A stretch of DNA of 64,000 nucleotides, from contig NZ_GL538208.1 in assembly GCF_000165735.1 (NCBI RefSeq), positions 420,682 to 484,681 on the forward strand. The letters are read 5' to 3'. The position numbers and the translations under genes were made by a program. The stretch is from Megasphaera micronuciformis F0359 (GTDB lineage Bacteria > Bacillota > Negativicutes > Veillonellales > Megasphaeraceae). Below, one piece after another: positions 1 to 64,000 of the stretch. Each line of letters begins with the position of its first letter. Position 1 is the stretch's first letter. The notes beneath the pieces were generated by a model. That model searched no databases. It was not told where the DNA came from and saw only the letters and a list, made by a program, of their open reading frames with translations.

Positions 1-16
1 AGATGCAGATATAAAG

Positions 17-59
17 AAAGAACGGTATGGAAGATTCATTTTCCATGCCGTTCTTTTTT
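17..59 (+). terminator. Intrinsic terminator of an upstream gene
   Basis: A 16-bp near-perfect stem (17-32 with 41-56) around an eight-base loop is followed by a run of T. It probably ends a gene lying left of the window. Because the flavodoxin gene on the other strand ends at 71, it may also serve that gene, although the T-run favours the plus strand. Confidence 0.75.
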
Positions 60-70
60 GGTGTAGAATT

Positions 71-541
71 TTATAAACTTTTATCCGCTTTTATAAGGCC
101 GAGCCAGCCGGCCGTATCGCATCGTTTTAAGCGAATGTGATCGAAAGGATATTTAATAATACTTTGGGGACAGACCTTTTTTAAGGTTGTCAAACTTTTT
201 AAAATATTACTGTTCGTAGCCGTAGAAAAAGGAATGACGGTTTTTTCCTTTAAGTCGCAACGACTTAAAAATTCGGAGAAAAAGGCGGGTATATCGGAAA
301 ACCATACGGGAAAGCCTACAAAAACCGTATCATATGACGAAAGGTCCGGAACGGGAGTAGCCGTTTCGGGGACTATATCTTTTTTACGTTCTTTACGTAC
401 GCGTAAAATCGATTGTAAATAGTTTCCATACGGTTCTTTCGGTTCTACTTTTAAAGTATCGCAAGGAATAGTTTGACAAACTCGATGGGCAAGAGCCTCT
501 GTGTTTCCCGAACGGGAACAGTATAATATAATGGCCTTCAT
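71..541 (-). CDS. Flavodoxin family protein
   Basis: A 156-residue flavodoxin-like protein, a small cytoplasmic FMN-binding electron carrier or flavodoxin-fold reductase. The N-terminus reads MKAIILYCSRSGNTEALA, with the phosphate-binding loop SRSGNTEA at residues 8-15, followed by an alternating strand-helix pattern with VFVGFPVWFSDIP near residue 75, typical of the second FMN loop. The reading frame is open upstream, but this ATG is chosen because an AGGAGAT ribosome site lies just before it (546-552). The gene is divergent from the DUF819 gene. Its physiological partner cannot be inferred from the neighbours. Confidence 0.85.
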   Translation of the reverse strand: MKAIILYCSRSGNTEALAHRVCQTIPCDTLKVEPKEPYGNYLQSILRVRKERKKDIVPETATPVPDLSSYDTVFVGFPVWFSDIPAFFSEFLSRCDLKEKTVIPFSTATNSNILKSLTTLKKVCPQSIIKYPFDHIRLKRCDTAGWLGLIKADKSL

Positions 542-577
542 GTAATCATCTCCTTTACGGAAAAAAGGCGTAAATTC

Positions 578-607
578 ATTGTACCTTTCAAAACACACTT
601 TGTCCAA
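578..607 (-). promoter_or_regulatory. Promoter of the flavodoxin gene
   Basis: On the minus strand a TTGGAC box (602-607) and a TACAAT box (578-583) are separated by 18 bases, about 37 bases upstream of the flavodoxin start. This is a plausible sigma-70 promoter with an imperfect -35 box. Confidence 0.45.
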
Positions 608-649
608 TACGAGAAGATGAAAAAATAATGTATACATGAGTTTGAGTAA

Positions 650-678
650 TTGACAGGCAGAAGCTCCATCCGTATGAT
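650..678 (+). promoter_or_regulatory. Promoter of the DUF819 gene
   Basis: TTGACA (650-655), a 17-base spacer and TATGAT (673-678) make a near-consensus sigma-70 promoter. It sits 32 bases before the start codon and its AGAGGAGG ribosome site. Confidence 0.75.
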
Positions 679-709
679 AATAATAAATGATTACAGAGGA
701 GGAATATAT

Positions 710-1921
710 ATGAATACTTTGGTATCGCCTGAAAACACATGGGTATTGCTCGCTATCATGTGTTCGGCTGCCGGAATATCTATTTACTTAGAGCAACATT
801 ATGCATGGGCCTCGAAACTTTCGGGAGCTATTATAGCCTTAGTTTTTGCATTGGTACTGGTTAATTTGCAGATTATTCCGACGTCGGCTCCCTTGTTCGA
901 CGATGTTGTCTGGGGATTTGCCGTTCCCATTGCCATTCCTTTGCTTTTGCTGCAAGCTAATATGCGTAAAATCTGGAAAGAGACGGGACGGATGTTTTTT
1001 ATCTTCCTTATCGGTTCCGTCGGCACGGTAGCCGGAGCTTTGCTCGGATATGCCGTACTCGGTTCCTATATACCGGATCTAAACAGTGTAGCTGCCATGA
1101 TCACAGGTTCATACATTGGCGGCGGTGTTAATTTCACGGCTTTGGCAGATGCATTTAAGGTTAAAGGGACCGTTATTTCCGCTACTGTTGTGGCCGACAA
1201 TCTGAATATGGCTATTTACTTTTTAATCCTCATTGCCGTTGCAGGGAATGCTTTTTTCAGAAAGTATTATACGCACCCTCATATTGATGACGTTGCCGCA
1301 AACGGCAAGTCTGAAGACGGAGAAACATTGGCAGCTAAATATTGGGGCAGAAAAGAGATTTCTTTAAAAGATATTGCTTTAAATCTTATGTATGCCGTCA
1401 TTGTCGTAGCTGTCTCCAAGGCTATTGCGGCCTTCTTCGGTACGGTTGTTCCCAAGGATACGGGCCTTTTGCAGATGTGTAACACCTTTTTCGGTAGTCA
1501 GTATGTGTGGATTACCTTACTTGCCATGTGTTTTGCTACTTTCTGCCACAAGCAGGTAGCCTCTATGAACGGATCACAGGAAATCGGAACGTACTTTATT
1601 TATCTTTTCTTCTTTGTTATCGGCGTTCCCGCATCAATTTCCGAAATTATTCAAAATGCTCCCTTGTTGCTCGTATTTTGTCTTATTGTTGTCCTTGTCA
1701 ATATGGCTTTTTGCTTTGTTTTCGGGAAACTCTTCAAGTTTGATTTGGAAGACATTATCTTGGCGTCCAATGCCAATATCGGCGGACCGACGACGGCGGC
1801 CGGCATGGCGATTTCTCAAGGATGGTATCGTCTTGTAGGGCCGTGTATGCTCGTCGGTACTTTCGGCTATGTTATCGGTACGTATTTGGGAATTATTGTA
1901 GGCAGTATGCTCGGACTTTAA
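710..1921 (+). CDS. DUF819 family integral membrane protein
   Basis: A 403-residue polytopic membrane protein of the DUF819 (YjcL-like) family, probably a transporter of unknown substrate. About ten hydrophobic segments are visible. Two glycine-rich loops, GSYIGGGVNFTALA near residue 145 and ANIGGPTTAAGMA near residue 360, are the repeated signature of the family and suggest an internal duplication. The start at 710 is fixed by the AGAGGAGG site at 695-702; the frame is open further upstream but crosses the promoter. A dipeptidase follows after 22 bases, so uptake and hydrolysis of a peptide-like compound is a reasonable but unproven inference. Confidence 0.85.
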   Translation: MNTLVSPENTWVLLAIMCSAAGISIYLEQHYAWASKLSGAIIALVFALVLVNLQIIPTSAPLFDDVVWGFAVPIAIPLLLLQANMRKIWKETGRMFFIFLIGSVGTVAGALLGYAVLGSYIPDLNSVAAMITGSYIGGGVNFTALADAFKVKGTVISATVVADNLNMAIYFLILIAVAGNAFFRKYYTHPHIDDVAANGKSEDGETLAAKYWGRKEISLKDIALNLMYAVIVVAVSKAIAAFFGTVVPKDTGLLQMCNTFFGSQYVWITLLAMCFATFCHKQVASMNGSQEIGTYFIYLFFFVIGVPASISEIIQNAPLLLVFCLIVVLVNMAFCFVFGKLFKFDLEDIILASNANIGGPTTAAGMAISQGWYRLVGPCMLVGTFGYVIGTYLGIIVGSMLGL

Positions 1922-1943
1922 GGTATTACAGGGGGGATGACCG

Positions 1944-2915
1944 ATGGCGTATGTTTTTGACGGACATTCGGATATATTATGTCATGTTGCTAAGCATAGA
2001 GCGGCAGGAGAAACCCGTATTTTTCAGAACTATCATGCGCAGCGGCTGGCTGAAGGCAATATAGGAGCCATGATTGCTGCGGTCTGGATTGAACGGGATT
2101 ATGTACAGGAACCGACGGAACGAATGTTGGAGATTTTGGGATATGCCTCTCAGGAATTCAGGGAGAATCAAGATGTATTGGGGATTATAAAAAAAGCGGA
2201 TGATTTAAAAGCCTTGAGAGATGCGGGGAAGACCGCTATACTCTGGGGGATGGAAGGCCTTAGCGGGCTCAAAGGACGCACTGTTTTCTTGGAAGCCCTG
2301 TATGATTTAGGGGTTCGTCATGCCATGTTGACGTGGAATGAAGAAAATGAGTTTGCCGTCGGGGCCGGTGATACACAGGGAATTTACGGCTTGAAACCGG
2401 CAGGTATCGCTGCCGTGCATTTAATGGAGAAACTCGGTATGATTGTCGATGTGTCTCATGCCAGTGAAAAGACCTTTTACGGCATAGTGGAGACAGCGAC
2501 AAAACCCCTGTTGGCATCTCATTCCAATGCATATGCCCTTTGTCCGGCTAAGCGTAATCTGAAGGATGAGCAGATTAAAATCATTGCTTCTACGGGAGGC
2601 GTTATCGGCATGAATGCCTGGCCGGCCTTTATTGATGAAAAAACACCGTCGGCGGAAAAATTGGCGGATCATGTTGATTATATGGTAAATCTGGTAGGGA
2701 TTGACCATGTAGGTTGCGGATTTGACTTTTGCGATTTTTTGGATGAAAATGCCTTATCCTTCGCCGAGCCCGGACAAGTAAGTACAAAGGACTTGGAAGA
2801 TGCGACAAAAGTACGAAACTTTACGGATATTCTGAAACGTCGCGGATACGACGAAGAAGCCTTGGAAAAGATTATGTACAAAAATATGGAAAGACTTTTG
2901 TACAAAACTTTGTAA
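1944..2915 (+). CDS. Membrane dipeptidase (peptidase M19 family)
   Basis: A 323-residue M19 (renal-dipeptidase-like) zinc peptidase, which hydrolyses dipeptides. The N-terminal HSDIL supplies the first metal ligands in the H-x-D pattern, the bridging glutamate lies in WGMEGL near residue 101, and later ligands are in VDVSHAS (near 170) and ASHSNA (near 191). The C-terminal half keeps GIDHVGCGFDFCDF. There is no signal peptide, so it is likely cytosolic despite the family name. The start follows a GGGGGGATGA ribosome site. It is probably co-transcribed with the DUF819 transporter, suggesting import and cleavage of small peptides. Confidence 0.9.
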   Translation: MAYVFDGHSDILCHVAKHRAAGETRIFQNYHAQRLAEGNIGAMIAAVWIERDYVQEPTERMLEILGYASQEFRENQDVLGIIKKADDLKALRDAGKTAILWGMEGLSGLKGRTVFLEALYDLGVRHAMLTWNEENEFAVGAGDTQGIYGLKPAGIAAVHLMEKLGMIVDVSHASEKTFYGIVETATKPLLASHSNAYALCPAKRNLKDEQIKIIASTGGVIGMNAWPAFIDEKTPSAEKLADHVDYMVNLVGIDHVGCGFDFCDFLDENALSFAEPGQVSTKDLEDATKVRNFTDILKRRGYDEEALEKIMYKNMERLLYKTL

Positions 2916-2936
2916 TCGGTATTAACGAAAGATTTT

Positions 2937-2967
2937 GTCGGCTCGTCATTTTTCGGGCCGACTTTTC
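2937..2967 (+). terminator. Intrinsic terminator after the dipeptidase gene
   Basis: A nine-pair stem (2937-2945 with 2954-2961 region, one G-T pair) is followed by TTTT. The next gene starts only 17 bases further on, so some read-through into the phosphoesterase gene is possible. Confidence 0.6.
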
Positions 2968-2983
2968 TTATATTGAGGTAATA

Positions 2984-4093
2984 ATGGAAAAAAGACGTTA
3001 TTTGTTTTATCTTGTCGTAGGCTTCATAGGGGCTCTTGTATCTTTGGCACAATGGCCTATGTATGCCGCCGCTTTTTCAATATTGGACAATTTTACGGGG
3101 ATGATAATTTTTGCTTTGTCGCCGCTATTATTTGTCATTCCTTATGTAGGAGCCCTTGCGTTACCTTTACGTCTTGTAAAAATATTGACACCTATAGGCG
3201 GTTATTGGTTTGTTGCGACCTACTATGGCCTTTTGGCCCTTATCCCGTATTATTTTATAAAGATTGCAACCGTGTTTTCGAAAAACGATTCCTTAGCAGT
3301 TCTATTGTCGATGTACGGAAGGGGATGGGTCTTTATTTTAGGCCTTATCTTACTGTACGGGTACTATAAGGCTACTCATCCCGTATACAGGTATGTGGAT
3401 ATACAGTCAGACAAGGTGGACGGCGAGGTAACTATCGCTTTTTTAAGTGATATACATTTAGGCGCCGTTTTGGGTAAGCCTTTTGTGCAAAAGCTTAAGG
3501 TTCGATTGGAGCAGTTAGGGGCACAGATTGTTCTTTTCGGTGGAGATATTATAGACGGGAACCTTTCATTTGTTTTAAAAGACGGCTCTCTCAACGGGTT
3601 TGCGCAATTAGGGCGGGGCCAAGGGCGATATATGGCTGTTTTGGGAAATCACGATTACTACGGCATGAATGTTGATAAAGAACGGCAGGTTTTGGAAGCG
3701 GGAGGCATTGAGTGTCTAATAGATGAGCGTAAGGATACGGGGGTCGGTATCAGCATAACCGGGGCAGCCGATTACTTGCTCGGAAACGGTGACGATGTTC
3801 CGATTGCCGCTCCGGGACAATTTAACGTGTTTGTAGAACATGAGCCTGTGCGTATTGAGCAGGCCGCTCTTCAAAACTATGATTTATACGTGAGCGGGCA
3901 TACTCATGCAGGCCAATTTTGGCCCAATCGCTTGGGAACAAGACACATGTTCCTATTCGACTACGGTACTCGTTTTATAGGAAAAATGACAGCTGTTGTC
4001 TCATCGGGATACGGTTCATGGGGAGCTCTTTTTCGTACAGGACCGTCGCCGGAAATAGTCGTCATTCGTATAATAGATGACAGAAAATATTAG
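2984..4093 (+). CDS. Membrane-anchored metallophosphoesterase
   Basis: A 369-residue protein with about four hydrophobic segments in residues 1-130, followed by a calcineurin-like phosphoesterase domain. All metal-binding blocks are present in order: SDIHLG near residue 156, GGDIIDG near 186, LGNHDYYG near 220, VEHEP near 286 and SGHTHAGQ near 307. This layout matches the YkuE/YaeI group of membrane-attached phosphodiesterases, some of which act on UDP-diacylglucosamine or other phospholipid-linked substrates; the substrate here is not known. The GAGG site before the ATG supports the start. Confidence 0.85.
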   Translation: MEKRRYLFYLVVGFIGALVSLAQWPMYAAAFSILDNFTGMIIFALSPLLFVIPYVGALALPLRLVKILTPIGGYWFVATYYGLLALIPYYFIKIATVFSKNDSLAVLLSMYGRGWVFILGLILLYGYYKATHPVYRYVDIQSDKVDGEVTIAFLSDIHLGAVLGKPFVQKLKVRLEQLGAQIVLFGGDIIDGNLSFVLKDGSLNGFAQLGRGQGRYMAVLGNHDYYGMNVDKERQVLEAGGIECLIDERKDTGVGISITGAADYLLGNGDDVPIAAPGQFNVFVEHEPVRIEQAALQNYDLYVSGHTHAGQFWPNRLGTRHMFLFDYGTRFIGKMTAVVSSGYGSWGALFRTGPSPEIVVIRIIDDRKY

Positions 4094-4127
4094 TATATGC
4101 TTCTAAGGGGCACTTTTACAGACAATA

Positions 4128-4180
4128 AAAGGACAGATTTCTAGAACTTTTATAAGGTTATTTCTAGAAACTGTCCTTTA
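4128..4180. terminator. Long inverted repeat between convergent genes
   Basis: Two arms of about 19 bases (4128-4146 and 4161-4180) can form an extended hairpin with a single bulge. The inner part of each arm is the palindrome TTTCTAGAAA. It lies between the phosphoesterase gene and the convergent DUF805 gene and probably acts as a two-way terminator, although neither side has a strong T-run. Confidence 0.5.
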
Positions 4181-4271
4181 AAAATACTGATATGTATTTA
4201 TAGTATTGTATAGTAGTAGCTGTTATTAAAAATATAGTTATATAAATTAATTTGTATAGATAACAGGCGAG

Positions 4272-4832
4272 TTACCAGTCCGGAGGGTCTCCGTACTTAT
4301 TTGTCTTATCATCTCCAGCAACTATAAGCATAATGAATTCTGAGAATAAAAAACCATAGGGAATAAAAAGATGGCTTAGAAATATGTTTGCAAAAATATA
4401 ATTACTACTTTTTCCTAAATCATGCCAGCGTCTACATTTTGCAGAAATAATTATGATTGTGAGAAGTAGAATAAGTAATAGTGTAAGGAAAGTTTGAATA
4501 TAATCAAATAGAGTTTTACAGCCAAGAAAAATAGTAACAGGGGATGATTCGAGATAGTAAATATAAATGACTGGGAGTGGGCTAGCTAATATTGTGGTCA
4601 TAAAATATCTCCATCGACTAATACGTCCAGTAAACGTGAAGAGATTTATGAAAAAATTTTTGCTTTTCAGCAAAATTGGGGAAGACTTCTGAATAGTTGG
4701 TGAAGAATTTAGGTTGGAGAAAGTAGTATTAGTCCCTTTTTTTGTAAGTTTTTGGATTTGATATTGTTGGAGAATGATGATAATAAGTAGAATTAAGATT
4801 ATAGCAAACTCCTTGTTGTTCAAATAATACAC
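4272..4832 (-). CDS. DUF805 family membrane protein
   Basis: A 186-residue membrane protein. Residues 8-22 form a hydrophobic N-terminal segment, a polar linker follows, and residues 70-186 are a DUF805 domain: GRISRWRYF, then three to four hydrophobic helices, the KCRRWHDLGKS signature near residue 136, and the C-terminal NKYGDPPDW. Function of DUF805 proteins is unknown. The first in-frame codon is GTG at 4832; a TTG at 4823 lies six bases after AAGGCGGTG, a better ribosome site, so the true protein may start three residues later. The gene is clearly AT-rich and opens an accessory patch of three minus-strand genes. Confidence 0.75.
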   Translation of the reverse strand: MYYLNNKEFAIILILLIIIILQQYQIQKLTKKGTNTTFSNLNSSPTIQKSSPILLKSKNFFINLFTFTGRISRWRYFMTTILASPLPVIYIYYLESSPVTIFLGCKTLFDYIQTFLTLLLILLLTIIIISAKCRRWHDLGKSSNYIFANIFLSHLFIPYGFLFSEFIMLIVAGDDKTNKYGDPPDW

Positions 4833-4953
4833 CGCCTTTATTAGAATGATTTTAGGTAGTACGTATTTAGATGGGAATTATTTATGAAAATACTTAGGAA
4901 AACAGACATATTGTAGTGTTTATCGAGTATTTGTATCTGAATGGTGTTTGGAG

Positions 4954-5226
4954 TTAGAAGTTATAATCAATATAACGAACTATATTATTTATCTGATCGA
5001 TAATTTCTCTTATCTTAAAAGTGGTAGATTGAATATCCCTTGTATTTCTACTGATGTCGTTATTTATTTGATCTAATTTATCGGAATTAGAAGAGACATT
5101 ACTCTCAATATAGTCAATACGATGTCCTAAGTGCTTTACGTCATTAGAAATGTGTAATGATGATACTGTTTGGGAAAGTTCACTAACCTGTTGTATCAAA
5201 TGATAGGTATAAGCTCCTTGTGCCAT
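4954..5226 (-). CDS. Small coiled-coil protein, probably frameshifted at its 5' end
   Basis: The open frame gives 90 residues beginning MAQGAYTYHLIQQ, followed by polar heptad-like sequence (SELSQTVSSL, DKLDQINNDIS) that predicts a coiled coil. I do not recognise a family. The ATG at 5226 has no ribosome site. A much better start lies upstream at 5273, an ATG seven bases after AGGAG, which encodes MDKKIAAILIF and then runs into a stop one frame away. Adding one base in the AT-rich run 5232-5270 joins the two parts into a basic, single-helix membrane anchor plus the coiled coil. The gene is thus probably a membrane-anchored coiled-coil protein, either broken, slipping, or carrying a sequencing error. 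Confidence 0.5.
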   Translation of the reverse strand: MAQGAYTYHLIQQVSELSQTVSSLHISNDVKHLGHRIDYIESNVSSNSDKLDQINNDISRNTRDIQSTTFKIREIIDQINNIVRYIDYNF

Positions 5227-5289
5227 GATAACTAAAAGGAAAATATAAGTATTGCAGCAATTTTTTTGTCCATTAGTATTCTCCTGGAT

Positions 5290-5778
5290 TTAGTTTAAAT
5301 TTGTTTTAGCGCTCTCAGAGAAGGGGATATCATACACTCGAAGAAAACAAATTTCACCAACTGCGGTTAGAAGCGGGAAACTCTTCATATACGATGCCCG
5401 AAGTGTTATGAGAGATTTGTTGGGGGATGTAGAATATAGAAAAGTGCCGTCAATAGCATAGAATCCACGCCATATTTCACATCCTTTCATAACATGATTA
5501 TTTACATTATAGTAAAAAATATAAATACTTTTTGATATAATTAGTTTTCCATTTTCATGATATTCTGACCATACAGCGCCGCGGATAGAGTAATAAGGGA
5601 ACTTTGCACTAACAATGGATACAGAATCAGCGTCAAAATATTCAGTAGATTCTAAGTCAGAATGAAATTTCCAATAAGGCTCACCGGCATGAGCTTCCTC
5701 TGATAAAAAAGAAGCGTTTATAGGTAAAATTATAAATAGCAACGGAATAAAAAATGCTAATGTACGTTTAAATAGCAT
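5290..5778 (-). CDS. Exported protein of unknown function
   Basis: A 162-residue protein with a signal peptide: basic start MLFKR, hydrophobic core AFFIPLLFIILPI, and a likely cleavage site after AHA near residue 31. The mature part (WKFHSDLESTEYFDADSV, then strand-rich sequence with RGAVWSEY and a second block ICFLRVYDI) recalls the small beta-rich surface-adhesin-E-like exported proteins of Negativicutes, but this likeness is from memory and weak. Two cysteines in the mature chain may pair. A GGAAGG site precedes the ATG. It is probably the first gene of the AT-rich minus-strand trio. Confidence 0.7.
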   Translation of the reverse strand: MLFKRTLAFFIPLLFIILPINASFLSEEAHAGEPYWKFHSDLESTEYFDADSVSIVSAKFPYYSIRGAVWSEYHENGKLIISKSIYIFYYNVNNHVMKGCEIWRGFYAIDGTFLYSTSPNKSLITLRASYMKSFPLLTAVGEICFLRVYDIPFSESAKTNLN

Positions 5779-6140
5779 AGAAAAGACCTTCCTTTAAAAA
5801 ATGTAATAAAACTATTCATGTCAAGACGTAATTAGAGACCGCTTTTGACTGACCAATTATAAGACATACTAGTTATACCTGAAGTGGTTTTATAAAATCA
5901 TAGCAAATAAAGTTGCAATACACAATAAAGTGACATAAAAAACAATTATGCGGAAAATGTTTTACAAAAATACATATGATTTGAAGAATGTAGATTAAGT
6001 AATTAAAAATAAGAATATCGGTTAATATATTTATATAAAGAGAAATGACAGGTATAAGAGGCTATCCTGATAAAGAATAAAAAAATTAACGAGTAAAACG
6101 TTATATTTTAAAATCATAGTAGGACCAAACCTATAACTTA
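5779..6140. other. AT-rich intergenic region
   Basis: About 360 bases of AT-rich DNA between the exported-protein gene and the promoter at 6141. I see no convincing gene. A TATAAT on the minus strand near 5857 could drive the exported-protein gene, but its -35 box is poor. Confidence 0.5.
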
Positions 6141-6169
6141 TTGACAAGCATAAACGTTGTGCCTATAAT
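6141..6169 (+). promoter_or_regulatory. Consensus sigma-70 promoter
   Basis: TTGACA (6141-6146), a spacer of exactly 17 bases and TATAAT (6164-6169): every position matches the consensus. Predicted transcription starts near 6176, only about 18 bases before a strong terminator hairpin, so most transcripts may be very short. Confidence 0.85.
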
Positions 6170-6193
6170 CAATTCATATTGTTCGTGCTATTT

Positions 6194-6229
6194 AGTTACG
6201 ACTTCGTTCGGGGAGTCGTAACTTTTTTT
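6194..6229 (+). terminator. Leader terminator upstream of the BASS transporter gene
   Basis: A perfect ten-base stem (6194-6203 with 6214-6223) with a ten-base loop is followed by a run of seven T. It lies between the consensus promoter and the transporter start at 6267, so it either attenuates that gene or ends a tiny RNA of about 50 bases. Confidence 0.8.
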
Positions 6230-6266
6230 ACCTGTGCGGACAAGCTATATGGAAAGGATGGCCTTT

Positions 6267-7241
6267 ATGAAACATGTTTGTGCCCTTATCGGCAAGTATT
6301 TCGGTATTATTGCAATTATTTTCTTAATCTTGGGCTTAACGACGCCTACCTCATTTTCCTGGGTAATGGGTAAGTTTTTGGGAGTTCCCGTACTCAGCCT
6401 TTTCTTAGGAATTATTATGTTCGGCATGGGGACGACTCTTAACTTGTCGGACTTTGCCCTTATTTTAAAGCAACCGAAGAATATCTTTTTCGGTATTTTG
6501 GCACAGTATTTCGTTATGCCTTTTTTGGCGTTCGTATTGTCCCATGCTTTTCAGCTTGAACCGGCCTTGGCTGTCGGTGTAGTTCTCGTCGGTACCTGTC
6601 CGGGTGGTACGTCATCTAATGTTATTACCTTTATGAGTAAGGGCGATGTAGCCTTCTCGGTTACTATGACGAGTATATCAACGTTGATTTCGCCTATTAT
6701 GACGCCTCTTTTGACCTACCTTATTTTGGGACAAAGTATTGCCTTCGATCCTGTGGGAATGTTTATTTCCATTGTTCAAATCGTTATTATTCCCATTATT
6801 CTCGGGTTGGCTGTTAAAAAATTCTTACCCGCACTGGCAGCTACGGCCAATGATTATCTTCCCGCCGTGTCATCCATTGCCATTTCCTTGCTCATTGCCG
6901 GTATTATCGGTGCAAGTCGGAATGCTATTTTGAACAGTTCCGCTATTATTTTGCTTGTCGTTATTCTTCATAACGTATTGGGCTATGCTTTGGGCTTTGC
7001 TATCGGTAAGTTGACGGGGATGAGCTGGAAACAAATGGTGGCCGTATCCATTGAGGTGGGTATGCAGAATTCCGGCTTGGCAACGGGCCTTGCCAAGGTT
7101 CACTTCGCATCCATGCCTTTAGCCGGTGTACCCGGAGCCGTATTCAGTGCTTGGCATAATATTTCCGGTGCCGTCTTGGCATACGTTTATTCGAACTATT
7201 TAAACAAACGTTTCGACTCTCATTACGGAGAGGACGTATAA
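6267..7241 (+). CDS. Bile acid:sodium symporter (BASS) family transporter
   Basis: A 324-residue inner-membrane protein with nine to ten hydrophobic segments. Family marks are GMGTTLNLSDF near residue 56, the conserved CPGGTSSNVITFMSKGD block near residue 111, and SVEVGMQNSGLA-like sequence near residue 265 (read here as SIEVGMQNSGLA). BASS proteins use sodium to import organic anions such as keto acids, pantoate or bile acids; the substrate here is unknown. The ATG at 6267 is preferred over the upstream GTG because AAAGGATGG lies eight bases before it. It is a single-gene unit behind a possible attenuator. Confidence 0.88.
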   Translation: MKHVCALIGKYFGIIAIIFLILGLTTPTSFSWVMGKFLGVPVLSLFLGIIMFGMGTTLNLSDFALILKQPKNIFFGILAQYFVMPFLAFVLSHAFQLEPALAVGVVLVGTCPGGTSSNVITFMSKGDVAFSVTMTSISTLISPIMTPLLTYLILGQSIAFDPVGMFISIVQIVIIPIILGLAVKKFLPALAATANDYLPAVSSIAISLLIAGIIGASRNAILNSSAIILLVVILHNVLGYALGFAIGKLTGMSWKQMVAVSIEVGMQNSGLATGLAKVHFASMPLAGVPGAVFSAWHNISGAVLAYVYSNYLNKRFDSHYGEDV

Positions 7242-7245
7242 ATTT

Positions 7246-7278
7246 AAAAAGCTCGCTTTCATAGAGGGCGGGCTTTTT
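7246..7278 (+). terminator. Intrinsic terminator after the BASS gene
   Basis: A run of A leads into a GC-rich stem (around 7246-7257 with 7267-7278) and ends in five T. It lies directly after the stop codon. Confidence 0.75.
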
Positions 7279-7389
7279 GATTGAACGGATGACTTTTTTA
7301 AAGTGTGTGCCTAGGGTATTTAATTGTTCGTTTCTTTATTCGGTCCTTATTCGAATCACCGGGAAGGACTTAGCTGACAGTTGTTTTGT

Positions 7390-7418
7390 TTGACTTTGTT
7401 CAAGGCCTTTGTTATCAT
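7390..7418 (+). promoter_or_regulatory. Promoter of the glyQS operon
   Basis: TTGACT (7390-7395), a 17-base spacer and TATCAT (7413-7418) stand just before the T-box leader. Predicted transcription begins near 7425. Confidence 0.7.
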
Positions 7419-7424
7419 AAATAT

Positions 7425-7641
7425 AACGGCGATGCAGGAGAATAAGTAGATTCATTCAGCGAGTAAGGACAGTGGAAGCTTACAAAGAATTGAAGGCGCT
7501 CTGAAGGCCGAGGCAGGAAGTCGCGACAGTGCGATGTGTATGGCCGACCGATTAATAAAGCGGGTCTTATGACCAACCGGGGTGGAACCGCGGGTAAGTA
7601 TACTCGTCCCTGTAGCACATGCGTGTTACAGGGACTTCTTG
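7425..7641 (+). promoter_or_regulatory. Glycine T-box leader with terminator
   Basis: The leader contains the canonical T-box block GGGTGGAACCGCGGG at 7580-7594, which pairs with the free acceptor end of uncharged tRNA. A terminator hairpin follows (7606-7614 with 7627-7635, then TTCTTGT), just before glyQ. A GGC triplet at 7495-7497 in the upstream stem region is the likely glycine specifier, although other GGC triplets nearby keep this from being certain. By known T-box logic, shortage of charged tRNA-Gly allows read-through into glyQS. Confidence 0.92.
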
Positions 7642-7659
7642 TATTCAGGAGGGATATTG

Positions 7660-8535
7660 ATGAATTTCCAGGATATGATTTTTGCATTGAAAAAATTCTG
7701 GTCCTCGCAAGGCTGCATCATTCAGGAACCGTATGATGTAGAAAAGGGCGCGGGGACAATGAATCCGGCCACGTTTTTGCGGACTTTGGGGCCCGAACCG
7801 TGGCATGTTGCTTACGTAGAACCGTCACGTCGGCCGGCGGACGGTCGTTACGGTGACAATCCGAATCGCCTGTATCAGCATCATCAATTTCAGGTTATTT
7901 GTAAGCCGTCACCGGATAATATTCAGGAACTGTATTTACAAAGCTTGGAAGTACTGGGAATTAATCCGAAGGAACACGATATTCGTTTCGTTGAAGATAA
8001 CTGGGAATCGCCGACGCTCGGCGCCTGGGGACTCGGTTGGGAAGTGTGGCTTGACGGCATGGAAATTACGCAGTTTACGTATTTTCAGCAAGTCGGCGGA
8101 ATTGATGTGAAACCCGTGTCGTCGGAAATTACGTACGGCATGGAACGTCTGGCCATGTACATTCAAGGAGTGGAAAATGTATATGACTTGGAATGGACGG
8201 ATGGCGTAACTTACGGCGACATTTTCCATCAAAATGAATTCGAACAATCGTCATATGCCTTTGAAATCAGTGATTCGGATATGTTGTTCACCTTGTTCGA
8301 CATGTATGAAAAAGAAGCATTACGTACTATTGAAAAGGGCTTTGTGTTGCCTGCATACGACTATGTTTTAAAGTGCTCGCATGCCTTTAATCTCTTAGAT
8401 GCACGCGGAGCTATCAGTGTCAGTGAAAGAGCGGCTTTTATCGGACGCGTTCGCAATATGTCACGAGCTTGTGCTAAAGCTTATTTGGCAGAACGGGAAA
8501 GATTGGGATTCCCCATGTTGAAGGAGGGAAAATAA
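7660..8535 (+). CDS. glyQ: Glycine--tRNA ligase, alpha subunit
   Basis: A 291-residue catalytic subunit of the bacterial alpha2-beta2 glycyl-tRNA synthetase, a class II enzyme in the cytoplasm that charges tRNA-Gly. Sequence marks are [14 protein letters not shown] at the start, [12 protein letters not shown] near residue 30, and the aminoacylation core [17 protein letters not shown] near residue 55 and [14 protein letters not shown] near residue 152. The AGGAGGG site fixes the ATG at 7660; the frame is open upstream only because it runs back through the T-box. It overlaps glyS by one base. Confidence 0.97.
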
Positions 8536-10583
8536 TGAGTAAAGATTTATTGCTGGAAATAGGTACTGAAGAAATTCCCGCACACTATATGCCTTCGGCA
8601 TTGAAGCAGTTGCATGAAGGAGCTGCCGATATATTTGCAAAAAATCATCTTGACTATAAGGACATTCGTACAGTAGGAACTCCGCGGCGCCTGGCTTTGT
8701 TGGTTACCGGATTGGCTGAAAAACAAGCCGACGTATCGTCCAAGAACAAAGGTCCGTCCGTGAAAATCGCCTTTGATGCCGACGGAAACCCGACTCAGGC
8801 AGCTATGGGATTTGCTCGAGGACAGCATATTGACGTATCGGAATTGGTTACGGAAGACGGTTATGTATATGCAGATGTGACTGTTGCCGGTTCAGAAACG
8901 AAAGCCTTATTGCCCGAAATTATGAAGAGACTCGTTTCGTCGCTTGCTTTCCCTAAAAGTATGACTTGGGGTAATGAAGACATGCGTTTTGTCCGCCCGC
9001 TGAGATGGTTCGTAGCGTTGTTCGGTACCGAGGTGGTACCCTTTGAAATGGCTCATGTTGTGTCGGGCCGTACTACACGCGGTCATCGTTTTCTCGGAAC
9101 GGGAGATTTCGATATTCAAGCACCCGGCGAATACGTTGACTTATTGAGAGAACATTATATTATTGTAGATCCTGAAGAACGTCGTGATATGATTGTCAAC
9201 GGGTTGCATGCTGTTGCAAAAAAGCAAGGCGGCCATGTAGTCATGGATGAGGAACTCTTGGAAGAAGTCGTTTATCTTGTTGAATATCCGACGCCTTTGT
9301 ACGGATGTTTCGATACGGACTATTTGGAACTTCCCGAAGCGGCAGTTATTACACCTATGAAGGACCATCAACGCTATTTTCCCCTGCGTGATTCGGAAGA
9401 TCGGTTGATGAACATGTTTCTGACTGTACGCAACGGTGACGATTACCATTTGGATACGGTTCGTCACGGCAATGAACGTGTTTTGCGTGCTCGTTTGGAC
9501 GATGCTAAGTTTTTCTTTGCCGAAGATCGCAAGAAATCTTTGGCTGACAGAACGGAAGACTTAAAGCGAATTGTCTTCCAAGACGGATTGGGTACGTTAT
9601 TTGACAAGTCTCAGCGCCTGGCCGCTATTATGACCTTTTTGACGGCTAAATTGGATTTGCCTGTTGAAGAAGGCGAGATTAAACATCTTGCTGACTTGGC
9701 CAAGACGGACTTGTTGACACAAATGGTTCAAGAATTTACGGAACTTCAGGGGGTTATGGGGCGTGAATATGCACTCCTTGACGGAGAAGAACCGGAAACG
9801 GCGGAAGCCGTCTTCGAACAATATTTACCCCGTTTTGCCGGCGATGAATTGCCGCATACGACCTTGGGTCTCTTGCTGAGTCTGGCTGATAAATTCGATA
9901 CCATTACCGGCTCTTTCAGCCTCGGGCTGATTCCTACAGGGTCTCAGGACCCCTTTGCATTACGTCGTCAAACTATAGGCGTTTTGAACATTTTAATCGA
10001 TGCGGGCTGGAATATTAACTGCGATGAGGTCTTTGCTTACATTCTGGAAGTGCTCGGAACGGATAGGAATAAACGTGAAGACGTTATTGCAAGCCTTCAT
10101 GATTACTTCGCGTTGCGCTTAAAAAATATCCTTCAAGATGCAGGCTTTGATTATCATATTATCGATTGCGTTCTGCAGGGCGACTCTATGAATGCGGCGG
10201 AAATCGTAAAGCGGGCTACGGCTTTGCGCGATTCCGAATTTTCGACACAGGAAGAACTCCTGCAAGCGTATACTCGTGTTGCCAATATGGTTAAAGATGC
10301 ACAGAATACGGATGTCGACGATACCCTTTTTGAAACGGAAGAAGAAAAGGCTTTATATGCCGCCTGCTTGGCTGTTGAAGCTGAATTGCCTCAGGCCTAC
10401 GCCGTTTATGATTACCGTTGTGCCGTTGAAATTTTGGGTCGTGCCGTAAGTGCTATTAATAACTTCCTGGATAATGTATTAGTCATGCACGAAAAGGAAG
10501 CCGTTAAGAATAATCGTATGAACTTACTGACCAGAACGCTGGGCTTAATCAGTCCTGTAGGAGACATTAAGAAGTTATCCTAA
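8535..10583 (+). CDS. glyS: Glycine--tRNA ligase, beta subunit
   Basis: A 682-residue beta subunit, the usual family length, needed for tRNA binding by the GlyQ-GlyS complex. The N-terminus LLLEIGTEEIPAHYMPSA is the standard signature; VLRARLDDAKFFFAEDRK lies near residue 315. The C-terminal 110 residues are the helical anticodon-binding region (NNFLDNVLVMHEKEAVKNNR). Start overlaps the glyQ stop (TAATG) behind AAGGAGGG, indicating translational coupling and equal subunit synthesis. Confidence 0.97.
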   Translation: MSKDLLLEIGTEEIPAHYMPSALKQLHEGAADIFAKNHLDYKDIRTVGTPRRLALLVTGLAEKQADVSSKNKGPSVKIAFDADGNPTQAAMGFARGQHIDVSELVTEDGYVYADVTVAGSETKALLPEIMKRLVSSLAFPKSMTWGNEDMRFVRPLRWFVALFGTEVVPFEMAHVVSGRTTRGHRFLGTGDFDIQAPGEYVDLLREHYIIVDPEERRDMIVNGLHAVAKKQGGHVVMDEELLEEVVYLVEYPTPLYGCFDTDYLELPEAAVITPMKDHQRYFPLRDSEDRLMNMFLTVRNGDDYHLDTVRHGNERVLRARLDDAKFFFAEDRKKSLADRTEDLKRIVFQDGLGTLFDKSQRLAAIMTFLTAKLDLPVEEGEIKHLADLAKTDLLTQMVQEFTELQGVMGREYALLDGEEPETAEAVFEQYLPRFAGDELPHTTLGLLLSLADKFDTITGSFSLGLIPTGSQDPFALRRQTIGVLNILIDAGWNINCDEVFAYILEVLGTDRNKREDVIASLHDYFALRLKNILQDAGFDYHIIDCVLQGDSMNAAEIVKRATALRDSEFSTQEELLQAYTRVANMVKDAQNTDVDDTLFETEEEKALYAACLAVEAELPQAYAVYDYRCAVEILGRAVSAINNFLDNVLVMHEKEAVKNNRMNLLTRTLGLISPVGDIKKLS

Positions 10584-10601
10584 AGTAGGGAGGGTGCGTG
10601 T

Positions 10602-11165
10602 ATGAAGATTAACTTAAAAACTCTGGCTGTCGGCTTATTAATTGCCGTGGCAGCTTCCGTCAGCGTCGGTGCGGCTACGCCCGGATACGGTGTAGGAACG
10701 GCCAATGATGATGTAGTTCTTAAAGCCTCGCAAACAACGGGGTACAATACATATATAAATCAGAGATACGGATATTCTGTCGACATTCCTGCGGTAGCTA
10801 CCGAATCGGAAGCAACGCCGTCAGGAGACGGATGTTATTTTGAGGATCCTAAGACGCAGGCCGTTATTTCTACATACGGTACGAGAAATATGATGAATAT
10901 GACGGCCGATCAGCTATATCGGATTGCCCTCAATGTAAACGGCTCGCCTCAGCTGTCGATTCAGGAAAGAAGCGATACCGGTTATGTCATCGGTTGGCAA
11001 AAGAAGGACAAAATGTTTTATGAAGTCCTTGTCGTCAATTCGAACGGCACATATTCATCCTTTTCCGTCGTTTATCCGGTAAAGGAAAAAGCAACCTATG
11101 AAGGTTATTGTGAACACATGAAACGGTCTTTTGTGCCTACCGGCGTTATGACACAAACGAAATAA
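10602..11165 (+). CDS. Exported protein of unknown function
   Basis: A 187-residue protein with a clear signal peptide (MKINLKTLAVGLLIAVAASV, cleavage likely after GA near residue 24). The mature part has an RYGYSVDIPA motif and alternating strands ending in YEGYCEHMKRSFVP. Such a pattern, a short beta-rich exported protein with a Y-G-x-S-x-x-x-P start, is frequent among hypothetical surface proteins of Negativicutes; no function is known. It begins 18 bases after glyS behind AGGGAGG, so it may share the glyQS transcript. Confidence 0.8.
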   Translation: MKINLKTLAVGLLIAVAASVSVGAATPGYGVGTANDDVVLKASQTTGYNTYINQRYGYSVDIPAVATESEATPSGDGCYFEDPKTQAVISTYGTRNMMNMTADQLYRIALNVNGSPQLSIQERSDTGYVIGWQKKDKMFYEVLVVNSNGTYSSFSVVYPVKEKATYEGYCEHMKRSFVPTGVMTQTK

Positions 11166-11203
11166 GTCATGCCTGAATGTCACGGTCTGTAAAGTAATTT
11201 TGC

Positions 11204-11233
11204 TTGCCATAACATATTTGTTTATGGTAGAAT
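11204..11233 (+). promoter_or_regulatory. Promoter of rplS
   Basis: TTGCCA (11204-11209), an 18-base spacer and TAGAAT (11228-11233). It lies about 95 bases upstream of the rplS start and leaves a long leader. Confidence 0.6.
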
Positions 11234-11239
11234 CAATAC

Positions 11240-11315
11240 GTTAATTAAGGCACTCCTCTGTCGGAAGGACGATTATCGTGAAAGTGGGCGATAACGATGG
11301 CATGAATGTCTATTA
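11240..11315 (+). promoter_or_regulatory. Possible L19 autoregulatory leader
   Basis: The rplS leader contains a hairpin CGATTATCG/CGATAACG (near 11269-11297) and other paired segments. Ribosomal protein leaders bound by L19 are known in Firmicutes, but I could not match the consensus by eye. Confidence 0.35.
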
Positions 11316-11328
11316 GGAGGAAAGAAAA

Positions 11329-11670
11329 ATGAACATTATCAGCGTACTTGAGCAAGAACAACTTCGTAAGGACATTCCCGATTTCCGCCCCGGTGACACG
11401 GTCAAAGTTCATGTAAAGGTTGTAGAAGGCAACCGTGAACGTGTCCAGGTCTTCGAAGGCGTTGTTATCGGTCGTCAAAACGGCGGAGTTCGTGAAACAT
11501 TCACGGTTCGTCGTGTTTCTTACGGCATCGGTGTAGAACGTACATTCCTTGTACATTCGCCCCGTCTTGCAAAAATCGAAGTATCTCGCCGCGGGATTGT
11601 TCGTCGTGCGAAACTTCATTACTTGCGCGGACTTACAGGCAAAGCTGCCCGTATTCGCGAACGCCGATAA
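11329..11670 (+). CDS. rplS: 50S ribosomal protein L19
   Basis: A 113-residue ribosomal protein of normal length, located at the 30S-50S interface. The sequence carries the family blocks [15 protein letters not shown] and [13 protein letters not shown] near the N-terminus and [16 protein letters not shown] and the basic C-terminal [11 protein letters not shown]. Start behind TAGGAGGAAAG. It is a single-gene transcript between its own promoter and a strong terminator. Confidence 0.97.
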
Positions 11671-11679
11671 AAAGGTCCG

Positions 11680-11709
11680 AAAAAGACTCCCGTCAGGGAG
11701 TCTTTTTTT
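11680..11709 (+). terminator. Intrinsic terminator of rplS
   Basis: A 12-base perfect stem (11680-11692 with 11696-11708) with a GTCA loop and a T-run. Confidence 0.9.
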
Positions 11710-11823
11710 GTGTCTGTTTATGAAAAAGACAGGCGAAGGAATAAGGTCTTATTCTGGAATTTGCAGGGGCGCTATGCTATACTATATAACATATTATTAA
11801 AGTTAATTTACGAGGTGATTACA

Positions 11824-13092
11824 ATGGAACCTATTTATGTAACAGGACATAAAAGTCCCGATACGGACTCTATCTGTTCGTCTTTCGGCATGGCTCGTTT
11901 AAAACAATTACAAGGTATTGACGCCGTACCCGTACGGGCCGGTGAAATTAATAAGGAAACGGCGTTTGCTCTTGATTATTTCGGTGTGAAGCCGCAACAG
12001 TTGATGAGTGATTTTTACGTAAAGGTAGAAGATGCGGTTCATCGGAACTTAAAACCCCTTGCTGAAGAAGCCTCTTTAAAGGATGCGGCCTTATGGTTTA
12101 ACGAACATGATCAACATGCTTTTGCACCTGTCGTTAAGGGAAATAAGCTTGTAGGTGTTCTTGAACGCAGTGCCTTGGCTGAAGAATTTATTAAAACCGT
12201 TACCGGTGCGGAATTGGATACGGTTAGAGCTTTGGTTCACGAACCGCAAATGACTTTTTCCGTAAACGACAACGGTCATGACGTTCCCGAGACAGGATGC
12301 TACGTAGTTGTGGACGGAGCGGACTATGTAGGTGTCGTCAGTGCCGACAGTGTGGCACACGCACCTAAAAAACAGGTTTTCTTAGTGGACCATAACGAAA
12401 AGAAACAAATCATAGACGGTATTGATGAAGCACAAATTGTCGGGGTTGTCGATCATCACCGTATTGGCGGCACCTTAGCTACGGACGGACCGATTTTCAT
12501 CCATTTCCGTCCTGTAGGTTGCACAGCTACCATGGTTACGTCTTTATATAATGAAAGCGGTACGGAAATACCTAAAGAAATAGCAGGACTTTTATTATCC
12601 GCTATTATTTCCGATACGGTTTTGTTTCGGTCGCCTACGTGCACGGAAGAAGACAAGGCGGCAGCCGCTCAGTTAGCGGAAATAGCGGGCGTTGAAATTG
12701 AAAAATACGGTATGGAAATGTTGAAGGCCGGTGCTAATGTATCGGACTTGACGCCTGACGAAATCGTTCGCAACGATATGAAGGAATTTAACGGTAACGG
12801 TAAGACCTTTACGGTTGCACAGGTTCAGGTTATGGATACGACGGACTTACTGGATCAGAAGCAGGTTCTGATTAATGCTTTGGAAAAATTGCGTGCCGAT
12901 AACGACTACATTGCGGCATTCTTAATGATTACGAGCATTATCGATGAAGCGACGAATCTGATTTATGCCGGAAATATGGACGGCGTTGTCAGCAAGGCTT
13001 TTGAAAAAGACGTATTGAGCAGTGAAGTATACCTGCCCGGTGTCATGAGCCGTAAGAAACAGGTAATTCCGCAAATTTTATCGGCCCTGTAA
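11824..13092 (+). CDS. ppaC: CBS-domain family II (manganese) inorganic pyrophosphatase
   Basis: A 422-residue cytoplasmic DHH-family pyrophosphatase hydrolysing PPi to phosphate. Metal and catalytic residues are visible in GHKSPDTDS (H9, D13, D15), LVDHNEKKQ (D189) and GVVDHHRIGG (D210, H211, H212); the DHHA2 part ends in the phosphate-binding SRKKQV near residue 412. Compared with a plain family II enzyme (about 310 residues) it carries an extra block at about residues 62-180 with CBS-type sequence (FAPVVKGNKLVGVLERS and YVVVDGADYVGVVSADS). In known CBS-PPases such modules bind AMP, ADP or diadenosine polyphosphates to tune activity. Start follows GAGGTGATT; the longer open frame is not used. 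Confidence 0.93.
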   Translation: MEPIYVTGHKSPDTDSICSSFGMARLKQLQGIDAVPVRAGEINKETAFALDYFGVKPQQLMSDFYVKVEDAVHRNLKPLAEEASLKDAALWFNEHDQHAFAPVVKGNKLVGVLERSALAEEFIKTVTGAELDTVRALVHEPQMTFSVNDNGHDVPETGCYVVVDGADYVGVVSADSVAHAPKKQVFLVDHNEKKQIIDGIDEAQIVGVVDHHRIGGTLATDGPIFIHFRPVGCTATMVTSLYNESGTEIPKEIAGLLLSAIISDTVLFRSPTCTEEDKAAAAQLAEIAGVEIEKYGMEMLKAGANVSDLTPDEIVRNDMKEFNGNGKTFTVAQVQVMDTTDLLDQKQVLINALEKLRADNDYIAAFLMITSIIDEATNLIYAGNMDGVVSKAFEKDVLSSEVYLPGVMSRKKQVIPQILSAL

Positions 13093-13106
13093 TATGTAAA
13101 CACGGT

Positions 13107-13137
13107 AAGGCCCGCATCATGACGGTGTGGGCCTTTT
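13107..13137 (+). terminator. Intrinsic terminator after ppaC
   Basis: Stem 13107-13116 with 13126-13135 (AAGGCCCGCA/TGTGGGCCTT) followed by TT; the T-run is short. It lies just before pcrA, so pcrA may be partly read through. Confidence 0.65.
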
Positions 13138-13162
13138 CCACTGTATGAGGAAAAGGACAGTT

Positions 13163-17394
<4,232 letters not shown>

Positions 17395-17400
17395 AAATTA

Positions 17401-17409
17401 TGGTATAAT
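17401..17409 (+). promoter_or_regulatory. Extended -10 promoter of gatCAB
   Basis: TGGTATAAT (17401-17409) is an extended -10 element (TGN plus TATAAT), 40 bases before gatC. No good -35 box is present, which is normal for this promoter type. Confidence 0.6.
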
Positions 17410-17449
17410 AAACCGTTAATAACGATAATCAGTAAGAAGGAGTGTTCGT

Positions 17450-17740
17450 ATGAAAGTCAGTGCGGAAGAAGTTAAGAAGATCGCGCTCTTATCTCGGTTA
17501 GAGATTAAAGAAGATCGTGTAGAAGCGGTTCAACAGCAGTTGAGCGATATTCTCTCTTACATGGAACTCATAGAACAGGCTGACATCAGCGAGGTTGAAC
17601 CTACGGCTCATGCCGTGTCCATGAGTAATGTTATGCGTGACGATGTACCTCAGGAATCTCTGCCCAACGAAGATGCTTTGCGAAATGCGCCGGAAGCCGA
17701 AGGCGGATATTTCAAAGTGCCGAAAGTTATTCAGGAATAA
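17450..17740 (+). CDS. gatC: Asp-tRNA(Asn)/Glu-tRNA(Gln) amidotransferase subunit C
   Basis: A 96-residue GatC, the small belt subunit that holds GatA and GatB together. The N-terminus VKKIALLSRLEIKE and central LSDILSYMELIEQADISEVEPTAH-type blocks are typical (the latter near residues 26-50), as is the C-terminal EGGYFKVPKV. It is preceded by AAGGAG and heads the gatCAB operon. Confidence 0.96.
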   Translation: MKVSAEEVKKIALLSRLEIKEDRVEAVQQQLSDILSYMELIEQADISEVEPTAHAVSMSNVMRDDVPQESLPNEDALRNAPEAEGGYFKVPKVIQE

Positions 17741-17751
17741 GGAGGGATATT

Positions 17752-19215
17752 GTGGGAGTCAATACGATACATGAGTTACATAAGAAACTTGTAAACGGGC
17801 AGATATCCGCTGTTGAATTGACACAGCGATATATTGACCGAAAAGATAAGTCGGAGTCCGACATTCAAGCCTTCCTTTCCGATAGTCGGGAAGCGGCTTT
17901 GGCTGTAGCGGCTCAGGTAGATAAAAAAATTGCGGCAGGCGAAGACATTGCCGATTTGGCAGGTATTCCTGGAGCTATTAAAGATAATATTTGCATAAAA
18001 GGGCAGCAGGCGACGTGTGCGTCCAAAATGTTGGCATCATATCAATCTCCTTATGATGCTACGGTTATTGAAAAGCTTAAAGACCTTGATTTCATATCCT
18101 TAGGGAAGACGAATATGGACGAATTTGCCATGGGCAGTTCGACGGAAAATTCGGCTTTTAAAATTACGCACAATCCGTGGAATAAAGATTACGTTCCGGG
18201 CGGCTCATCGGGCGGTTCGGCGGCAGCCGTAGCAGCAGGTGAAGTTGTTTGGGCTCTCGGCTCCGACACGGGCGGATCTGTGCGACAGCCGGCGGCTTAT
18301 TGCGGTCGTATAGGATTAAAGCCTACATACGGACTTGTTTCTCGTTACGGCTTGATTGCTTTTTCGTCATCTCTTGACCAAATAGGTACATTTACAAATG
18401 ATGTAGAAGACTGCGCCATTGTTTTAAACGGTATTGCAGGGTATGACAAGAAGGACTCCACGTCTGTACCGCAGATTCAAAAGGATTATAGAAAAGCCTT
18501 GGTTGCCGACGTTAAGGGACTGCGCATCGGGATTCCCGAAGAATTTTTTGCCGAAGGACTTGATGCCGATTGCCGCAAGGCATTGGATGAAGCTATTGAA
18601 ACCTATAAGAAATTGGGTGCTCACATCGTTTCTGTTAAAATGCCGAATATGAAGTACGGTTTGGCTGCGTACTACATTATTGCGCCGGCCGAAGCCAGCT
18701 CCAATTTGGGTCGGTATGACGGCGTAGGTTTCGGGTTGCGAGTTCCGGGAAAAGATATTGTCGATATGTACATTAAGACTCGTTCCGAAGGATTCGGTCC
18801 CGAAGTAAAACGACGTATCCTTTTAGGGACGTATGTTTTGAGTGCCGGCTATTATGACGCCTATTATTTGCGAGCTATGAAGGTGAGAACCCTGGTTCGT
18901 CAGGACTATGATAAAGCTTTCGAGTCTTGTGACGTTCTCTTGACACCTACGGCTCCCGACACGGCTTTTAAGATCGGTCAGAATAGTGAAGATCCTTTAG
19001 CCATGTATTTAGGCGACGTTTGTACCGTTACGGTTAATCTGGCGGGACTTCCGGCTATCAGTCTGCCGTGCGGCTTTAAAAACGGCTTGCCCGTAGGGAT
19101 GCAGCTAATCGGTAAAGCTTTGGATGAAGAAACGTTATTGCGAGCAGCCTATACATTTGAACGGGAACGGACAGATTTACAGTTACCGTTACCGATGGGG
19201 GAGGTTGAAGTATAA
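17752..19215 (+). CDS. gatA: Asp-tRNA(Asn)/Glu-tRNA(Gln) amidotransferase subunit A
   Basis: A 487-residue amidase subunit that releases ammonia from glutamine and channels it to GatB. The Ser-cisSer-Lys triad is intact: K77 in GAIKDN, S152 in GGSSGGS and S176 in DTGGS. Translation begins at GTG behind GGAGGGATATT. It overlaps gatB by one base. With glnS also in this window, the GatCAB product here may be mainly Asn-tRNA(Asn); see findings. Confidence 0.97.
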
Positions 19216-20657
19216 TGAAATACGAAGCCGTCATCGGTTTGGAAGTACATACGGAATTAAAAACAAAGACGAAAATTTTCTGCGGTTGCAGCACGGAATT
19301 TGGCGGCGACCCGAATACTCATGTTTGCCCGGTATGTTTAGGTCTTCCCGGGTGCTTACCCGTCTTGAATAAAGAAGTGGTTCACTTTGCCATAAAAGTC
19401 GGCTTGGCCTTGCATTGTGATATTCTTCTGCACAATAAGTTCGATCGGAAGAATTATTACTATCCCGACCTGCCGAAGAACTTCCAGACCTCGCAGTTTG
19501 ACATGCCTATTTGTCTGAACGGGTATGTGGATATTGAAGTAAACGGACAGCAACGCCGTATTCATTTGACGCGTATTCACATGGAAGAAGATGCAGGTAA
19601 GCTCGTACATAGCGGTGCGACTATCAACACATCCGATTATTCTCAGGTTGACTATAACCGTACCGGAGTGCCCTTGCTGGAAATTGTTTCGGAACCGGAT
19701 ATCCGAAGCGGTGAAGAGGCGCGGGCATACTTGGAAAAACTGCGTTCTATTATTCAATATTTAGAAGTATCCGACTGCCGTCTTGAAGAAGGCAGTATGC
19801 GTTGTGATGCGAATATATCCGTACGCCCTGTAGGTGAAGAAAAGCTCGGGACTAAGGCGGAAATCAAGAATATCAATTCACTTACGGGTGTACAAAAGGG
19901 GATTGAATATGAAGCCGTTCGGCAGGCTCAGATTTTGGAAGAAGGCGGTAAGATTGTTCAGGAAACCCGCGGATGGGACGAAAATAAGGGTGTCACCTTC
20001 AGTCAGCGTGTAAAAGAAGAATCGAATGATTATCGTTACTTCCCGGAACCGGATTTAATTCCTTTAGAAATTTCCGAAGACTGGATTGAAGAAGTGCGCA
20101 AGGAACTTCCTGAAATGCCCGATGCACGTCAAGCTCGTTTTATTGAAAAGTTGGAACTTCCCGAGTACGATGCGGGCCTGTTGACCTTGGAAAAGGCTAC
20201 GGCCGATTATTTTGAAGCCGTCGTAGCAGCCGGTGCCGATGCCAAAACGGCGTCGAACTGGATTTTAGGCGATATGGCTAAGAAGATGAATGAAGAAGGC
20301 GTATCCGCTAAGGACTTGCCTATTTCTCCCCGACAATTGGCGGAACTCTTGGAGTTGATTAAGAAGGGGACTATTTCCGGTAAAATCGCTAAGAAGGTTT
20401 TGCCTGAAATGTGGACTTCGCATAAGTCGGCCAAGGCTATTGTTGAAGAACAGGGAATGGTGCAAATCAGCGATACCGGCGAGTTGGAAGGGATTGTACA
20501 AAAGATTATTGCAGCCAATCCGCAATCGGTAGAAGACTATCGGGCGGGTAAGAAGAAGGCTATCGGGTTCCTGGTCGGTCAGATTATGAAGGAAACCAAA
20601 GGCCGTGCCAATCCGGCAACGGTTAATGAACTGCTTGTAAAAAATCTTGAAGGCTAG
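19215..20657 (+). CDS. gatB: Asp-tRNA(Asn)/Glu-tRNA(Gln) amidotransferase subunit B
   Basis: A 480-residue subunit that phosphorylates and amidates the misacylated tRNA. The N-terminus [18 protein letters not shown], the metal-binding region [19 protein letters not shown]-like near residues 22-42, and [15 protein letters not shown] near residue 150 are family marks. The C-terminal YqeY-like tail (residues about 330-480) binds tRNA. It ends the operon at a strong terminator. Confidence 0.97.
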
Positions 20658-20690
20658 AAAAACACCGCAGGCTTTGTCCTGCGGTGTTTT
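20658..20690 (+). terminator. Intrinsic terminator of gatCAB
   Basis: A 13-pair stem, 20658-20671 with 20678-20690, ending in TTTT. Confidence 0.9.
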
Positions 20691-20710
20691 GTTATGATGT
20701 TTTATCATCT

Positions 20711-20741
20711 TTGAAAATTAACAAACCGAAATCGGTATAAT
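20711..20741 (+). promoter_or_regulatory. Candidate promoter for lactate permease
   Basis: TTGAAA (20711-20716) and TATAAT (20736-20741) with a long 19-base spacer. A second TATAAT at 20767-20772 has only a weak TTTATT box. Either could serve the permease gene. Confidence 0.4.
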
Positions 20742-20811
20742 GCTTTATTCATTAAGGTTATTGAATTATAATATGGATTGGGTATTGTTTACCTGATATG
20801 GATACTTTCAA

Positions 20812-20822
20812 CAGACGGTCTG
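20812..20822. promoter_or_regulatory. Operator-like dyad upstream of lactate permease
   Basis: CAGACGGTCTG is an 11-base perfect dyad (centre G) lying downstream of both candidate promoters and about 110 bases before the permease. It could bind a repressor of the GntR type, but no regulator gene is adjacent. Confidence 0.3.
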
Positions 20823-20930
20823 ATTGAAGGCGGTGTTGAAATAAAACAATATTAAATTTTGGTTTTCGCTTAATGGCTTATGAGTGAATAACGCATAACA
20901 TTGTGAGAATTAATAAAAGGAGATGTAAGA

Positions 20931-22457
20931 ATGGTATTATTAGCGTTATTGCCGATTATTTGGCTCATTGTGGCATTGGGGTTCTTAAAACTGCCGGGTT
21001 ATAAAGCATGCCCCGTTGCCGTTATTATTTCGGCAGTCGTTGCCGTGGCGGCCTTCGGCATGCCCGGTACGGATGCGGCTACGGCCTTTCTGGAAGGTGT
21101 GGCTTTAGCCGTATGGCCTATTTTATTGGTTATTGTAGCGGCTATTTTCGCCTACAATCTCACCGTTTATACGAAGAGTATGGACGTTATTAAGCAAATG
21201 CTTACGACTGTCAGTAAGGATAGCCGTATTCTGGCTCTGTTAATCGCATGGGGGTTCGGAGCCTTCATGGAAGGGATGGCCGGCTTCGGTACGGCCGTAG
21301 CTATTCCGGCCAGCATTATGGTCGGTTTGGGATATAATCCGCTACGATCCATTCTGGCATGCCTTATTGCCAACACGGTACCGACAACCTTCGGTTCTAT
21401 CGGGATTCCTACCACGACCTTGGCCAGCTTGACGGATTTGAATCCTGTAGGCCTGGCTACGGATATTACGTTGCAGCTCGGAATACTTGATATTTTATGC
21501 CCCTTCTTCGTGGTTATCGTTGTCGGAGGTTCCGTTAAGGCACTGAAGGGCGTTTTCGGCGTGACCCTCTTGTCCGGGTTAGCTCTTTTTGTTCCTGAAT
21601 ATATTATATCTTCAACAGTCGGTCCTGAATTGGCTGTAATGGTTCCGTCTATTATCATTATGGGTGTTGTTGTTTTGTATGCAAAGATTTTCAAAACGGA
21701 AAATCCCGAATATGCGCTTAACATTGAACCGAAACCCGTTTCGTCCGGAGCCGGAGTTAAAGCGGCTATGATTTTTATTTTGATTTTTGTTTTCTTAATT
21801 CTTACGTCTAAGCTCTTTCCGTTTATTAACGGGCCTCTCAGCACAATTAAAACGTCCGTTCCTATTTATACAGGGGCAGGGGCTAAACCGTATACCTTTA
21901 TGTGGGTAGCCACACCGGGTATTATGATTCTCTTGGCGGCTATTATAGGCGGCAAATATCAGGGCGCTTCGTTCGGAGAAATTTTCGGTAAGTTAAAGGA
22001 TACGATTTACAACCTTCGGTTTACGTTCCTTACGATTATTACTGTTGTCGCTACAGCTAAGCTTATGGCTTATAGCGGCATGACTATGAGTATTGCAAAA
22101 ATGCTTGTCAGCGTGACGGGAACGGCTTACCCCGCCTTTGCACCCATTGCCGGTGCCTTGGGGGCATTTATTACCGGGTCGGGTACGAACAGTAATGTTC
22201 TTTTCGGACCTTTGCAGACGGCGGCAGCTCAGGATATTCCCGGAGCCAGTGCCGCTTGGTTGGCAGCGTGCAACTCTGCCGGTGCCGGTGTAGGTAAGAT
22301 GCTTTCGCCTCAGAGTATCGCCATTGCTATCGGGGCGGTCGGTGCGGCTGTAGAAGGCAAGGAAAGTGAAATTATGAAAATGGCCTTACCGTACTTTATA
22401 GGCGGTATTATTATCTTAGGCTTAGTGACCTATTTCGGCCAAATGATTCTGGCATAA
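20931..22457 (+). CDS. lldP: L-lactate permease
   Basis: A 508-residue inner-membrane permease of the LctP family with about 12-13 hydrophobic segments, importing lactate or glycolate with protons. Marks: WGFGAFMEGMAGFGTAVAIPA near residue 103, NTVPTTFGSIGIPTTTLA near residue 147, and the C-terminal GALGAFITGSGTNSNVLFGPLQ-type block near residue 405. The start follows AAAAGGAGATG. In Megasphaera-type organisms lactate is a main growth substrate, which fits the hydrogenase and butyryl-CoA dehydrogenase later in the window. Confidence 0.93.
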   Translation: MVLLALLPIIWLIVALGFLKLPGYKACPVAVIISAVVAVAAFGMPGTDAATAFLEGVALAVWPILLVIVAAIFAYNLTVYTKSMDVIKQMLTTVSKDSRILALLIAWGFGAFMEGMAGFGTAVAIPASIMVGLGYNPLRSILACLIANTVPTTFGSIGIPTTTLASLTDLNPVGLATDITLQLGILDILCPFFVVIVVGGSVKALKGVFGVTLLSGLALFVPEYIISSTVGPELAVMVPSIIIMGVVVLYAKIFKTENPEYALNIEPKPVSSGAGVKAAMIFILIFVFLILTSKLFPFINGPLSTIKTSVPIYTGAGAKPYTFMWVATPGIMILLAAIIGGKYQGASFGEIFGKLKDTIYNLRFTFLTIITVVATAKLMAYSGMTMSIAKMLVSVTGTAYPAFAPIAGALGAFITGSGTNSNVLFGPLQTAAAQDIPGASAAWLAACNSAGAGVGKMLSPQSIAIAIGAVGAAVEGKESEIMKMALPYFIGGIIILGLVTYFGQMILA

Positions 22458-22471
22458 TCTTTTACAAACGG

Positions 22472-22507
22472 AAAAACGGTTTCGGAATTTATTCCGAAAC
22501 CGTTTTT
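22472..22507. terminator. Two-way terminator shared by lldP and tadA
   Basis: A 16-base perfect stem (22472-22487 with 22491-22506) flanked by A and T runs works on both strands. Its right half lies inside tadA, coding the last residues and stop of that gene. Confidence 0.85.
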
Positions 22508-22965
22508 GTATTATCGGCACGCCGTTTTTGAAAGAACTTCTTTAATAAGTCGGCACACTCGTCCGCTCTGACTCCGGCTGTTACTTGGGCCCTGTGATTC
22601 AAGCGTTCATCTTCTACAATCGTATAGAGTGAGCGTGTGCCGCCGCCTTTCGGGTCGGGACAACCGTAGACAATGCGATCGAGACGGCTGTTGACAACGG
22701 CTCCGGCACACATAGGACAGGGTTCGGCAGTTACATACAGTGTACAGTCGGTCAGACGCCAGCGGCTTAAGACTCGGCAGGCTTCTTCAATGGCCAGGAT
22801 TTCCGCATGGGCGGTGGCGGATGGGAGAGTCTCTCTTAAATTATGGGCACGGGCAATGGCTTTTTTCTTATAAATAATGACGGCGCCGATAGGAATTTCA
22901 CCGATAGCCGCCGCTTTTTTCGCTTCTTCAATAGCCTTTCCCATATAAAACTCGTCTTGTGTCAT
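22489..22965 (-). CDS. tadA: tRNA-specific adenosine deaminase TadA
   Basis: A 158-residue zinc deaminase converting adenosine 34 to inosine in tRNA-Arg(ACG). The active site is intact: H53 and E55 in TAHAEIL, and C83/C86 in PCPMCAG. The N-terminal VGEIPIGAV-like segment (AIGEIPIGAVI, residues 20-30) is typical. A GGAGG site precedes the ATG. It stands alone on the minus strand, convergent with lldP. Confidence 0.95.
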   Translation of the reverse strand: MTQDEFYMGKAIEEAKKAAAIGEIPIGAVIIYKKKAIARAHNLRETLPSATAHAEILAIEEACRVLSRWRLTDCTLYVTAEPCPMCAGAVVNSRLDRIVYGCPDPKGGGTRSLYTIVEDERLNHRAQVTAGVRADECADLLKKFFQKRRADNTKTVSE

Positions 22966-23045
22966 CTCTTGCCTCCGAAGCGTATTTTTTTTATTTTACA
23001 AGACTTGAAGGTGTATTGCAATTTTAAATAACTGAAGCGACTTTT

Positions 23046-23074
23046 TTGCCATAGAGGTTGAATCTTTGTATAAT
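23046..23074 (+). promoter_or_regulatory. Promoter of the UPF0126 gene
   Basis: TTGCCA (23046-23051), 17-base spacer, TATAAT (23069-23074). Confidence 0.7.
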
Positions 23075-23138
23075 ATATGACAATGGTTTCACACATTACA
23101 GAAATATATGTATAAAGGTGAAAGGATTACACGAAAGA

Positions 23139-23801
23139 ATGGAGTCTATTTGGTGGTATATATTTGATATTATGGGCACCTTGGCTTTTGCCGTTTCAGG
23201 AGTTCTGGTAGCCGTATCCAAGCGGATGGATTTGTTCGGTATTTTTGTGCTCGCCGCTTCTACGGCTATAGGCGGCGGTATTATTCGTGACCTCATGTTG
23301 GGACATACGCCTCCGATAGCCTTGCAGAGCAGTCTGTATTTCTTCTTAATCATTGCCGCCATGCTGGGGACGACGGCTATGATCCGGTACTTTGATGCCA
23401 ATATTCGCTCCAAGGTAATGCATCATTCGGCTTATATTTATTTGGCCGGAGATACTATCGGTCTGGCCTCTTTTACGATTACGGGAACCTTGTCGGGGTT
23501 ATATTTTAATCCTGATATGTGGGTTCTTATTATTATGCTGGGAGTAATTACGGCTGTAGGCGGCGGTGTTATTCGCGATGTTCTGGCCGGTAAGGTGCCA
23601 TCCGTATTGGTACATGACATTTATGCTACAGCGGCCCTCTTAGGGTCGGTTACGCTTTATGTTTTGGTGATTTTTGACTGGCCTGTAGACGTGGCGGCAC
23701 TCATTTCATTCTTCACAACTGTTTCGTCACGTGTCGTGGCCATTAAAGCTAAACTGGATATGCCGCACGTGAAGAGAAAGAGAAGGGGACAGTGGTTGTA
23801 A
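23139..23801 (+). CDS. UPF0126 (TRIC-like) membrane protein
   Basis: A 220-residue membrane protein made of two tandem UPF0126 repeats of three helices each. The repeat signature is seen twice: AIGGGIIRDLMLG near residue 42 and AVGGGVIRDVLAG near residue 130. Related proteins form trimeric cation channels or transport glycine; the substrate here is not known. The C-terminus is basic (KRKRRGQWL). The start is the ATG at 23139; an in-frame GTG at 23118 is possible but its ribosome site is weaker. Confidence 0.85.
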   Translation: MESIWWYIFDIMGTLAFAVSGVLVAVSKRMDLFGIFVLAASTAIGGGIIRDLMLGHTPPIALQSSLYFFLIIAAMLGTTAMIRYFDANIRSKVMHHSAYIYLAGDTIGLASFTITGTLSGLYFNPDMWVLIIMLGVITAVGGGVIRDVLAGKVPSVLVHDIYATAALLGSVTLYVLVIFDWPVDVAALISFFTTVSSRVVAIKAKLDMPHVKRKRRGQWL

Positions 23802-23866
23802 AAATCCTCCAAGAGTCGGTAATATAGCTGACATGACTATTCATTGGTTCGGTAACAGTTTTTTGG

Positions 23867-23872
23867 TATAAT
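23867..23872 (+). promoter_or_regulatory. Extended -10 promoter of the DUF4127 gene
   Basis: TGGTATAAT with TATAAT at 23867-23872 and a TTGGTT -35 box at 23844-23849, spacer 17. Confidence 0.6.
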
Positions 23873-23907
23873 AACTACGTATTCGGCTGTAAGTAAGGAG
23901 TGATTTT

Positions 23908-25740
23908 GTGAAACGACTGAATAAGTTTTTCAGTGCAGTTCTTTGCACTATGGTTTTAATGGGCTTGTCGACCTCGGCATATGCCAAAACGATTTTGTAT
24001 GTACCGCAGGATGATCGTCCTGTTGATTATGCATATACTGTAAAGACCGCAGAAGATGCCGGTTATACTGTATTGACCCCGCCTCGCCAATATTTGTCGG
24101 GATCCAACTTTCACGGTTCTCCCGATGAGTTAATGAATTGGGTAGAAACACATGCGTCCGAAGCGGATGCCATGGTCTTATCCGTCGATTCTCTTGTTTA
24201 CGGCGGCCTTGTTGACTCTCGTAAGCATAATCTCGATATGAATACAATTATGAATCGACTGAAAAATGTGGAATCCCTGCATGGCAAGTACGGCCATACT
24301 CCTATTTATGTTTTCAGCACAGTTATGCGTAGCCCGTGGGCCGGCGGAAAGGGTGTTGAACCGGACTATTATTTGCAGACGGGCAATGATATTTACCAGT
24401 TGGCAGCCTTGCAGAACAAGGCTGATACGGGAACGTTAACGCCTGAAGAACGGTCTGACTGGTTTGCAATTATGAGTCGTGTACCTCTTGAGTATTTGCA
24501 GGATTGGTATAATCGTCGCAAGAAGAATATGGCTGTTAACTATAGACTTATAGATGATGCGAAAAACGGTATATTTACCTATTTCAGCTTGGGTCATGAC
24601 GATAACTCCGCACATACACAGTCGGCTTTGGAGGCCAAGTATTTGGAAATGCGCGGTAAAGACGTACCTAAGACAGCCTTCGGTTCCTTCCCGGGAGCTG
24701 ATCAGCTCGGATTATTACTGATCACACGAGCCAATAATGATTTCAATAATTATCACCCGAAGGTGACGGTTATTTACCCCCTGGGCGGGGGAGAAAAGAC
24801 GGTTCCCAGTTATGATGGACAGGCCATCGGTAAGACTATAGCCGAACATATTGAAGCTATAGGCGGAACCGTAACCGATTCGGAAAAGCCCGACTTGTTA
24901 TTGGCTGTCAATACACCGTTGACGACATCGACGACAGAATCGAACAGCTTCGAAAATTTCCCGATTATGTTGGATTCGACGAAAGAATTCTTGGGACACA
25001 TAGAATCTGCCGTCAAAGCGGACATTCCCGTAAGTATCGTTGACATGGCTTTTTCCAACGGTGCGGATAATACCTTGGTATACGGCTTGTACCAAGATAA
25101 AATGATGTATAAAGTAGCGGCTTATAACGGTTGGAATACGGCGAGCAATTCCGTCGGCTACGGGTTGTCTCAAGGTATTTTGTCACGATATATGAGTGAG
25201 TCGGCTCATAAAGATATGCTGACGACAAACTATCTCGATAATTGGGCTTATCAAGCCAATGTGAGAAACTACCTGTATCGCATGCAAAAATCGATGGAAG
25301 CCGGTAGATTGCGCCGTTATTATCCTACTGAAATGGGTGAACTTCAAGGTCTTGCCAAGTTGGAACTTCAGAGGTATGCCCAGACCTATCTTGAAGTAGA
25401 TCCCAAGACTGTAGAGGTAACCTTGCCGTGGAATCGACTTTTTGAAGTGTATGTAGATGTACATAAGCAGTCGAATGTACATCTTGAATCGGATATTCGG
25501 AATACGAAAGATCAGGAAATACTTGAAGACTTATCGGCTCAAGTAAAAGCAGCTGAAAAAGCCTATGAAAATGCTAAAACAGAAGGTAAGGGCAAGCTTG
25601 ACGCGATTACGGATGCACGCCTGAAGCAAGCTGTTGATGAAGCTAAAGGTAAGTATGATACGGAAGTAAAAACGCAAGAAGCCAATCGGAATAACCAGTC
25701 CCTTGCGGCACGGAATCGAACTTGGGCACCGTCGAACTGA
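23908..25740 (+). CDS. Exported DUF4127 family protein
   Basis: A 610-residue protein. A signal peptide covers residues 1-26 (MKRLNKFFSAVLCTMVLMGL, cleavage after AYA). The mature chain opens with ILYVPQDDRPVDY and SVDSLVYGGLVDSRKHN, the defining blocks of DUF4127, whose function is unknown. The last 90 residues are charged and heptad-like (AAEKAYENAKTEGKGKL), a likely coiled coil. Translation starts at GTG behind AAGGAG. It is a single-gene unit between a promoter and a terminator; the export signal suggests a cell-envelope role, possibly a hydrolase, but that is inference. Confidence 0.85.
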   Translation: MKRLNKFFSAVLCTMVLMGLSTSAYAKTILYVPQDDRPVDYAYTVKTAEDAGYTVLTPPRQYLSGSNFHGSPDELMNWVETHASEADAMVLSVDSLVYGGLVDSRKHNLDMNTIMNRLKNVESLHGKYGHTPIYVFSTVMRSPWAGGKGVEPDYYLQTGNDIYQLAALQNKADTGTLTPEERSDWFAIMSRVPLEYLQDWYNRRKKNMAVNYRLIDDAKNGIFTYFSLGHDDNSAHTQSALEAKYLEMRGKDVPKTAFGSFPGADQLGLLLITRANNDFNNYHPKVTVIYPLGGGEKTVPSYDGQAIGKTIAEHIEAIGGTVTDSEKPDLLLAVNTPLTTSTTESNSFENFPIMLDSTKEFLGHIESAVKADIPVSIVDMAFSNGADNTLVYGLYQDKMMYKVAAYNGWNTASNSVGYGLSQGILSRYMSESAHKDMLTTNYLDNWAYQANVRNYLYRMQKSMEAGRLRRYYPTEMGELQGLAKLELQRYAQTYLEVDPKTVEVTLPWNRLFEVYVDVHKQSNVHLESDIRNTKDQEILEDLSAQVKAAEKAYENAKTEGKGKLDAITDARLKQAVDEAKGKYDTEVKTQEANRNNQSLAARNRTWAPSN

Positions 25741-25763
25741 ATAATTTAATAGAAATACCTGTA

Positions 25764-25806
25764 AAGCCTGTAGAATAGTGGATTTCTTTTATTCTACAGG
25801 TTTTTC
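25764..25806 (+). terminator. Intrinsic terminator after the DUF4127 gene
   Basis: An 11-base perfect stem (25767-25777 with 25790-25800) followed by five T. It is only 17 bases from the mltG start codon. Confidence 0.85.
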
Positions 25807-25809
25807 ATG

Positions 25810-25815
25810 TATAAT
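25810..25815 (+). promoter_or_regulatory. -10 box just before mltG
   Basis: A perfect TATAAT ends eight bases before the mltG ATG, so transcription would begin at or beside the start codon. No clear -35 box is visible because the region upstream is the preceding terminator. Confidence 0.4.
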
Positions 25816-25822
25816 AGGGCAC

Positions 25823-26881
25823 ATGGAAAAAGACAAAAAGACGGCTTCACAGCTCCTTGCGGTAGAAGCAAAAGGAAAAAGTAAATCAAATAAGGGTAAA
25901 GTCTATATGGTCATTTCGGCAGTTCTGGCAGTAGTCGTTTTTTTGGCGGGCTTTTACTTTATTCCCACCGTGTGGCAGCCTGAAAAACATGCCTATATTG
26001 AAGTAAAAGCGGATATGACGGGTACTGAAATTGCCGACGAGTTGTCTGAACGGGAGCTTATATATAATGCCGCCGTTTTTCGTGTAGCCATGGTCCTTAC
26101 GGGTCAATCATCGAAACTGAAACTTGGTGAATACGAAATCGATTCACATATGAGCATGAACCAAATCATGACAAAATTGACAAGCGGTGCTTCCGATTCG
26201 TATCGGATAGTTATCCCCGAAGGATATACGGTTCGCAAAATTGCAAAAGTAGTTGCGGCACAGACCAATATTTCCGAAGAGGAATTTTTAGCGGCCGCCT
26301 CCGATGCATCCTTACTGTATCCTTATATGAAGGGGAATCGTCAGGTTACGTATGTTATGGAAGGGTTTTTGTTTCCCGACACGTACTATGCTCATCACGA
26401 TGTAACGGCTAAGGAGCTGGTACAGATGATGCTGAAAAATTTCGATACACGTTTGACTTCGTCTATGCGTAAGAAAATCGATGAAGGAAATTTGTCTATT
26501 TATCAATTTGTCACCTTGGCATCGCTGGTGGAAAAGGAAGCGAAGTATGATGAGGATAGACCTTTAATCGCCTCGGTTTTTCAAAATCGCCTGAAACGTC
26601 ATATGAAGCTTCAATCGGATGCCAGCGTTTCCTATGCTTCGGGAGACCACAAGTATGAGTATACTCTTGATGAGATTATGTATGATTCGCCGTATAACAC
26701 GTATGTTTACGAGGGCTTGCCTCCCGGACCTATCGGTAACCCCGGGATAAAGAGTATGGAGGCTGTTTTGAATGCTCCTGCGACGAGCTATTTATATTTT
26801 GTAGCCGATAAAGAAGGACATAATTATTTTGCTATGACCTATGAAGATCATATGAAAAATGTCCGGAAATACATGCAATGA
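25823..26881 (+). CDS. mltG: Endolytic murein transglycosylase MltG
   Basis: A 352-residue inner-membrane enzyme that cuts nascent peptidoglycan strands and sets glycan length. After a lysine-rich cytoplasmic start, residues 28-46 form one transmembrane helix. The YceG catalytic domain follows with IPEGYTVRKIA near residue 133, ASLVEKEAKYDEDRPLIASVF near residue 235 (catalytic glutamate in EKEA) and PYNTYVYEGLPPGPIGNPG near residue 292. The start lacks a good ribosome site and lies where transcription is predicted to begin, so the mRNA may be leaderless. It overlaps the next gene by four bases. Confidence 0.93.
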   Translation: MEKDKKTASQLLAVEAKGKSKSNKGKVYMVISAVLAVVVFLAGFYFIPTVWQPEKHAYIEVKADMTGTEIADELSERELIYNAAVFRVAMVLTGQSSKLKLGEYEIDSHMSMNQIMTKLTSGASDSYRIVIPEGYTVRKIAKVVAAQTNISEEEFLAAASDASLLYPYMKGNRQVTYVMEGFLFPDTYYAHHDVTAKELVQMMLKNFDTRLTSSMRKKIDEGNLSIYQFVTLASLVEKEAKYDEDRPLIASVFQNRLKRHMKLQSDASVSYASGDHKYEYTLDEIMYDSPYNTYVYEGLPPGPIGNPGIKSMEAVLNAPATSYLYFVADKEGHNYFAMTYEDHMKNVRKYMQ

Positions 26882-27468
26882 TAAATTTACTTCATGAAAT
26901 AAAAGAATACGGCGTTCAGCAGGGGTTACCGATTTTGAGAGATTCGGAAATACCCTTGCTGCAGCGCATATTGCGTATGGCTAAGCCTAAAAATGTGCTG
27001 GAAATAGGTACTTGTATAGGCTATTCGACATTGCTGACGGCGCAATGCCTTGACGATGATGCTGTGATTACGACTGTTGAGTTATCAAAAGAACGGAGCT
27101 TAACAGCACAAGAGTATGTAAATCGCTCGCCTTATAAGGACCGTATTCATTGCATTTGCGGGGACGGCACGGAATTTATTGAACATGCTGAAGGACCCTG
27201 GGATTTTGTATTTCTTGACGGTCCGAAAGGTCAGTACGGCCGACAGACAAGGTTGTTGCTTCCGCGGTTGACTACAGGAGCCGTTATTGTAGCTGATAAT
27301 GTACGCTACCATGATATGATATATACGAACGGATACTTACCTCATAAGCACCGTACGGCTATACGAAAACTACGAGAATTTACACGGCTTATCGAAGATG
27401 AAAGCCTTTTTTTTACGGCTGTTTTTGAAAACGGTGACGGATTGACCGTATCACGGAAGAAGGGGTAA
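26878..27468 (+). CDS. trmR: tRNA 5-hydroxyuridine methyltransferase (TrmR-type O-methyltransferase)
   Basis: A 196-residue class I SAM-dependent O-methyltransferase. The SAM-binding motif VLEIGTCIGYSTL lies near residue 40, DFVFLDGPKGQY near residue 104 and GAVIVADNV near residue 137. Family resemblance to catechol/caffeoyl-CoA methyltransferases is general, but the position between mltG and a U32 protease homologue reproduces the Bacillus yrrL-yrrM-yrrN/yrrO order, where YrrM (TrmR) makes 5-methoxyuridine at tRNA position 34. It is translationally coupled to mltG (ATGA overlap). Confidence 0.85.
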   Translation: MINLLHEIKEYGVQQGLPILRDSEIPLLQRILRMAKPKNVLEIGTCIGYSTLLTAQCLDDDAVITTVELSKERSLTAQEYVNRSPYKDRIHCICGDGTEFIEHAEGPWDFVFLDGPKGQYGRQTRLLLPRLTTGAVIVADNVRYHDMIYTNGYLPHKHRTAIRKLREFTRLIEDESLFFTAVFENGDGLTVSRKKG

Positions 27469-27470
27469 CT

Positions 27471-28694
27471 ATGAAAAAAATGGAATTATTGGCACCGGCG
27501 GGAAATCCGGAGAAATTAAAGTTGGCTTTTCTATACGGGGCCGATGCGGCATACTTAGGAGGAACTTCCTTCAGTTTACGAGCTTTTAGTGATAATTTTA
27601 CGCCTGAGCAAATAAAAGAAGCTGTAGAATATGCACACTCTTTGGGAAAGAAAATTTATGTGACGGTCAACATATTTCCGTCAGATGAGGATTTTCAATA
27701 TTTGCCGGATTATTTACGCTATTTGGAGTCTATTGATGTCGATGCCGTCTTAATTGCCGACCCGGGAATTTTCAGATTGTGTCGGGAAGTAGCTCCGAAT
27801 CTTTCGATTCATGTGTCGACACAGGCCAATACGACGAACTGGTCTGCTGTCCGTTTTTGGAAAGAGTGCGGTGCGGAGCGTGTTGTCCTGGCACGGGAAG
27901 TGCCGCTTAGGGATGTTAAAGATATTTATGAAAAAACGCATATGGAACTGGAAGGTTTTGTTCACGGGGCTATGTGCATCTCCTATTCGGGACGTTGTCT
28001 TTTGAGTAATTATTTTACACAGGACAGAGATTCCAATCATGGTGAGTGCGTACAGTGTTGTCGTTTTAAATACAGTCTTGTGGAGGAAAAACGGCCGGGC
28101 GAATATTTCCCCGTAATGGAAGACGAACGGGGAACCTATATTATGAACTCAAAGGACATGTGTCTTATCGGGCACTTGCCGGCTTTGTATGAAGCGGGAC
28201 TTTCAAGCTTAAAGGTTGAAGGACGAATGAAGAGTCTGCATTATGTAGCTACCGTTATTAAGACGTATAGAGAAGCTATGGATGCGTATGAAGCCGATCC
28301 GGAACATTTCTCGGTCCGTGCTGAATGGTTGGAAGAGTTGGAAAAAATATCTCATCGTCCGTATACGACGGGATTTTATTTCGGTCGTCCCGATGAAAAT
28401 GACCAAGTATATGCTAAATCAAGTAATGTACAGACCCATGATTTTATCGGGCTCGTAAAGTCATACGATGAAGAGTCCGGTCGAGCATGTATTGAACAGA
28501 GGAACTTTTTTAAAGTCGGTCAGGATGTCGAGTTTTTAATGCCCCACGGGCCGGTTGTGCATATGACTGTCACGGAGTTGACGGATGGCGACGGAAAACC
28601 CGTAGAGGCAGCCAGACATGCACAGGAAACCGTGTATTTAAAAACCGAGGTGCCTTTGGAACCGTATGCTATGATGCGAAGGAAAAGTAAGTAA
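27471..28694 (+). CDS. U32-family protein, tRNA 5-hydroxyuridine synthesis (TrhP-like)
   Basis: A 407-residue member of the peptidase U32 family. The N-terminus MELLAPAGNPEKLKLAFLYGADAAYLGG is standard, and the U32 signature with its cysteines lies at about residues 160-202 (EGFVHGAMCISYSGRCLLS, then GECVQCCRFKY); these cysteines hold an iron-sulfur cluster in characterised members. TrhP proteins hydroxylate U34 of tRNA with prephenate as a helper metabolite. The adjacent TrmR would methylate the product. Only one TrhP-like gene is present here, where Bacillus has two. The start codon is two bases after the trmR stop. Confidence 0.85.
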   Translation: MKKMELLAPAGNPEKLKLAFLYGADAAYLGGTSFSLRAFSDNFTPEQIKEAVEYAHSLGKKIYVTVNIFPSDEDFQYLPDYLRYLESIDVDAVLIADPGIFRLCREVAPNLSIHVSTQANTTNWSAVRFWKECGAERVVLAREVPLRDVKDIYEKTHMELEGFVHGAMCISYSGRCLLSNYFTQDRDSNHGECVQCCRFKYSLVEEKRPGEYFPVMEDERGTYIMNSKDMCLIGHLPALYEAGLSSLKVEGRMKSLHYVATVIKTYREAMDAYEADPEHFSVRAEWLEELEKISHRPYTTGFYFGRPDENDQVYAKSSNVQTHDFIGLVKSYDEESGRACIEQRNFFKVGQDVEFLMPHGPVVHMTVTELTDGDGKPVEAARHAQETVYLKTEVPLEPYAMMRRKSK

Positions 28695-28696
28695 TC

Positions 28697-28945
28697 GTGT
28701 TATATAAAGAGTATGTGTATTTTCAAGTAGAGCCGTCCGAAATGACGCTCGTTAACAGAATAACGGAAGGTCTTGACCACTTGGGAGTGTTAACGGCCTT
28801 AGACGGCAAGAAGGGAATCGCCTGTTTGCGTACTACGGAAGATACGGCTGTCGAGGCTCGTCGTTTGTTGTCGGATTTACCCGTTTCCGTACGCTTGCTT
28901 ACGTATGAAGATATTGTAAAGACGTTCGGAATCGACAAAGCGTGA
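28697..28945 (+). CDS. DUF4911 family protein
   Basis: An 82-residue protein starting at GTG, with sequence VYFQVEPSEMTLVNRITEGL and a C-terminal alpha-beta pattern. It resembles DUF4911, small proteins often found beside U32 genes and of unknown function. It starts two bases after the U32 stop, so it is surely in the same operon. The mild ACT/PII-like strand-helix pattern hints at a regulatory or docking role, but that is speculation. Confidence 0.65.
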   Translation: MLYKEYVYFQVEPSEMTLVNRITEGLDHLGVLTALDGKKGIACLRTTEDTAVEARRLLSDLPVSVRLLTYEDIVKTFGIDKA

Positions 28946-28963
28946 TAAGAGAGAGATTCGTTT

Positions 28964-31084
28964 ATGAAGGTATTTATAGCGGAAAAGCCGAGCATGGCAC
29001 GGGAACTGGCAAAATGTCTTCCCGACCCGAAAAAAAGAGAAAACGGATATATTCGTACAGGCGGTGGTATTGTTACGTGGGCTTACGGGCATGTACTGCA
29101 ACAGGCCGAGCCGGATGCCTATAATGAATCTTATAAGACCTGGCGTACAGAAGATTTACCCATTATTCCCGAAACGTGGAAACTCATTGTATCTCCGAGT
29201 GCCAAAGACCAGTTCGAAATTATAAAGGGGCTTATTGAGCAAGCCGATTCCATTGTCAATGCCGGTGACCCCGACAGAGAAGGTCAGCTTTTGATAGATG
29301 AAATTCTCGATTACGTGGGAAATACAAAGCCTGTAGAGCGTATTTTGCTAAATGCCCTCGATGAAAAGAGTATTCATGAATCTTTGACGGATTTACGGGA
29401 TAACAGAGATTTTAAACCGCTGAAGGATTCGGCCTTAGCCCGCAGTCGTGCCGATTGGTTGATGGGGATGAATCTTTCCCGGGCTTATACGTTGGCGGCT
29501 CGTAGACAGGGGCATAAGGGCGTTTATCCTGTTGGCCGCGTTAAGACGCCGACGTTGGCGCTTGTCGTAAGACGACAGAGGGAACTGGATCACTTTGTTC
29601 CCGTCACTTATTATGTTGTAAAGGCCGATTTTGATTACGGTTCGGGAACTATAACAGCTCAGTGGCAGGCTAAAGATACTCAGGGTGGACTTGATTCGGA
29701 AGGACGCTGTATTGATAAACAGACGGCGGAAAATATTCTTGCTAAGACGGAGGCTGCCGTTAGTGGGACAGTAACTGAACGCAAGGTGACACATAAGAAA
29801 GAGAATCAACGGTTGCCGCATTCTCTTTCGTCCCTACAGATCGCGGCAGGCAAGAAATACGGCTACAGTCCGCAACAAGTACTAGATACGGCACAGCAGT
29901 TGTATGAACGAAAATTTACAACCTATCCCCGCTCGGATTGTGAATATTTACCTTTAAACCAGCGCCGAGATGTGCCTAAAATCTTGGAAAATTTGGCGTC
30001 GTCCGGACAAGCGGATTTGGAAAATTGGGTAAAAGGTGCGGATAAGGGCCTAAAAAGCCGGGCTTGGAACGACTCCAAAATCACGGCTCATCATGCCATT
30101 ATTCCTACTACCGTTCGTTGTCCTTATGACAGTTTGACTCCCATACAAAAAAATATATATTTTCTTATCGCACAGGCTTATATTGCCCAGTTTTACGGTG
30201 TTCATGAATACGACAGTCAGCGCATTATCATTAATTGTGCTCAAGAAGATTTCGTAGCTCGCGGTAAAACCGTTACCGCTCTCGGGTGGAAAGAGCTGTA
30301 TAGTCGGGATAAAAGTGATGACAACGAAGAAGACAAGGATCAATTGCCGGTTCTGAAAAAAGGGACGACAGTTTTTTATAAGTCCGGTATAACAGAAGAG
30401 AAAGAAACGAAGCCGCCTCAGCGCTTTACGGCATCCACCTTGTTGGCGGCGATGAAAGAAATTTATAAATATGTGAAGGATGACGGTCTGAAAAAGAAAC
30501 TCAAAGAAGTCCAGGGAATCGGTACGGAAGCGACGCGGGCGACGATTATTAATGAATTAATCGGTCGCAAGTTTTTATACGAAGAAGGTAAGAAAAAGTA
30601 TTTGTGTCCGGCCGATTCGGCATATATTCTTATTGATGCGTTGCCCGATGAATTGGCTTATCCCGATGAGACTGCCATTTGGGAAGAACGGCTTCATTTA
30701 ATGAGTATAGGCAAAGACGATTTACAGTCTTTTTTGAAAGATCAAGTAGAATTTTTGCGTACACTCATACAAAAGGCGGGGCAAGGTGTTGTCAAAACTC
30801 ATGCGGAAGGAAAGCGGTGTCCCCGATGCGGTTCGGTTATGATAAAAAGAGCCGGCAAATACGGCGAATTTTACGGCTGTACGTCTTATCCGAAATGTAA
30901 GCATACGGAACAAATTATACCGAAGGCTGTAGATGAAAGTACCGATTATACTTGTCCGCGGTGTAAAACGGGTCGATTTGTACGTATGGACGGTCCTTAT
31001 GGTCCTTACTGGCTCTGCAATCATCCGGGTTGTAAGACCAAGTGTGCCGATGTAAAGGGACGTCCCAGTATTTATCAAAAGTGA
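28964..31084 (+). CDS. topB: DNA topoisomerase III
   Basis: A 706-residue type IA topoisomerase that unlinks DNA by passing single strands. The Toprim domain is at the N-terminus (FIAEKPSMARELAKC) with the metal-binding DPDREGQLL near residue 105; the catalytic tyrosine lies in KFTTYPRSDCEYL near residue 321. Two C-terminal zinc ribbons are present (CPRCGSVMIKRAGKYGEFYGC, from about residue 620, and CPRCKTGRFVRMDG further on), which is longer than E. coli TopB. It follows the DUF4911 gene by 18 bases and may share its transcript. Confidence 0.95.
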   Translation: MKVFIAEKPSMARELAKCLPDPKKRENGYIRTGGGIVTWAYGHVLQQAEPDAYNESYKTWRTEDLPIIPETWKLIVSPSAKDQFEIIKGLIEQADSIVNAGDPDREGQLLIDEILDYVGNTKPVERILLNALDEKSIHESLTDLRDNRDFKPLKDSALARSRADWLMGMNLSRAYTLAARRQGHKGVYPVGRVKTPTLALVVRRQRELDHFVPVTYYVVKADFDYGSGTITAQWQAKDTQGGLDSEGRCIDKQTAENILAKTEAAVSGTVTERKVTHKKENQRLPHSLSSLQIAAGKKYGYSPQQVLDTAQQLYERKFTTYPRSDCEYLPLNQRRDVPKILENLASSGQADLENWVKGADKGLKSRAWNDSKITAHHAIIPTTVRCPYDSLTPIQKNIYFLIAQAYIAQFYGVHEYDSQRIIINCAQEDFVARGKTVTALGWKELYSRDKSDDNEEDKDQLPVLKKGTTVFYKSGITEEKETKPPQRFTASTLLAAMKEIYKYVKDDGLKKKLKEVQGIGTEATRATIINELIGRKFLYEEGKKKYLCPADSAYILIDALPDELAYPDETAIWEERLHLMSIGKDDLQSFLKDQVEFLRTLIQKAGQGVVKTHAEGKRCPRCGSVMIKRAGKYGEFYGCTSYPKCKHTEQIIPKAVDESTDYTCPRCKTGRFVRMDGPYGPYWLCNHPGCKTKCADVKGRPSIYQK

Positions 31085-31103
31085 TTTAAAAGGAGATACG
31101 GTA

Positions 31104-32630
31104 ATGGCGTCATATATTATGTTCCAGGGAACAGGATCGCATGTAGGGAAAAGTATTTTAACGACAGCTCTTTGCCGTATTTTTGCTCGTGAAGGCATGC
31201 GTACAGCTCCTTTTAAAGCACAAAACATGGCTTTAAATTCCTATGTTACACCGGACGGCAAGGAGATGGGTAGAGCCCAAGTTGCTCAGGCGGAAGCGGC
31301 CGGTCTTATTCCTGAAACGGACATGAATCCCGTCTTGTTAAAGCCGGTAGGAAACAGTCGATCGCAGGTCATCATTAACGGGATTCCTGTAGGGAATATG
31401 ACGGCTCGCGAATATCACTTGTCGTATTGCATGAAGGCTTTTGATGCCGTTAAATCGGCTTTGGCTCGTATGGATGATACTTACGATATACTGGTTATCG
31501 AAGGGGCCGGCAGTCCTGCGGAAGTAAATCTGAGAGATACGGATATTGTGAATATGCGTGTAGCCAAGTATTTACAGGCTCCCGTATTTCTCGTTGCCGA
31601 CATAGACCGGGGCGGATCTCTGGCGGCGCTTGTCGGAACCTTGGCATTGCTCGAGCCGGAAGAACGGGAGCTTGTCAAAGGGCTTGTTATTAATAAGTTT
31701 CGAGGGGATATCAGCCTTTTTGAACCGGCAGTCCGATTCTTGGAAGAAAAGACGGGAAAGCCTGTTATCGGCGTCGTTCCTTATATAGAAAATATGGGAA
31801 TCGATGAGGAAGATTCCGTGTCCTTACATGATATGAAGCAACAGGTGACGCACGAAGATGTGAATATTGCCGTTGTCATGACACCGAAAATTTCTAATTT
31901 TACAGATTTCGACAGTCTGGGACAAGAAGACGGCATCGGCTTATATTATGCGGATACGCCCGAAAAATTAAAGGATGCGGATGTCATTATTTTACCGGGT
32001 ACGAAGAATACACTTGAAGACTTGCAATATGTGCGAAAAAGCGGCATGGAAGCGGAAATCTTCAAGGCTTTAAAAAAAGGGGCCTTTATCGTAGGTATCT
32101 GCGGCGGTTATCAGATGTTAGGAGAGCGTCTTTGTGATCCCCACGGTGTGGAATCGAGTGTTCAAGAGATTTACGGCCTCGGCCTTTTGCAGGCGGAAAC
32201 AACCCTGGTAAACACTAAATTAACGGCACAGGTACAGTGTCGATGTGTAAAGTTACGTGTAGGGGACGTAGTGATTGACTGTTCCGGTATGCGAGGGTAT
32301 GAAATTCATGCAGGTCAGACGGTAATGAAAAGGGAGCAAGTTCGTCCGTTTTTGATTACATCCCGACACGGGCTGGATTGTAGCTTCGAAGACGGAGCCG
32401 TATCTGAGAACGGCCATGTCTGGGGGACCTATGTACACGGACTTTTTGATAATGACGATTTTCGTCACGCCTTTATTAATGCCGTGCGTTTGCATAAGGG
32501 GTTGAGTCCTTTGACCAGAGGGAACTCCTATTCGGCACAAAAAGAGGACAACTATGATCGCTTGGCAAACATTGTAGAGACCCATATGAATATGGATAAA
32601 ATCAGGGAAATTATAAGAGGTGAGCGATGA
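31104..32630 (+). CDS. cobQ: Cobyric acid synthase
   Basis: A 508-residue glutamine amidotransferase that amidates side chains b, d, e and g of adenosylcobyrinic acid diamide. The N-terminal dethiobiotin-synthetase-like ATP domain begins IMFQGTGSHVGKSILTTALC and contains PFKAQNMALNS. The C-terminal type I GATase domain has the nucleophile in GICGGYQMLG near residue 333 and the catalytic histidine in TYVHGLFDN near residue 443. It is preceded by AAAAGGAGA and overlaps cbiB by four bases. Confidence 0.96.
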   Translation: MASYIMFQGTGSHVGKSILTTALCRIFAREGMRTAPFKAQNMALNSYVTPDGKEMGRAQVAQAEAAGLIPETDMNPVLLKPVGNSRSQVIINGIPVGNMTAREYHLSYCMKAFDAVKSALARMDDTYDILVIEGAGSPAEVNLRDTDIVNMRVAKYLQAPVFLVADIDRGGSLAALVGTLALLEPEERELVKGLVINKFRGDISLFEPAVRFLEEKTGKPVIGVVPYIENMGIDEEDSVSLHDMKQQVTHEDVNIAVVMTPKISNFTDFDSLGQEDGIGLYYADTPEKLKDADVIILPGTKNTLEDLQYVRKSGMEAEIFKALKKGAFIVGICGGYQMLGERLCDPHGVESSVQEIYGLGLLQAETTLVNTKLTAQVQCRCVKLRVGDVVIDCSGMRGYEIHAGQTVMKREQVRPFLITSRHGLDCSFEDGAVSENGHVWGTYVHGLFDNDDFRHAFINAVRLHKGLSPLTRGNSYSAQKEDNYDRLANIVETHMNMDKIREIIRGER

Positions 32631-33571
32631 TTACTCTTATAACGGCGTTTATAGTTGACAGTCTTATAGGGGATCCGCAAACCAGGTTTCATCCCATTGC
32701 TCTTTTGGGAAGATGTATTGCTGTTTTGGATAAGCTTTTTTATAACCGTAAGTATTCTCAGAGAATGCAGGTTGTCGGCGGCGGAATGGTATGCCTATTT
32801 ATTTTATCCTTTACCTATGCCGTAATGTTTGCAGTTGTTAGCATCTTTGATTTGTTGGCGGTAAGTATATTTGCAGATGTGTTTAAGGGGATTGTTCTGG
32901 CTTTTCTCATTTGCCCTAAAAGTCTGGCTCAAGCAGCTACGGCTATTCGTAAAGATTTGCAACAGCGACATTTAGAGGTAGCTCGTCATAAAGTAGGATA
33001 CATTGTCGGCAGAGATACACAAAATTTGAGTGCCGCCGAAGTTTGTCGAGCTGTTATTGAGACCGTGGCGGAAAATACGAGCGACGGTATCATAGCTCCG
33101 TTATTTTATTATTTTATAGGCGGATTACCCGGAGCCGCCGTATATAAGGCTGTCAATACTCTTGATTCCATGATGGGGTATAAGAATGACAGATATTTAT
33201 ATTACGGGCGTGTGGCCGCTCGTATTGACGATATTTTCAACTATATTCCCGCACGTCTGACGGGAATTTCTTTTGTTGCAGCTGCCGCTTTAGGGGAAAG
33301 TGACTCCAAAAAGGCTTTTCAGATTATGCTTAGGGATGCACGTAAACATCCCAGTCCCAACGGAGGGTATGCAGAGGCCCCCGTTGCCGGGGCCTTACAT
33401 ATACGTTTGGGCGGATATAATTCATATTTCGGCACAACATCTTTCCGTGCTTATATGGGAGATGATGATGAACCGTTGGAAGCTGAAAAAATACGACAGG
33501 CTGTTCATTTGATGTATACTGCGACTGCTTGTGCAGTCATTTTCATGTCTTGTGTTTATTGGTGGGTGTAA
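32627..33571 (+). CDS. cbiB: Adenosylcobinamide-phosphate synthase CbiB
   Basis: A 314-residue inner-membrane enzyme that joins the aminopropanol (phosphate) arm to cobyric acid. Marks: DSLIGDPQTRFHPIALLGR near residue 9, ETVAENTSDGIIAPLFYY near residue 144, and NTLDSMMGYKNDRY near residue 178; several hydrophobic segments are visible. Translation is coupled to cobQ. The next gene begins three bases after its stop. Confidence 0.95.
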   Translation: MITLITAFIVDSLIGDPQTRFHPIALLGRCIAVLDKLFYNRKYSQRMQVVGGGMVCLFILSFTYAVMFAVVSIFDLLAVSIFADVFKGIVLAFLICPKSLAQAATAIRKDLQQRHLEVARHKVGYIVGRDTQNLSAAEVCRAVIETVAENTSDGIIAPLFYYFIGGLPGAAVYKAVNTLDSMMGYKNDRYLYYGRVAARIDDIFNYIPARLTGISFVAAAALGESDSKKAFQIMLRDARKHPSPNGGYAEAPVAGALHIRLGGYNSYFGTTSFRAYMGDDDEPLEAEKIRQAVHLMYTATACAVIFMSCVYWWV

Positions 33572-33573
33572 GT

Positions 33574-34416
33574 ATGGGATTTTCCGTTACCGTTCCTGCC
33601 GGATGCGGCGAATTTTTACAGGGCCGAGTAGGCAATAGAAGTGTCATTATTTCGACACCGGTCAATGCTTATGTAAAGGCTATCGTAAATGACGGCATAT
33701 ATGACGAAAAACTGTTGGGTAAAAAGTCGCGTCAAGCTGTACAACGGGCAGACTCTATTTGCGGAGGCAGGCCTTTTGACAAGGTTCTGGAAATACAGTC
33801 GGATATCCCTAAAGGGAAGGGAATGGCATCCAGCAGTGCGGATATAGGCGCTTGTGCTCTTGCCGTTGCCCGTCATAAGGGGCGTTTTTTTTCGGATGAA
33901 GAGTTGTGCCGTTTAGCTGTTTCTATTGAGCCTACGGATCCTGTTTTTTGCCGGGGTGTGGTGGCCATGGACCGCTACAGCGGGCAACTTTTACGACGTT
34001 TCCCGGCACCTCGCCTGGTATACTATACTTTTGACTGCGGCGGAATGATAAATACGCAGGACTTCTATAGTACGGGGACAGTAGAAGATGAGCCCGATGT
34101 GACAGACCTGTACAAGGATTTATGTCGTAATAACGGGGATATAGATACGTGGTGCCGAGTAGCCACAACTTCGGCCTTGGCCAATCAGAGTAGGGTTTTT
34201 AAAAGCGAACTTCCCGATTTTTATGAGACAGCACAAAAAATAGGGGCCTACGGTATAGGAACGGCTCATACGGGGACCCTTTTGAACATGATCTTTAGCA
34301 GTCGCGGGTACGGGCAGAAAATAAAAAAGGTGCTGTCGCAGAGCCCGTTAAAAGATTTGAATTTTATAGGTGTTTTTGAAACGATTGGCGGCGGATACGT
34401 TTTTGAGGAGAGATGA
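33574..34416 (+). CDS. L-threonine kinase (PduX-like GHMP kinase)
   Basis: A 280-residue GHMP-family kinase. The ATP-binding motif IPKGKGMASSSADI lies near residue 84, the N-terminus VTVPAGCGEFLQGR is typical of PduX, and a GIGTAHTGTLLNM motif lies near residue 226. PduX makes O-phospho-L-threonine, the substrate of the decarboxylase encoded next. The chosen ATG at 33574 avoids a long overlap with cbiB. It overlaps cobD only if the first of that gene's two ATGs is used. Confidence 0.88.
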   Translation: MGFSVTVPAGCGEFLQGRVGNRSVIISTPVNAYVKAIVNDGIYDEKLLGKKSRQAVQRADSICGGRPFDKVLEIQSDIPKGKGMASSSADIGACALAVARHKGRFFSDEELCRLAVSIEPTDPVFCRGVVAMDRYSGQLLRRFPAPRLVYYTFDCGGMINTQDFYSTGTVEDEPDVTDLYKDLCRNNGDIDTWCRVATTSALANQSRVFKSELPDFYETAQKIGAYGIGTAHTGTLLNMIFSSRGYGQKIKKVLSQSPLKDLNFIGVFETIGGGYVFEER

Positions 34417-34418
34417 AT

Positions 34419-35495
34419 ATGTCTTTTTCACACGGAGGAAATGTATACGATGAGGAAGGGAAGCTTAAAAATTGGGTAGATGTAAGTGCCAATATTAATC
34501 CTCTCGGCTTGTCGGAGCCTGTAAAAGAAGCTATTATCACGTCTGTCGATATGCTCGTTCATTATCCGGACCCGGAGGCAAGAGCCCTTAAAAACGCGTT
34601 GGCAAATCATTACGGAATCTTGAAGGAACGACTGATTTGTACGAACGGGGCAGCCGAATTGATGTATATTTACTTTCATACATTCAAACCGAAAAAAGTT
34701 ATTATACCCGTGCCCTCGTTTGATGAGTATGAAAAAGCGGCCAAAGCCGGAGGTGCTCATATTACTTATGTATATACGCAACAGGATGACTTTAACAGTA
34801 ACTTGATGCGGATGGCGGAAGCGGCCGGAGAAGGGTCCGTTATTATCTTGGGAAACCCCAACAATCCGACAGGTAGCCTGATAAAAAAAGAAGATATGGA
34901 GGCCGCTGTCAAAGAGGGAATAAAAAAGAATCTTCGCTTTGTAGTCGATGAGTCTTTTTTGGATTTTCGATATGATGAAGAGCGGTTTTCCGTCAAAAAC
35001 TTAACCGGCATATACAAAAATCTTTTAGTTATTCGTTCATTAACCAAGTTTTTTGCCTTGCCTGGATTGCGTCTGGGTTTTGGGACGGCGTGTGAACATG
35101 ATATTAAAAAAATGGAAGGGCATAAGGATTGTTGGAATGTAAACAGCTTGGCCCAAGTTGCCGGCACGGCGGCCTTGACAGATGGAGAATATATACGAGA
35201 AAGCCGCAGACTCTGTGAAGCTGAACGGGTTTATATGAAAACACGGTTGCAAGAAATTACGGAAGTCCATGTCACGGGAGGGAGCGTAAACTTTATACTC
35301 ATACAACTCTTACGGCCTTATCATACGGCCGAAAAAGCTGCGGACTACTGTAAACGTCACGGTATACTGATTAGAAATTGTCGTAATTATAGAGGCTTGA
35401 ACGGTGAATTTATTCGTCTGGCCGTTCGCGACCGGATCACAAATAACCACGTTATTAGAATAATTAAAAATTATATTAATAATGAGAAAATGTAA
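34419..35495 (+). CDS. cobD: Threonine-phosphate decarboxylase
   Basis: A 358-residue PLP enzyme of the aspartate-aminotransferase fold (HisC-like) that turns O-phosphothreonine into aminopropanol phosphate for cobalamin. It has SHGGNVYDEEG at the start, DVSANINPLG near residue 26, GNPNNPTG near residue 147 and the PLP lysine in RSLTKFFALPGLR near residue 211. Two in-frame ATGs occur (34413 and 34419); the second is eight bases from GAGGAG and is preferred. The last gene of the cobalamin block. Confidence 0.9.
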   Translation: MSFSHGGNVYDEEGKLKNWVDVSANINPLGLSEPVKEAIITSVDMLVHYPDPEARALKNALANHYGILKERLICTNGAAELMYIYFHTFKPKKVIIPVPSFDEYEKAAKAGGAHITYVYTQQDDFNSNLMRMAEAAGEGSVIILGNPNNPTGSLIKKEDMEAAVKEGIKKNLRFVVDESFLDFRYDEERFSVKNLTGIYKNLLVIRSLTKFFALPGLRLGFGTACEHDIKKMEGHKDCWNVNSLAQVAGTAALTDGEYIRESRRLCEAERVYMKTRLQEITEVHVTGGSVNFILIQLLRPYHTAEKAADYCKRHGILIRNCRNYRGLNGEFIRLAVRDRITNNHVIRIIKNYINNEKM

Positions 35496-35573
35496 ATGCT
35501 TAACGCTTTTTATAATCAAAGAAGAATAAAATTAAAAAAAAACGTTTAAGTAGGTGATTTTTAAATAATCTTA

Positions 35574-35582
35574 TGATATAAT
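35574..35582 (+). promoter_or_regulatory. Extended -10 promoter of brnQ
   Basis: TGATATAAT (35574-35582), a TGN-extended -10 box without a good -35 element, about 112 bases before brnQ. Confidence 0.5.
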
Positions 35583-35595
35583 GACGACATCATTA

Positions 35596-35635
35596 AAGTG
35601 TGCTTTTTCTCAATATGAGGAATAGCACTTTTGGG
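35596..35635 (+). promoter_or_regulatory. Hairpin in the brnQ leader
   Basis: AAAGTG...GCACTTT arms enclose an inner TTCTCA/TGAGGAA stem; the loop is ATA. The hairpin is directly downstream of the promoter and is followed by only a short T-run, so it may stabilise or attenuate the transcript. The purpose is unknown. Confidence 0.4.
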
Positions 35636-35693
35636 TAAAGTTCGTTATATGGGTATGACGATCCTATTATTATGAGAACGGAGTGTGGTATTA

Positions 35694-37028
35694 ATGAGTG
35701 AGCAAAAAGACAATAAGCGATTTATTGCCGTAGGCCTCATGCTATTCGCTCTCTTTTTCGGAGCGGGGAACTTGATTTTCCCGGCATCGATGGGACAGCA
35801 TGCAGGGGAAAATGTTTGGTGGTCCGTATTGGGCTTTATTATTACGGGTGTAGGGTTGCCTCTTGCCGGCGTTCTTGCCATCGGCTATTCGGGCTGTAAG
35901 AATTTACAGGAATTGGCCGGTCGTGTTCATCCTAAGTTCGGCCTTTTGTTTACAGTCGTATCTTATTTAACTATCGGGCCTTTCTTTGCAACGCCGAGAA
36001 CCGGCAGCGTATCGTATGAAATTGCCGTACGCCCCTTCCTGGAAAACGGCGGTTCGGATTTGAATATGACTATTTTCCTCGTTATCTTCTTCGTCATTAC
36101 CTATTGGCTTTCCGCTTCGCCTTCCAAGTTGGTTGACCGTATCGGTAAGATTTTAACTCCTGTATTGTTACTTACTATTTTAGCCTTGATTGCAAAGTCC
36201 TTTATTTCGCCCTTGGGGGATCCCGGTGCGGCGACGGCTGCCTACGGAACGCCTGCCTTGGCAGTAGTTCAAGGGATTTTAGACGGTTATAATACAATGG
36301 ATGCTATTGCATCATTGGTATTTGCTATTCTCGTAGTCGAATTCGTTGTGGAAGCAGGTGCATCGACGCCCGGCGAGATTACGTTGGATGTATTTAAATC
36401 GGGTGTTATTGCCGTGGCTTGTTTGGCTTTTGTTTATATCTTTGTCGCTAAAATCGGTGCAGACAGTGTTGTAGCTATTGGTATGCAGGACACAGGCGCT
36501 CCCGTTTTGACAAAATCGGCTCAGATCCTTTTCGGTAACGTAGGAGCCATGATTTTGGCAGTCATCGTGTTACTTGCCTGCCTGTCAACGTCCATCGGCT
36601 TGGTTACGTCTTGCGCTACCTATTTTGAACAACTTATAGGCGGAATGAGCTATAAGGCATATGCCGTATTGTTCTCCGTTATTTCCTTTGCCGTAGCTAT
36701 GTTCGGCTTGAAGACGATTATTTCGGCGGCAATTCCCGTTTTGATGTTTATTTATCCTATCGTTGTGGCTCTCGTTGTCCTTACGTTCTTACACAAGTTC
36801 TTTAAGGGACGTCAGTGCGTATACGGATGGACTATCGGCCTTACCTTGATTCCTGCTTTGGTTACAGGTTTTGAAACGGCTGAAATTTCTCTCGGAGCTA
36901 TTGATGTATTCTTTAACTCTACGGTTCCTCTACATTCTTTAGGCATGGGTTGGGTATGCTTTGCCGTCGCCGGTCTTATTATCGGCCTCGTGCAGGCTCA
37001 GGTAACATCATCAACTAAAGAAGCTTAG
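35694..37028 (+). CDS. brnQ: Branched-chain amino acid transport protein BrnQ
   Basis: A 444-residue LIVCS-family symporter with twelve hydrophobic segments, importing leucine, isoleucine and valine with a cation. The first helix FALFFGAGNLIFPASMGQHAG-like block (residues about 17-37) and TIGPFFATPRTGSVSYE near residue 95 are hallmarks. GGAG ten bases before the ATG at 35694 sets the start; the upstream in-frame GTG overlaps that site. A single-gene transcript. Confidence 0.94.
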   Translation: MSEQKDNKRFIAVGLMLFALFFGAGNLIFPASMGQHAGENVWWSVLGFIITGVGLPLAGVLAIGYSGCKNLQELAGRVHPKFGLLFTVVSYLTIGPFFATPRTGSVSYEIAVRPFLENGGSDLNMTIFLVIFFVITYWLSASPSKLVDRIGKILTPVLLLTILALIAKSFISPLGDPGAATAAYGTPALAVVQGILDGYNTMDAIASLVFAILVVEFVVEAGASTPGEITLDVFKSGVIAVACLAFVYIFVAKIGADSVVAIGMQDTGAPVLTKSAQILFGNVGAMILAVIVLLACLSTSIGLVTSCATYFEQLIGGMSYKAYAVLFSVISFAVAMFGLKTIISAAIPVLMFIYPIVVALVVLTFLHKFFKGRQCVYGWTIGLTLIPALVTGFETAEISLGAIDVFFNSTVPLHSLGMGWVCFAVAGLIIGLVQAQVTSSTKEA

Positions 37029-37040
37029 AATGGTAAAGAG

Positions 37041-37073
37041 AAACCTCCTTTTACTAAGGAGGTTTTTCTTTTT
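37041..37073 (+). terminator. Intrinsic terminator of brnQ
   Basis: A ten-base perfect stem (37041-37050 with 37056-37065) and a T-rich tail. Confidence 0.9.
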
Positions 37074-37096
37074 AAATGATTTAGGAGTGGATTGAT

Positions 37097-38488
37097 ATGG
37101 ATATTTTTGAACGTAAGCCTTATCAGGAGTTCATGCATGACTCTCAAGATAAAAAGTTAAATCGCGTCTTAGGGGCCTTTGATATTACGATCATGGGGCT
37201 GGGGATTATTATCGGCACGGGGATTTTCGTCCTCACCGGCATCGGTGCCGCTAAATATGCAGGCCCCGGACTGATGTTGTCTTTTGTACTGGCGGCTATT
37301 ACTTGTGCCTTCGTATGTATGGCTTATTCGGAATTGGCTACCTTTTTGCCCGTATCAGGAAGCTCTTATACTTATGCTTATGCGTCTTTAGGTGAAATCT
37401 TCGGCTGGTGGGTAGGCTGGAGTCTTATCCTTGAATATTCTGTCGGAGCCAGTGCCGTTGCAGGCGGCTGGTCGGCATATTTTGTGGGAATTTTGCATTC
37501 CTGCGGAATTGAACTTCCCAAGGTGTTGACAGCCGTTCCGGCTGACGGGGGTATCATTAATTTACCTGCCTTTGTTATTGTTTTGCTGGCCACGGGTTGT
37601 CTTATTTTAGGTGTAAGAGAAGGAGCAAGGGTTAACAGAGTTCTCGTAGTTATTAAAATCGTGACTATTTTTGCATTTCTCTTTTTCGCAGGCCCTCATA
37701 TTGACCCTGTAAACTGGCAACCCTTCCTGCCTTTCGGTTTAGACGGTGTTGTTGCCGGAACGGCCGTGCTGTTCTTTGCTTATTTGGGCTTTGATGCCTT
37801 GTCTACGGCGGCTGAAGAAACGAAGAATCCTGAACGCAACATGCCCATAGGTATTATTTCGGCTTTAGCTATTTGTACGGTCTTGTACATCGCTGTTTGT
37901 GCGGCTATGACAGGTGTTGTACCTTATCCCGAATTGGATACGGCGGCACCGGCTTCATACGTACTTGAATATATCGGCTTACGAGCAGGTTCGGCACTTA
38001 TCGGTACAGGTGCACTTTGCGGTTTATCAACCGTTGTTTTGAATATGCTTTTCGCACAGAGTCGCGCTTTGTATTCTATGAGTCGTGACGGCTTGATTCC
38101 CAAGAGTTTATATACGGTTCATGAAAAATATCATACGCCGTATCGCCTTTTGCTTATTATCGGCATTATAGTATCTCTGGTAGCAGGCTTTACGCCCATT
38201 CATATCGTGGCGGAAGCTTGCAGTGCCGGAACAATTTTTGCCTTCCTTTGTTCTTGCGTCGGCATTATGGTTTTGCGTCGTATATATCCTGATATTCCCC
38301 GAAGCTTTAAGTGCCCGGCAGTCTATCTCGTCGCTCCTTTAGGCTTTATCTTCTGTGCATTTATTTTTGCACATTTATCTTCCCATACGTTGGTTCTTTT
38401 TGTAGGTTGGTCGATATTAGGCGGTATCATCTATGCCGTTTACGGACATAAACACAGCCGTTTGCGCAACGGTAAGGAAGTTGCGTAA
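37097..38488 (+). CDS. APC-superfamily amino acid permease
   Basis: A 463-residue amino acid permease of the cationic-amino-acid-transporter (YfnA-like) group, about twelve transmembrane segments. The N-terminal helix starts LGIIIGTGIFVLTGIGAA-like near residue 36, with SELATFLPVSGSSYTYAY near residue 77 and FFAYLGFDALSTAAEETKNPERN near residue 218. Substrate specificity cannot be read from the sequence. The location next to brnQ suggests a region of amino-acid uptake, in keeping with amino-acid fermentation. Confidence 0.9.
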   Translation: MDIFERKPYQEFMHDSQDKKLNRVLGAFDITIMGLGIIIGTGIFVLTGIGAAKYAGPGLMLSFVLAAITCAFVCMAYSELATFLPVSGSSYTYAYASLGEIFGWWVGWSLILEYSVGASAVAGGWSAYFVGILHSCGIELPKVLTAVPADGGIINLPAFVIVLLATGCLILGVREGARVNRVLVVIKIVTIFAFLFFAGPHIDPVNWQPFLPFGLDGVVAGTAVLFFAYLGFDALSTAAEETKNPERNMPIGIISALAICTVLYIAVCAAMTGVVPYPELDTAAPASYVLEYIGLRAGSALIGTGALCGLSTVVLNMLFAQSRALYSMSRDGLIPKSLYTVHEKYHTPYRLLLIIGIIVSLVAGFTPIHIVAEACSAGTIFAFLCSCVGIMVLRRIYPDIPRSFKCPAVYLVAPLGFIFCAFIFAHLSSHTLVLFVGWSILGGIIYAVYGHKHSRLRNGKEVA

Positions 38489-38496
38489 TATTTATT

Positions 38497-38546
38497 TAAA
38501 AGGCCGTAACGAAGAGGTCGAAATCTCTCGTTACGGCCTTTTTATT
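38497..38546 (+). terminator. Intrinsic terminator of the APC permease gene
   Basis: Long stem, AAAAGGCCGTAACGA with TCGTTACGGCCTTTT, inner GAG/CTC pairs, then TTAT. Confidence 0.9.
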
Positions 38547-38616
38547 TGGTGTTGTACATAATGAGATACAGCGTTTATAATTAAAAAAATCAGTAACGAC
38601 AGAAAGGAAGAAAAAG

Positions 38617-39072
38617 ATGGATTTTTACACCTATGCTTATATAGACGGGCAGGTACATACCACCTATCTTTATCACTATGCAGTCCTGCTCGGCGTGACT
38701 TTGGCGTGGCTCATAGCCGGCATTAAGTATATGCGTAACCGGTTGCAAACCAAGTATCGTGATTTGACGATTATTTTTTTACTCATCGGTATTTTTTTGG
38801 CCGGAGCTAATTGGCAGAGTTTTTCGCGGACCAGGCAGTCTACAGAGGATATGTCCCGCATGTCTGCCTTCTTAGAAAATTTCAGTTACAATTTAAACGT
38901 TCCGAAAGACCGGTTGTCAGTTAATTCATTGCGGCTTAAAAACGGCATGGTTGTAAGGACAGGAGCTAATGAGTACTATTCCGTCGATTTCAGCGATCGT
39001 GAAACGGCGTATAAGGTTGAACGAATTTATATGATTAATGCCGATGTGCATATTATCAATGAACAGGAGTAA
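38617..39072 (+). CDS. DUF3290 family membrane protein
   Basis: A 151-residue protein with two hydrophobic helices (about residues 20-40 and 50-66) and a soluble C-terminal domain. The N-terminal YTYAYIDGQVHTTYLYHY matches the DUF3290 opening (residues 4-21). Function unknown; genes of this family nearly always sit directly before a DUF421 gene, as here (3-base gap), suggesting one complex. Preceded by GAAAGGAAG. Confidence 0.82.
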   Translation: MDFYTYAYIDGQVHTTYLYHYAVLLGVTLAWLIAGIKYMRNRLQTKYRDLTIIFLLIGIFLAGANWQSFSRTRQSTEDMSRMSAFLENFSYNLNVPKDRLSVNSLRLKNGMVVRTGANEYYSVDFSDRETAYKVERIYMINADVHIINEQE

Positions 39073-39075
39073 ACT

Positions 39076-39717
39076 ATGATTGAATATTCAATGATTTTTG
39101 CTAAACTGGGCATAGGTTTGTTGGTTATTATTTTTCAAATCAATATTATGGGGAAGGGCAACTTGGCCCCAACGTCGGCTTTGGATCAAGTTCAAAACTA
39201 TGTTCTCGGCGGTATTATAGGCGGTATTATTTATAATGACAGCATCGGAATTCTGCAGTTCCTCTTAATTCTCATCGCCTGGACAATTCTTGTTATGGTT
39301 TTGCGCTATGCTAAGGGAAACAGCAATTTTGTTCATAAGCTGATTGACGGAGACCCCATTCTGGTCATCGACCACGGAAAAATCTTAACCGATGTATGTA
39401 TGCGAGCGGGTTTGAATGCCGGCGATCTTCATTTAAAATTGAGAAGTGCCGATGTATGGCGTGTTGAAGATGTCTATCGCGGAATTTTGGAACAAAACGG
39501 TCAGTTGACCATTATGAAATATGATGATAGACACAATCGCTATCCTCTCATTGCGGACGGAAACATTAATGAAAGCGTTCTGGAACTTATCGGTAAGAAT
39601 AAAGAATGGATTGAAGAACGAGCTGCCGAAAAGGGGTATAAGGTAAATGATATATATTTGGCAGAGTATGATGACAATGATATAAGTATTTACGCTTATG
39701 CAAAGCAGGGTGAATAA
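39076..39717 (+). CDS. DUF421 family membrane protein
   Basis: A 213-residue protein with three hydrophobic helices and a cytosolic YetF-type domain (GDPILVIDHGKIL near residue 92, then DLHLKLRSADVWRVEDV). DUF421 proteins are of unknown function; in spore-formers related YetF/SpoVAF-linked proteins act in germination complexes, which is not evidence of that role here. The partner of the DUF3290 protein encoded just upstream. Confidence 0.82.
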   Translation: MIEYSMIFAKLGIGLLVIIFQINIMGKGNLAPTSALDQVQNYVLGGIIGGIIYNDSIGILQFLLILIAWTILVMVLRYAKGNSNFVHKLIDGDPILVIDHGKILTDVCMRAGLNAGDLHLKLRSADVWRVEDVYRGILEQNGQLTIMKYDDRHNRYPLIADGNINESVLELIGKNKEWIEERAAEKGYKVNDIYLAEYDDNDISIYAYAKQGE

Positions 39718-39759
39718 AAAGAACCCTTAACGGTATTATTCCGTTAAGGGTTCTTTTTT
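39715..39759. terminator. Two-way terminator between DUF421 and FAH genes
   Basis: A long perfect stem (about 17 pairs, 39717-39732 with 39741-39757) flanked by A and T runs, serving both convergent genes. Confidence 0.9.
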
Positions 39760-39767
39760 CGTTTCCT

Positions 39768-40670
39768 TTATTTGACAGTATTTTTTAATGTACCGATGGA
39801 AGAGATTGTTATTTCAATACTATCTCCCGACTTTAAATAACGAGGCGGATTAAATCCTACCCCTACGCCGGCCGGTGTACCGGTAGCTATAATGTCGCCG
39901 CACGATAATGTTGTACCCGAGGAGAGTTGAGAAATGAGCGTGGGGACGGTAAAAATTAAATCGTCCGTACTCGCATCTTGACGCACCTCGCCGTTTACCT
40001 TCGTAACAATATTAAATATGTCGGGAGCGGCGTCACGTAATAAGATATACGGGCCTACGGGGCAGAAGGTGTTCAAACTTTTGCCGTGAAACCATTGTTG
40101 GTGTCGGCGTTGCAAGTCGCGGGCAGTCACATCATTCAAAATTGTAAAGCCGTAAACATAATCCATGGCCTCATGCTCGGGAATGTCCGTGCCGGTCTTG
40201 CCGATAATGACAGCCAATTCGCCTTCGTAGTCCACTTCGGAAGTTACGTTTTCGTGAAGATCAATGGTATCGTCCGGACCGATAAGAGATGTAGCGGATT
40301 TCGTGAAGAACACCGGATATTTCGGCTTTTCTACCGTTGTGACCTTATCGAACTCGGCAATGTGTTCACAATAGTTTTTACCGACACATAGGATATTGTG
40401 AATCGTGTCGGGCAAGGGAGTCAGAATATGAACCGTATCTAAGGTCTTGGGTTGCACGGCTTCGGTCCTTTCATTTTGTTCCAGACTGTCAGCCAGAGCC
40501 AAGAGTCCTTCAGGACCTTGGGCAATGAATTCCGACAGGGTTTCGGGCAGGGGTGTAAAGAACGCTTCTTCCAAGGCAATAGCACTGTATACGCTTTTTT
40601 CGTCGGGCGTAAGAACTCCCCACTGAACGAAGCCGGCGTCTTCAAAGGTTACGAGTTTACGAATTTCCAT
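39768..40670 (-). CDS. Fumarylacetoacetate hydrolase family protein
   Basis: A 300-residue FAH-superfamily enzyme; members cleave or decarboxylate 2-oxo acids such as acylpyruvates and oxaloacetate. The catalytic domain begins near NILCVGKNYCEHIAEF (residue 92), and metal ligands lie in VDYEGELAVIIGK near residue 148 and in the following NDVTARDLQ. The GDIIATGTPAGVG block near residue 262 is conserved. AGGAGC precedes the ATG. The precise substrate is unknown. A single-gene unit on the minus strand. Confidence 0.88.
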   Translation of the reverse strand: MEIRKLVTFEDAGFVQWGVLTPDEKSVYSAIALEEAFFTPLPETLSEFIAQGPEGLLALADSLEQNERTEAVQPKTLDTVHILTPLPDTIHNILCVGKNYCEHIAEFDKVTTVEKPKYPVFFTKSATSLIGPDDTIDLHENVTSEVDYEGELAVIIGKTGTDIPEHEAMDYVYGFTILNDVTARDLQRRHQQWFHGKSLNTFCPVGPYILLRDAAPDIFNIVTKVNGEVRQDASTDDLIFTVPTLISQLSSGTTLSCGDIIATGTPAGVGVGFNPPRYLKSGDSIEITISSIGTLKNTVK

Positions 40671-40702
40671 TTCAAATCAGCTCCTGCATATAAGATGGAT
40701 TT

Positions 40703-40711
40703 ATTATAACA
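40703..40711 (-). promoter_or_regulatory. Extended -10 promoter of the FAH gene
   Basis: On the minus strand TGTTATAAT, with the TATAAT complement at 40703-40708, 33 bases before the start codon. Confidence 0.55.
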
Positions 40712-40803
40712 CAGTCGGCGTCCTTTCGCCGCTTTTTCAGTACTGGAAGGGCTTTTTTATTTATGATACAATTTAAACACTAACGGAAAGAAGGAGATGC
40801 CTC

Positions 40804-42480
40804 ATGGACCAGGAAAACACCAAAAATTTTATTGAACTTATTATAGATAAAGACAATGAAACGGGAAAATACGGAGAACGTGTACACACTCGTTTTCCGC
40901 CCGAACCGAACGGGTATTTGCACCTCGGACATGCCAAGTCCATTTGCCTCAACTTCGGCATCGGGAAAAAATATAAAGGCTTGACCAATCTGCGCTTTGA
41001 TGATACGAACCCGTCAAAGGAAGATGTGGAATACGTGGAATCCATTAAGCGGGACGTGGCTTGGCTCGGATTTTCCTGGGAAGATCGTCTTTACTTCGCA
41101 TCCGATTATTTCGATATTTTTTATAAGCAGGCCCTTAAGCTCATTAAAAAGGGCAAGGCTTATGTAGATGACTTGACGGGAGAACAAATCCGTGAGTATC
41201 GCGGTACCTTCAGTCAGCCCGGTAAAGAAAGCCCTTATCGGAATCGTTCTATTGAGGAAAACTTACGTCTGTTTGAAGAAATGAAAGACGGGAAGTATGC
41301 TGACGGAGAAAAGGTATTGAGGGCTAAAATAGACATGGCCAGTCCGAATATTAATATGCGTGATCCCGTTTTATATCGAATCATTCATGCGTCTCACCAC
41401 CGTACGGGGAATAAATGGTGCATTTATCCTATTTATGACTTTGCTCATCCTTTGGAAGATGCTATAGAACGGATTACTCATTCCATTTGTACCCTTGAAT
41501 TTGAAGACCATCGTCCTTTGTATAATTGGGTTGTTGAAGAATGGGACGATCCGGAAAATCAAAAGCCTCAGCAGATTGAATTTGCACGCCTTAATGTGGC
41601 CAATATGGTTATGAGTAAGCGTAAACTACGACTTCTCGTTGAGAAAGGTCTGGTCAGCGGTTGGGATGACCCTCGCATGCCGACTATTGCCGGTATCCGC
41701 AGGCGGGGTTATACTCCTGAATCAATTCGCAATTTCTGTGAACGTATCGGAGTAGCCAAGGCGGACAGTACGGTAGAACCTGCATTTCTCGAATCGTGTA
41801 TTCGCGAAGATTTGAAACTGAAAGCGCCTAGATATATGACCGTAGTCGATCCGATTAAAGTCGTTTTGACCAACTATCCGAAAGACCTTACGGAAACAGT
41901 AGTTGCCGATAATAATCAGGAAAATGAAGAAATGGGAATGCGTCTGATGACTTTCAGTCGAGAATTGTATATTGAACGGAGCGACTTTATGGAAGAGCCG
42001 GTCAAAAAATTCTTCCGCTTAGCCCCGGGAAAAGAAGTTCGCCTGAAATATGCATATATTATTAAATGCGAAGAAGTCATTAAAGATGCAGACGGCAATA
42101 TTACTGAATTACGTTGCACTTGCGATATGGACAGCAAAAGCGGTAGCGGCGCCAATGCTAACCGTAAGGTAAAAGGTACCTTACACTGGGTTAACGCTGC
42201 CGATGCGGTTGATACGGAATGCCGTTTGTATGAATCGTTGTTGAGAACCGACAGTGAAGGTGATGACGGTGACTTCTTGAGTCAAGTCAACCCGCACAGT
42301 CTTATGGTGACGCAAGGTAAGGCCGAAGCCGGCTTAGGTGATTTTAAGGAAGGCGATAAGTTTCAATTTCTGCGTCAAGGTTATTTTGTCATTGACCGAG
42401 ACAGTCAGCCGGGACATTTGGTAGTCAATCGTATTGTCGGCTTACGCGATACATGGGCTAAAATGCAGCAAAAAGGATAG
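40804..42480 (+). CDS. glnS: Glutamine--tRNA ligase
   Basis: A 558-residue class I synthetase that charges tRNA-Gln directly. The HIGH-type motif appears as [13 protein letters not shown] near residue 38, with PPEPNG just before it; the KMSKS-type motif is MSKRKL near residue 272. The C-terminal two beta-barrel anticodon-binding domains are present ([24 protein letters not shown] from about residue 395). The start follows AAGGAGATG. Having GlnRS and GatCAB together changes what GatCAB must do here. Confidence 0.96.
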
Positions 42481-42484
42481 ACGT

Positions 42485-42526
42485 AAAAGGGATACCGCTC
42501 TCTTTCTGAGAAGGTATCCCTTCTTA
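42485..42526 (+). terminator. Intrinsic terminator of glnS
   Basis: Ten-base perfect stem AAGGGATACC/GGTATCCCTT (42487-42496, 42513-42522) with a weak T tail. Confidence 0.75.
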
Positions 42527-42528
42527 TA

Positions 42529-42557
42529 TTGCCGTTAGAGACAGTTGTTTGTATAAT
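42529..42557 (+). promoter_or_regulatory. Promoter of the DUF4321-maf-radC operon
   Basis: TTGCCG (42529-42534), 17-base spacer, TATAAT (42552-42557). Confidence 0.7.
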
Positions 42558-42588
42558 AAATTTATCAGGTTGTTATCGGAGGAATAAG

Positions 42589-42858
42589 ATGAAGTCTGCA
42601 GGATATAAGAGTATACCCGTATTATTGCTGTTCTTAATTGTCGGCGGTATTTTAGGCGGCATTATAGGCGAGGTTTTGTCGGGTTTGAGCTTCGGAAGTA
42701 TTATGCCCGATTTGGTTCGCCATTATGAAATTTTTAATATTCACAATGTAACATTGAATTTATATGTTATGGAGCTTACGCTCGGTATTCATTTTGCCCC
42801 GAATCTTCTCAGTATTATCGGAATTTTAGTAGCTGTATTTATTTACAGACGAATTTAG
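42589..42858 (+). CDS. DUF4321 family small membrane protein
   Basis: An 89-residue protein with two hydrophobic helices, the first with a glycine-zipper (VGGILGGIIGEVLSG, residues 18-32), the second at the C-terminus (SIIGILVAVFIY). This matches DUF4321, which usually stands directly before maf in Firmicutes. Function unknown. CGGAGG sets the start at 42589. Confidence 0.8.
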   Translation: MKSAGYKSIPVLLLFLIVGGILGGIIGEVLSGLSFGSIMPDLVRHYEIFNIHNVTLNLYVMELTLGIHFAPNLLSIIGILVAVFIYRRI

Positions 42859-42871
42859 GAGGTTGACAGGT

Positions 42872-43432
42872 ATGCTGATTTTAGCATCCGGGTCGCCGCG
42901 TCGCAGGGAGTTATTGGAACAAATAGGCGCGGCCTATGAAGTAAAAGTCGGTACATATGCCGAAGATGTGCCGAAAAACGATGATCCCGAGAAGTTTGTT
43001 ATTAGACAGGCCGCCGGAAAGGCGGCATCCATTGCCGAAAAGTATACAGGCCGGTGGGTACTGGGTGCCGATACGGTAGTGGTATCCGACGGTAAAATAT
43101 TGGGAAAGCCTCGCTCTGATGAAGAGGCTATGTCCATGTTGCATCGATTATCGGGCAAAACCCATGCCGTTTATACGGGCATTGCTTTGCAGAAAGATGA
43201 CGGTGTATGGACTCATGCGGAAATGACCCTGGTTACTTTCAGAGATTTGACTGAAGACGAAATTGAGGCTTACGTAGAAACGGGAGAACCGTCCGATAAG
43301 GCCGGTGCTTACGGAATTCAAGGGCGCGGAGCTATATTGGTTGAAAAGATAGAAGGCGATTACACGAATGTCGTAGGCCTTCCTTTAAGTGCCTTGTATG
43401 TACTGGCAGGAATTGCCGGTATGTGCTTATGA
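42872..43432 (+). CDS. maf: Nucleoside triphosphate pyrophosphatase (Maf)
   Basis: A 186-residue Maf/YhdE-family enzyme that hydrolyses dTTP, UTP or related nucleotides, a house-cleaning function. Marks: ILASGSPRRRELL at residues 3-15, VLGADTVVV near residue 67, and DKAGAYGIQGRGA near residue 146. The ATG at 42872 lies behind AGGAGG; a TTG nine bases earlier is less likely. It overlaps radC by four bases. Confidence 0.95.
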   Translation: MLILASGSPRRRELLEQIGAAYEVKVGTYAEDVPKNDDPEKFVIRQAAGKAASIAEKYTGRWVLGADTVVVSDGKILGKPRSDEEAMSMLHRLSGKTHAVYTGIALQKDDGVWTHAEMTLVTFRDLTEDEIEAYVETGEPSDKAGAYGIQGRGAILVEKIEGDYTNVVGLPLSALYVLAGIAGMCL

Positions 43433-44118
43433 GCGCAGAGTTAAAAAAACTGGCTCCCGGTGAGCGGCCGCGGGAACGTTTCTTTCACCATGGTGCCGCT
43501 GCAGTTTCAGATCAGGATTTATTGGCCATTTTATTGCGTACGGGCACGAAGGGACAGTCGGTTTTAGACGTTTCACGGTGTATTCTTCGTACCTTGCCGG
43601 AAGAAAATATTTATTACTTGGGAGAGACGGATGTCAGACGTCTTTGTACCGTAAAAGGAATAGGCAGGGATAAGGCCGTCACTTTGTGTGCCGCTATAGA
43701 GTTGGGCAAACGAATTGCCCGTCAGAGAGTAAAGGCAAACGCCAGGGATTTCAGCAGTCCCTCTACAGTGGCCGACTATGTAATGGAAGACATGCGCTGT
43801 TTGAGACAAGAAAAATTTTCAGCCTTGTACGTGTCTTCCAAAAATAAACTGATTGCCTTACGAGAGCTGACGAGCGGGACACTCAATGAAAGTCTGGCTA
43901 AGGCCAGAGACGTCTTCAGATATGCTTTGGAATACAATGCGGCGGCGGTTATTCTTATACATAACCATCCCAGTGGCGATCCGACCCCTTCAAAAGAAGA
44001 TATAAAAGCCACTCAATGTATTGCTGAGGCCGGTCGAGTCATGGGAATTCCTGTTTTGGACCATATTATTATCGGTGACGGAACCTATGTCAGTTTGTGT
44101 GAGAGAGGCTATATATAA
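43429..44118 (+). CDS. radC: RadC family protein
   Basis: A 229-residue protein of the RadC/YeeS family. An N-terminal helix-hairpin-helix region (LCTVKGIGRDKAVTLCAAIELGKR, about residues 67-90) precedes a JAB/MPN zinc-protease-like domain with the metal motif HNHPSGDPTPS near residue 178 and the upstream glutamate in ELTSG. Despite the name, no repair role is proven for the family. The maf-radC order is common in Firmicutes. Start codon overlaps the maf stop. Confidence 0.93.
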   Translation: MSAELKKLAPGERPRERFFHHGAAAVSDQDLLAILLRTGTKGQSVLDVSRCILRTLPEENIYYLGETDVRRLCTVKGIGRDKAVTLCAAIELGKRIARQRVKANARDFSSPSTVADYVMEDMRCLRQEKFSALYVSSKNKLIALRELTSGTLNESLAKARDVFRYALEYNAAAVILIHNHPSGDPTPSKEDIKATQCIAEAGRVMGIPVLDHIIIGDGTYVSLCERGYI

Positions 44119-44125
44119 GCCATTC

Positions 44126-44155
44126 TTGACTGACTCGCGCGGATTGTCGTATAAT
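44126..44155 (+). promoter_or_regulatory. Promoter of the tRNA gene
   Basis: TTGACT (44126-44131), an 18-base spacer and TATAAT (44150-44155), 31 bases before the tRNA. Confidence 0.75.
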
Positions 44156-44185
44156 AATCAGGCAAGGTTTAAAGCCTTGTCTACC

Positions 44186-44260
44186 GGGCCTATAGCTCAG
44201 CGGTAGAGCCACCGGCTCATAACCGGTTGGTCCTTGGTTCGAACCCAAGTAGGCCCACCA
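44186..44260 (+). tRNA. tRNA with CAU anticodon (elongator Met or lysidine-type Ile)
   Basis: A complete cloverleaf of 75 bases with encoded CCA. Acceptor GGGCCTA/TAGGCCC is perfect, the anticodon stem is ACCGG/CCGGT with loop CTCATAA (anticodon 44218-44220), and the T arm reads CTTGG TTCGAAC CCAAG. It is not initiator tRNA (no C1-A72 mismatch; only two G-C-type pairs of GGG run are absent at the anticodon end). A CAU anticodon means elongator Met or, after lysidine modification, Ile reading AUA. The C4-G69 and C5-G68 pairs are those used by E. coli TilS, which leaves the identity open. Confidence 0.9.
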
Positions 44261-44269
44261 CATGTAAAC

Positions 44270-44305
44270 AAAGCTATTTCGCACTGTTGCGGGATAGCTT
44301 TTTTT
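44270..44305 (+). terminator. Intrinsic terminator after the tRNA
   Basis: AAAGCTAT (44270-44277) with ATAGCTTT (44294-44301) and inner CGCA/TGCG pairs, followed by a T-run. Confidence 0.85.
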
Positions 44306-44337
44306 ATAAACCGTGAGAAAAGCAAGTGAGGTTTTAT

Positions 44338-45039
44338 ATGAAATTATCAAAACGTCTTTCAGCTGTAGCGAAAATGGTGCCTGTCAATACCACCCTGGTT
44401 GATGTGGGGACGGATCATGCCTATTTACCCGTATATTTGTGTGAACAGGGGATTTGTCCGCATGTAGTAGCGTCCGATGTTGCACCGGGTCCCTTATCGT
44501 CCGCATCGACTCATACGGCTCAGGCCGGACTTGCGGATCGCATTGATTGTCGTCTGGCAGACGGCTTGTCAGCTGTAAGTATCGGTGAAATGGACGGTGC
44601 CGTTCTGTGCGGTATGGGCGGCAAATTGATGATGCGAATTCTTGAGGCAAGATTCGACCTTGTGAGACAATTGAAGTATCTTATCTTACAGCCTCAAAGT
44701 GATGCCGATGCATTGCGTCGATATGCGGTTGAACACGGTTTTCGTATAACAGAGGAAACATTGATTAAAGAGGACGGTCGCCTATATCAAGTATTACGAA
44801 TTGAACCCGGTAAAGAAGCTGATTTTCCTTCCTGGCAGTATGAGACGGGACCGCTCAATTGGAATAATAAGAATCCGTTGTTAGGCGAGCTGATAGATGA
44901 AATAATACGCAAAAAAGACCGTTTTCTGAAGGGCATGGAAGCGGCAGGCCGCTTCGAAGACGCTGAAAGAACCAAAAAGGAAATAGCTGAATGGGAGGAA
45001 AGAAAATGTCTGTGTCATTTAAAGCGATCATTGATGTAA
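44338..45039 (+). CDS. trmK: tRNA (adenine(22)-N(1))-methyltransferase TrmK
   Basis: A 233-residue SAM-dependent methyltransferase making m1A22 in tRNA. The SAM-binding block TLVDVGTDHAYLP lies at residues 20-32, ASDVAPGPL near residue 49, and the catalytic-site motif CGMGGKLMMRIL near residue 85. The C-terminal helical region has EWEERKCLCHLKRS. The downstream Nif3 gene overlaps its last 34 bases, the same gene order as in Bacillus (yqfN-yqfO). The ATG at 44338 is used rather than an upstream GTG. Confidence 0.93.
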   Translation: MKLSKRLSAVAKMVPVNTTLVDVGTDHAYLPVYLCEQGICPHVVASDVAPGPLSSASTHTAQAGLADRIDCRLADGLSAVSIGEMDGAVLCGMGGKLMMRILEARFDLVRQLKYLILQPQSDADALRRYAVEHGFRITEETLIKEDGRLYQVLRIEPGKEADFPSWQYETGPLNWNNKNPLLGELIDEIIRKKDRFLKGMEAAGRFEDAERTKKEIAEWEERKCLCHLKRSLM

Positions 45040-45800
45040 TGGAAAATCTGGCACCTTTGACTTTAAAAGAAGACTGGGATAACCCGGGCTTACTTGTAGG
45101 AAATCCGGAACAGGAAGTGCAATCCGTCTTATTGACGTTGGACGTAACAAAAGAAAATGTATGCTACGCTGTAGATCATGGTTTTGATTGTATTATCAGT
45201 CATCACCCCGTAATTTTTTCGGGAATTAAGGCTTTGAGAACGGATACGTATGACGGTCGGATGTTTGCACAGTTATTGTCTCACAATATAGGCGTATATT
45301 GTTCTCATACCAATCTGGATTCGGCAACGGGAGGGGTTAACGACGTTTTAGCCTCCCTCTTGGAACTTCATGACGTGCGGCCCTTAGACGGAGAAGAAGG
45401 CAGTTCGATGGGGAGAATCGGCAGACTTTCTGAGGCCATGAGCCTTGCTGAAGTCATGGAATATATTAAGGTAAAGTTGAATCGACCTGTCTTACCTTAT
45501 GGCGGCAAAGAAAAAGAAATAGTAGAATCAATCGCTCTTTGCGGCGGGGCTGCTACGTGTTTCATGAATGACGCCGTTCGTGCCGGTGCGGACCTGTATC
45601 TTACGGGCGATGTAAAATATCATGATTTTCAGCAAGCGGTAAAAGACGATATATTTTTAGTTGACGGAGGACATTACGGAACGGAATTTCCCGTCGTATT
45701 CGAGCTGCAACGCCTGTTACAGACAGAAAGTGAGAAACGGGGTTGGGAAGTAAACTTCGTTGTTGATTCGACGAGTCGTGATTTTATTTCATATCTTTAA
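45006..45800 (+). CDS. Nif3-like dinuclear metal center protein
   Basis: A 264-residue Nif3/YbgI-family protein that forms hexameric rings with a dinuclear metal centre; the biochemical function is still unclear. Metal ligands appear in IISHHPVIF near residue 65 and in DGGHYGTEFP near residue 219, with YCSHTNLDSATGGVND near residue 99. It is the short form without the extra middle domain seen in Bacillus YqfO. GGGAGG within trmK precedes its start. Confidence 0.9.
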   Translation: MSVSFKAIIDVMENLAPLTLKEDWDNPGLLVGNPEQEVQSVLLTLDVTKENVCYAVDHGFDCIISHHPVIFSGIKALRTDTYDGRMFAQLLSHNIGVYCSHTNLDSATGGVNDVLASLLELHDVRPLDGEEGSSMGRIGRLSEAMSLAEVMEYIKVKLNRPVLPYGGKEKEIVESIALCGGAATCFMNDAVRAGADLYLTGDVKYHDFQQAVKDDIFLVDGGHYGTEFPVVFELQRLLQTESEKRGWEVNFVVDSTSRDFISYL

Positions 45801-45812
45801 GGAGGGTGAATA

Positions 45813-46454
45813 ATGACTAAAGAAGAACATATTCAGCGTTTAAAGGATGATCCTATTTATGTGGTCATGGGCGAGGCCTTATCTTTGGGGCGTAAGAATA
45901 CGGAAGTAGCGAAAACCCTTTTAGATGTAGGCGTAAGAATCATTCAATATCGGGAAAAACATAAAACCTGGCGAGAAAAATATGCCGAAGCAGCGGAAAT
46001 TGCGGTTATGTGTAAAAAATACGGAGCGACATTTATTATGAATGACTCCGTGGACTTAGCCGTTGCTTGCGGAGCCGACGGGATTCATGTCGGACAGGAC
46101 GATGCACCGGTTCAAATCGTAAAGAAAATAGCCGGTCAAAATGTGTTTGTCGGCGTATCGACGAATACGACAAAAGAATTACAGGGGGCATTAGCAGACG
46201 GCGCGGACTATGTCGGCTTCGGGCCTATGTTCCCGACATCATCAAAGAGCGATGCCGATGAGGTCGTTACGGAAGAAACCATTCGCAGTGCCTTGGAATT
46301 TCCGCTTCCCGTCGTGACTATCGGCGGTATCGGTTTAGAAAATATTCGCACTTTATATGACAGAGGGTTCCGTTCCTTTGCCATGATCAGTGCTGTCGTA
46401 TCGCAAAAGGATATAAAGAAAGCCGTTGACGACTTGAGGCAAGCTTTGAAATAG
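45813..46454 (+). CDS. thiE: Thiamine-phosphate synthase
   Basis: A 213-residue TIM-barrel enzyme that couples the pyrimidine and thiazole parts of thiamine. Family blocks: IIQYREKHKTW near residue 45, FIMNDSVDLAVACGADGIHVGQDD-type segment near residues 74-96, VGFGPMFPTSSKSDA near residue 134 and VVTIGGIGLENI near residue 170. No other thiamine genes and no TPP riboswitch are seen here. The start follows AAGGAGGGTG; it may be the third gene of the trmK-nif3 transcript. Confidence 0.92.
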   Translation: MTKEEHIQRLKDDPIYVVMGEALSLGRKNTEVAKTLLDVGVRIIQYREKHKTWREKYAEAAEIAVMCKKYGATFIMNDSVDLAVACGADGIHVGQDDAPVQIVKKIAGQNVFVGVSTNTTKELQGALADGADYVGFGPMFPTSSKSDADEVVTEETIRSALEFPLPVVTIGGIGLENIRTLYDRGFRSFAMISAVVSQKDIKKAVDDLRQALK

Positions 46455-46459
46455 TTTTC

Positions 46460-46489
46460 TTGACGGGTTTACAAGAGATAGCGTATGAT
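46460..46489 (+). promoter_or_regulatory. Promoter of the RNase P RNA gene
   Basis: TTGACG (46460-46465), 18-base spacer and TATGAT (46484-46489), which places the transcription start within a base or two of the RNA's 5' end. Confidence 0.8.
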
Positions 46490-46496
46490 AATACAC

Positions 46497-46844
46497 GATG
46501 AGTATGAAAGGTAATCGCCAGTACGAAGGTATTGGAGGAAAGTCCGAGCTCCGTAGGGCAGGATGCCGGATAACGTCCGGCGAAGGTGACTTTAGGGACA
46601 GTGCCACAGAAATGTGTACCGCCACGTAAGTGGTAAGGGTGGAACGGTGCGGTAAGAGCGCACCAGCGGTAAGGTAACTTGCCGGCTAGGTAAACCCCAT
46701 CCGGAGCAAGACCGAATAGGGAAGGGATGAAGTTGCCCGCTGATCTTCCGGGTTGTGTCGCTCGAACAGGCCGGCAACGGTCTGTCTAGATAGATGATTA
46801 CCACTGCGCAAGCAGAACAAAACTCGGCTTATTGATTACTCATC
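46497..46844 (+). ncRNA. rnpB: RNase P RNA, class A
   Basis: The catalytic RNA of RNase P, which matures tRNA 5' ends. Conserved elements are present in order: GAGGAAAGTCCGAGCTCC (near 46533), GGGCAGGATGCCGGATAACG, GTGCCACAGAAA, GGTAAGGGTGGAACGGTG, the AGGTAAACCCC block and GGAGCAAGACCGAATAGGG, ending in CTCGGCTTAT. Helix P1 is GATGAGTA (46497-46504) with TACTCATC (46837-46844) and P2 is GGTAATC (46510-46516) with GATTACC (46796-46802), which fixes the ends. The branching is of the class A (ancestral) kind. Confidence 0.96.
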
Positions 46845-46852
46845 ATTCGCAA

Positions 46853-46889
46853 ATAAAAGGGACTGCTTTTCGAAGCGGTCCTTTTATTA
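46853..46889 (+). terminator. Intrinsic terminator of rnpB
   Basis: A 14-pair stem (46854-46869 with 46873-46888) and TTTTAT tail immediately after the RNA. Confidence 0.85.
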
Positions 46890-46915
46890 TGATGAAGCGT
46901 AAGAGGACGAAGCGT

Positions 46916-47782
46916 ATGATTAATATGAAAGAAGAGCGACAGTTTATGGGAAACCGTGTCTATGGACGGCGAGTAGTCGACGGCCATGTACATACAGAGC
47001 TGTGTCCTCATGGAAGTGGTGATAAGACGGCATTAATGATCGAGAAGGCTATTGATTTAAAAATCGATAAAATTTGCTTAACTGAACATGCCCCCTTGCC
47101 GGTAGAGTTTAAGAACGTATATGGAGGTATTAAAGCCGGCTGTGATACGGGAGCGCTTAAAGCGGATCAAGTCGAAGTATATTTAGAGTTGGCTGAAAGG
47201 TTAAAAAAAGATTATGCAACCCGTATCAATATTTCCGTCGGCTTTGAAGTGGATTACCTGCCCGGATTTGAAGACTATACGCGCTCTTTTTTGAATGAAT
47301 ACGGGGCATTTACGGAGGATAATATATTATCATTACACTTCTTAGACGGATATGACGGGAAGTTTTATTGTGTAGACTACAGTACGGATGATTTCCGGAA
47401 AGCCTTCGGGCCTTGGCTTTTCGACCAAAATGCATTGTATTATAAATATTTTACCTGTTTAAAAAAGGCTGTGTGCACCGACTTGGGCAAGTACACTCCT
47501 GTGCGCATAGGGCATCTTGATCTAATAAAAAAATATAGACTGCACTTCGGCTTTACCAAACCTCTTGATGAACAAAATTGCCGCTTAATTAAAGAGATAC
47601 TCCTTATTATGAGAAAACAGGGACGGCAGTTGGACTATAATATGAGCGGCTTTTTTAAGCCTCAATGTCGGGAAATGTATCCGAGTCGCTTCATTCAAGG
47701 CATGGCTGACGTATTGGGAGTCCCGTTTATACCCGGATCCGATTCTCATAGCGTAGAAGATCTGGAACGGGCCTGGGGATAA
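46916..47782 (+). CDS. PHP-domain phosphatase (histidinol-phosphatase family)
   Basis: A 288-residue PHP-superfamily metal-dependent phosphatase. The N-terminal VDGHVHTELCPHGSG holds the first histidine ligands, CLTEHAPLP near residue 68 and the C-terminal GSDSHSVEDL near residue 276 supply others, and GHLDLIKKY near residue 200 matches the histidinol-phosphatase pattern. In Firmicutes such HisK/HisJ proteins complete histidine synthesis; no other his gene is here, so the substrate stays uncertain. The frame is open back through the rnpB terminator, but AGAGGA eight bases upstream selects the ATG at 46916 (a second ATG is nine bases later). Confidence 0.8.
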   Translation: MINMKEERQFMGNRVYGRRVVDGHVHTELCPHGSGDKTALMIEKAIDLKIDKICLTEHAPLPVEFKNVYGGIKAGCDTGALKADQVEVYLELAERLKKDYATRINISVGFEVDYLPGFEDYTRSFLNEYGAFTEDNILSLHFLDGYDGKFYCVDYSTDDFRKAFGPWLFDQNALYYKYFTCLKKAVCTDLGKYTPVRIGHLDLIKKYRLHFGFTKPLDEQNCRLIKEILLIMRKQGRQLDYNMSGFFKPQCREMYPSRFIQGMADVLGVPFIPGSDSHSVEDLERAWG

Positions 47783-47856
47783 GGCAATGAGCTTTTGTGA
47801 AATACAGGGATGAATAAGACAGAGCTCTGCAGTCTGCGAAAAGATACGGGAAAAAC

Positions 47857-47890
47857 AAAAAGACGTAACACAGGTGTGCTACGCCTTTTT
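47857..47890. terminator. Two-way terminator between PHP and pyruvate-kinase-like genes
   Basis: A 16-base stem (47857-47872 with 47875-47890) with two A/C mismatches, flanked by A and T runs; fits both convergent genes. Confidence 0.7.
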
Positions 47891-47893
47891 AAA

Positions 47894-49390
47894 TCAGTCT
47901 TTAAAAACTGTGTGCAGGGCAATACTGAGGGCTCGTAATTGAGGAGCTTTTTTACGCTGGTGTTCATTCATACGCCCTAAAATATCGCTGAGAATCGAAA
48001 CGGCTTTTACAATATGAGGTCCTTTGTTGAGCATTACGCACTCCGCCCGTTCACCCATGGCGGCATCGGTTATTTCGGCTCGAGTTGGCAAGCCCGTCTT
48101 AACTAAAGTTTCCAGTACTTGAGTGGCCCAAATGACGGGGACATGAGCGGCTTCACAAATCCAGAGGATCTCCTCCTGAAGTTCCGATAAACGATGATAA
48201 CCCGCTTCTACCGCCAAATCACCGCGAGCAATCATGACGCCGAAAGGTTGTTTGGAAGCGGCTTTTACAATGATTTGCGGCAGGTTGGCTACGCTTTCCT
48301 TTGTTTCTATCTTAGCAATAATAGCAATGGAAGAAGACTTTTTGCCCAGCCTCTTTTTCAATTCTCTTTGTAGCAGCTCAATATCGTCTCCATTACGCAC
48401 AAAGGAGTAACCTATGCTGTCGGCGCGACCAATCATAAAATCCAGGTCTTCCAGATCTTTGGCGGTTAGGGGCGTAATGTCCAAGTGTGTTTCAGGAAAA
48501 TTCAGACTCTTTTTAGGCTTTACACGGAAGCCTTTTTCTTTAGCAGCCGTAACGGTTAAAAAAGCTCCGTTATCAGTCATTTCAGTAACTCTGGCCGTGA
48601 GCTTTCCGTCATCGATAAGAACGGGGTCTTCCTCTTTTAACGTATTAAAGACTTCCGGTGCCGAACAGGCCAAGACAATTTTTCCGAGTGCCTCAGGCGG
48701 ACAGACTCCGATGGATTGAGATAAGAAGAAGGAGTCTCCTTCCACTAATTTATCCGTATCGCCTGTAATAAGAACTCCCGAAATACGGATTTTCGGACCG
48801 GCCAAATCCATGTATACGCGACAATCTTTGCCTGTTTCCTTTTTTGCCCGTTCTAAATTATCCAACATAGCGGTCCAAACCGTGCGGTCATCGTGAGCAC
48901 AATTGATGCGAACCGTATCCATACCGGCTTCCAATAAATTGCGAACAAGTTTGTAGTCATCAGCCGCTTCGGGCGGAAGGGTTACCATAATATGAGTATT
49001 TATATTATTGGCGGCTCCGAAGATAAGTCCCGTATTGTGGTCTAACAGTTTATCGCCGTGAAAGAACCACTTTTGTGACGGATAATTGATTAGATTTTCT
49101 TCTTTTTCACATAAACGGCCCAAGGTTGCCATGACGGCGTCAAGGTTAGCCATGGTACGGGCTTCGCTACGTCCTAAAGAGGAAAGTCCCAGGGGAAGAA
49201 GCCGTTCTTGAACGGGGCGTAGGTCGTGACAGCGAACAGCCAGATAATAGGCCAGGTTTAAAGCACTGAAACGGAAAGGACGTCTTTCAATGCCCGGCAA
49301 CCAGGTACGAAAGAGAGCTTCGCCGTCATTCATAATATCTGCGCGTAAAGAATATAATTCTTCATATAAAGCGTCTATATGTTGTTTCAT
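47894..49390 (-). CDS. Divergent pyruvate-kinase-like protein
   Basis: A 498-residue protein. Residues 132 onward match the pyruvate kinase barrel: MVTLPPEA, LLEAGMDTVRINCAHDD (substrate arginine R161 and N163), DLAGPKIRI, a B-domain-like insert near residues 210-270, AKIETKE, MIARGDLAVEAGYHRL, ATQVLETL and PTRAEITDAA. However the first 130 residues are a helical extension not found in ordinary pyruvate kinase (SSLGRSEARTMANLDAVMATL near residue 70), and the protein stops after the barrel (MLNKGPHIVKAV), lacking the usual C-terminal allosteric domain. It may be a non-allosteric pyruvate kinase or a related enzyme. It is a lone gene on the minus strand behind AAAGGA. Confidence 0.75.
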   Translation of the reverse strand: MKQHIDALYEELYSLRADIMNDGEALFRTWLPGIERRPFRFSALNLAYYLAVRCHDLRPVQERLLPLGLSSLGRSEARTMANLDAVMATLGRLCEKEENLINYPSQKWFFHGDKLLDHNTGLIFGAANNINTHIMVTLPPEAADDYKLVRNLLEAGMDTVRINCAHDDRTVWTAMLDNLERAKKETGKDCRVYMDLAGPKIRISGVLITGDTDKLVEGDSFFLSQSIGVCPPEALGKIVLACSAPEVFNTLKEEDPVLIDDGKLTARVTEMTDNGAFLTVTAAKEKGFRVKPKKSLNFPETHLDITPLTAKDLEDLDFMIGRADSIGYSFVRNGDDIELLQRELKKRLGKKSSSIAIIAKIETKESVANLPQIIVKAASKQPFGVMIARGDLAVEAGYHRLSELQEEILWICEAAHVPVIWATQVLETLVKTGLPTRAEITDAAMGERAECVMLNKGPHIVKAVSILSDILGRMNEHQRKKAPQLRALSIALHTVFKD

Positions 49391-49734
49391 ATTATCACGG
49401 TCCTTTCCGGTTTATAAGAAGGTAAATGGTATATTCCTTCTATAAACTCAGTATACGATGAAAAGAATGTGAAATAAATAACTTTTTCTCTGAAAAACCT
49501 CAATATGATAAAACCGTATAAAATAGCCAAAAGTCATGCATGGCAAGAATGAAGAATATTGTAAAACAGGTCATAGGTCTGTAAAACCGTAAAATTAGGC
49601 TGTATTGAGCCGGTATAATCTTTACTTTTAAAGGTCTCCATGCTATCATTCTGATTGTAATAGTTACTGTCGTGCAGTATGCGTAATTACTGATTCGGCA
49701 CGATTATGAATCTGGTCAAAGCGAGGGAGTTAAG
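49391..49734. other. Intergenic region before lysC with structured leader
   Basis: 344 bases between the divergent pyruvate-kinase-like and lysC genes. A TATAAT at 49614-49619 (poor -35) may start lysC transcription. The following leader can form a hairpin with arms TCGTGC (49670-49675) and GCACGA (49698-49703) and an inner AGTA/TACT pair set. It does not look like a lysine riboswitch, which is longer and has other conserved blocks. No gene is seen. Confidence 0.45.
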
Positions 49735-50958
49735 TTGGCATTAATTGTAAAAAAATTCGGCGGCAGTTCTGTCGCCACACCTGATAAAATGCAATCCATT
49801 GTGCAACGTGTGCTCAAGGGTATGAAAGAGGACGACCAGGTCGTCCTTGTCGTTTCCGCCATGGGTGATACGACAGATGAACTCGTTTCGCTGGCCCGTC
49901 AAGTTACATCAAAACCGTACGGTCGAGAAATGGACATGCTCCTTTCTACAGGCGAACAGATATCCATAGCCTTGATGGCTATGGCCTTTGCCGAAGCGGG
50001 GCACAAGGCTGTATCTTTTACGGGGGCTCAGGCCGGTATTGTAACGAGCAAGGCATATAACAAAGGCAGAATTTTGGAAATTAACGCCGAACGAGTCAAA
50101 GAGGCTCTGCAAGAAGGCAATATTGTCATTGTAGCCGGTTTTCAAGGTATGACGGATGATGGCGATATTACCACTTTGGGTAGAGGCGGTTCGGATACGA
50201 CGGCCGTTGCCGTTGCCGGAGCTATAAATGCAGATGCCTGTGAAATTTATACGGACGTAGACGGTATTTATACTTCCGACCCCCGTGTTGTTCCGGAGGC
50301 GCGCAAGATGGAAGAAATAACGTACGGAGAAATGTTGGAAATGGCTAAACTCGGTGCAGGCGTTATGCAACCTCGTGCCGTTGAAATGGGCAGTCGGTTT
50401 AACGTTCCTATTCATGTACGTTCGACTTTTTCCGAAATAAAAGGAACAATGATACAGGAGGGTTATTCTATGGAAGTAAAGCAATACCTTATTCGCGGCG
50501 TGGCGGAAGATAAAAATGTAGCTAAAGTAACAATTCTCGGTGTACCCAACAAACCGGGGTATGCTTATCGTATTTTTGCGGAATTGGCAGATCACAATAT
50601 AGATGTGGACATGATCGTACAAAGTGTAAGGGTTGCCAACGAAGGCGTGACGGACATTACCTTTACGGTAAGTCGGGATGATTCGGCTCTTGTACGCGAT
50701 GTATTGGCTGAAATTCGTGATGAATTGAGCATTGAAGATATTCTCATTGATGAAAGAATGGGGAAAGTTTCTGTTGTAGGTGCAGGGATGGCCGGACATC
50801 CGGGTATTGCTGCCAGCATGTTCGGTATTATGAGTGATAACGGAATTAATATTGAAATTATATCTACTTCTGAAATCAGTATTACGTGCTTAATCGGTGA
50901 AGAATCTGTTGATAAAGCTGTACGGGCTATACATGCACACTTCTTTGATAAGGACTGA
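49735..50958 (+). CDS. lysC: Aspartate kinase
   Basis: A 407-residue enzyme for the first step of the aspartate family (lysine, threonine, methionine, diaminopimelate). It begins at TTG: IVKKFGGSSVATPDKM, then FTGAQAGI and TLGRGGSDTTAVAVA near residue 140. Two C-terminal ACT domains start near residue 262 (VTILGVPNKPGYA) and 340 (VSVVGAGMAGHPG). Inside the gene AGGAGGG (50456-50462) lies seven bases before an in-frame ATG at 50470, which would give a separate 162-residue beta subunit as known for Bacillus aspartokinase II. A small unknown gene follows six bases later. Confidence 0.95.
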   Translation: MALIVKKFGGSSVATPDKMQSIVQRVLKGMKEDDQVVLVVSAMGDTTDELVSLARQVTSKPYGREMDMLLSTGEQISIALMAMAFAEAGHKAVSFTGAQAGIVTSKAYNKGRILEINAERVKEALQEGNIVIVAGFQGMTDDGDITTLGRGGSDTTAVAVAGAINADACEIYTDVDGIYTSDPRVVPEARKMEEITYGEMLEMAKLGAGVMQPRAVEMGSRFNVPIHVRSTFSEIKGTMIQEGYSMEVKQYLIRGVAEDKNVAKVTILGVPNKPGYAYRIFAELADHNIDVDMIVQSVRVANEGVTDITFTVSRDDSALVRDVLAEIRDELSIEDILIDERMGKVSVVGAGMAGHPGIAASMFGIMSDNGINIEIISTSEISITCLIGEESVDKAVRAIHAHFFDKD

Positions 50959-50964
50959 AAATTC

Positions 50965-51264
50965 ATGACTGTACTTGATAATTTTACGGAAGAAATTTTA
51001 CAAAGCGAATTGCCAAAAAACGTATTGCTTCATAATATGATTCGCGGTCTGGATAAGGAAAAACCGCCTCAGTTTGAAGTTCCGGCCAAAAAGTATACGT
51101 TTGAGTCCAATTTGCACGGTTTTTCTTACGATTATCAGCATAGTACAGTTACCATATCGTACAAGGTAGCAGATGGGGTCTATTCGGATGTGACCGTATC
51201 TTTTCGTACCTTCCGAGCCTATTTGGAAGGTTTGGCCGTTTGTGTACGCATGCAAAAATGGTAG
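50965..51264 (+). CDS. Hypothetical protein downstream of lysC
   Basis: A 99-residue, mildly acidic protein with no signal peptide or membrane segment. It starts six bases after lysC (weak AAGGA site inside lysC) and ends before a terminator, so it is likely co-transcribed. Segments SNLHGFSYDYQHSTVTISYK and VTVSFRTFRAYLEGL suggest a strand-rich fold. I recognise no family. Its position might indicate a helper in aspartate metabolism, but nothing in the sequence shows that. Confidence 0.6.
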   Translation: MTVLDNFTEEILQSELPKNVLLHNMIRGLDKEKPPQFEVPAKKYTFESNLHGFSYDYQHSTVTISYKVADGVYSDVTVSFRTFRAYLEGLAVCVRMQKW

Positions 51265-51273
51265 ATATATTTT

Positions 51274-51306
51274 AAACCTGTAACTGCGGTTGCAGGTTTG
51301 TTTTTT
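51274..51306 (+). terminator. Intrinsic terminator of the lysC unit
   Basis: AAACCTGTAAC (51274-51284) with GTTGCAGGTTT (51289-51299), one T-G pair, then a run of T. Confidence 0.8.
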
Positions 51307-51319
51307 ATGTGGAGGAATT

Positions 51320-51688
51320 ATGTTCAGCGGTATTGATATTGTTCAAATTGCTCGCCTTGAATCTTTGGTTGAGGGGCACGAAGGACGTCTGGAGAGATTG
51401 TTTTCTCCGGCAGAGATCGCTTATTGTCGCCGTAAGGGGCAAGGTGCCGTTGCTTCCTATGCCGGACTATATGCAGCCAAGGAAGCTTTTTTTAAGGCAT
51501 TGGGGAGCGGTTTTAGAGGCGGACTTTGGCGCGATGTGGAAGTAGGACATACTGAAGAAGGTGCACCCTATTTGATTTTACACGGTTATTATGCAGAAAA
51601 AGCGGCGGAAAAATCTGCCAATATGCCCGTTTTATCTATTTCACACGATGGTGATTATGCAATTGCACAGGTTGTTTGGGATGCGTAG
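51320..51688 (+). CDS. acpS: Holo-[acyl-carrier-protein] synthase
   Basis: A 122-residue phosphopantetheinyl transferase that activates acyl carrier protein. Marks: SGIDIVQIARLE near residue 3 (metal-binding aspartate), FSPAEIAYCRRKG near residue 32, and the catalytic GLYAAKEAFFKALG near residue 51, followed by LSISHDGDYAIA near residue 105. GGAGGAATT precedes the ATG at 51320. It leads an operon with nnr. Confidence 0.95.
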   Translation: MFSGIDIVQIARLESLVEGHEGRLERLFSPAEIAYCRRKGQGAVASYAGLYAAKEAFFKALGSGFRGGLWRDVEVGHTEEGAPYLILHGYYAEKAAEKSANMPVLSISHDGDYAIAQVVWDA

Positions 51689-51699
51689 GAGGCTATGAG

Positions 51700-53358
51700 A
51701 TGAAAATATTAAGAAAAGCGGCGGATATGAAAGCTATAGATAAGGCGTCCATGAGTGAACCGTACGGCATAGCTCCGGCTGTATTGATGGAAAATGCAGG
51801 TCGAGCCGTCTGCGAAAAGGGCGGCGTATATGTCGGCGGTTGGAGCGGTAAAGATGTTATGATTCTTTGCGGAAAGGGAAATAACGGTGGCGACGGATTT
51901 GTAACGGCCAGACATATTCTGGCAGAAGGAGGTCGCGTGTATGTCTACGCTTTCGGAGAAAAGGACGGATACAGCGATGAAAGCAAGGCACACTTAAAGA
52001 CGTTGGAAGCTATGTGTGACGGTGAACGTTGCAGCTTGATTTACTATAGAACGGCATCGGATTCAGCATTGTTAATAAAACAGTTGGATACCTGTCATGT
52101 CGTTATTGACGCCTTATTAGGGACAGGCTTCAAGGGGGAGTTGCGGGAACCGTATAAAAGCATAGTGATGGCTGTTAACGAAGCAGCCGCCGGTCGGCAC
52201 GTGACCGTTATTTCCGTTGATATGCCCAGTGGAGTGAATAGTGATACGGGAGCTGTAAGCGGCTCTGAGTCAGAAGAGGGATCGGCTCCCGTTATGGCGG
52301 ACTTAACCGTCACCTTCGGGGCTTTTAAACAAGGGCAGTTCCTTTACCCGGGAAAGGCTTGTACGGGAAAGTTGGAAATTGATCATATAGGAATTCCTGT
52401 TGCCTTGTCGGAACAATGTAAGGAAGCCGTTTTTTTGCCGGAACGGCAAGATGTTATCGATGCCGTCAGACCTCGACGTGTGGACAGTCACAAGGGAACG
52501 CACGGAACTGTAGCCGTCCTGACCGGCTGTAATGACATGGCCGGTGCCGCCTTGATGGCTGTTGACGGTGCCGTGCGTGCCGGAGCGGGAAAGGTTTTTT
52601 TATATACCCCGGCAGAAACGGCAAAGTATTGTATTGCAAGACAACCGGAAGTTATGGTTTGCGGTGTCGGACCGACAGGAACTCGTACCTTGGGAGGCAG
52701 TGAAGCCCGTGAAATAATAGATAATCTGGAAAATGTATCGGTTCTTGTTATGGGTCCGGGTATGGGAAAGCATGAAGGTGTATTTGATTTTATTAACTAT
52801 ATAGCAGAGAAAACGACCTGCCCCATGATAATTGATGCGGACGGCTTGAATTGTCTGGCAAAACATGATAAACAGGCTTTTTTTAAAAAGTATGGTAAGC
52901 GGACGGTAATTACGCCGCACCCGGCTGAATTTTCCCGTCTATCGGGTTTATCCGTCAGAGATATTAAGACGGATCTCATTAAAGCGGCTACGGATTTCGT
53001 ACATACTTACGGCGTGAATCTGGTATTAAAAGGGGCTCCTACACTTACCGTGTCGGCTAAAACGGGTCACGTATATGTTAATAGAACGGGAAATGCCGGT
53101 ATGGCGACAGGTGGTATGGGTGATGTATTGAGCGGAATTACGGCCGCCATGATTTGTCATGACGGTATTGACTCTTTGGCTGTTGCGGCTTGTGCAGCTG
53201 TGTATTTGCACGGTGCCGCCGGTGATTATTGTGCCAGACATATCGGTCCGTACGGATTTACCGCAACGGAGGTAGCATCCGCTGTGCCCAAAGTTTTAGC
53301 TCAATGGGATGAAGCTCGTCCCATGCCGGCCTTACAAGAACCGTATATAATGTCATAA
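51700..53358 (+). CDS. nnr: Bifunctional NAD(P)H-hydrate repair enzyme
   Basis: A 552-residue fusion that repairs hydrated NADH and NADPH. The N-terminal epimerase domain (YjeF_N, residues 1-230) has LMENAGRAVCE near residue 29 and CGKGNNGGDGFV near residue 56. The C-terminal ATP/ADP-dependent dehydratase domain has KGTHGTVAVLTG near residue 266, MGPGMGKHEG near residue 350 and TGGMGDVLSGITAAM near residue 474. The acpS-nnr order is common in Firmicutes. AGGAGG precedes the ATG at 51700. Confidence 0.95.
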   Translation: MKILRKAADMKAIDKASMSEPYGIAPAVLMENAGRAVCEKGGVYVGGWSGKDVMILCGKGNNGGDGFVTARHILAEGGRVYVYAFGEKDGYSDESKAHLKTLEAMCDGERCSLIYYRTASDSALLIKQLDTCHVVIDALLGTGFKGELREPYKSIVMAVNEAAAGRHVTVISVDMPSGVNSDTGAVSGSESEEGSAPVMADLTVTFGAFKQGQFLYPGKACTGKLEIDHIGIPVALSEQCKEAVFLPERQDVIDAVRPRRVDSHKGTHGTVAVLTGCNDMAGAALMAVDGAVRAGAGKVFLYTPAETAKYCIARQPEVMVCGVGPTGTRTLGGSEAREIIDNLENVSVLVMGPGMGKHEGVFDFINYIAEKTTCPMIIDADGLNCLAKHDKQAFFKKYGKRTVITPHPAEFSRLSGLSVRDIKTDLIKAATDFVHTYGVNLVLKGAPTLTVSAKTGHVYVNRTGNAGMATGGMGDVLSGITAAMICHDGIDSLAVAACAAVYLHGAAGDYCARHIGPYGFTATEVASAVPKVLAQWDEARPMPALQEPYIMS

Positions 53359-53397
53359 AAATGTATCGAAACGGACAGAGAACAGCATGCATCATGT

Positions 53398-53427
53398 TTT
53401 ACTCGTACAGAAACGATGTGCTATAAT
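53398..53427 (+). promoter_or_regulatory. Promoter of the amidase gene
   Basis: TTTACT (53398-53403), an 18-base spacer and TATAAT (53422-53427), 34 bases before the start codon. Confidence 0.6.
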
Positions 53428-53460
53428 AATAAAACGTTGTTTGTAAAGGAGAGTGAAGTC

Positions 53461-54585
53461 ATGAAAAGACTGTTATTCTTGTCCTTATTGGCAATCTTTT
53501 GTCTGGTTCCCGTACTGAACGGGCAAGCTGTTGATAAGGCTCAAGTCAGTTCCGTGCGCATAGCGACTCGTAATGATGCGAATACGCCTTTTGTTCGGAC
53601 TGTTCTGGACGTAAATAAAGCGGTTTCCCCGAAACTCGGGATTGATAAAGACGGTAAATACGTTACCGTCACCCTGCCCAATACTGAAGTAGCCCAAAAT
53701 CTGCAAACCAAGTACAATGCAGATACGAATATAGTTACCAAGATGGGGTTGGCACGTCGGATTAACGATACAGATGTAGTTTTTAAGGTTCCGAATGCGG
53801 TGACGGCCGCCGATGTCAAGGTCTTTACGCTCGGTCCTTCCGGCAGTGCTGCCAGTCGCGTTGTTATTGATATTAACGATAAATCCGGTAAGGTTAAACA
53901 GTGGAATAAATGGAAGCATTTGAATGTGGGCAGCAAAGGAATCGGTAAGACAGATCCCACGGTAGCATCTACAACAAAGCCGAAAGCAGTGCCTGTGTAT
54001 AAACGATCGACAGAGGCCGGTTTAAGAGGTAAGGTTATCTGCATTGATCCGGGACATGGCGGCACGGATTCAGGCGCTGTAGGAGCCTATTCGCAAGAAA
54101 AGAATATTACCTTTGCCATTGCTCGTCGCGTACAATCCTTACTTTCCGCACAGGGAGCAACAGTCGTCATGACGCGTACAGCCGATGTGGATGTATACGG
54201 ACCGAATGCCGGCGCCGTTGAGGAACTTCAGGCTCGTTGTAATGTGGCCAATATTGCCGGAGCTGATGCTTTCGTATCCATTCATATCGACTCCAGCGAT
54301 TCAGCCGAACCCGGCGGTGTAACGGCTTACTATACGAGTGGCTCGCCCGACGGCCAGCGCTTGGCCACGGATTTACATGCCGCTAATATGAAAGCTACAA
54401 CCTTTGATGATCGAGGGGTGCGTACGGCTAACTTCTATGTATTAAACCATACGGACATGCCGGCCACTCTCTTGGAACTCGGTTTTATGTCCAACCCTGC
54501 AGAAGAAAAAACTTTGAACACCGATGCGCAACAGCAAAGCTTTGCTGAAAGTATCGTCGATGGACTAAGTAAATTCTTTGCCTAA
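53461..54585 (+). CDS. N-acetylmuramoyl-L-alanine amidase with AMIN domain
   Basis: A 374-residue exported cell-wall hydrolase of the AmiC type, splitting the amide bond between muramic acid and the stem peptide. A signal peptide covers residues 1-22 (cleavage near NGQA). An AMIN domain follows (about 30-145, with strand repeats FVRTVLDVNKA and SRVVIDINDKSGK), then the amidase_3 domain: ICIDPGHGGTDSGA near residue 197 (zinc histidine), EKNITFAIARRV, FVSIHIDSS near residue 280, and the catalytic glutamate in LLELGFMSNPAEE near residue 341. Diderm Firmicutes use such enzymes in division. Confidence 0.94.
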   Translation: MKRLLFLSLLAIFCLVPVLNGQAVDKAQVSSVRIATRNDANTPFVRTVLDVNKAVSPKLGIDKDGKYVTVTLPNTEVAQNLQTKYNADTNIVTKMGLARRINDTDVVFKVPNAVTAADVKVFTLGPSGSAASRVVIDINDKSGKVKQWNKWKHLNVGSKGIGKTDPTVASTTKPKAVPVYKRSTEAGLRGKVICIDPGHGGTDSGAVGAYSQEKNITFAIARRVQSLLSAQGATVVMTRTADVDVYGPNAGAVEELQARCNVANIAGADAFVSIHIDSSDSAEPGGVTAYYTSGSPDGQRLATDLHAANMKATTFDDRGVRTANFYVLNHTDMPATLLELGFMSNPAEEKTLNTDAQQQSFAESIVDGLSKFFA

Positions 54586-54593
54586 TAAAACGA

Positions 54594-54632
54594 GGCTCTC
54601 ATGTCTGTATTAGTTGACATGAGAGCTTTTGT
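54594..54632 (+). terminator. Intrinsic terminator of the amidase gene
   Basis: An 11-pair stem (54596-54606 with 54617-54627) followed by TTTT. Its right arm contains the -35 box of the rplU promoter. Confidence 0.8.
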
Positions 54633-54643
54633 CTTGTAAAATA
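54615..54643 (+). promoter_or_regulatory. Promoter of rplU-prp-rpmA, embedded in a terminator
   Basis: TTGACA (54615-54620), 17-base spacer and TAAAAT (54638-54643). The -35 hexamer overlaps the right arm of the upstream terminator stem. Confidence 0.75.
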
Positions 54644-54651
54644 GACTAGTC

Positions 54652-54728
54652 ATAGCATACAGACGTGGCTGTGCATAAGCCGCATGAAGAGGCCTAAGTC
54701 CGCAAGGCGCCGTATTCAGCGAGTATAA
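54652..54728 (+). promoter_or_regulatory. L21 ribosomal protein leader
   Basis: The leader contains ACGTGGCTGTGCATAAGCCGC and the later blocks GGCCTAAGTCCGCAAGG and CGCCGTATTCAGCG, which match the conserved L21 leader RNA of Firmicutes, a structured autoregulatory element before rplU. It ends about 20 bases before the rplU ribosome site. Confidence 0.85.
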
Positions 54729-54746
54729 TGATGAGGAGGTGTCACC

Positions 54747-55058
54747 ATGTACGCTATTATTAAAACGGGCGGTAAGCAGTACCGTGTTCAGGAAGGCGAA
54801 ACGATTTTTGTTGAAAAATTGGAGGCTGAAGTTGATTCGGCTGTTGTTTTTGACGAAGTACTCGCTGTCGGCGGTGAAGGAGATTTGAAAGTCGGAACTC
54901 CCGTCGTATCCGGAGCTAAAGTAACGGGGAAAGTTGTTGCTCAGGGCAAAGAAAAGAAGATTCTTGTCTTCAAGTACAAAGCCAAATCCAACTATCGTCG
55001 TCGTCAAGGTCATCGTCAGCCTTTTACAAAGGTTGTCATTGAAAAGATTGAAGGCTAA
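54747..55058 (+). CDS. rplU: 50S ribosomal protein L21
   Basis: A 103-residue ribosomal protein of normal length. It begins [17 protein letters not shown] and ends with the basic [20 protein letters not shown] block that binds 23S rRNA. GAGGAGGTG precedes the ATG. It overlaps prp by one base (TAATG), so the two are translationally coupled. Confidence 0.97.
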
Positions 55059-55366
55059 TGATACGCATTAAGATGGAGAAGGACAGACAAGGCAGATTAT
55101 GCGGGTTTATCGTAGAAGGTCACGCCGACTACGCCGAAGAAGGATCTGATATTGTTTGTGCCGCCGTATCCGCTCTTACACAGACGGCTCTGCTCGGTAT
55201 AATACGTTATGCCGGTGAAGAGAAGGTGGTGTATGAGCAAAGCGAGGGGTTTTTGGCAGCTCATACGTTGAGCTTTGTTCCGGAAGTACCTATCGTATTG
55301 GAGACGGTTGTCTCCGGATTAAATGAAATTGCACGACAATATCCTGAATATGTCGTGTTAACTTAG
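55058..55366 (+). CDS. prp: Ribosomal-processing cysteine protease Prp
   Basis: A 102-residue cysteine protease that removes the N-terminal extension of L27. The catalytic pair is visible as H22 in EGHADYAE and C34 in [10 protein letters not shown]. The gene stands between rplU and rpmA as in Bacillus (ysxB) and Staphylococcus. The matching cleavage site is present in the L27 encoded next, see rpmA. Confidence 0.95.
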
Positions 55367-55386
55367 TAATTCGGGAGGTGAACGAA

Positions 55387-55671
55387 ATGTTCAAATTTGA
55401 TTTACAGCTGTTTGCTCATAAAAAGGGTGTCGGCAGTACGCGTAACGGTCGTGACAGCGAATCCAAACGTCTTGGCGTCAAATTACACGACGGCGTTGTC
55501 TGCAAGGCAGGCAATATCCTCGTTCGCCAACGCGGTACGCACTTCCATCCCGGCACGAATGTCGGTATCGGCAAAGATGATACATTATTTGCAAAAGTTG
55601 CAGGCAAGGTTGCATATGAACGTGCCGGCCGTTATAATCGCAAGGTAAGCGTATATCCGGTAGAAGCATAA
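55387..55671 (+). CDS. rpmA: 50S ribosomal protein L27 with cleavable N-terminal extension
   Basis: A 94-residue L27. The first residues [10 protein letters not shown] precede [15 protein letters not shown], the true start of mature L27. The block FDLQLFA followed by HKKG matches the Prp cleavage motif, so residues 1-10 are probably removed, exposing the tail that reaches into the peptidyl-transferase centre. The ATG at 55387 lies six bases after GGGAGGTG; an in-frame GTG nine bases upstream overlaps that site. Confidence 0.96.
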
Positions 55672-55682
55672 GGATATAAGAT

Positions 55683-55717
55683 AAAACTCCTTACAGTTAT
55701 TGTAAGGAGTTTTTTTA
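55683..55717 (+). terminator. Intrinsic terminator of the rplU operon
   Basis: Thirteen-base stem (55683-55695 with 55701-55713) followed by TTTT. Confidence 0.9.
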
Positions 55718-55760
55718 TGTAAATTCATGAAATTTGAATATAGTCAATAAAAAAAGTTTG

Positions 55761-55769
55761 TGATATACT
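55761..55769 (+). promoter_or_regulatory. Extended -10 promoter of the ECF gene
   Basis: TGATATACT (55761-55769), an extended -10 element about 128 bases before the gene, giving a long leader. Confidence 0.5.
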
Positions 55770-55817
55770 GAACGTATCGTAAAAAAGATTGGCTTTCACT
55801 ACGGGTATTATCAAAAC

Positions 55818-55870
55818 GAGATACACCGAAAGGACGGTCTTTATTACGATCAATAAACGACTTGTATCTC
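55818..55870 (+). promoter_or_regulatory. Three-way-junction leader RNA upstream of the ECF S component
   Basis: GAGATACA (55818-55825) pairs perfectly with TGTATCTC (55863-55870). Between them lie a short hairpin CCG/CGG with loop AAAGGA (55826-55837) and a longer one, TTTATT (55840-55845) with AATAAA (55852-55857), extended by GTC/GAC. The whole is a compact three-way junction ending 17 bases before the ribosome site. I could not match it to a riboswitch class known to me. Confidence 0.45.
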
Positions 55871-55897
55871 AATAGAGAGCGAGAACGGAGGATGAAA

Positions 55898-56527
55898 ATG
55901 GAAAAAGTTACGACCATGTCCGGGCGGCAAAGCTTTATGAATGTACGGCAGTTGACTATTGCCGGTCTGTTAACGGCTGTGACCGTTTTTTTAGGTGTCA
56001 CAGGTTACGGTTTTATCCCCTTAGGTTTTATGAATGCCACCATATTGCATGTGCCGACCATTATAGCGGCTCTTACGGGGGGGCGAAGAGTCGGCATGAC
56101 TGTAGGTTTTATGTTCGGCGTCTTTTCTTTTGTTCAGACCTTGCGGGCACCGGCAATGTTAATGCTTTTTGCCGTACAGACAAGTATCGTATATGATGCG
56201 GCTATCTGTATTGTGCCGCGTGTTTTATTGGGCCTTATTGCCTATGAAGTGTATGAGTTGGCGGGAAAAAGAGGTCTGTCCCTTTATACCAGGACGGCTC
56301 TAACGGCTGTAATTGCTACGGTTTGCCATACAGTTCTATTTTTGGGAATGTATACACTTCTCGTCGGCTCCGCTTTTGCAGAAGCACAGCAAATTCCCTT
56401 TACCAATGTCATTAATTTGATGATCGGCATTACGCTTACTAACGGAATTCCCGAAGCGATTGTCTGCGGGCTTATCGTAACTCCTGTAGTAACGGCATTG
56501 CGTAAGTCCGGTATTGTACGTTCATAA
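55898..56527 (+). CDS. ECF transporter S component
   Basis: A 209-residue membrane protein with five to six hydrophobic helices, the substrate-binding subunit of an energy-coupling-factor vitamin transporter. The first helix begins RQLTIAGLLTAVTVFLGVTGYGFIP near residue 18, and HVPTIIAALTGGRRVGMTVGFMFGVFSF follows near residue 52; ECF S proteins share a shared ATPase/T module encoded elsewhere. The vitamin cannot be named from sequence alone. The ATG at 55898 is six bases from CGGAGG; another ATG two codons earlier abuts that site. Confidence 0.82.
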   Translation: MEKVTTMSGRQSFMNVRQLTIAGLLTAVTVFLGVTGYGFIPLGFMNATILHVPTIIAALTGGRRVGMTVGFMFGVFSFVQTLRAPAMLMLFAVQTSIVYDAAICIVPRVLLGLIAYEVYELAGKRGLSLYTRTALTAVIATVCHTVLFLGMYTLLVGSAFAEAQQIPFTNVINLMIGITLTNGIPEAIVCGLIVTPVVTALRKSGIVRS

Positions 56528-56554
56528 AAAATACCGCCTTCGGGCGGTATTTTT
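56527..56554 (+). terminator. Intrinsic terminator of the ECF gene
   Basis: An ATACCGCC/GGCGGTAT stem closed by a TTCG tetraloop (56539-56542), flanked by A and T runs. Confidence 0.9.
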
Positions 56555-56579
56555 CACGGAAGCGGAGGGAGATGACGGA

Positions 56580-56954
56580 GTGGAAGTATTTGTCAATAAT
56601 GAACGAAGAGAGCTGAAGGTAACGGACGTATTGACGGGAAAAGACTATGCAGCCGCTCTTATCTGCAGTGACCAGGTAGTGGATACGGATGAATATAATC
56701 GATTTGTTATGACTGAAACAGAGTATAATCGATGGAAAAATCTGTTAACCGTTTTACAGGAGTCTGAAGACTTGCGCCCCGACTTGATTCAGGCTGTAGG
56801 TAAGGAAAAGTTGGATAACTATATTTTTGAAGAAACGAAGTACCTTACTCAAGCTTCTTTGGTTATAAAGGAAGAAAATATCAGTTTAAAATTGCTAAAA
56901 AAAGCTTTACATGAAAAAAATTCGGTGTGGTTAAAGGAAAACGGTTTTGTCTAA
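56580..56954 (+). CDS. Hypothetical protein
   Basis: A 124-residue charged protein without membrane segment, starting at GTG eight bases after GGAGGGAG. Sequence includes VEVFVNNERRELKVTD, DTDEYNRFVMTETEYNRW and a helical C-terminus ending LKKALHEKNSVWLKENGFV. I do not recognise a family. The open frame extends upstream through the ECF terminator, so the GTG is the sensible start. It is followed by the first AT-rich patch of the accessory region. Confidence 0.6.
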   Translation: MEVFVNNERRELKVTDVLTGKDYAAALICSDQVVDTDEYNRFVMTETEYNRWKNLLTVLQESEDLRPDLIQAVGKEKLDNYIFEETKYLTQASLVIKEENISLKLLKKALHEKNSVWLKENGFV

Positions 56955-56976
56955 TTCCGAGAATCAATCTGAAATG

Positions 56977-57008
56977 AAAAAGAATGCTGATAATTCAACA
57001 TTCTTTTT
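56977..57008 (+). terminator. Intrinsic terminator of the hypothetical gene
   Basis: AAAAAGAATG (56977-56986) with CATTCTTTTT (56999-57008). Confidence 0.65.
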
Positions 57009-57175
57009 AAGTATTATTTGCAAAAAACAAGATATTTTGTCTGTTTAGCTACCAAAAAGATACCATAGCATCTTGTCGTGTATATACTAGTGAAACGCAT
57101 TTGAAATACCAGTTAGCAACTCTTGCGAGTTTTCCCTATTTATTGTTCGCAATATAAATTGAAAATAGTCATGAA

Positions 57176-57210
57176 AAAGACGATAAATATTTTATTTCTA
57201 TCGTCTTTAA
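57176..57210. terminator. Hairpin at the end of the SAP/DUF6434 gene
   Basis: AAAAGACGATA (57176-57186) pairs with TATCGTCTTT (57199-57208). It is near the 3' end of the minus-strand gene and flanked by A and T runs, so it may end that transcript. Confidence 0.55.
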
Positions 57211-57244
57211 TATTTTATATTCCGTTCGACAAACTTGAAGTTGT

Positions 57245-57862
57245 TTACTTACAGTACTCTTCTATTTTGTAGCTATATTCTTTTAGAAGTCTCCGTGAAT
57301 AAATTTTTTTATTTTTTGAATCTCTAACTTCTTTCCAAAGGATAGCCGCAACTTTTAACTTGTTGGAGTAATGATTGCTAAATTCATCTGCACAAAAGTC
57401 TTTTAGAAATTGATTCCATTGGCAAGCTGAATTATCATACTTGGCGTAGTCTGACTCTCCATAGTATATTTTAATCATATCTTGGATTGTAAAATTTATG
57501 TTGTTTTCCCGTTTTACTTTTCGCCAAGCTGTTGCCATATCAGCATTAAATTTAAACGGATTAACACCTGTTACAGCTGAAAAATAATCACGAAATTTCT
57601 GATTAAAGGAAAACCCACATTCAAGTAATGATGTATTTAGGGTTATTATTTCGGTTTGATTTTTGTTTCTTTTCCTCAAAAATTTTTCTACTCTATTTCC
57701 CTTAAAATATTGTTCTATAATATGATTTAATTCTTTTTTTGTACATCTGTATTCTAATCCAAGGTACTTACAAATTTGTGAAAGCTCTTCTCGATACCAG
57801 TAGTATCTGTTAAATTCTTCAAATGATTTTATATCTCTAAAATCAGGTCTATTTTCTTCCAA
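57245..57862 (-). CDS. SAP domain and DUF6434 protein
   Basis: A 205-residue protein. Residues 12-52 (SFEEFNRYYWYREELSQICKYLG, then CTKKELNHIIEQYFKG) form a SAP-like helix-turn-helix, a possible nucleic-acid-binding module. The rest matches DUF6434 as I remember it (FTIQDMIKIYYGESDYAKYD, QWNQFLKDFCADEF, KVAAILWKEVRDSKNKKIYSRRLL). The function is unknown. It starts at TTG behind GAGGTGAG, is clearly AT-richer than neighbours and sits alone in an AT-rich patch, which suggests acquired DNA. Confidence 0.7.
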   Translation of the reverse strand: MEENRPDFRDIKSFEEFNRYYWYREELSQICKYLGLEYRCTKKELNHIIEQYFKGNRVEKFLRKRNKNQTEIITLNTSLLECGFSFNQKFRDYFSAVTGVNPFKFNADMATAWRKVKRENNINFTIQDMIKIYYGESDYAKYDNSACQWNQFLKDFCADEFSNHYSNKLKVAAILWKEVRDSKNKKIYSRRLLKEYSYKIEEYCK

Positions 57863-57939
57863 ATGCTCACCTCTACAACTCCAAATTTATCTTATTATAC
57901 CCAAAATACCCGTGCCACATAAAGCTATAACAGAAAATA

Positions 57940-58047
57940 TTACAATCTTGTAATTACTGTATTTCTATTAAGCTTAACTTTGCCTTTTCTCTTGATATAG
58001 TCTTCAATATCAAACACATTCTTTTTATCTAAATCTTCAAGCAACTT
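57940..58047 (-). pseudogene. Remnant of an AT-rich gene
   Basis: On the minus strand a frame of 35 codons, free of stops, reads KLLEDLDKKNVFDIEDYIKR and continues KGKVKLNRNTVITRL to a TAA at 57940-57942. The composition is gene-like, but there is no ribosome site or normal start, and a stop lies just upstream, in a frame that also reads KQDLLN. This looks like the tail of a lost gene, perhaps left by an accessory insertion. No family is recognised. Confidence 0.35.
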
Positions 58048-58096
58048 CTAATTGAGTAAATCCTGTTTCTAATAGGGGGCATTTCGGTTATTCCCT

Positions 58097-58125
58097 TTTA
58101 CAGTTTTGTGTAAACATGGTATGCT
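58097..58125 (+). promoter_or_regulatory. Promoter of the polysaccharide deacetylase gene
   Basis: TTTACA (58097-58102), 17-base spacer and TATGCT (58120-58125) with a TGG extension. Confidence 0.65.
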
Positions 58126-58159
58126 ACATAAGTAAATCTACGGAGGGGAAGTTGAATCG

Positions 58160-59011
58160 GTGAAAAAAATATATGCTTGGGCTGTCGGTTTGGGATTGGC
58201 TTTTTTTGTTCTTTTTTTCGGAGTAATAGCTTATTGGTATTTTGCGTCGACGGACTATAAGCTGACAGGTGTACCTGTTCTCAATTATCACCAGGTAAAC
58301 AATAAATTTCATACGGTTTTGACAATGAAACCGGAAAACTTTGAAAAGCAGATTCGTTATCTGAGTGAAAACGGGTACCATGCATTGACTCTGGAAGAAT
58401 TTACGGACTATATGGACGGAAAGGGTGAATTACCCGACAAACCTGTTTTAATCACCTTTGATGACGGGTATGCGGATAATTACGAGTATGCCTACCCTAT
58501 TTTGAAGAAGTATAAAATGACGGGTACCATATTCCTTATTACGGATTTTGTCGGCCGTCCCGGATACTTGACATGGGAACAGGTAAAAGAAATGTCGGAT
58601 AACGGCATGGAGTTCGGCAGTCATACGCTCAGTCATAGACCGCTTGACAGTTTTGACCGAAACGGTATGAGACATGAATTGGTTGAATCGAAGAAGGCTG
58701 TTGAATGGAGATTGGGAAAGCCTTGCCTTTTTATTGCTTTTCCGGAAGGGAAGTTTACGGATACGGTTTTGGAAGAAACGCAAAATGCCGGTTATCGTTA
58801 CGGGTTTACCGTAGATACGGGACGTGTATTTCCTTGGGATGATCCGTACAATCTGGACCGCGTACCCTTTTTTGAAGGCCCCGTAAGTTTTGAACACTTT
58901 CGCTTCCGCTTAACGTTAAGTGCTTTCAGTGCTTTGTTATGGAAAAGCCATAAATTCTTCGATCATATGGAATTTACCAAGCCCTTGGCAAAGACTATTC
59001 CCGAACCGTAA
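58160..59011 (+). CDS. Polysaccharide deacetylase family protein
   Basis: A 283-residue NodB-type deacetylase with an N-terminal membrane anchor (residues 8-28). The NodB motifs are present: TFDDGYADN near residue 101 (metal aspartate), FGSHTLSHRPL near residue 153 (two histidines) and RYGFTVDTGRVFP near residue 213. It resembles PgdA/IcaB-like enzymes that remove acetyl groups from cell-wall or surface glycans; the substrate is unknown. Start is GTG with GGAGGGG eleven bases upstream. Confidence 0.88.
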   Translation: MKKIYAWAVGLGLAFFVLFFGVIAYWYFASTDYKLTGVPVLNYHQVNNKFHTVLTMKPENFEKQIRYLSENGYHALTLEEFTDYMDGKGELPDKPVLITFDDGYADNYEYAYPILKKYKMTGTIFLITDFVGRPGYLTWEQVKEMSDNGMEFGSHTLSHRPLDSFDRNGMRHELVESKKAVEWRLGKPCLFIAFPEGKFTDTVLEETQNAGYRYGFTVDTGRVFPWDDPYNLDRVPFFEGPVSFEHFRFRLTLSAFSALLWKSHKFFDHMEFTKPLAKTIPEP

Positions 59012-59033
59012 AATAAAGACTGCTAAAACAATC

Positions 59034-59075
59034 AGCCCCCGTCTTGACCGAAAAGGTTAGACGGGGGCTCTTATT
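59034..59075. terminator. Two-way terminator between deacetylase and flippase genes
   Basis: AGCCCCCGTCT (59034-59044) with AGACGGGGGCT (59059-59069), GC-rich, followed by CTTATT. Confidence 0.8.
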
Positions 59076-59085
59076 GTGCCATTAA

Positions 59086-60645
59086 TCAATTGTAGAAATA
59101 TTTGCCGAAGAACGGCAAGCTTTGTGCATCCGTTCGTGTAAGGCCTTTAGTCAGGACCATAAGACCGATGTACAGTGCGGAGCCGCATACGGTTGTAGTC
59201 AAGAGTTGTAAGAAAAGGCTTGATGTGACGGCCGTAGACATGTCGTATAGAAAATACATGAAGATACCCATAACAGCCGCAATAATCGTGTTTCTAAAGA
59301 CAACCTTAAAATCGAGAATATAGCCCGTATATTTGTAAATAAAAATGAGATTTAAGGCCGCAGCAACGCCGATATCGGCCGCAGTGGCGTAGGCGGCACC
59401 TGTAATTCCCAAGGACGGAACCGCGACGAGGAACCAGTTACACAGAACTTTGACGATGCAGGCTAAAAACATATTGATAACCGGTATTTTCGGTTTTTTC
59501 AGGCCTTGTAGTATGGCTGTCGTAATTTGATGCATACCTAAAAAACAGATGGCAACGGCAATAGCCTGAGTGGCATCTTTGGCAGCAGGGGCATTATAAA
59601 TGAAGGTTACGACCGGTTCAGCCAGGACATAGAGCATGACGCTGAACGGTATGGTTACCAAGAGAGCGATACGTGCAGCTCCCGCTGTACGATTGTAGAT
59701 TTCTTCTTTGTCTCCGAGCGTAAAGCTGTGACTAATGGCCGGGACCAGACTCATGGCCATGGCTGCTGTTAAGATGGTCGCCAAATTGATTAAAGGGACG
59801 GACATGCCTGTCAGATAACCGTAGAGTTCCGTAGCTTTATGTGTAGCAAAGCCGGCTACTTCCAAGCGATAAGGGACAATCATCAAGTCGAGGTTGGAAA
59901 CAACGGGAAGCATAATACTGGCCATGGAAATGGGAACTGCCAAAACGATGAGGCGTTTTAAAATGCTAACAACCGATTCCTTTTCTTCATCGGGAGATGT
60001 TTCAGGGAGAGAACGTTTTAACTTATAGTAGAAGTATAAGAGTACCAGCCAAGCGGAAATACCGCCCATAGCAGCACCCAAACTGGCACCGCCGGCTGCA
60101 TAATCGAGACCGTAGGGTAAGAGCAAGTAGGCAAAGGCCAGCATAGTCGCCACGCGCACAAGTTGTTCCACAATTTGTGATAAGGCCGTAGGCGTCATTT
60201 GCTGCCAGCCTTGCAGATAACCGCGGTAGCCGGCAATGACGGTAGTAAAGAAAATGGCAGGAACTAAAGCAATCAGCGAATAGTATGCACGACTGTCACG
60301 AATCAGATGGTATTCAATGAGAAGGGATGAAGCAAAGTAAACAATAATACTCAAGGCGACGGCTGCCGACATGAGTAGGGTGAGAGACACTCTAAAAACC
60401 CGCTTGGCGTTGCCGTAGTCTTTGCGAGCCGCTTTTTCGGCCGTAATAATGGAGATGGCAATAGGGATACCGGCGCTGGAAATTTCCAGTGCCAGCAGAT
60501 AAATGGGAAAGGCCATTTGGTAGATGCCGATTCCTTCGCCGCCGAGAATACGCGACAGAATAATCCAGTTGACACTGCCGATAGCTTTGACGACAAAGCC
60601 TGATAAAGTGAGGATCAGTGTACCGGAAACAAATTTATTTGCCAT
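59086..60645 (-). CDS. MOP-superfamily polysaccharide/lipid II flippase (SpoVB/YtgP type)
   Basis: A 519-residue inner-membrane flippase with about 14 hydrophobic segments. The N-terminus GTLILTLSGFVVKAIGSVNWIILSRILGGEG-like (residues 8-38) and FTTVIAGYRGYLQGWQQMTPTALSQIVEQLVR-type block near residue 133 are typical of the SpoVB/YtgP/MurJ-like group that moves lipid-linked cell-wall precursors. No sporulation role should be inferred. AGAGGA precedes the ATG. It is convergent with the polysaccharide deacetylase, another envelope gene. Confidence 0.86.
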   Translation of the reverse strand: MANKFVSGTLILTLSGFVVKAIGSVNWIILSRILGGEGIGIYQMAFPIYLLALEISSAGIPIAISIITAEKAARKDYGNAKRVFRVSLTLLMSAAVALSIIVYFASSLLIEYHLIRDSRAYYSLIALVPAIFFTTVIAGYRGYLQGWQQMTPTALSQIVEQLVRVATMLAFAYLLLPYGLDYAAGGASLGAAMGGISAWLVLLYFYYKLKRSLPETSPDEEKESVVSILKRLIVLAVPISMASIMLPVVSNLDLMIVPYRLEVAGFATHKATELYGYLTGMSVPLINLATILTAAMAMSLVPAISHSFTLGDKEEIYNRTAGAARIALLVTIPFSVMLYVLAEPVVTFIYNAPAAKDATQAIAVAICFLGMHQITTAILQGLKKPKIPVINMFLACIVKVLCNWFLVAVPSLGITGAAYATAADIGVAAALNLIFIYKYTGYILDFKVVFRNTIIAAVMGIFMYFLYDMSTAVTSSLFLQLLTTTVCGSALYIGLMVLTKGLTRTDAQSLPFFGKYFYN

Positions 60646-61006
60646 AATTTCCTCTTTTCAACATAATTTATATATAGAGAGATCCTAATCGTTTAATAAA
60701 ATAACAATTTATTCTAGCATATCTGAAATGGGGCTACAAGCAATGACCGCATCTATACAGACGGTGACGACTATTGTTGTTATAAGTGAAAGGAAAGTAT
60801 GCGTTTAATAGCAGATAGGTATCGATTTTTCCTTTACAAAAGTTTGTGAAAAATAGTATTATTTATATAACTTGAACGCATGATATAAGAATAAGTATGT
60901 AGTTTGAGTCATAGGAAAACGGTAAAACTTACATATTTTTAAGAAAACACCCTGATATTGTTATGGAAATATAGGATGGGACATAAAAATAAAAGGAGTG
61001 AAGGCT
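60646..61006. other. Intergenic region before the hydrogenase gene
   Basis: 361 bases, AT-rich. It holds an imperfect dyad TTTACAAA (60833-60840) and TTTGTGAAA (60843-60851) and an extended -10 box TGATATAAG (60881-60889), about 118 bases before the hydrogenase start. No gene is seen; nothing convincing for the divergent flippase promoter beyond general AT-richness. Confidence 0.45.
60881..60889 (+). promoter_or_regulatory. Candidate promoter of the hydrogenase gene
   Basis: TGATATAAG, an extended -10 element close to consensus. No good -35 box. Confidence 0.4.
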
Positions 61007-62455
61007 GTGGAAGGCTTTGAATCAAAATATAAATTTTATGATAAACGGGTGCCTATTGCCGATGATAATCCGGCTGTGCATTTTGATGAAACAAAGTGTA
61101 AGAACTGCACCTTGTGTCGTAGAGCTTGTGAAACAACGCAGACCGTTCTCGATTATTATTCCCTGGAACGCACGGGAGATGTACCTGTTTGTGTTCATTG
61201 CGGCCAATGTGCCAATGCATGTCCCTTCGGTGCTATGATGGAAGTAGATGATACGAATCTTGTAAAAGCGGCAATTGCCGATCCTGATAAGGTTGTCGTT
61301 TTTCAGACAGCCCCGGCTGTGCGTGTTGCCATAGCGGAAGAATTCGGAGCTGAGGCCGGTACCTTTGCACAGGGGAAAATGATTTCAGCATTGAGAGCTC
61401 TCGGCGGAGACTATGTTTTCGATACCAATTTCGGTGCCGATATGACGATAATGGAAGAAACCAGTGAATTGGTACGGCGTATTACGACGGGAAATTTTGC
61501 CATGCCGCAGTTTACGAGTTGTTGTCCTGCTTGGGTAGAATTTGCCGAAACATTTTATGCCGAATACATTCCTCATTTATCATCGGCTAAGAGTCCCATA
61601 TTAATGCAAAATACGACGGAAAAAATCTGGTTTGCTGAAAAAGCGGGGATAGATCCCAAAAAAATGGTAACCGTATGCGTTACTCCCTGCACGGCGAAAA
61701 AGGCGGAAATTAAGAGGAAAGAATTAAATGCCGCAGCCGAATATTGGCATATTGACGGCTTGAAGGATTCGGATATTTGTATTACGACGCGGGAACTTGC
61801 CAGATGGTTAAAGGCGGAAAATATCGACTTCAACACGTTGGATGACGGGATTTTCGACTCTCATTTAGGCGAAGCTTCCGGTGGAGGTATTATTTTCGGC
61901 AGTACGGGCGGTGTTATGGAATCGGCCTTGCGCTCGGCTTATTATTTCTATACGGGAAAACCTATGCCGGCTGAATATATTCCTTATGAACCGGTAAGAG
62001 GTCTTGACGGTGTCAAAGAAGCGACTATTGATTTTTCCGGGATTTCCCTGCATGTTGCCGTCGTCAGCGGACTTGGGAATGCTCGTCGTTTTTTGGATAA
62101 AATTATGGCCGACGGTACGTTTAAGGACTATACTTTTATTGAATTTATGGCTTGTCAGGGCGGCTGTATTAACGGTGGCGGTCAGCCTAAGGTGAAGATG
62201 CCCTTAGTGCAAAAAACGAATCAGGCGCGTATGAACTCCTTATACAAACGAGATTCGGAAGTGTCGATTAAGGCAGCGTGGGAAAATCCGGAAATTCAAG
62301 AACTGTACAGTGATTTCTACGGACAACCTTTATCCGAAAGGTCTGAAAAATATATTCATACCTTCTTTGAAGATAAGTCGGGGAATTTGGGGGAAGGCGG
62401 GGCCGTAACCCCGCAGACCAATCCGTTGTCGCCGAAATATAAACCGATAGAATAA
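61007..62455 (+). CDS. Monomeric [FeFe] hydrogenase
   Basis: A 482-residue group A [FeFe] hydrogenase, producing or consuming H2 with ferredoxin or flavodoxin. Two [4Fe-4S] ferredoxin clusters lie at residues about 32-75 (CKNCTLCRRAC and CVHCGQCANACPFGA). The H-cluster motifs are complete: TSCCPAW (C172), TPCTAKKAE (C228) and MACQGGCINGGG (C383, C387). It lacks the extra N-terminal domains of the clostridial form, as in Megasphaera elsdenii. AAAGGAG eight bases before the GTG at 61007 sets the start. Confidence 0.95.
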   Translation: MEGFESKYKFYDKRVPIADDNPAVHFDETKCKNCTLCRRACETTQTVLDYYSLERTGDVPVCVHCGQCANACPFGAMMEVDDTNLVKAAIADPDKVVVFQTAPAVRVAIAEEFGAEAGTFAQGKMISALRALGGDYVFDTNFGADMTIMEETSELVRRITTGNFAMPQFTSCCPAWVEFAETFYAEYIPHLSSAKSPILMQNTTEKIWFAEKAGIDPKKMVTVCVTPCTAKKAEIKRKELNAAAEYWHIDGLKDSDICITTRELARWLKAENIDFNTLDDGIFDSHLGEASGGGIIFGSTGGVMESALRSAYYFYTGKPMPAEYIPYEPVRGLDGVKEATIDFSGISLHVAVVSGLGNARRFLDKIMADGTFKDYTFIEFMACQGGCINGGGQPKVKMPLVQKTNQARMNSLYKRDSEVSIKAAWENPEIQELYSDFYGQPLSERSEKYIHTFFEDKSGNLGEGGAVTPQTNPLSPKYKPIE

Positions 62456-62476
62456 AATTATAAATATTAAGTAAGG

Positions 62477-62520
62477 AAGTCGTTGTAGATGTGGAAGTCG
62501 TCTTTACAGCGACTTTTTTA
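62477..62520 (+). terminator. Intrinsic terminator of the hydrogenase gene
   Basis: AAGTCGTTG (62477-62485) with CAGCGACTT (62507-62515), one T-G pair, and a T-run. Confidence 0.7.
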
Positions 62521-62657
62521 CAGTTTATGGACATTATACAACGGTAAACTACAATGTTTTAAGTGCTTTAAGCTGTCTGATATGATAAAAAGAGATAGAT
62601 ATTCATGTAGCCATTGATAATAAACATTACAAAAAGGATAATTATAAAATCTTTCTA

Positions 62658-62686
62658 TTGCATTGTAATGTGAAAAGAAGTACAAT
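62658..62686 (+). promoter_or_regulatory. Promoter of bcd with overlapping dyad
   Basis: TTGCAT (62658-62663), 17-base spacer, TACAAT (62681-62686). The spacer carries the right arm TTGTAATGT (62663-62671) of an inverted repeat whose left arm ACATTACAA is at 62624-62632. The dyad could be an operator. Confidence 0.6.
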
Positions 62687-62810
62687 CTATATAAAGAAAA
62701 CAGGTAAGAAGTATTCTTTTTATTCATGCTTTAGGCTTTCTTTAAGTAATCTTTATATTAAAGATTGCAACTTATTATCTATTATTATCATTGAAGGAGT
62801 GTGGCAAACA

Positions 62811-63950
62811 ATGGATTACAACATGACAGAAGACCAGGAAATGTTTGTGAAAATGGTTAAAGATTTCGGTGAAAAACGCTTGTTGCCGGGCATTACGGAA
62901 CGCGATCATAACCATGAATACGATGAAGGTATCGTAGCTGAAATGTTGGAAATGGGCTTAGCCGGAACGTACTTCCCTGAAGAATACGGCGGAGCAGGTG
63001 CTGACGTATTAAGTTACATTATGACAGTTGAAGAACTGGCTAAATATGATGCCGGTATCTCCATTACTCTTTCGGCAGACGTTTCCCTGTGTGCAAATCC
63101 GATTTATGAATTCGGTACGGAAGAACAAAAAGCAAAATTCTTGAAACCCCTCTGTGAAGGCACGAAGCTGGGTGCATTTGCTTTGACGGAACCGAATGCA
63201 GGTACGGATGCTGCCGGCCAGCAGACCGTTGCCGTTAAAGAAGGCGACCACTATGTATTGAACGGCTCCAAGATTTTCATTACCAACGGCGGCGCAGCTG
63301 ATATTTATATCGTTTTCGCTATGACTGACAAGTCCCAGGGCACGAAGGGCATCAGTGCATTCATTCTCGAAAAAGGCATGGACGGCTTTACATTTGGTAA
63401 AAAAGAAGATAAAATGGGTATACATACTTCCCAGACGATGGAATTAGTATTCCAGAACGTAAAAGTTCCGGCTGAAAACCTCCTCGGACAGGAAGGTAAA
63501 GGCTTCAAGATTGCAATGATGACTTTGGACGGCGGCCGTATCGGTGTTGCGGCACAGGCTTTGGGTATTGCCGAAGCAGCTTTGGCTGATGCTATTGAAT
63601 ACTCCAAACAGCGTGTTCAATTCGGCAAACCGCTTTGCAAGTTCCAGGCTATTTCCTTCAAATTAGCTGAAATGGCTACGAAGATTGAAGCAGCTCGTCA
63701 ATTGGTTTATAAGGCAGCTATGCGTAAAGAAGAAAAGAAACCTTATTCTGTCGATGCTGCTATGGCTAAAATGTATGCTTCCGATATTGCTATGGAAGTT
63801 ACGACCGACGCTGTTCAAATCTTCGGCGGTTACGGCTACAGTGAAGAATATCCGGTGGCTCGTCATATGCGTGACGCTAAGATTACTCAGATTTACGAAG
63901 GGACGAACGAAGCTCAACGCTTAGTTATTTCCGGCAATATTTTGCGGTAA
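62811..63950 (+). CDS. bcd: Butyryl-CoA dehydrogenase (short-chain acyl-CoA dehydrogenase)
   Basis: A 379-residue FAD enzyme that reduces crotonyl-CoA to butyryl-CoA. The acyl-CoA-dehydrogenase signatures are present: GAFALTEPNAGTDA near residue 121, FITNGGAADIYI near residue 154, and QIFGGYGYSEEYPVARHMRDAK near residue 337, with the catalytic glutamate in YEGTNE near residue 362. The sequence closely recalls the M. elsdenii enzyme from memory. Usually an ETF pair supplies electrons; none is in the window. Start follows GAAGGAGTG; the gene has a 120-base leader. Confidence 0.95.
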   Translation: MDYNMTEDQEMFVKMVKDFGEKRLLPGITERDHNHEYDEGIVAEMLEMGLAGTYFPEEYGGAGADVLSYIMTVEELAKYDAGISITLSADVSLCANPIYEFGTEEQKAKFLKPLCEGTKLGAFALTEPNAGTDAAGQQTVAVKEGDHYVLNGSKIFITNGGAADIYIVFAMTDKSQGTKGISAFILEKGMDGFTFGKKEDKMGIHTSQTMELVFQNVKVPAENLLGQEGKGFKIAMMTLDGGRIGVAAQALGIAEAALADAIEYSKQRVQFGKPLCKFQAISFKLAEMATKIEAARQLVYKAAMRKEEKKPYSVDAAMAKMYASDIAMEVTTDAVQIFGGYGYSEEYPVARHMRDAKITQIYEGTNEAQRLVISGNILR

Positions 63951-63963
63951 ATTTGTTTATGAT

Positions 63964-63992
63964 GCGGGTCCGGCCTTCAGGGGCCGGACCCG
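63964..63992 (+). terminator. Probable terminator of bcd
   Basis: CGGGTCCGGCC (63964-63974) with GGCCGGACCCG (63982-63992), a GC-rich perfect stem; the following T-run is weak. Confidence 0.65.
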
Positions 63993-64000
63993 TGTGATAT

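Follow-up and report, generated by a model that had tools for sequence, protein, structure and literature searches.

Upstream of a vitamin transporter gene in Megasphaera micronuciformis F0359 lies a short leader that raises two questions: to which class of RNA does it belong, and which vitamin does the gene behind it bring into the cell? A first-pass annotation of the analysed DNA (a 64,000-nucleotide stretch, here called the window, whose positions are used throughout; features are on the + strand unless stated otherwise) had drawn 55818-55870 as a three-way junction that resembled ligand-binding leaders but fitted no recognised class, and whose ligand could hint at the vitamin carried. Our analysis suggests that the leader is a pan-motif RNA controlling panT, the gene for a pantothenate-specific ECF S component, with the second pan hairpin turning the gene off when bound; we give this reading a probability of about 0.72. 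On the computational side, it draws on a family match, a pan fold borne out by covariation and a fixed contact of the second hairpin with the Shine-Dalgarno sequence, together with the association with S-component genes across many genera and the terminators behind pan in synthesis operons.

Identification of the leader as a pan-motif RNA

The leader follows an ORF ending at 55671, which by its sequence we take to be the ribosomal protein L27 gene, and an intrinsic terminator at 55683..55713 (terminator scan) that ends the preceding transcript. Between this terminator and the leader, a promoter-like site, TAGTCA-17-TATACT with TG before the second hexamer (extended -10), was recognised at 55741..55769 by consensus match only, and transcription from it would start at ~55776. 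By eye, the relatives L012, L015 and L016 were seen to carry TGTGATATACT upstream as well.

A cmscan of the window revealed a match to RF01749, the pan motif, over 55802-55891, with a score of 44.6 bits against a curated cut-off of 36.2 and an E-value of 1.8e-4 for the 64-kb window or 6.7e-7 for the local stretch. The alignment spans the whole model (positions 1-92), and 55818-55870 falls within it. The first-pass annotation had called for an Rfam covariance-model search, and this search yielded a known class that explains the site; the view that the leader fits no class was wrong. Matches to the L10 leader and uup families near the site were discarded, as they were below cut-off and located in the upstream terminator. 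RF01749 pairs 55802-55812 with 55818-55828, forming hairpin 1 (HP1; 55802..55828, 10 pairs), and 55858-55870 with 55875-55887, forming hairpin 2 (HP2; 55858..55887). Bulged A residues are located at 55810 and 55825 in HP1 and at 55866 (5' side) and 55884 (3' side) in HP2. The Shine-Dalgarno sequence, GGAGG, occupies 55887..55891, a near-invariant position in the alignment of 73 leaders described below (A2); the first G still pairs within HP2, as its final paired position, and the remainder is predicted to be unpaired.

We compared the leader with the pan motif as set out in the accessible part of its original description (Weinberg et al. 2010, PMC2864571) and found the two to be similar in their tandem hairpins (an arrangement of most, not all, members), in the two conserved bulged A residues of each stem, which both HP1 and HP2 possess, in the link to the pantothenate pathway and in a score above the curated cut-off. 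Several differences were also present. The gene next to the window leader encodes a transporter S component, whereas the reported context consists of panB, panC and aspartate decarboxylase (panD) operons; genomic context stands outside the structural definition of the motif. In addition, HP2 touches the Shine-Dalgarno sequence, a long stem surrounds HP1, and part of the window leader's relatives carry a single hairpin.

Fold of the leader and comparison with the three-way junction

The minimum-energy fold of 55774-55891 (-31.8 kcal/mol, z -4.39, 0/200 shuffles as stable) contained both pan hairpins and an additional stem, P0, with mean pair probabilities of 0.87 for HP1, 0.94 for HP2 and 0.85 for P0. 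The observations from which the junction had been drawn were reproducible: 55818-55825 are fully complementary to 55863-55870 (8 bp), 17 bases (55871-55887) lead from there up to GGAGG, and the 53-mer in isolation folds as drawn (-13.4 kcal/mol, z -2.81, 4/200 shuffles equally stable). However, the closing stem is built from the 3' arm of HP1, which contains 55818-55825, and the 5' arm of HP2, which contains 55863-55870, and it therefore excludes both pan hairpins. This 8-bp stem had a mean probability of 3e-7 when the full leader (55774-55910) was folded, and forcing it cost 9.5 kcal/mol (-22.3 vs -31.8). On the 90-nt core alone, the two hairpins (-15.8) and the junction (-14.9) were less than 1 kcal/mol apart, which explains why a junction was seen by eye.

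The two folds also behaved differently across homologues. In 31 tandem leaders (A3), the pan fold was paired in 96.8% of cells, 10 of its 20 pairs were changed on both sides, none of 500 shuffles reached any of five measures, and slid controls paired at 30-49%; these rows were aligned by sequence and selected by a hairpin pattern that requires pairing, so the HP1 percentages favour the pan fold. In the same leaders, the junction was paired in 50.3% of cells, a level that 158 of 500 shuffles reached (shuffled mean 49.7), and its 8-bp stem showed no pair with a change on both sides. HP2 was analysed in A2, which holds 73 distinct rows anchored at the Shine-Dalgarno sequence, including the pattern-failing L089, L114 and L158, and omits duplicates, the N-masked L047, and L119, L169 and L170, in which no HP2 was anchorable there. 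In A2, 97.8% of HP2 cells were paired and all 10 pairs were compensated on both sides (0/500 shuffles; slid controls 38-52%). The bulged A residues, which lie five base pairs apart on opposite strands of each hairpin, were conserved in at least 90% of the A2 rows; the constant parts of the hairpins are these residues and the stem pairs, while the loops are not conserved. In the window and its three nearest relatives, pairing was 100% for the pan fold, 75.9% for the junction and 90% for the closing stem, again with no two-sided change in the latter.

Taken together, the real octamer complementarity, the stability of the isolated 53-mer and the 90% pairing of the closing stem among near relatives speak for a new ligand-binding junction at 55818-55870, but they are outweighed by the energetic penalty in a leader whose pan fold excludes it, by pairing at shuffle level and by a closing stem that lacks compensation; we consider the junction ruled out for practical purposes. 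The homologue alignment that the first-pass annotation had proposed thus showed the drawn stems not to be conserved. We infer that the complementarity of the octamers stems from the likeness of the two tandem pan hairpins to each other. The same stem might alternatively serve as the ON state of a two-state switch in a small group of leaders, in which HP2 loses its 5' arm to the 3' arm of HP1, leaving the Shine-Dalgarno region free. The near-equal energies on the 90-nt core and the retention of most of the stem in the three nearest relatives would suit such a switch, yet the junction becomes 9.5 kcal/mol worse once the upstream strand of P0 is included, compensations are absent and HP1 is missing from some leaders, which makes this switch improbable. 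The first-pass proposal did hold in taking the leader to be structured, conserved and regulatory, and to belong to a vitamin transporter gene.

P0 was found in neither the Rfam model nor the junction drawing. In the minimum-energy fold, it pairs 55774..55797 with 55828..55851 (21 pairs) and encloses HP1; its 3' strand supplies the bases used by the middle hairpin of the junction. We calculated how stably the spacer behind HP1 forms a duplex with the bases in front of HP1 and set this energy against 200 shuffles of the spacer; the window gave the strongest signal (z -6.5, 0/200). Among 35 two-hairpin leaders, 11 reached p<=0.01 and 24 failed to reach 0.05, and P0 was unsupported as a constant part of all leaders. 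The P0 sequences of L034, L035, L036, L048, L053, L060, L088, L092 and L156 differ widely, which points to compensation.

The downstream gene is a probable panT

The gene at 55898..56527 encodes a 209-aa protein that matched PF12822 (E 8.6e-14), in agreement with its annotation as an ECF S component. A phmmer search identified 4rfs_S (E 6.8e-13) and 6zg3_C (E 7e-4) as its sole good solved relatives by sequence. The AlphaFold model (pLDDT 83, pTM 0.79) was likewise of the S-component fold and was best matched by 4rfs_S, 'Structure of a pantothenate energy coupling factor transporter' (E 1.1e-5), followed by the RibU S component (E 1.1e-3), 6zg3, 'ECF PanT' (E 1.8e-3), and then ThiT. In the structure comparison, the identities to the two PanT structures, 4rfs and 6zg3, were 27% and 20%. 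No NCBIfam model matched the protein. The genome contains 2 EcfT homologues and five PF12822 regions, four of them over cut-off. It gave no match to panC or panB; a genome without these two genes must import pantothenate or a later intermediate. Judged from sequence and model comparison, the gene is probably panT, encoding a pantothenate ECF S component; pantothenate as the substrate is suggested by the protein's relatives, the pan leader and the lack of panB and panC. The expectation that the RNA would hint at the vitamin was therefore sound, since the pan class does point to pantothenate.

PanU (YhfU) of Bacillus subtilis has the same ECF transporter role as the window S component, and the available portion of the PanU paper (PMC11487621) contains 0 mentions of an RNA leader, riboswitch or RNA motif. 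The Bacillus subtilis genome, included as a control, matches RF01749 when scored as a whole. Vitamin riboswitches (TPP, FMN, B12) occur before ECF S components. There, the ligands are known, and the RNA leader likewise reveals the vitamin carried.

Behind panT, a terminator-like hairpin, AATACCGCC-TTCG-GGCGGTATT with a T run, was identified by eye at 56530..56554 (it is absent from the terminator scan list), and panT is thus probably a single-gene transcript. A 124-aa ORF at 56580-56954 (+), located between panT and a polysaccharide deacetylase gene, had no Pfam or NCBIfam match; a similar ORF also comes after panT in L015. Further downstream, the gene at 57245-57862 lies on the opposite strand (-); its 205-aa product carries a SAP_new25 domain (PF18953, E 2.5e-16).

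Distribution of pan at S-component genes

RF01749 matched 26 of the 61 genomes of the order and 197 of 380 in the class, the latter under stricter filters that missed G000 itself, a sign of filter loss. By coordinates, a match lay at an S-component gene in 8 of the 61 genomes, one of them below cut-off. A search with the pan-hairpin pattern gave a different picture, with hits upstream of 59 of the 62 readable S-component loci of the order (mean 5.3 and maximum 11 in 100 shuffles). In the class, HP2 was found directly at a G-rich Shine-Dalgarno sequence in 80 of 86 loci, the six misses being L047 (N-masked), L089 (3' arm only), L114 (variant AUU...AA), L119 (distant S component), L158 and L169. 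Among these 80 leaders, HP1 was present by the strict pattern in 35 and by the relaxed pattern in 24 (a count without chance estimate that includes some doubtful cases), and absent by both in 21, many of which come from one genus. The leaders lacking HP1 suggest that one hairpin can suffice.

We also scanned with a model, R1, built from the 73 leaders of A2. It found 60 sites in 57 of the 61 genomes of the order, as expected since these trained it. No genome of the order had more than two R1 sites, and the doubles belong to three genomes with two adjacent S genes. Run on 398 genomes of the phylum, R1 gave 14 sites spread over 13 genomes. Four of these sites fall in training genomes; nine of the other 10 have an S-component homologue 4-8 bases on (blastp E 7e-12 or better vs the protein of the window), and the tenth, which is the weakest at 27.6 bits, precedes an oxidoreductase-like gene unrelated to S components. 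The window's genome has one site, despite its five PF12822 regions. The tandem-hairpin Rfam model thus misses most panT-type members, with 8 of 61 genomes flagged against 57 of 61 by R1, which was trained on them.

Among the named members with pan at an S gene are Anaeroglobus geminatus and species of Megasphaera, Dialister and Negativicoccus. In two Lachnospiraceae, as well as in Clostridium frigidicarnis and Clostridium viride, the Shine-Dalgarno sequence is immediately preceded by just one hairpin of similar form. At L143, L144 and L145 (Lachnospiraceae and Clostridium viride S genes), the single pan-like hairpin ends in AGCAGGAGG and is either of the same family or a look-alike. In G035, G038 and G039 (L106, L107, L109, L115-L117), two adjacent panT-like S genes each carry a complete tandem pan leader. 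Outside the 86 loci, the S gene of L170 (genome G337) is broken by an internal stop, with a tandem pan of the ordinary kind farther upstream; the locus represents either a decaying panT or an assembly error.

A link between pan at panT and the loss of panC or panB was considered, as 7 of the 8 genomes flagged by RF01749 lacked panC and all lacked panB (Fisher p 0.005 and 0.10). We withdrew it because the leader stands in nearly every panT locus, so that the link is an artefact of the low sensitivity of the Rfam model there.

Other pan sites and their terminators

The 17 genomes of the family contained 23 pan sites: 4 before an S component, 10 before a PanS-like transporter of the bile-acid-symporter family followed by panC, 1 before panC directly, 7 before the gene of a DUF2520 Rossmann protein with panB behind it, and 1 before a lipoprotein e(P4)-family phosphatase. 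These family names rest on one example per type, with panB recognised by the panB search and by sequence; the PanS model score on the PanS-like transporter was 320.6, below the cut-off of 400. All 19 sites not at an S component had an intrinsic terminator (-12 kcal/mol) within 140 nt, compared with 1.7 in shuffles, and in a wider set a terminator lay within 260 nt of 47 of 48 pan sites, 19 of these 48 loci having been taken into the shuffle control. The panT-type leaders have no room for a terminator because HP2 shares its last base pair with the start of the Shine-Dalgarno sequence. An antiterminator formed by the 3' strand of pan and the terminator was retained only as a hint, since such pairing reached p<=0.05 in 10 of 47 loci, modestly above chance, and related loci are not independent.

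Two of these contexts deserve further comment. At L009:1501-2593, the pan site (55 bits) stands ahead of the gene for the lipoprotein e(P4)-family acid phosphatase, and the genome concerned (G004) gave no match to either panB or panC; the enzyme may act outside the cell, dephosphorylating phosphopantothenate or fragments of CoA so that they can be taken up. At L017-L023, pan precedes the DUF2520 Rossmann protein and then panB. Tied to the pathway by its pan leader, the DUF2520 protein is a candidate ketopantoate reductase of the PanG-like kind.

Discussion

In the model that we propose, a factor, whether the metabolite or a protein that recognises RNA, would bind and stabilise the pan hairpins when pantothenate or CoA is sufficient, and the bound HP2 would shut the ribosome out of panT; at low supply, the panT ribosome site would be free and uptake would rise. 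In the leaders of synthesis genes, bound pan would let the terminator form. That one element has two outputs, a terminator and a Shine-Dalgarno sequence, suggests a common logic in which bound means off. The sign of control and its translational level, like the pantothenate substrate, are what we infer here. As the Shine-Dalgarno sequence is predicted to be mostly unpaired even with HP2 formed, the hairpin by itself need not block it; together with the constant contact between the two, this points to a bound factor rather than to the hairpin alone.

The bound factor could be a metabolite or a protein. Riboswitch classes usually use differing expression platforms, and tandem small hairpins can be riboswitches, as in guanidine-II and mini-ykkC. 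Since pan stands before both synthesis and uptake genes with two such platforms, and in view of the precedents for tandem hairpins, a riboswitch with pantothenate, CoA or a precursor as its metabolite ligand is a possibility that we hold tentatively. Its conserved core would be very small, and a 2022 review (PMC9971707), in its accessible part, places CoA among the ligands for which no riboswitch class is known. We lean towards a protein site, to which we give even odds: a dimeric RNA-binding protein that senses a metabolite of the pantothenate/CoA pathway would bind the tandem hairpins and repress. A dimeric protein-binding motif was suggested by the discoverers of pan from its simple structure and tandem arrangement, according to the available text of PMC2864571, and constant stems and bulged A residues around unconserved loops are consistent with such a site, as is the single hairpin at the Shine-Dalgarno sequence that seems enough in some leaders.

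Our searches covered an open-access library, without subscription journals, supplementary files or resources like RegPrecise, and returned no account of pan before panT. In the accessible parts of Bacillus and Paenibacillus transcriptome papers, pan was placed before panB-panC-panD only. The available text of PMC6593275 names PanT and PanS as transporters and describes a panD-panC-panS operon, and the riboswitches used there are TPP, FMN, THF and B12, with pan not among them; the regulon survey PMC3766115 has no mention of pantothenate or pan. Compared with the cited accounts, pan before a pantothenate transporter gene, the fixed arrangement of HP2 and the Shine-Dalgarno sequence, a stem that encloses HP1 and a wide occurrence that escapes the Rfam model appear to be new, although priority is not certain.

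Among the papers found, the pan motif has been without an assigned effector since 2010. Its presence at the ribosome site of a vitamin B5 uptake gene, in most of an order and beyond, would extend its reach from synthesis to uptake, and with this double placement the signal sensed is more plausibly an end product (pantothenate or CoA) than an intermediate of synthesis. In a more speculative form, which we think unlikely yet worth stating, the pan hairpin would be a direct RNA sensor of ~30 nt for a metabolite of the pantothenate/CoA pathway, governing B5 synthesis through terminators and uptake through a hairpin at the panT Shine-Dalgarno sequence (a single one in some genera) across several classes of the phylum, and thus the missing riboswitch of the CoA branch. 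The panT-type pan leader is a very small RNA on which binding could be studied, and it may serve as a marker to annotate pantothenate S components among the many look-alike ECF S genes.
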